A DNA stretch of 13,697 bases from an uncultured Clostridia bacterium (GTDB lineage Bacteria > Bacillota > Clostridia > Oscillospirales > Ruminococcaceae). Position 1 is the first letter of the stretch; each line of letters begins with the position of its first letter. The notes below the pieces were generated by a model. That model searched no databases, was not told the origin of the DNA, and worked only from the letters and a program-made list of their open reading frames with translations. Where the stretch lies: the NCBI GenBank assembly GCA_946535685.1, contig CAMNDR010000003.1, positions 1 to 13,697 on the forward strand, read 5' to 3'. The translations under genes were made by a program, and so were the position numbers. Positions 1 to 13,697 of this stretch are shown in pieces.

Positions 1-775
1 CCTCTGCCATTCTGCGGATGAGCTTCACCCACTGTACCGGGTGATTGATCTGCTGAAGCATGAGCTGCTTCGGGTCGCCCTCATAGGGGGCTGCGGTGAG
101 GTTCGCATACACCGGAATCTCCGGAAGCTGTACAGGAAAGCCTTCAAGCTCCTTACCGAACGGCTCCACGGCGGGCGTCATGTACGGCGAATGGAACGCA
201 CCGCTGACAGCCAGCATCACGCCTCTGCCCTTCTGTGCCTTGACATCGGCAGCGAGCGCTTCGAGCTGGGTCTTGTCACCGGAAACAACGAGCTGCACCG
301 GGGAATTGTAGTTCACCGGGAACACCTTGTCATAGGGCTTGCAGAGTGCTTCCGTCTGCTCGATGGGGAGCTTGACGACCGCCATCATGGAGACATCCTG
401 TCCCTCGCCGGCCTTTGCCATTGCAGCACCGCGCTTTGCAGCGATCATAAAGCCGTCTGCCTGCGCATAGGCACCGCCGACCGCAAGCGCCGGGATCTCA
501 CCGAGCGAGAAGCCTGCAAGGCCCTCCGGCCTGATGCCGTTCTCCATCAGCGCAAGTGCAGCCGCCATATCTGCTAAGTACAGGCAGGGCTGGGTGTTCT
601 GCGTCTGCTTCAGCTCTGTGCCGTCGCCCTCGAACATCTGTGCAAGCGTGCCGGGACGTTCTGTCTCAGCGATGTTGAACAGATCAGCGACAGGGTTATA
701 TTCTTCATAAAATTCCTTGCCCATGCCCACATGCTGGGCACCCTGGCCGGAAAAGACAAATGCTATTTTACCCAT
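1..775 (-). CDS. fabD: Malonyl-CoA:ACP transacylase FabD (C-terminus cut by window edge)
   Basis: Moves the malonyl group from CoA to acyl carrier protein, supplying the elongation unit for type II fatty acid synthesis in the cytoplasm. The 258 visible codons start MGKIAFVFSGQGAQ, which contains the N-terminal GQG motif. The nucleophile is Ser90 in GFSLGE, Arg115 lies in AAKRGAAM, and the catalytic His195 lies in SGAFHSPYM. QQINHPVQW near the edge matches the late part of the family, so only about 50 residues should be missing. The motif has Phe where E. coli has His (GHSLGE); non-His residues there are, as I recall, known in Firmicutes. The start codon overlaps the last 13 nt of fabK, so the two are translationally coupled. 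Family call is certain; the gene is only partial because of the window. Confidence 0.96.
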   Translation of the reverse strand, partial: MGKIAFVFSGQGAQHVGMGKEFYEEYNPVADLFNIAETERPGTLAQMFEGDGTELKQTQNTQPCLYLADMAAALALMENGIRPEGLAGFSLGEIPALAVGGAYAQADGFMIAAKRGAAMAKAGEGQDVSMMAVVKLPIEQTEALCKPYDKVFPVNYNSPVQLVVSGDKTQLEALAADVKAQKGRGVMLAVSGAFHSPYMTPAVEPFGKELEGFPVQLPEIPVYANLTAAPYEGDPKQLMLQQINHPVQWVKLIRRMAE

Positions 776-1713
776 TTTGCAGCTCCTTTCAGCAGTTCCT
801 CAGCTTCCTGCATGATCTCGAGGATGATCTCCTCGCAGGTCTGTTCCTTGCTGACCATGCCGGAGATCTGTCCGGCGAGGACGCTGCCCGTCTTGACATC
901 GCCCTCCACGGCAGCTCTGCGGAGCGAACCCGCGCCGAGGTTTGCGATGGATTCTGCCGTTGCCTCGGGCGCATACTCCTCCTTGATGAAGCTGCGTGTG
1001 AAGCTGTTCTTGATGCCTCTGCAGGTGTTTCCGCCGAAGCGGCGGCCGGTCACCTGGGTGGAAATATCCTTCGCACCGAGCACCATATCCTTGTAATTCT
1101 GGTGAACGCCGCATTCCTTCGCAACGAGGAAGCGGGTGCCCATCTGTACGCCGGCAGCACCCAGCATAAACGCTGCAGCGATGCCTCTGCCGTCACCGAT
1201 ACCGCCTGCAGCGAGCACCGGGATATCCACGGCATCCACGACCTGCGGCACAAGCGCCATCGTGGTCAGCTCGCCGATGTGGCCGCCGGACTCCTGTCCT
1301 TCTGCGATCACAGCATCAGCGCCTGCCTTCTGCGCCTGCTTTGCCATTGCGCAGGAAGCAACGACCGGAACGACTTTGATGCCGGCCTCTTTCCACATGG
1401 CAATATAAGGAGCCGCACTGCCTGCGCCGGTGGTGATGACAGCGGGCTTTTCCTCTGCACACACCTGCGCACATTCTGCGGCGAACGGACTCATCAGCAT
1501 TATATTCACGCCAAAGGGCTTATCAGTCAAAGACCTGGCGATATGGATCTGTTCTCTGACATACTCTGCATTGGCGTTCATAGCCGAAATGATGCCAAGG
1601 CCGCCGGCATTGGAGACCGCTGCGGCAAGCTTGCCGTCAGCGATCCATGCCATACCGCCCTGGAATACCGGGTACTGAATGCCCAGCATGTCGCAAATAG
1701 GCGATGCTACCAT
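763..1713 (-). CDS. fabK: Enoyl-ACP reductase II FabK (FMN-dependent)
   Basis: Reduces trans-2-enoyl-ACP to acyl-ACP, the last step of each elongation cycle, using FMN and NAD(P)H. The 316-residue protein is a TIM-barrel of the nitronate monooxygenase/FabK family. It has the N-terminal MLGIQYPVFQGGMAW, the glycine-rich AAGGIGDGRG (about 168-177) and GVQMGTRF for FMN phosphate binding, and His145 in AEGQESGGHIGE, the residue position tied to NADPH/activity in pneumococcal FabK. FabK replaces FabI in many Gram-positives and is not sensitive to triclosan, so that property is expected here by family. It begins 3 nt after the acpP stop with GAGGG seven bases before ATG. It ends inside fabD with a 13-nt overlap. 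Confidence 0.96.
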   Translation of the reverse strand: MVASPICDMLGIQYPVFQGGMAWIADGKLAAAVSNAGGLGIISAMNANAEYVREQIHIARSLTDKPFGVNIMLMSPFAAECAQVCAEEKPAVITTGAGSAAPYIAMWKEAGIKVVPVVASCAMAKQAQKAGADAVIAEGQESGGHIGELTTMALVPQVVDAVDIPVLAAGGIGDGRGIAAAFMLGAAGVQMGTRFLVAKECGVHQNYKDMVLGAKDISTQVTGRRFGGNTCRGIKNSFTRSFIKEEYAPEATAESIANLGAGSLRRAAVEGDVKTGSVLAGQISGMVSKEQTCEEIILEIMQEAEELLKGAAKWVK

Positions 1714-1716
1714 TGA

Positions 1717-1944
1717 TTAGCCCTCGTTGGTCAGCTTCTCAACAGCCTCGACCAGCTTGCCGACAGTGTCGATCTCCGGAGAGGGAGTGAACTCGATGCT
1801 GAACTCATCCTCGAGGTCCATGCACATCTCAGTCATGTCGAGAGAGTCAACGCCCAGGTCGGAAAACTTGGTGTTCATGTTGATCTCGGAAGCCTCGGTG
1901 TCGGTAGCCTCTGCCAGCATCTCAATAATTTTTTCCTTTACCAT
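1717..1944 (-). CDS. acpP: Acyl carrier protein AcpP
   Basis: Carries growing acyl chains on a 4'-phosphopantetheine arm during fatty acid synthesis. This 75-residue acidic helical protein has the attachment motif GVDSLDM, with the serine receiving the arm, followed by the acidic recognition helix MTEMCMDLEDEF. The reading frame stays open upstream to 2049, but that extension runs through palindromic noncoding sequence. The ATG at 1944 is chosen because AAGGAG sits at a normal distance before it and because the 75-residue product matches the family's usual length. It lies between fabH and fabK in the operon. Unlike the tightly packed fabK and fabD, it has a 198-bp gap in front of it with its own promoter-like sequence, which fits the need for much more ACP than enzyme. 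Confidence 0.97.
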   Translation of the reverse strand: MVKEKIIEMLAEATDTEASEINMNTKFSDLGVDSLDMTEMCMDLEDEFSIEFTPSPEIDTVGKLVEAVEKLTNEG

Positions 1945-1958
1945 TGTCTTTACTCCTT

Positions 1959-2012
1959 TTTTGTGGTATAATATTATGTGTATCGGTTCATGTGAACCGG
2001 ATACGCCGGTTT
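1959..2012 (-). repeat. Leader repeat, copy 1 (acpP-proximal)
   Basis: Second-transcribed of two copies of a ~55-bp repeat in the fabH-acpP gap. The 39-bp core at 1974-2012 matches 2082-2120 at about 36 of 39 positions, and weaker similarity runs on to 1959. The core holds two overlapping inverted repeats: CGGTTCA/TGAACCG (1984-1999) and AACCGG/CCGGTT (1995-2011, 5-nt loop). They share the AACCG segment, so in RNA they would be mutually exclusive stems. This copy carries the acpP promoter-like elements. Confidence 0.8.
1968..1996 (-). promoter_or_regulatory. Predicted acpP promoter with palindrome over the -35
   Basis: On the minus strand, TTCACA (1996-1991) and TATTAT (1973-1968) are separated by 17 bp, each one mismatch from the vegetative consensus. 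The expected transcription start is about 15-20 bases before the acpP ribosome binding site. The -35 lies inside the palindrome GGTTCACATGAACC, so a protein bound there would cover it. Confidence 0.55.
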
Positions 2013-2014
2013 CT

Positions 2015-2031
2015 GTGGGGCGGTGCCCCAC
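2015..2031. other. Perfect GC-rich hairpin between the leader repeats
   Basis: Seven-base-pair stem GTGGGGC/GCCCCAC with a three-base loop, lying between the two leader repeats. No U-run follows on either strand, so it is not a standard intrinsic terminator. It could be part of an attenuator, an RNA-stability element or an interspersed repeat. Confidence 0.7.
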
Positions 2032-2037
2032 GTCTCC

Positions 2038-2060
2038 TTCTGAAAACATAGTTTTCAGAA
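2038..2060. other. Perfect 10-bp hairpin between the leader repeats
   Basis: Arms TTCTGAAAAC and GTTTTCAGAA pair perfectly around the three-base loop ATA. It lies seven bases from the GC-rich hairpin. On the minus strand it is followed by GGAGACG, not a U-tract. Role unknown; the pair of hairpins bracketed by repeats looks like one structured unit. Confidence 0.7.
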
Positions 2061-2065
2061 AAGCC

Positions 2066-2120
2066 TTTTGCGGTATCCTATTTATGTGTATCGGTTCTTA
2101 GGAACCGGATACGCCGGTTT
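2066..2120 (-). repeat. Leader repeat, copy 2 (fabH-proximal)
   Basis: First-transcribed copy of the ~55-bp repeat. It differs from copy 1 mainly in the centre of the first palindrome (CGGTTC TTAG GAACCG here) and in the stretch that forms the -10 element in copy 1, which here reads TAGGAT on the minus strand. The edge, GGATACC followed by an A-rich run on the minus strand, is similar to the fabH leader near 3121-3137. Confidence 0.8.
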
Positions 2121-2142
2121 TTGCTGTCCGGTCAGCTTATGC

Positions 2143-3099
2143 TCAGTACTCCAGCAGGCAAGCCATGTTGGACAGGCCGCCGCCGAAGGCACAGAGGATG
2201 ATCTTGTCGCCCCGTCTGAGCTGGCCGCTCTCCTTGAGCTCGTGCAGCGCCATCGGAACGGAAGCGCTGGAGGTGTTGCCGTACTTCTCGATGTTCACAA
2301 ACATCTTGTCGGTGCTGATGCCCAGCTTGTGGCACGCAAAGTCGATGATGCGGGCATTTGCCTGATGCGGCACGATCCATGCGATATCGTCCATGGTCAG
2401 ATGGTTGCGCTCCAGCAGTGTCTGGATGTCGTTGGTAATGGCAGTGACCGCATACTTGAAGGTCTCCTGCCCCTTCATATGGATATAGGGGGTATCCTGC
2501 TCCCGGTTGAAGAAAGGCGATGTTCCTACAAAATGCGGGATCTTGATGACATCGTCGCCGCCCTTGACCGTGCAGACGGAATCGAGATAGCCGTCGCCCC
2601 GTTCCAGCACAGCCGCACCGGAGCCGTCACCGAAAATGACGCAGGTCGAGCGGTCGGTCCAGTCGAGAATGGCGCTCATGCGCTCGCAGCCGACCACAAG
2701 GATCCGCTTGTACTCCTTGTGCAGCGCAAAATAAGCCGCTGCCGTTTCGAGCAGATAGAGAAATGCAGCGCACGCAGCATTCAGCTCCATTGCCGGGCAG
2801 GTGGCACCAAGCTGGTTCTGCAGCATGCAGGCCATCGACGGGGAAACCGTCTCGCCGCTGACAGTGGCAGCCAGGATCAGATCCAGATCCTCCGCCTTCA
2901 CGCCGGCATCGTCCAGTGCAGCCTGTGCGGCCTTGGCGCCCATCTCAGAGGTGAACTCCGTCTCAGAAACATGGCGTTCCTTAATGCCGACACGCTTGGT
3001 GATCCATTCGTCATTTGTCTCGACGATATGGGAAAGATCATCATTTGTGACGACTTTCGGCGGCACATACATACCGGTACCGATGATACGAAAACTCAT
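2143..3099 (-). CDS. fabH: Beta-ketoacyl-ACP synthase III FabH
   Basis: Starts fatty acid chains by condensing an acyl-CoA primer with malonyl-ACP; it is a cytoplasmic thiolase-fold enzyme. The 318-residue length is normal. The catalytic triad is visible as Cys110 in ELNAACAAF, His245 in WIVPHQANAR and Asn275 in YGNTSSASVPMAL. The N-terminal DEWITKRVGIKERH and the middle GDGSGAAVL are also typical. The ATG at 3099 has AGGAGG a few bases upstream. It is the first gene of the fab operon and is divergent from the ECF sigma gene. The promoter-like pair TGTAAC/GCTACTAA lies about 40-70 bases upstream. In streptococci the gene just before fabH is the repressor fabT; none is present here. Confidence 0.97.
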   Translation of the reverse strand: MSFRIIGTGMYVPPKVVTNDDLSHIVETNDEWITKRVGIKERHVSETEFTSEMGAKAAQAALDDAGVKAEDLDLILAATVSGETVSPSMACMLQNQLGATCPAMELNAACAAFLYLLETAAAYFALHKEYKRILVVGCERMSAILDWTDRSTCVIFGDGSGAAVLERGDGYLDSVCTVKGGDDVIKIPHFVGTSPFFNREQDTPYIHMKGQETFKYAVTAITNDIQTLLERNHLTMDDIAWIVPHQANARIIDFACHKLGISTDKMFVNIEKYGNTSSASVPMALHELKESGQLRRGDKIILCAFGGGLSNMACLLEY

Positions 3100-3138
3100 T
3101 GGAAAGCCTCCTGTGGTTGATTTTTTGGTATCCTTTAA

Positions 3139-3168
3139 TTAGTAGCCGCTGCAGGAGATTTTGTTACA
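3139..3168 (-). promoter_or_regulatory. Predicted ECF-type promoter for the fabH operon
   Basis: Minus strand: TGTAAC at 3168-3163 (-35), 16 bp, then GCTACTAA at 3146-3139 (-10 region). The leader to the fabH ATG at 3099 would be about 33 nt and contains AGGAGG. TGTAAC resembles the -35 used by Bacillus SigX/SigV-type factors. There is no good vegetative pair here: the nearest would need a 19-bp spacer. The same elements with the same spacing face the sigma gene. Confidence 0.65.
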
Positions 3169-3234
3169 AAAATAGCCGCCAAATCATCCCATATCCATCA
3201 CCCGATTTTTGTGCATATTGACCATTCTGTTCCC

Positions 3235-3264
3235 TGTAACATTTCAGGAGCAGAATGCTACTAA
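3235..3264 (+). promoter_or_regulatory. Predicted ECF-type autoregulatory promoter of the sigma operon
   Basis: TGTAAC at 3235-3240, 16 bp, then GCTACTAA at 3257-3264. This is an exact match in both elements and in spacing to the minus-strand site at 3139-3168. The predicted start near 3271 gives a short leader with GAGGAGG at 3281-3287 before the ATG at 3298. ECF factors commonly drive their own operon, so this fits autoregulation by the adjacent gene. Confidence 0.65.
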
Positions 3265-3297
3265 CTATTTGATGAAAGCTGAGGAGGCTTCATTGCG

Positions 3298-3810
3298 ATG
3301 AAACAGGAATTTGAAGCGTTATACCAGGAATATTTCCCACGCATCTACGCTTTTCTCTACAAGCTGACCGAAAGCCGGGACTTAGCGGAGGAGCTGACGC
3401 AGGAGACCTTTTATCAGGCGTTCGTTTCCTTCTACAGATTCCGGGGCGACAGTGATGTGTTCACATGGCTCGCCTCGATCGGGAAGCATACATATTACCG
3501 TTATCTGCGGAAGAACCGCCACCAGGTCGAGAATCTCAGCGCCGAGCAGCTCATTGAGCTGTACGGAGAGGGCGCGACAGAGCATCTGGCGGACACTGTG
3601 GAGCGGCAGCTTCTGTTGGAAAGCACGCGGCGGGCGCTGTTGTCGCTGCCGAAAAAATACCAGGATGTGACCATCCTGCGGGTCTACGCCGACATGAGCT
3701 ATGCACAGATCGGCGATGCGCTGCATATCAGCGAAAATTCGGCCAGAGTGATCTACTTCCGGGCGAAGAAAATGATGATGGAGGCGATTCAGGATGAATA
3801 TGACGTGTGA
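3298..3810 (+). CDS. ECF (group IV) RNA polymerase sigma factor
   Basis: Directs RNA polymerase to a small set of alternative promoters. At 170 residues it has only the two ECF domains. Sigma region 2 spans about 5-72, with RDLAEELTQETFYQAF for core binding and -10 melting and FTWLASIGKHTYYRYLR. Sigma region 4 spans about 112-162: LLSLPKKYQDVTILRVYADM, then the helix-turn-helix SYAQIGDALHISENSARV, which reads the -35. The ATG has GAGGAGG ten bases upstream. The next gene, an anti-sigma factor, overlaps it by 17 nt. The twin promoters in front of it and in front of fabH suggest that its targets include itself and fatty acid synthesis (inference). It does not clearly match a named Bacillus sigma factor. 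Confidence 0.95.
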   Translation: MKQEFEALYQEYFPRIYAFLYKLTESRDLAEELTQETFYQAFVSFYRFRGDSDVFTWLASIGKHTYYRYLRKNRHQVENLSAEQLIELYGEGATEHLADTVERQLLLESTRRALLSLPKKYQDVTILRVYADMSYAQIGDALHISENSARVIYFRAKKMMMEAIQDEYDV

Positions 3811-4132
3811 GGTCGCAAGAGATCTGGCGGAGTTGTACCATGAAGGTCTGGTCAGCACGGAAAGCGCCAGAGCGATCCGTGCGCATCTGAAGGGGTGCAG
3901 CCGCTGCAGGCGGTACTACAAGGCTTATGATACGATGAATACGCTGCATTTCCCGCTGTATCAGACCCCCGACATCGAGGATGCCGAGGCGAGATCCTAT
4001 GAAGCGCTCTCAAAGCGTCTGCGCAAGCGGCGTGTCTTTGAGATCGTAACGACCGGCGCTGCCATCGGGGCAGGCTCGATCATGCTGGCAGCGGGCATCA
4101 TCCTGCTTGTGCGTTCGCATCACGATGATTGA
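3794..4132 (+). CDS. Membrane-anchored zinc-type (ZAS-like) anti-sigma factor
   Basis: Holds the preceding sigma factor inactive until a signal arrives. The 112-residue protein starts with a cytoplasmic zinc-finger-like domain: Cys5, then His31-X3-Cys35-X2-Cys38 (HLKGCSRC), the ZAS pattern of anti-sigma factors. A basic linker (KRLRKRR, about 74-80) leads into one membrane segment, about 82-106. Only about six residues (SHHDD end) follow, so it has practically no extracytoplasmic sensor. The ATG at 3794 is preferred over 3800 because GGAGG at 3780-3784 is nine bases before it. It overlaps the sigma gene by 17 nt and cobO by 8 nt. Pairing with the sigma factor is strongly supported by position; the signal is unknown. 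Confidence 0.88.
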   Translation: MNMTCEVARDLAELYHEGLVSTESARAIRAHLKGCSRCRRYYKAYDTMNTLHFPLYQTPDIEDAEARSYEALSKRLRKRRVFEIVTTGAAIGAGSIMLAAGIILLVRSHHDD

Positions 4133-4640
4133 GATCTACTGCGGCAGCGGCAAGGGCAAGACCACTGCAGCCCTCGGTCTGACGCTGCGTGCGTCCGGTG
4201 CCGGGATGCGGGTGCTGTTCATGCAGTTTCTCAAGGGCGGCGAAACTTCGGAGCTTTCTGCGCTCTCACTGCTGCCCGGCGTGACCGTGCGGCGCTGTGA
4301 CCGGGACTATGGCTTCACATTCCGGATGAGCGATGCCGACCGTGCAGCGATCACGGCTTGTCACAATGCGCTGCTTGCCGGGGCATGGGATGCCATGCAG
4401 ACGCAGTCAGCCGGTCTGATCGTGCTCGATGAGCTGTGCGCCGCATACAACACCGGGCTGCTCGATCAGGCAGCCGCTCTGCGGCTTGTGCAGCACTGTC
4501 CGCCGGAGATCGAACTGGTGCTGACCGGCCGGGACCCGGATCCGGCGTTTCTTGCAGCCGCGGATTACATCAGCGAGATCCATGCCGTGCGGCACCCCTT
4601 TGAACGGGGCATCACGGCACGGAAAGGGATCGAATATTAG
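4125..4640 (+). CDS. cobO: Corrinoid (cob(I)yrinic acid a,c-diamide/cob(I)alamin) adenosyltransferase
   Basis: Transfers the adenosyl group of ATP to the cobalt of reduced corrinoids, giving adenosylcobalamin or its precursor. The 171-residue protein begins MIEIYCGSGKGKTTAALG, the modified P-loop of the BtuR/CobO/CobA family. It goes on with RVLFMQFLKGG, AGLIVLDELCAAYNTGLL (Walker B-like) and LVLTGRDPDPAFLAAADYISE, all typical. It is shorter than E. coli BtuR and lacks that protein's N-terminal extension, as in many Firmicutes. The ATG at 4125 overlaps the anti-sigma stop by 8 nt. There is no clear Shine-Dalgarno, so translation probably depends on coupling. A TTG at 4107 is in frame but would only add six unlikely residues. 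No other cobalamin gene is nearby, so its place in a sigma operon is unusual. Confidence 0.92.
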   Translation: MIEIYCGSGKGKTTAALGLTLRASGAGMRVLFMQFLKGGETSELSALSLLPGVTVRRCDRDYGFTFRMSDADRAAITACHNALLAGAWDAMQTQSAGLIVLDELCAAYNTGLLDQAAALRLVQHCPPEIELVLTGRDPDPAFLAAADYISEIHAVRHPFERGITARKGIEY

Positions 4641-4644
4641 GATA

Positions 4645-4682
4645 CCTCCCTGCACCGGGTGATGCAGGGAGGTCTTGCTTTG
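4645..4682 (+). terminator. Intrinsic terminator of the sigma/anti-sigma/cobO operon
   Basis: Ten-base-pair perfect stem CCTCCCTGCA/TGCAGGGAGG (4645-4654 with 4663-4672) with an eight-base loop, then the T-rich TCTTGCTTTGT. It sits five bases after the cobO stop. On the minus strand no T-run follows, so it serves the convergent symporter gene poorly. Confidence 0.75.
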
Positions 4683-6101
4683 TCAATTCACATCGCCGTT
4701 TTTCAGCCGCTGCAGATATTCCTTCGTCTCCGTCGCCACGACACCGGAAAGCCCGAACAGGGCAATGATATTCGGCAGCGCCATGAGACCGTTGAAAATA
4801 TCCGCCAGATTCCAGACAGCCTCGACCGTCAGATACGGCCCGACCGCCACCGCCGCCACATACAGCCAGCGGTACAGCGTGGTCAGATTATGCCCCGGCC
4901 CCGCCAGATACGCAAGGCAGCGCTCGGAATAATAATTCCAGCCTAAAATCGTCGTAAAGGCAAAAAATGCCAGACACAGCATCAGCACCAGCGACGAGAC
5001 CTGCTCCGGGAACGGCAGACCGTACCGGAACGCATCCGTCGTGATCTCCACGCCCTGGAGATCCTTTTCATAACTGCCCGACATGACAATGGAAAGCCCT
5101 GTCATCGTGCAGACAACGATCGTGTCGATAAATGTGCCGGTCATGGTGACCAGACCCTGCCGCACAGGCTCCCTTGTCCGGGCTGCAGCGGCTGCGATCG
5201 GCGCAGATCCAAGGCCTGCCTCATTCGAGAAGATCCCCCGTGCCACGCCGCTTTGCAGAGAAGCACGCATCACAGCAAATCCCGCTGCACCGCCCGCAAG
5301 CGGCCGCAGCCCGAATGCGCCCTTGAGCACCGTCATCGCGGCGGCGGGCACCTCGGTGATGTGTCCGAAGATCATCAGCAGGCAGCACCCGACATAGACC
5401 ACAATCATCACAGGGACGATGCACTCCGAAACCGTCGCAATGCGCTTGATGCCGCCGATGACGATCAGCGCCACAAACAGTGTGATGATGAGTCCTGCAA
5501 TGAGAGTTGTCAGTGTAATGTCCCTGCCTGCGATGTTTACCGTGTGAACTGCATCCGGATCGAAGAAATAATTGGCTGCCGAGGTGATGCCGTTGATCTG
5601 CGTGATCGTGCCGATGCCCATGAAGCCGGCCAGCAGGCCGAACACCGCAAAGAGCTTGCCAAGCCATTTCCAGCTATTTCCAAGTCCATGCTCAATATAA
5701 TAGAACGGGCCGCCCAGGAAGCTCCCGTCCTTCATCTGTGTACGGTACTTTACAGCAAGCAGCCCCTCGGCATATTTGGTTGCCATACCAAAGAAGGCAG
5801 CCACCTCCATCCAGAACAGTGCTCCCGGCCCTCCGGCTGCGATCGCCGTGGCAACACCGACGATATTGCCTGTGCCGACCGTTGCGGAAAGTGCCGTGCA
5901 GAGTGCCGCAAAGCTCGATACATCGCCGCTTCCGTTTTCTTCATCCCTGACCATGTAACACAGTGCCCTGCCCAGCTTATGCACCTGCAGGAATCCGGTC
6001 CGGATGCTCATCCAGATGCCGCACCCCAGGATCAGCACGATCAGCGGGATGCCCCAGACATAGTTGTCGATCTCTTTGATCATTGAATTGAATGCTTCCA
6101 T
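4683..6101 (-). CDS. Sodium:alanine/glycine symporter (AGCS family)
   Basis: Multi-pass membrane protein that imports small neutral amino acids such as alanine or glycine with Na+ (H+ in some members). The 472-residue length is usual. The family signature is clear: SATVGTGNIVGVATAIAAGG (72-91) followed by PGALFWMEVAAFFGMATKYAE (92-112). Long hydrophobic segments run throughout, and a short hydrophilic tail ends KEYLQRLKNGDVN. The ATG at 6101 has AGGAGG close upstream, with a slightly short spacing of about four bases; the next in-frame Met (residue 7) would be further from it. It is monocistronic, read from a promoter back-to-back with that of the hydrolase gene. It resembles AlsT/DagA-type carriers; the substrate is not decided by sequence alone. 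Confidence 0.94.
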   Translation of the reverse strand: MEAFNSMIKEIDNYVWGIPLIVLILGCGIWMSIRTGFLQVHKLGRALCYMVRDEENGSGDVSSFAALCTALSATVGTGNIVGVATAIAAGGPGALFWMEVAAFFGMATKYAEGLLAVKYRTQMKDGSFLGGPFYYIEHGLGNSWKWLGKLFAVFGLLAGFMGIGTITQINGITSAANYFFDPDAVHTVNIAGRDITLTTLIAGLIITLFVALIVIGGIKRIATVSECIVPVMIVVYVGCCLLMIFGHITEVPAAAMTVLKGAFGLRPLAGGAAGFAVMRASLQSGVARGIFSNEAGLGSAPIAAAAARTREPVRQGLVTMTGTFIDTIVVCTMTGLSIVMSGSYEKDLQGVEITTDAFRYGLPFPEQVSSLVLMLCLAFFAFTTILGWNYYSERCLAYLAGPGHNLTTLYRWLYVAAVAVGPYLTVEAVWNLADIFNGLMALPNIIALFGLSGVVATETKEYLQRLKNGDVN

Positions 6102-6149
6102 TTGGCCTCCTGCTGCGAATGATTTTACAACTGATGCTTACCGGTATTT

Positions 6150-6179
6150 ATTGTAACACAAAACAGGGTAAAAAGTCAA
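6150..6179 (-). promoter_or_regulatory. Predicted promoter of the symporter gene
   Basis: Minus strand: TTGACT (6179-6174), 18 bp, TACAAT (6155-6150), each one base from consensus. The leader to the ATG at 6101 is about 40 nt. Its -35 is separated by two bases from the -35 of the opposite promoter. Confidence 0.7.
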
Positions 6180-6181
6180 GC

Positions 6182-6211
6182 TTGACAAGAGCCGCCCATT
6201 TTTGCTATAAT
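6182..6211 (+). promoter_or_regulatory. Predicted promoter of the cysteine hydrolase gene
   Basis: TTGACA (6182-6187), 18 bp, TATAAT (6206-6211): both hexamers are perfect vegetative consensus. The ribosome binding site AAAGGAGG follows at about 6224-6232. The two divergent -35 boxes sit in the 10-bp palindrome TCAAGCTTGA (6176-6185). Confidence 0.8.
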
Positions 6212-6238
6212 GAATACAACATGAAAGGAGGCGCTGCC

Positions 6239-6751
6239 ATGAACGCTGCACTGCTCGTCATTGATATGCAGAACGACTATCTGTATGAAAAACGCAAGGA
6301 GCAATTTTCCTATGATACCCCCGCATTGACCGCCGCTGTCAATGCACTCATCCATCAGTATGCCGAAGCCGGTTCGGATGTGATCTACATCCGCCACATC
6401 ATCCAGAATCTTCCGACCAACCGGCTGCTGTTCGGCTATTCACTTGCCGGCACGGAGGGTGCGGAGCTCTACAGCGGGCTGGACATCGTCTCGAAGTATA
6501 CGTTCGACAAGCTGTTCGGCGATGCGCTCACCAACCGGCATCTCCTGCAGCTTGTCCGTGAAAAAGGCTATGATGCGCTGCATCTCTGCGGCCTCGATGA
6601 ATGCGGCTGTGTGACTTCCACGGCGCTCGGCGCTGCAAAGCGGGGCATCACAGCGAAGATCCTCCGCAGCGGAACAGCCTCCGTCTTTCCGGAAGCAAAG
6701 ATCGCCAAGGCCCATGCACGGCTGGAAAAAGCCAGTATTGCATTTATATAA
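6239..6751 (+). CDS. Isochorismatase-family cysteine hydrolase
   Basis: Cytoplasmic alpha/beta hydrolase of the isochorismatase/nicotinamidase superfamily, which cleaves amides or vinyl ethers with an Asp-Lys-Cys triad. In this 170-residue protein the triad is Asp9 (ALLVIDMQNDY), Lys86 (IVSKYTFD) and Cys124 in GLDECGCVTSTA, which matches the usual CVxxTA. A second cysteine, Cys122, lies two residues before it. The ATG at 6239 has AAAGGAGG about seven bases upstream. An in-frame ATG at 6221 precedes that site and lacks its own, so it is rejected. The gene stands alone between a strong promoter and a strong terminator. The substrate cannot be read from sequence: nicotinamide is possible, but the metal-site histidines of true nicotinamidases are not evident. 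Confidence 0.88.
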   Translation: MNAALLVIDMQNDYLYEKRKEQFSYDTPALTAAVNALIHQYAEAGSDVIYIRHIIQNLPTNRLLFGYSLAGTEGAELYSGLDIVSKYTFDKLFGDALTNRHLLQLVREKGYDALHLCGLDECGCVTSTALGAAKRGITAKILRSGTASVFPEAKIAKAHARLEKASIAFI

Positions 6752-6757
6752 AAAGCG

Positions 6758-6796
6758 GCCGCACAGAGCGTTTTTTCAGCTCTGTGCGGCTTATTT
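6758..6796. terminator. Bidirectional intrinsic terminator
   Basis: A 12-bp perfect stem, GCCGCACAGAGC/GCTCTGTGCGGC (6758-6769 with 6779-6790), encloses a nine-base loop. TTATTTTT follows on the plus strand, and GCTTTTTATA follows on the minus strand. It ends both the hydrolase gene and the convergent metal ATPase gene. Confidence 0.9.
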
Positions 6797-9340
6797 TTAT
6801 GCCCTTTTCTTCCGGTAGTGTGCCTGCACCCGCAGCAGCACGAACAGCACGCACAGGATCGTCACGCCGGTATCTGCAAAGACGCTCAGCCACATATTGG
6901 CAAAGCCGCAGAAGCCCAGCACCATGATCGCCAGCTTCACCGCCAGCGCAAAGATCACACAGATCTTCGCCGTGGAATTGACCCTGTCTGCAATGTCCAG
7001 CGCGGTCATCACTGCTGCCGGATCCGAACCGAGGAGCACGACATCCGCCGCCTCCATCGCCGCATCCGCGCCGCTTCCCATGGCAATGCCGACATCCGCA
7101 CCGGACAGCACCGGCGCATCGTTGATGCCGTCACCGACAAAGAGCACGCTGCCATGCGAACGGCGCACCTGCTCCATCCGCTGCGGTTTTTCATCCGGGA
7201 GCAGCCCTGCATGAACCTCTGCAATGCCGAGCGAAGACGCTGCCGCCTGTGCATGGGCAGGCGTATCGCCGGTGAGCATCACCGTATGCATGCCGCGCCG
7301 GTTCATCGCCGCCACGGTATCCTTCGCCGCAGGGCGCAGTGCGTCCGAAAGCACCAGCGTGCCGCAGTAAACACCGTCCGCCGCCACATGCACGAGCGTT
7401 CCCACCGATGTGATCTCCGGCACGGCTGCGCCTTCCGCTGCCATGAGCTTTTCATTTCCCACTGCAATGCGTCTGCCGTCCACCGAAGCCGTCAGACCCA
7501 TGCCTGCGCATTCCTGTACATCCGCAGCCGCCGGATAGCTGATCTGCCGTTCCCTTGCCGCCTGGAGGATGCTCCCTGCCACCGGATGCACGGAAAATGC
7601 TTCACATGCAGCACAATCCCGCAGCACTGCCGCCGGATCATCCGCCAGGATCTCCGTGACCTCAAAGCGCCCCTCTGTCAGCGTGCCGGTCTTATCCATG
7701 ACCGCTGCCTTCACGCCGGACAATGCCTCGATCGTGATGCCGTCCTTGAACAGGATGCCCTTGGACGAGCCTGCACCGATGCCGGCGAAGAATGCCAGCG
7801 GCACACTCAGCACCAGCGCACACGGACAACTGATCATCAGGAAATTCAGCGCCGTATAGATCCATTTCTGCCACTCACCCGTAAACAGCGGCGGGATCAC
7901 AGCCGTCAGCACAGCGACCGCAACGACCAACGGTGTGTAGAACCGGGCAAACCGGGTAATGAACCGGTCGATCTTCGGCTTGCCGGCAGCGGCATTTTCC
8001 ACACTGTCGAGGATGCGCTGCACCATGGAATCCTGCAGTGCTGCTGTCACCTCAAGCTCCAGCACGCCGCTCTGGTTGATGCAGCCGCTCATCACCGCAT
8101 CGCCCTCCCGCACGGTCACAGGCACCGGCTCGCCGGTCATCGCCGAGGTATCCACGGTGCTCTCACCCTTGCGGACAACGCCGTCCACAGGGATCCGGTC
8201 ACCGACCCGCACCAGAATCCGGTCGCCGGGCTGCACGAGCTCTGCCGGAAGTGTTTCCTCCGTGCCTTCATGCAGAAGCTGTACTGTCTCCGGCCGCAGG
8301 TCGATCGCTTCCATCACAGATTTCCGGCTGCGTGCCACCGCAAGCTGCTCGCACAGCTCACCGATGCGGAAAAACAGCATCACGCCTGCCGCTTCCTCCC
8401 ACGCACCGATGCAGAGCGCACCGATCGTGGCAATCGCCATCAGAAAGTTTTCGTCGAAGATCTGGCCTTTTCCAATGCTCCTGACGGAGGTGAGCAGCAC
8501 CTCGCCGCCCAGCAGCAGATAGGCCGCCAGCAGCAGCACCTTGTCTAAAAGCGGCACACCCTGCAGCAGGAGATGCGCCGCCAGCCCCAGTGCAAACAGC
8601 ACACCGCCTGCGATCAGCGTCACCTTGCCGGGCTCCAGCTTTGCCGCTGCTGCTTTTTCATGATGATGTTCATGCTCGTGCGCATGTTCGTGCTCGTGAT
8701 GATGCTCATGCTCGTGCGCATGTTCATGCTCGTGATGATGCTCATGCTCGTGATGATGCTCATGCTCGTGTTCATGCTCACCGCAGTGGCAATGCTCATG
8801 CTCATGATGATGCTCGTGCTCGTGTTCATGCTCACCGCAGTGGCAGTGCTCATGTTCATGATGATGCTCGTGGTGATGATGATGCTCATGGGCATGGTGC
8901 TTGGGGGTGAAGATCACGCCGTCCTCCACGCTGTCAGAAGCCGCCTGGATGGCTTCGAGCAGGCCTTCCTCGGAATGCGCCAGCACATGCAGCGTCCCCG
9001 TCGCATAGGACAGGCTCACCGATTCCACGCAGTCCAGCCGTCCGATGGCCGCTTCGATCTTGGCGGCACAGTTCGGGCAGTCGATATTCTCAAACCGATA
9101 GACAAACCGCTTCGCCCTCGCCTTCTTGTGCTCGGAAAAGATCACGCCCTCCTCCACGGCATCGGATGCTGCCTGGATGCGCTCAAGCAGGCCTTCGATC
9201 TTCTCTGCCGTAATGTGGAGCTGCCCTGTGGCATAGGACAGGCTCGCTGCTTCCACGCCCTCAAGGCGCTGGATCTCCGCCTCGATCTTCGCCGCACAAT
9301 TCGGACAGTCAAGGTTTTCCACCGTATAAACAGCTTTCAT
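6797..9340 (-). CDS. zntA: P1B-type heavy-metal ATPase (Zn/Cd/Pb exporter) with two HMA domains and His-rich linker
   Basis: Pumps soft divalent metals out of the cytoplasm at the cost of ATP. The 847-residue order is: HMA domain 1 (1-68) and HMA domain 2 (76-144), both with DCPNCAAKIE; a His/Glu-rich linker (148-228); four membrane helices; the actuator with MTGEP (401-405); CPC at 505-507 in the transport helix; the phosphorylated Asp549 in DKTGT; His585-Pro586 of the nucleotide domain; GDGINDAP (736-743); and a last helix with Asp823 in FADTGVTI. CPC with an Asp in the last helix pair is the ZntA/CadA (P1B-2) pattern, not the Cu pattern. ATG at 9340 is chosen over GTG at 9349, which abuts the AAAGGG site. 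A consensus promoter and an ArsR-type palindrome lie upstream. Zn versus Cd/Pb cannot be separated by sequence. Confidence 0.95.
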   Translation of the reverse strand: MKAVYTVENLDCPNCAAKIEAEIQRLEGVEAASLSYATGQLHITAEKIEGLLERIQAASDAVEEGVIFSEHKKARAKRFVYRFENIDCPNCAAKIEAAIGRLDCVESVSLSYATGTLHVLAHSEEGLLEAIQAASDSVEDGVIFTPKHHAHEHHHHHEHHHEHEHCHCGEHEHEHEHHHEHEHCHCGEHEHEHEHHHEHEHHHEHEHAHEHEHHHEHEHAHEHEHHHEKAAAAKLEPGKVTLIAGGVLFALGLAAHLLLQGVPLLDKVLLLAAYLLLGGEVLLTSVRSIGKGQIFDENFLMAIATIGALCIGAWEEAAGVMLFFRIGELCEQLAVARSRKSVMEAIDLRPETVQLLHEGTEETLPAELVQPGDRILVRVGDRIPVDGVVRKGESTVDTSAMTGEPVPVTVREGDAVMSGCINQSGVLELEVTAALQDSMVQRILDSVENAAAGKPKIDRFITRFARFYTPLVVAVAVLTAVIPPLFTGEWQKWIYTALNFLMISCPCALVLSVPLAFFAGIGAGSSKGILFKDGITIEALSGVKAAVMDKTGTLTEGRFEVTEILADDPAAVLRDCAACEAFSVHPVAGSILQAARERQISYPAAADVQECAGMGLTASVDGRRIAVGNEKLMAAEGAAVPEITSVGTLVHVAADGVYCGTLVLSDALRPAAKDTVAAMNRRGMHTVMLTGDTPAHAQAAASSLGIAEVHAGLLPDEKPQRMEQVRRSHGSVLFVGDGINDAPVLSGADVGIAMGSGADAAMEAADVVLLGSDPAAVMTALDIADRVNSTAKICVIFALAVKLAIMVLGFCGFANMWLSVFADTGVTILCVLFVLLRVQAHYRKKRA
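8657..8899 (-). repeat. Tandem repeat coding the His/Glu-rich linker of the metal ATPase
   Basis: About 243 bp of short tandem repeats (variants of GAGCATGAGCAT on the coding strand) encode 81 residues, about 47 of them His, the rest almost all Glu. Two modules with HCHCGEHEHEHEHHHEHE lie in tandem, followed by HAHEHEHHHEHE units. It is in frame and inside the gene, so it is coding low-complexity sequence likely to chelate metal. It is also liable to slip-strand length change. Confidence 0.95.
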
Positions 9341-9364
9341 GGAAAGCACACCCTTTCATTTGAA

Positions 9365-9386
9365 CATTTGAATAACCGTTCAAGTG
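9365..9386. promoter_or_regulatory. ArsR/SmtB-type operator upstream of the metal ATPase
   Basis: Inverted repeat CATTTGAA-N6-TTCAAGTG, 7 of 8 positions symmetrical, directly downstream of the -10 element and so over the expected transcription start. The TTGAA/TTCAA core resembles operators of CadC/CzrA/SmtB repressors, which release DNA on binding Zn or Cd. No such regulator gene is in the window. Confidence 0.65.
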
Positions 9387-9387
9387 T

Positions 9388-9416
9388 ATTATAGCACATC
9401 TGCCCGGAAATGTCAA
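9388..9416 (-). promoter_or_regulatory. Predicted promoter of the metal ATPase gene
   Basis: Minus strand: TTGACA (9416-9411), 17 bp, TATAAT (9393-9388), a perfect vegetative promoter. A promoter this strong suits a gene held off by a repressor at the adjacent palindrome. Confidence 0.88.
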
Positions 9417-9420
9417 TAGT

Positions 9421-9457
9421 AAAATCAAAAAAATCCCGAAATCTTGCGATTCCGGGA
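9421..9457 (-). terminator. Intrinsic terminator of the exchanger operon
   Basis: Minus strand: ten-pair stem TCCCGGAATC/GATTTCGGGA with one G-U pair, GCAA tetraloop (9457-9448 with 9443-9434), then seven T (9433-9427). It ends four bases before the -35 of the metal ATPase promoter, so it insulates that gene from the pdxK/exchanger transcript. Confidence 0.9.
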
Positions 9458-9480
9458 ATGATTCTCATTTTCATCCGTCC

Positions 9481-10449
9481 TCACCGGACACAGATATACA
9501 CCAGATAGCCGGTATACAGCACCAGCATCACAGCGGCCGCCCAGCGTGCGATCTGTTTTTTCGGCCAGGAGAATGCCCATACCACAGCACAGAACCCGAT
9601 ATAGACCGCTGTATCGACAATATTCTCCATCGTAAAAGTGACCGGCGTGATCGCAGCGGAAACGCCGAGCACCATCAGGATGTTGAAAATATTCGAGCCG
9701 ACGACGTTTCCCATCGCCATGTCCGCCTGTCCTTTTTTCGCTGCGACCGCAGAGGTCACCAGCTCCGGGAGCGAGGTGCCAAGCGCCACGATCGTCAGAC
9801 CGACGAGATTCTGGGACATGCCGAACTTCACAGCGATGAACGAGGCCGCATCCACGACCCGGTCGCCGCCGAAGATGATCGCCGCAGAACCGAGCAGAAT
9901 GAAAAGCACACTTTTCCACACCGGGAGCGACTTGCAGCGGAATTCGTCGATCACAGGATGTTTCTTCCGCTCCGCCATCGCCGAAGCGACCATCCAAATG
10001 CAGAATACCGCAAACAGCACCAGCAGTGCAATGCCCTCCGGCCGGCCGACCGTCATGCCCGTCAGCCCCATCACCAGCAGCAGCGCCCCTGCCGCCGCCG
10101 AGATCGGGAACTCCCGCAGACGCATCCCCTTCTGCACCGTCCGCGGGCACATCACGCCGCAGACACCGCAGACCACCATCAGATTGATGATGTTCGATCC
10201 GACCGCATTGGCAACAGCCAGCTCATTATTTCCCGCCAGCGCTGCCGTCACGCTGACGGAGCACTCCGGGAGCGATGTGCCCATCGCCACGATCGTCAGA
10301 CCGATGATGAACATCGGCACCCGCAGCCGCTTGGCGATTGCCGCACTGCCCTCCACAAACAGGTCTGCGCCCTTCACCAGCAGAAACAGCCCGGCTACGA
10401 GCCAGACCGCTGCCTGCCAGAGCGCATTCACAGATAACAAAGAGGCCAT
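9481..10449 (-). CDS. Calcium/sodium antiporter (CaCA family, YrbG-like)
   Basis: Membrane exchanger that expels Ca2+ in return for Na+ or H+. The 322-residue protein has the two inverted alpha-repeats that form the ion site: FIIGLTIVAMGTSLPE with NAVGSNIINL (about 47-90), and LVGLTIVALGTSLPE with GNVVGSNIFN (about 215-256). Each half is about five membrane helices, and a short hydrophilic loop (AERKKHPVIDEF, about 159-170) joins them. Length and motifs are those of the bacterial K+-independent YrbG group. The ATG at 10449 comes two bases after the stop of the kinase gene, and its weak GGAG lies within that gene, so it is probably translated by coupling. A strong terminator follows. Confidence 0.94.
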   Translation of the reverse strand: MASLLSVNALWQAAVWLVAGLFLLVKGADLFVEGSAAIAKRLRVPMFIIGLTIVAMGTSLPECSVSVTAALAGNNELAVANAVGSNIINLMVVCGVCGVMCPRTVQKGMRLREFPISAAAGALLLVMGLTGMTVGRPEGIALLVLFAVFCIWMVASAMAERKKHPVIDEFRCKSLPVWKSVLFILLGSAAIIFGGDRVVDAASFIAVKFGMSQNLVGLTIVALGTSLPELVTSAVAAKKGQADMAMGNVVGSNIFNILMVLGVSAAITPVTFTMENIVDTAVYIGFCAVVWAFSWPKKQIARWAAAVMLVLYTGYLVYICVR

Positions 10450-10451
10450 GC

Positions 10452-11291
10452 TCAGACTTTCTCCAATTCCCGCATCAGCGCCGGGAGCTGCGTCTCGAAC
10501 CGCACACCGTACCAGTGATCCGGATAGCCGACTGTCGCTTCAATGCTGTGGACGGTGAAATCTGCAGCGAGCTTTGCCGCTTCAAATGCCGGAACGTCCT
10601 GCAGCGCTGCGCCGATATAGACAGACGCAAAGACATCGCCCGTGCCGTGGCAGGTGCGGTCGATGCGGTGGTGGCTGTAATATTGCGTCCTGCCGTTCTC
10701 AGCAACGATCACGCCGGTCATCTCCGGCGTATAGGAAATGCCCGTGAGGATGACCGTGCCGGCGCCTGCCTCCTGCATTTTGCCGAGAATCTCTGCGATA
10801 TAGGCCTCGTCATAGGTCTCCTTGTAGGGTGTATCCGTCAGCAGACAGGCCTCCGTCAGGTTCGGGAGTACAACGTCAGCGCCGAAGCACAGCGGCTTCA
10901 TCGCTTCAGCATATGCCATATCAAATGCCCCGTAGAGCCTGCCGTTGTCCGCCATCGCCGGATCTACGAAGGTCTTTGCACCCTCACGGCGGAGCGTGCG
11001 GAAAATATCCTGTACATAGCCAATTTCCGGGATACTGCCGAGATAGCCGGTGTAAATGCCGTCGAACAGGATGCCCTCCTTCTGCCAATGGGCAGCAATG
11101 GCAGGGATATCATCGGTCAGATCCCGCACGGTAAAGCCGCTGAACCCGCCTGTATGCGTTGAAAGCACAGCAGACGGCAGAATGCAGGTCTCCGCCCCGC
11201 ATGCAGACAAGATCGGCAGCGCTACTGTCAGTGAGCACTGCCCGACACAGGAAATATCCTGAATGGTCAGGATCCTGGGATAATGTTTCAT
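10452..11291 (-). CDS. Pyridoxal/pyridoxamine/pyridoxine kinase (PdxK/PdxY-like)
   Basis: Phosphorylates vitamin B6 vitamers in the salvage route to pyridoxal 5'-phosphate. This 279-residue ribokinase-fold protein starts with RILTIQDISCVGQCSLTVAL, typical of clostridial pyridoxamine kinases. It has DGIYTGYLG, the segment VLPNLTEACLL (about 140-151), and the anion hole/catalytic base CHGTGDVFAS with Asp219. GGAGG lies eight bases before the ATG at 11291. It has its own consensus promoter, and the exchanger gene is in the same transcript for no obvious metabolic reason. A role as hydroxymethylpyrimidine kinase (ThiD) is possible in this fold but the sequence pattern fits the B6 kinases better. 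Confidence 0.9.
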   Translation of the reverse strand: MKHYPRILTIQDISCVGQCSLTVALPILSACGAETCILPSAVLSTHTGGFSGFTVRDLTDDIPAIAAHWQKEGILFDGIYTGYLGSIPEIGYVQDIFRTLRREGAKTFVDPAMADNGRLYGAFDMAYAEAMKPLCFGADVVLPNLTEACLLTDTPYKETYDEAYIAEILGKMQEAGAGTVILTGISYTPEMTGVIVAENGRTQYYSHHRIDRTCHGTGDVFASVYIGAALQDVPAFEAAKLAADFTVHSIEATVGYPDHWYGVRFETQLPALMRELEKV

Positions 11292-11345
11292 ATGGATTAC
11301 CTCCGGTCAGAATAGGATGATGCATCCGCATCATATCCATTCTGT

Positions 11346-11374
11346 ATTATAGCACATCCGCTATGGGATGTCAA
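11346..11374 (-). promoter_or_regulatory. Predicted promoter of the pdxK-exchanger operon
   Basis: Minus strand: TTGACA (11374-11369), 17 bp, TATAAT (11351-11346), perfect consensus. The leader of about 45 nt contains a hairpin, ATGATGC/GCATCAT with a four-base loop (11317-11334), about 15 bases before the ribosome binding site. Confidence 0.87.
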
Positions 11375-11445
11375 GAGAGCATCGGGCAGGGCACTCTGCT
11401 TCCAGTCATAATTATGAAATTTTTGTGAAAAAAGCATTGGTATCC

Positions 11446-11473
11446 TTGACAAATCCCGAAAGCATGGTATAAT
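11446..11473 (+). promoter_or_regulatory. Predicted promoter of the metal ABC transporter operon
   Basis: TTGACA (11446-11451), 16 bp, TATAAT (11468-11473). Start expected near 11480, inside the Fur-family-like palindrome that follows. It is divergent from the pdxK promoter with about 70 bp between the two -35 boxes. Confidence 0.85.
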
Positions 11474-11479
11474 TAAATT

Positions 11480-11494
11480 TGAAAACGATTTTCA
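11480..11494. promoter_or_regulatory. Fur-family (Zur/Fur-like) operator candidate
   Basis: TGAAAACGATTTTCA is a 7-1-7 palindrome: TGAAAA and TTTTCA arms are perfect around CGA. It covers the expected transcription start. A further TTTTCA follows at 11495-11500. The layout fits a zinc- or iron-loaded repressor that shuts the importer off when metal is plentiful. The regulator is not in the window. Confidence 0.6.
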
Positions 11495-11518
11495 TTTTCA
11501 TGAATCACGAGGATCATT

Positions 11519-12229
11519 ATGGTACAAATCACTTGTAAAGACGCCGTCCTGGGCTATGAGGACGGCATTGTAGCCGAAGGGCTCAATTTTATCGTTGAAG
11601 AGGGCGATTACCTCTGCATTCTCGGCGAAAACGGCTCCGGCAAGAGCACGCTCGTCAAGGCGCTGCTCGGCCTGAAATCGCAGAAAAGCGGTGAGATCAC
11701 GCTGCATACCAAGGGCATCGGCTATCTGCCGCAGCAGACCGTCGTCCAGCGGGATTTCCCGGCATCCGTCCAGGAGATCGTGCGCTCCGGCTGTCTTGCC
11801 GGCATGGGATTCCGGCCGTTTTACACAAAGGAGGAAAAGCAGCGTGCCAAAACCACCATGCAGGAGCTCGGCATCGCAGAGCTTGCCAGACGCTGCTACC
11901 GGGATCTTTCCGGCGGACAGCAGCAGAGAGTCCTGCTCGCAAGAGCGCTCTGTGCGACCAAGCACCTGCTGCTTCTCGACGAGCCGGTCACCGGCCTGGA
12001 TCCGAAGGCGCAGCTTGATCTCTATGACCTGATCGCGCGGCTCAACCAGAACGGCGTGACCATCATCATGGTCTCTCACGATGTCAACGCCGCTGTGCGC
12101 TATGCTTCGCACATTCTCCACATCGGCAGCCGGCGCCAGCTCTTCTTCGGCACGGTGGAGGAATACCGGAACAGCCATGTCGGGCAGTCGTTCCTTGCAG
12201 CAGGAGGGTTGGAAGATGAACAGTCTTGA
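11519..12229 (+). CDS. znuC: Zinc/manganese-type ABC transporter ATP-binding protein
   Basis: Powers uptake of a divalent metal, probably Zn2+, through the permease encoded next. The 236-residue ATPase has Walker A GENGSGKST (36-44), the Q-loop LPQQ (70-73), the signature LSGGQQQR (130-137), Walker B LLLLDEP (150-156) and the switch His187 in SHD. The segment QRDFPASVQEIVRSG after the Q-loop is typical of the ZnuC/MntB/TroB group. ATG at 11519 has GAGGA about six bases upstream. It is the first gene of the operon and overlaps the permease gene by 14 nt. The Fur-family-like palindrome upstream favours Zn (or Fe) over Mn, but metal choice is not proven by the protein sequence. Confidence 0.92.
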   Translation: MVQITCKDAVLGYEDGIVAEGLNFIVEEGDYLCILGENGSGKSTLVKALLGLKSQKSGEITLHTKGIGYLPQQTVVQRDFPASVQEIVRSGCLAGMGFRPFYTKEEKQRAKTTMQELGIAELARRCYRDLSGGQQQRVLLARALCATKHLLLLDEPVTGLDPKAQLDLYDLIARLNQNGVTIIMVSHDVNAAVRYASHILHIGSRRQLFFGTVEEYRNSHVGQSFLAAGGLEDEQS

Positions 12230-13070
12230 AACACTGGTGGATTATTTTGTCAATTACTCCTTTGTGCGCTATGCATTCATTGTCGGACTGCTGATCGCGC
12301 TCTGCTCCTCGCTGCTCGGCGTGACGCTGGTGCTCAAGCGCTTCTCCTTCATCGGTGACGGGCTTTCGCATGTAGCATTCGGTGCGATGGCAGTGGCAGC
12401 CGTCACAGGTCTCACCAACCGGATGGCGATCGTTCTGCCGGTCACGCTCTTAGCGGCGATCCTGCTGCTGCGCACGGGGCAGAACACCAAGATCAAGGGC
12501 GATGCCGCCGTGGCAATGATCTCGGTCGGAGCGCTCGCCATCGGCTATATGCTGATGAACGTGTTTCCTTCATCGTCCAACATTTCGGGCGATGTCTGCA
12601 GCACGCTGTTCGGCTCGACCTCGATCCTGACACTGCGTCCGGCGGATGTGACACTGTGCGTCATTATGGCAGTCGTGGTGCTGGGCATCTTCCTGCTGTT
12701 CTACAACAAGATCTTCGCCGTGACCTTTGACGAGAATTTCGCACAGGCAAGCGGCATCCAGGCCAATCTCTACAATTTCATCATCGCCGTCGTGACCGCA
12801 ATGATCATCGTGCTGGCGATGAATCTGGTCGGCTCGCTGCTGATCTCGGCGCTGATCATTTTCCCGGCGCTCTCGGCGATGCGTGTGTTCAAGAGCTTCC
12901 GGAGCGTCATCATCTGTTCAGCGGTGATCTCGGTGGTCTGTGCCGCCACAGGCATCATTCTCTCGATCCTGTTCTCCACGCCGGTCGGCTCCACGATCGT
13001 GACGGCGGACATCGTCGTATTTCTGGGCTTCTGGGCAGTGTCGCTGATGATGGGAGGAAAAAGAGCATGA
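12216..13070 (+). CDS. znuB: Metal ABC transporter permease (ABC-3 family)
   Basis: Forms the membrane channel of the divalent-metal importer. The 284-residue protein is strongly hydrophobic with about eight or nine helices. It shows ABC-3 family landmarks: LVLKRFSFIGDGLSHVAFGA near residues 38-57, FDENFAQASGIQ in the cytoplasmic loop that meets the ATPase, and SLLISALIIFPALSAMRVFKS. The frame is open further upstream, but the ATG at 12216 has AGGAGG eight bases before it and begins a normal N-terminus (MNSLETLVDYFVNYSF). It overlaps the ATPase gene by 14 nt and the lipoprotein gene by 4 nt, so the three are one translational unit. Confidence 0.93.
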   Translation: MNSLETLVDYFVNYSFVRYAFIVGLLIALCSSLLGVTLVLKRFSFIGDGLSHVAFGAMAVAAVTGLTNRMAIVLPVTLLAAILLLRTGQNTKIKGDAAVAMISVGALAIGYMLMNVFPSSSNISGDVCSTLFGSTSILTLRPADVTLCVIMAVVVLGIFLLFYNKIFAVTFDENFAQASGIQANLYNFIIAVVTAMIIVLAMNLVGSLLISALIIFPALSAMRVFKSFRSVIICSAVISVVCAATGIILSILFSTPVGSTIVTADIVVFLGFWAVSLMMGGKRA

Positions 13071-13618
13071 GATCTGTACCGAAAAACAAGCTGTATGCCC
13101 CCGCACTGCTTCTGGCAGGCGCATTGCTGACCGGCTGCGGCAATTCCTCGCAGATGGATTCGCTGATCGCAGCGCAGGAGGCAACAGAAGCCCCCGCTGC
13201 CGCAGCATCCGCAGCGGAAACAGCACCGGAAACGCTTCCGGCCGCACCTGCGCCCGCCTCGGCATTTATCCCGGCGGAGGGCGATGTGGATCTGACCGTG
13301 CTGGAGAGCAACATGGTCTATGCACAGGTGTTCGACATGGTCACCAATCCCGATGCCTACACCGGGCGGAATGTCCGTGCCAAGGGGCCTTTCGCCTATT
13401 ATCAGGATGAGGAGACCGGCAAGGAGTATTTCGCCGTGCTCATCTCGGATGCCACCGCCTGCTGTGCGCAGGGTGTGGAATTCGTACTCGACGGTGATCC
13501 GGTCTATCCGGAGGATTACCCCGAGGCCGGCACGGAGATCACAGTGAGCGGCGTGTTTGATGCCTATGAGGAGAACGGCACGACGTATGTACAGCTTTTG
13601 CATGCGTCGATAGAATGA
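13067..13618 (+). CDS. Small lipoprotein of the metal importer operon, DUF1980/TIGR03943-like C-terminal domain
   Basis: Secreted lipoprotein of 183 residues with no assigned function. It has a basic start, a hydrophobic stretch and the lipobox LLTGC, with Cys24 as the lipidated residue. An Ala/Pro/Glu-rich tether runs from about 36 to 66. The folded part (70-183) contains NPDAYTGRNVRAKGPF, YFAVLISDATACCAQGVEF with paired Cys132-Cys133, and GTEITVSGVFDAYEENG. From memory this pattern (Gly-Lys/Arg-x-Val, then a CC pair) resembles the C-terminal domain of the DUF1980/YcgQ family, whose genes often lie near zinc transport genes. It is far too short for a ZnuA-type binding protein (about 300 residues) and has no His-rich loop. 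ATG overlaps the permease stop (ATGA); GGAGG lies about nine bases upstream. Confidence 0.75.
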   Translation: MRSVPKNKLYAPALLLAGALLTGCGNSSQMDSLIAAQEATEAPAAAASAAETAPETLPAAPAPASAFIPAEGDVDLTVLESNMVYAQVFDMVTNPDAYTGRNVRAKGPFAYYQDEETGKEYFAVLISDATACCAQGVEFVLDGDPVYPEDYPEAGTEITVSGVFDAYEENGTTYVQLLHASIE

Positions 13619-13643
13619 TAAAAAGCAGCACTGCGGAGGATCA

Positions 13644-13652
13644 TGATATAAT
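13644..13652 (+). promoter_or_regulatory. Extended -10 promoter element at the right edge
   Basis: TGATATAAT matches the extended -10 consensus TGnTATAAT. No good -35 is seen upstream. It would drive rightward transcription into the inverted repeat that follows and a gene outside the window. Confidence 0.45.
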
Positions 13653-13657
13653 CCCCT

Positions 13658-13697
13658 TAGAGTAGACACACGAAAAAACAAAAGTGTGAAAACTCTA
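13658..13697. repeat. Interrupted inverted repeat at the right edge
   Basis: TAGAGT-AGA-CACAC (13658-13671) pairs with GTGTG-AAA-ACTCTA (13684-13697) around a 12-base A-rich loop: eleven pairs with a 3x3 internal loop. It may be a leader hairpin, an operator or one end of an insertion sequence; the window stops here, so it cannot be decided. Confidence 0.5.

Follow-up and report, generated by a model that had tools for sequence, protein, structure and literature searches.

The window, by which the whole analysed stretch of 13,697 nucleotides is meant, carries four fatty acid synthesis (FAS) genes on its minus strand and, divergent from them, an ECF sigma factor gene followed by two overlapping genes on the plus strand. 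The features of this locus are the following:

1..700, minus strand: fabD, malonyl-CoA:ACP transacylase, cut by the window start (Acyl_transf_1)
763..1713, minus strand: fabK, enoyl-ACP reductase II (438.7 bits, below the cut-off of 453.1)
1717..1944, minus strand: acpP, acyl carrier protein (Pfam)
2143..3099, minus strand: fabH, beta-ketoacyl-ACP synthase III (TIGR00747, above cut-off)
3139..3168, minus strand: predicted ECF-type promoter on the fabH side, with TGTAAC as -35 box, N16 and GCTACTAA as -10 box (sequence match and genus comparison)
3206..3223, no strand assigned: third conserved element between the -35 boxes, TTTTGTNNATNNTNACGAA type (alignment of 32 loci)
3235..3264, plus strand: predicted ECF-type promoter on the sigma side, with identical boxes and spacing (sequence match and genus comparison)
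3298..3810, plus strand: ECF sigma factor, 170 aa (Sigma70_r2 1.9e-12, Sigma70_r4_2 5.7e-11)
3794..4132, plus strand: anti-sigma factor, zf-HC2, with HLKGCSRC (HXXXCXXC) and one hydrophobic, TM-like segment followed by 6 residues (Pfam)
4128..4640, plus strand: CobO/BtuR-like corrinoid adenosyltransferase, overlapping the anti-sigma gene (Pfam)

The gene calls of the preliminary description (fabH, ACP, FabK, the cut FabD, ECF sigma factor, and zf-HC2 anti-sigma factor) agree with the Pfam/NCBIfam matches. The sigma factor is a short protein with sigma regions 2 and 4 only, and it passes the sigma70-ECF model TIGR02937 with 82.9 bits (cut-off 42.9). It stays under the cut-offs of the SigW equivalog (48.4 bits, cut-off 209), the SigM subfamily (100.3 bits, cut-off 147.95; the best NCBIfam match by E-value), and PRK09644 SigM (76.5, cut-off 199). 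The anti-sigma gene adjoins and overlaps the sigma gene, as is expected of a cognate anti-sigma factor. Its HXXXCXXC is the ZAS motif. In the genus, HXXXCXXC and a hydrophobic segment were found in the ORF behind sigma at 30 of 30 loci (Pfam was run on the window protein only), and the C-terminal hydrophobic segment is trailed by only 5–18 residues. A CobO/BtuR-like relative is located downstream of sigma in 26 of these 30 loci.

The sequence TGTAAC-N16-GCTACTAA is present at 3168-3139 on the minus strand, toward fabH, and at 3235-3264 on the plus strand, toward the ECF sigma gene. The two 30-mers lie at the coordinates and on the strands claimed for them beforehand, with all 14 box bases identical and 16 spacer bases in both. 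When up to three mismatches were allowed, three matches were found in the window; 200 dinucleotide shuffles gave 0.20 on average, and none reached three. Exact matches in the whole assembly of the organism (1,455,807 bases, 59% complete) are these two alone. At up to two mismatches, the assembly has 6 matches vs. 12 for the pattern read backwards, so such counts carry little meaning, and for this reason counting was restricted to stringent forms. Another contig of the same genome has TGTAAC-N16-GGTACTAA, with one mismatch, 45 bases before gpsA.

Orthologues of the window sigma, 63–96% identical, were identified in 33 other genomes, so the sigma is present in 34 of the 38 genomes of the genus. 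It is missing from assemblies G010, G028, G029, and G031. The contig of G031 begins inside the fabH box, that of G029 ends about 115 bases above the fabH box, and the fabH of G010, located at a contig end, is short of its 23 N-terminal residues; in these three the sigma is missing because the contigs end near fabH. Genome G028 is without fabH too. In the 30 first loci, fabH is divergent from sigma in 28, and loci L023 and L029 have just 228 and 141 bases upstream.

Each site was scored by the number of its mismatches to TGTAAC and ACTAA, to which two softer positions could add half a point each. A sigma-facing box of score 2 or lower is present in all 34 genus loci and of score 1 or lower in 30 of them, with the reservation that a strong site on the opposite strand can give rise to a score-2 match as its mirror image. 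A fabH-facing box of score 1 or lower was found in 32 of the 34 sigma loci. Locus L029, which has no such fabH box, is cut by a contig end. In locus L116 (G033), the distance between sigma and fabH is 1.3 kb, and fabH retains its own box with score 0.5. Across the first 30 loci, TGTAA has an information content of 2.0 bits, the following C of 1.05 or 2.0, and ACTAA of 1.78–2.0, values that are inflated by the picking of sites by resemblance. The spacer, 15 or 16 bases long, has high information over its first three, A/T-rich bases and 0.02–0.9 beyond; this contrast between spacer ends and middle is not inflated. Conserved boxes around a free spacer middle are the behaviour expected of a -35/-10 pair.

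The preliminary description had suggested a comparison of the fabH-sigma intergenic region across relatives, and there the box pair is kept while most of the spacer drifts (both boxes in 32 of 34 loci). The 14-base identity it had reported holds exactly in the window, but as a motif it was too strict. The form constrained in relatives is looser, namely TGTAAY, an A/T-rich spacer start, a spacing of 15 or 16, and then mostly G-N-Y-ACTAA; it is this looser form that is fixed, and the exact 14-base identity was rejected as the motif. Chance similarity, or plain inheritance of a slowly evolving intergenic region, could be considered given that the first two sites are found within a single intergenic region. 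This reading is very unlikely, to the point of being negligible, as most of the spacer has diverged and the boxes have not, and as the motif also precedes unlinked plsA and gpsA genes, and fabH in other gene arrangements (see below).

The third conserved element lies between the two -35 boxes, and the window copy departs from the pattern near its end. The TTTTGTNNATNNTNACGAA-type motif gave 31 exact matches in the 38 genus genomes vs. 1 for the reversed motif, and 26 of them are away from sigma and fabH. At the 20 of these 31 places that were examined, no common gene function was recognized. The element is probably a site of another, putative regulator.

The stringent pattern TGTAACN{15,16}GNYACTAA has 91 matches in the 38 genus genomes vs. 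28 for the reversed pattern. Forty-six of them are at sigma or fabH; the other 45 comprise 23 at plsA-like genes, 16 at gpsA, one at a fabH by a contig end, and five others. Altogether, 86 of the 91 face sigma, fabH, plsA, or gpsA, and the list of downstream genes asked for in the preliminary description is thus short and made almost entirely of lipid genes. The remaining five stringent sites (L078, L087, L091, L097, and L109) have no link to a lipid gene; at L087 and L109, just 179 and 118 bases of contig remain downstream of the site.

Sites were also sought starting from the genes, with 30 loci each of plsA and gpsA, of which 59 with at least 200 bases upstream were scored. A site of score 1 or lower is present within 400 bp upstream in 47 of the 59; as controls, none of the 59 loci reached this score on the reverse strand and none of 332 downstream pieces did, and at score 2 the reverse strand matched in 4 of 59. 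No site of score 1.5 or lower was found within 400 bp in 11 of the 59 loci. Four of these 11 have a site further upstream (466–989 bp), for one the available upstream sequence is just 226 bp long, and four are siteless even in wider surroundings (plsA of G005, G009, and G014; gpsA of G002). The plsA of G017, which is outside the 59, has no site either. In the genome of the window, plsA runs off the contig end and its promoter region is outside the sequence.

The plsA-like protein (977-aa type) has BcrAD_BadFG activator domains and DUF2229, and a second reductase gene is adjacent to its gene, with a DUF2229 match below the cut-off. In L257, the 977-aa and 416-aa ORFs span about 4.2 kb. For comparison, the cloned plsA-plsR fragment of Clostridium perfringens has 4,199 bp according to the available text of PMC12838417. 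Both are two-gene units of the 2-hydroxyacyl-CoA dehydratase family, likened here by layout and size only. From its domains, two-gene layout, and matching size, the plsA-like gene pair is a predicted ether-lipid unit. The accessible part of PMC13274423 states that vinyl-ether (PlsA) and alkyl-ether (Ger) enzymes are indistinguishable by sequence alone and that two activation domains are connected with Ger in some bacteria; the plsA-like protein has two activation domains, as has the alkyl-ether Ger of those bacteria. In L263 and L265, the plsA-like gene is directly behind an alanine racemase gene (by Pfam in L265, by reading in L263) and without a sigma site, and in L264 and L266 the sigma site is absent as well.

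GpsA has the domains of NAD(P)-dependent glycerol-3-phosphate dehydrogenase (Pfam 1.7e-54 and 1.1e-43) and passes NF000942 with 401.5 bits (cut-off 257). L272, L273, L274, and L275 have an apparent der-plsY-gpsA arrangement (Pfam was matched for the plsY of L272 only), with the gpsA site behind plsY and ahead of gpsA; by position, it would be an internal promoter. In L070 and L075, the site and gpsA are separated by a gene for a 138-aa protein without Pfam match, and L071 has a 62-aa relative of this protein there.

The gene list bears on the possibility that the sigma is a general envelope-stress ECF factor, SigM- or SigW-like, with lipid genes as only a part of a broad regulon. The SigM subfamily being its best NCBIfam match would fit this, the genome-wide list covers stringent sites and not weaker ones, and the SigW of Bacillus subtilis reaches fabHA-fabF within a broad regulon, as far as the available text on it goes (see below). 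Against it stand the 86 of 91 stringent matches at sigma, fabH, plsA, or gpsA, the fab linkage of 35 of the 37 rows in the sigma's tree group, and the retention of the box by fabH, and a broad regulon is considered rather unlikely. A sigma factor dedicated to lipid genes is preferred.

To sample relatives of this sigma beyond the genus, contigs were searched with a profile of the sigma alignment and the best 80 of 565 candidates were kept, so the clade is sampled and not complete. In the tree of 81 sigmas, all 35 rows labelled fab-linked are in one group of 37, with support of 98/75, which falls short of the tool's star. The other two rows of the group are L127, a truncated contig, and L137, Chakrabartyella piscis, which has no fabH within 4 kb on either side of sigma. 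In L145 and L151, both labelled fab-linked, the near neighbour is fabK rather than fabH.

The wider set with a fabH match consists of 34 loci, 13 from the genus and 21 from beyond it; the match of L145 is 37% identical and 4 kb away. The box before fabH has score 2 or lower in 34 of 34 loci and 1 or lower in 29 of 34; for the loci beyond the genus alone, the numbers are 21 of 21 and 16 of 21. The box before sigma is less constant, and no box of score 2 or lower was found there in 13 of the 34. Eight of the 13 are loci of Anaerotignum and kin in which sigma, anti-sigma, and fabH run in one direction. In none of these eight is there a box before sigma, and all eight have a box of score 0.5 or lower between anti-sigma and fabH, 36–63 bases from fabH. 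The other five are L147–L149 (Lachnospiraceae), L131, and L134. A box before sigma was thus rejected as a general rule. The fabH box survives changes of gene order, and from its presence in 34 of 34 loci vs. the 13 of 34 without a sigma box it follows that fabH would be the fixed target and autoregulation optional. The distance from box end to gene start is 16–113 bases for sigma and 29–111, with one of 202, for fabH.

A sigma relative at E<=1e-35 was found in 11 of 197 genomes of the family, two of which belong to the genus, i.e. in 9 of 194 outside it. In these 194 genomes, the stringent pattern has 29 matches vs. 78 for the reversed one. A looser pattern applied to 14 genomes outside the genus gave 20 matches vs. 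21 reversed, which is no excess. Sixteen of the 20, counted among forward matches only, are placed at fabH (6), sigma (5), AMP-binding acyl-activating enzymes (3), and DegV (2). DegV proteins include the fatty-acid-binding FakB.

Genus genomes have 3 to 16 ECF-like matches each, and other ECF factors in them might read similar boxes. The ECF factors of L155, L180, and L183, which are without fab linkage, have TGTAAC-N15-G..ACTAA before their own genes. Recognition of the boxes by such a paralogue in place of the neighbouring sigma is nevertheless improbable: several ECF-like genes are indeed available in the genus, but the fabH box accompanies the fab-linked sigma through different gene arrangements, and the family genomes, mostly without this sigma, show no excess of the motif. 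The neighbouring sigma factor, together with core polymerase, would then be the reader of the boxes.

The usual account of lipid synthesis in Firmicutes is one of repression by proteins that sense lipid intermediates. FapR and FabT are such repressors and read malonyl-CoA/ACP or acyl-ACP, and they had been named beforehand as the regulators to which this position belongs in relatives. FapR was found in none of the 38 genus genomes; the control search for it rang in 5 of 14 genomes, once over the cut-off. No MarR-type (FabT-like) gene was seen by eye in the ORF lists of the FAS regions of four relatives, where Pfam covered six proteins from two of the four. Within 3050-3350 of the window, no sigma-70-like promoter was found at tool thresholds, a weak result given that shuffles average only 0.9. 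From this and the lack of FapR in the 38 genomes it follows that the ECF site may be the main promoter of fabH.

Boxes serving as operators of a FapR- or FabT-like repressor or activator, and not as sigma promoters, are highly improbable, even though TACTAA resembles half of the FapR operator and the third conserved element hints at the binding of a further regulator to this region. A FapR-type operator as the main reading was ruled out with the failure to find FapR in the genus genomes. Operators would also fit poorly with a directional box pair, 15 or 16 bases apart, that faces the gene at the distances given above, or with the boxes that some ECF genes without fab linkage carry before themselves. 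Like the sigma proposed here, FapR and FabT coordinate FAS-II and phospholipid genes; they are repressors, whereas a sigma/anti-sigma pair occupies the locus in this genus, in whose genomes FapR was not found.

The reading in terms of promoters is very probable: the boxes would form a pair of divergent promoters read by a single ECF sigma factor whose dedicated task is the synthesis of membrane lipids, and which has a zinc-finger, single-TM anti-sigma factor. By sequence comparison, the boxes are real features, conserved and oriented, with defined genes behind them, and are co-inherited with the sigma gene. The co-transcribed anti-sigma, anchored by one transmembrane helix, would hold and so inhibit the sigma. 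After release, the sigma would transcribe its own operon in a positive feedback, and also the FAS-II operon beginning with fabH-acpP-fabK-fabD. That the fabH operon belongs to the regulon of this sigma had been predicted from the window and is supported by the genus comparisons, from which reading of the boxes by the sigma is inferred. In the genus, the sigma would also transcribe the plsA-plsR-like ether-lipid unit and gpsA, which provides for glycerol-3-phosphate; if it drives all three, fatty acid synthesis, the glycerol backbone, and ether-lipid conversion would be set together. The signal would come from the condition of the membrane or from that of lipid intermediates. As the anti-sigma has almost no outer sensor domain, a guess at its likely input would be a protease, a lipid intermediate in the cytoplasm, or the membrane itself. 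In this mostly uncultured lineage of gut Clostridia, a dedicated sigma factor, rather than the usual repressors, probably governs lipid making. A fuller version is put forward tentatively, with chances somewhat below even: a FAS-II operon without a housekeeping promoter of note, and fatty-acid, backbone, and ether-lipid synthesis under a sigma whose anti-sigma reads the membrane, as a lipostat replacing FapR/FabT.

ECF control of fatty-acid genes as such is already known. The available text of PMC3498285 (citing Kingston 2011) reports that B. subtilis SigW transcribes fabHA-fabF from a promoter inside the operon, and it also lists FapR among the regulators of fabHA-fabF. According to the same text, mutating sigW left fabHA unaffected in the absence of stress, and conditions known to induce SigW brought no induction. 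SigW is, like the window sigma, a Firmicute ECF factor acting on fatty-acid synthesis genes, and it is tied to membrane fluidity (PMC3498285). As described there, it differs in having a broad regulon alongside FapR; here, FapR was not found and the stringent sites are almost only at lipid genes. The sigma described here also sits beside or in the FAS operon, unlike in the fabHA-fabF case of SigW. SigX of Pseudomonas aeruginosa is likewise an ECF factor acting on FAS genes; when it is overproduced, FAS enzymes are induced and membrane fluidity increases (PMC3875570). It is a Gram-negative system found by overexpression, and the accessible portion of that article describes no fab-linked locus or such a promoter pair. 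In the preliminary description, control by an ECF factor had been called a different regulatory logic; in view of SigW and SigX, this would hold for the dedication of a sigma to fab genes and not for ECF control itself.

No report of a fab-linked ECF sigma in Clostridia was found in open-access titles and abstract openings, which is a weak absence. What is apparently new is a fab-linked and apparently dedicated sigma across several clostridial groups, with strong predicted sites that are almost purely at lipid genes. The sole regulator named beside a pls gene in the available text on these genes is TetR-like, belongs to facultative anaerobes, and is said to be absent from strict anaerobes. If the proposed reading is true, a sigma/anti-sigma pair on FAS, gpsA, and ether-lipid genes would be a case of positive control with membrane feedback, and for strict anaerobes the sigma would become a candidate for the control of plasmalogen-type genes. 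The minimal anti-sigma would be a clean subject for the question of how a membrane helix senses its own membrane. Named relatives in the tree, e.g. the Chakrabartyella strain with a complete genome, suggest that testing in culture is feasible.

Elsewhere in the window, the translation of an 850-aa ORF at 6797-9349 on the minus strand looks by eye like that of a heavy-metal P-type ATPase that has two metal-binding domains at its N-terminus and a very long His/Glu repeat. Reading by eye also suggested an ABC ATPase at 11519-13070 together with a membrane protein; the two may be a pair for metal uptake.
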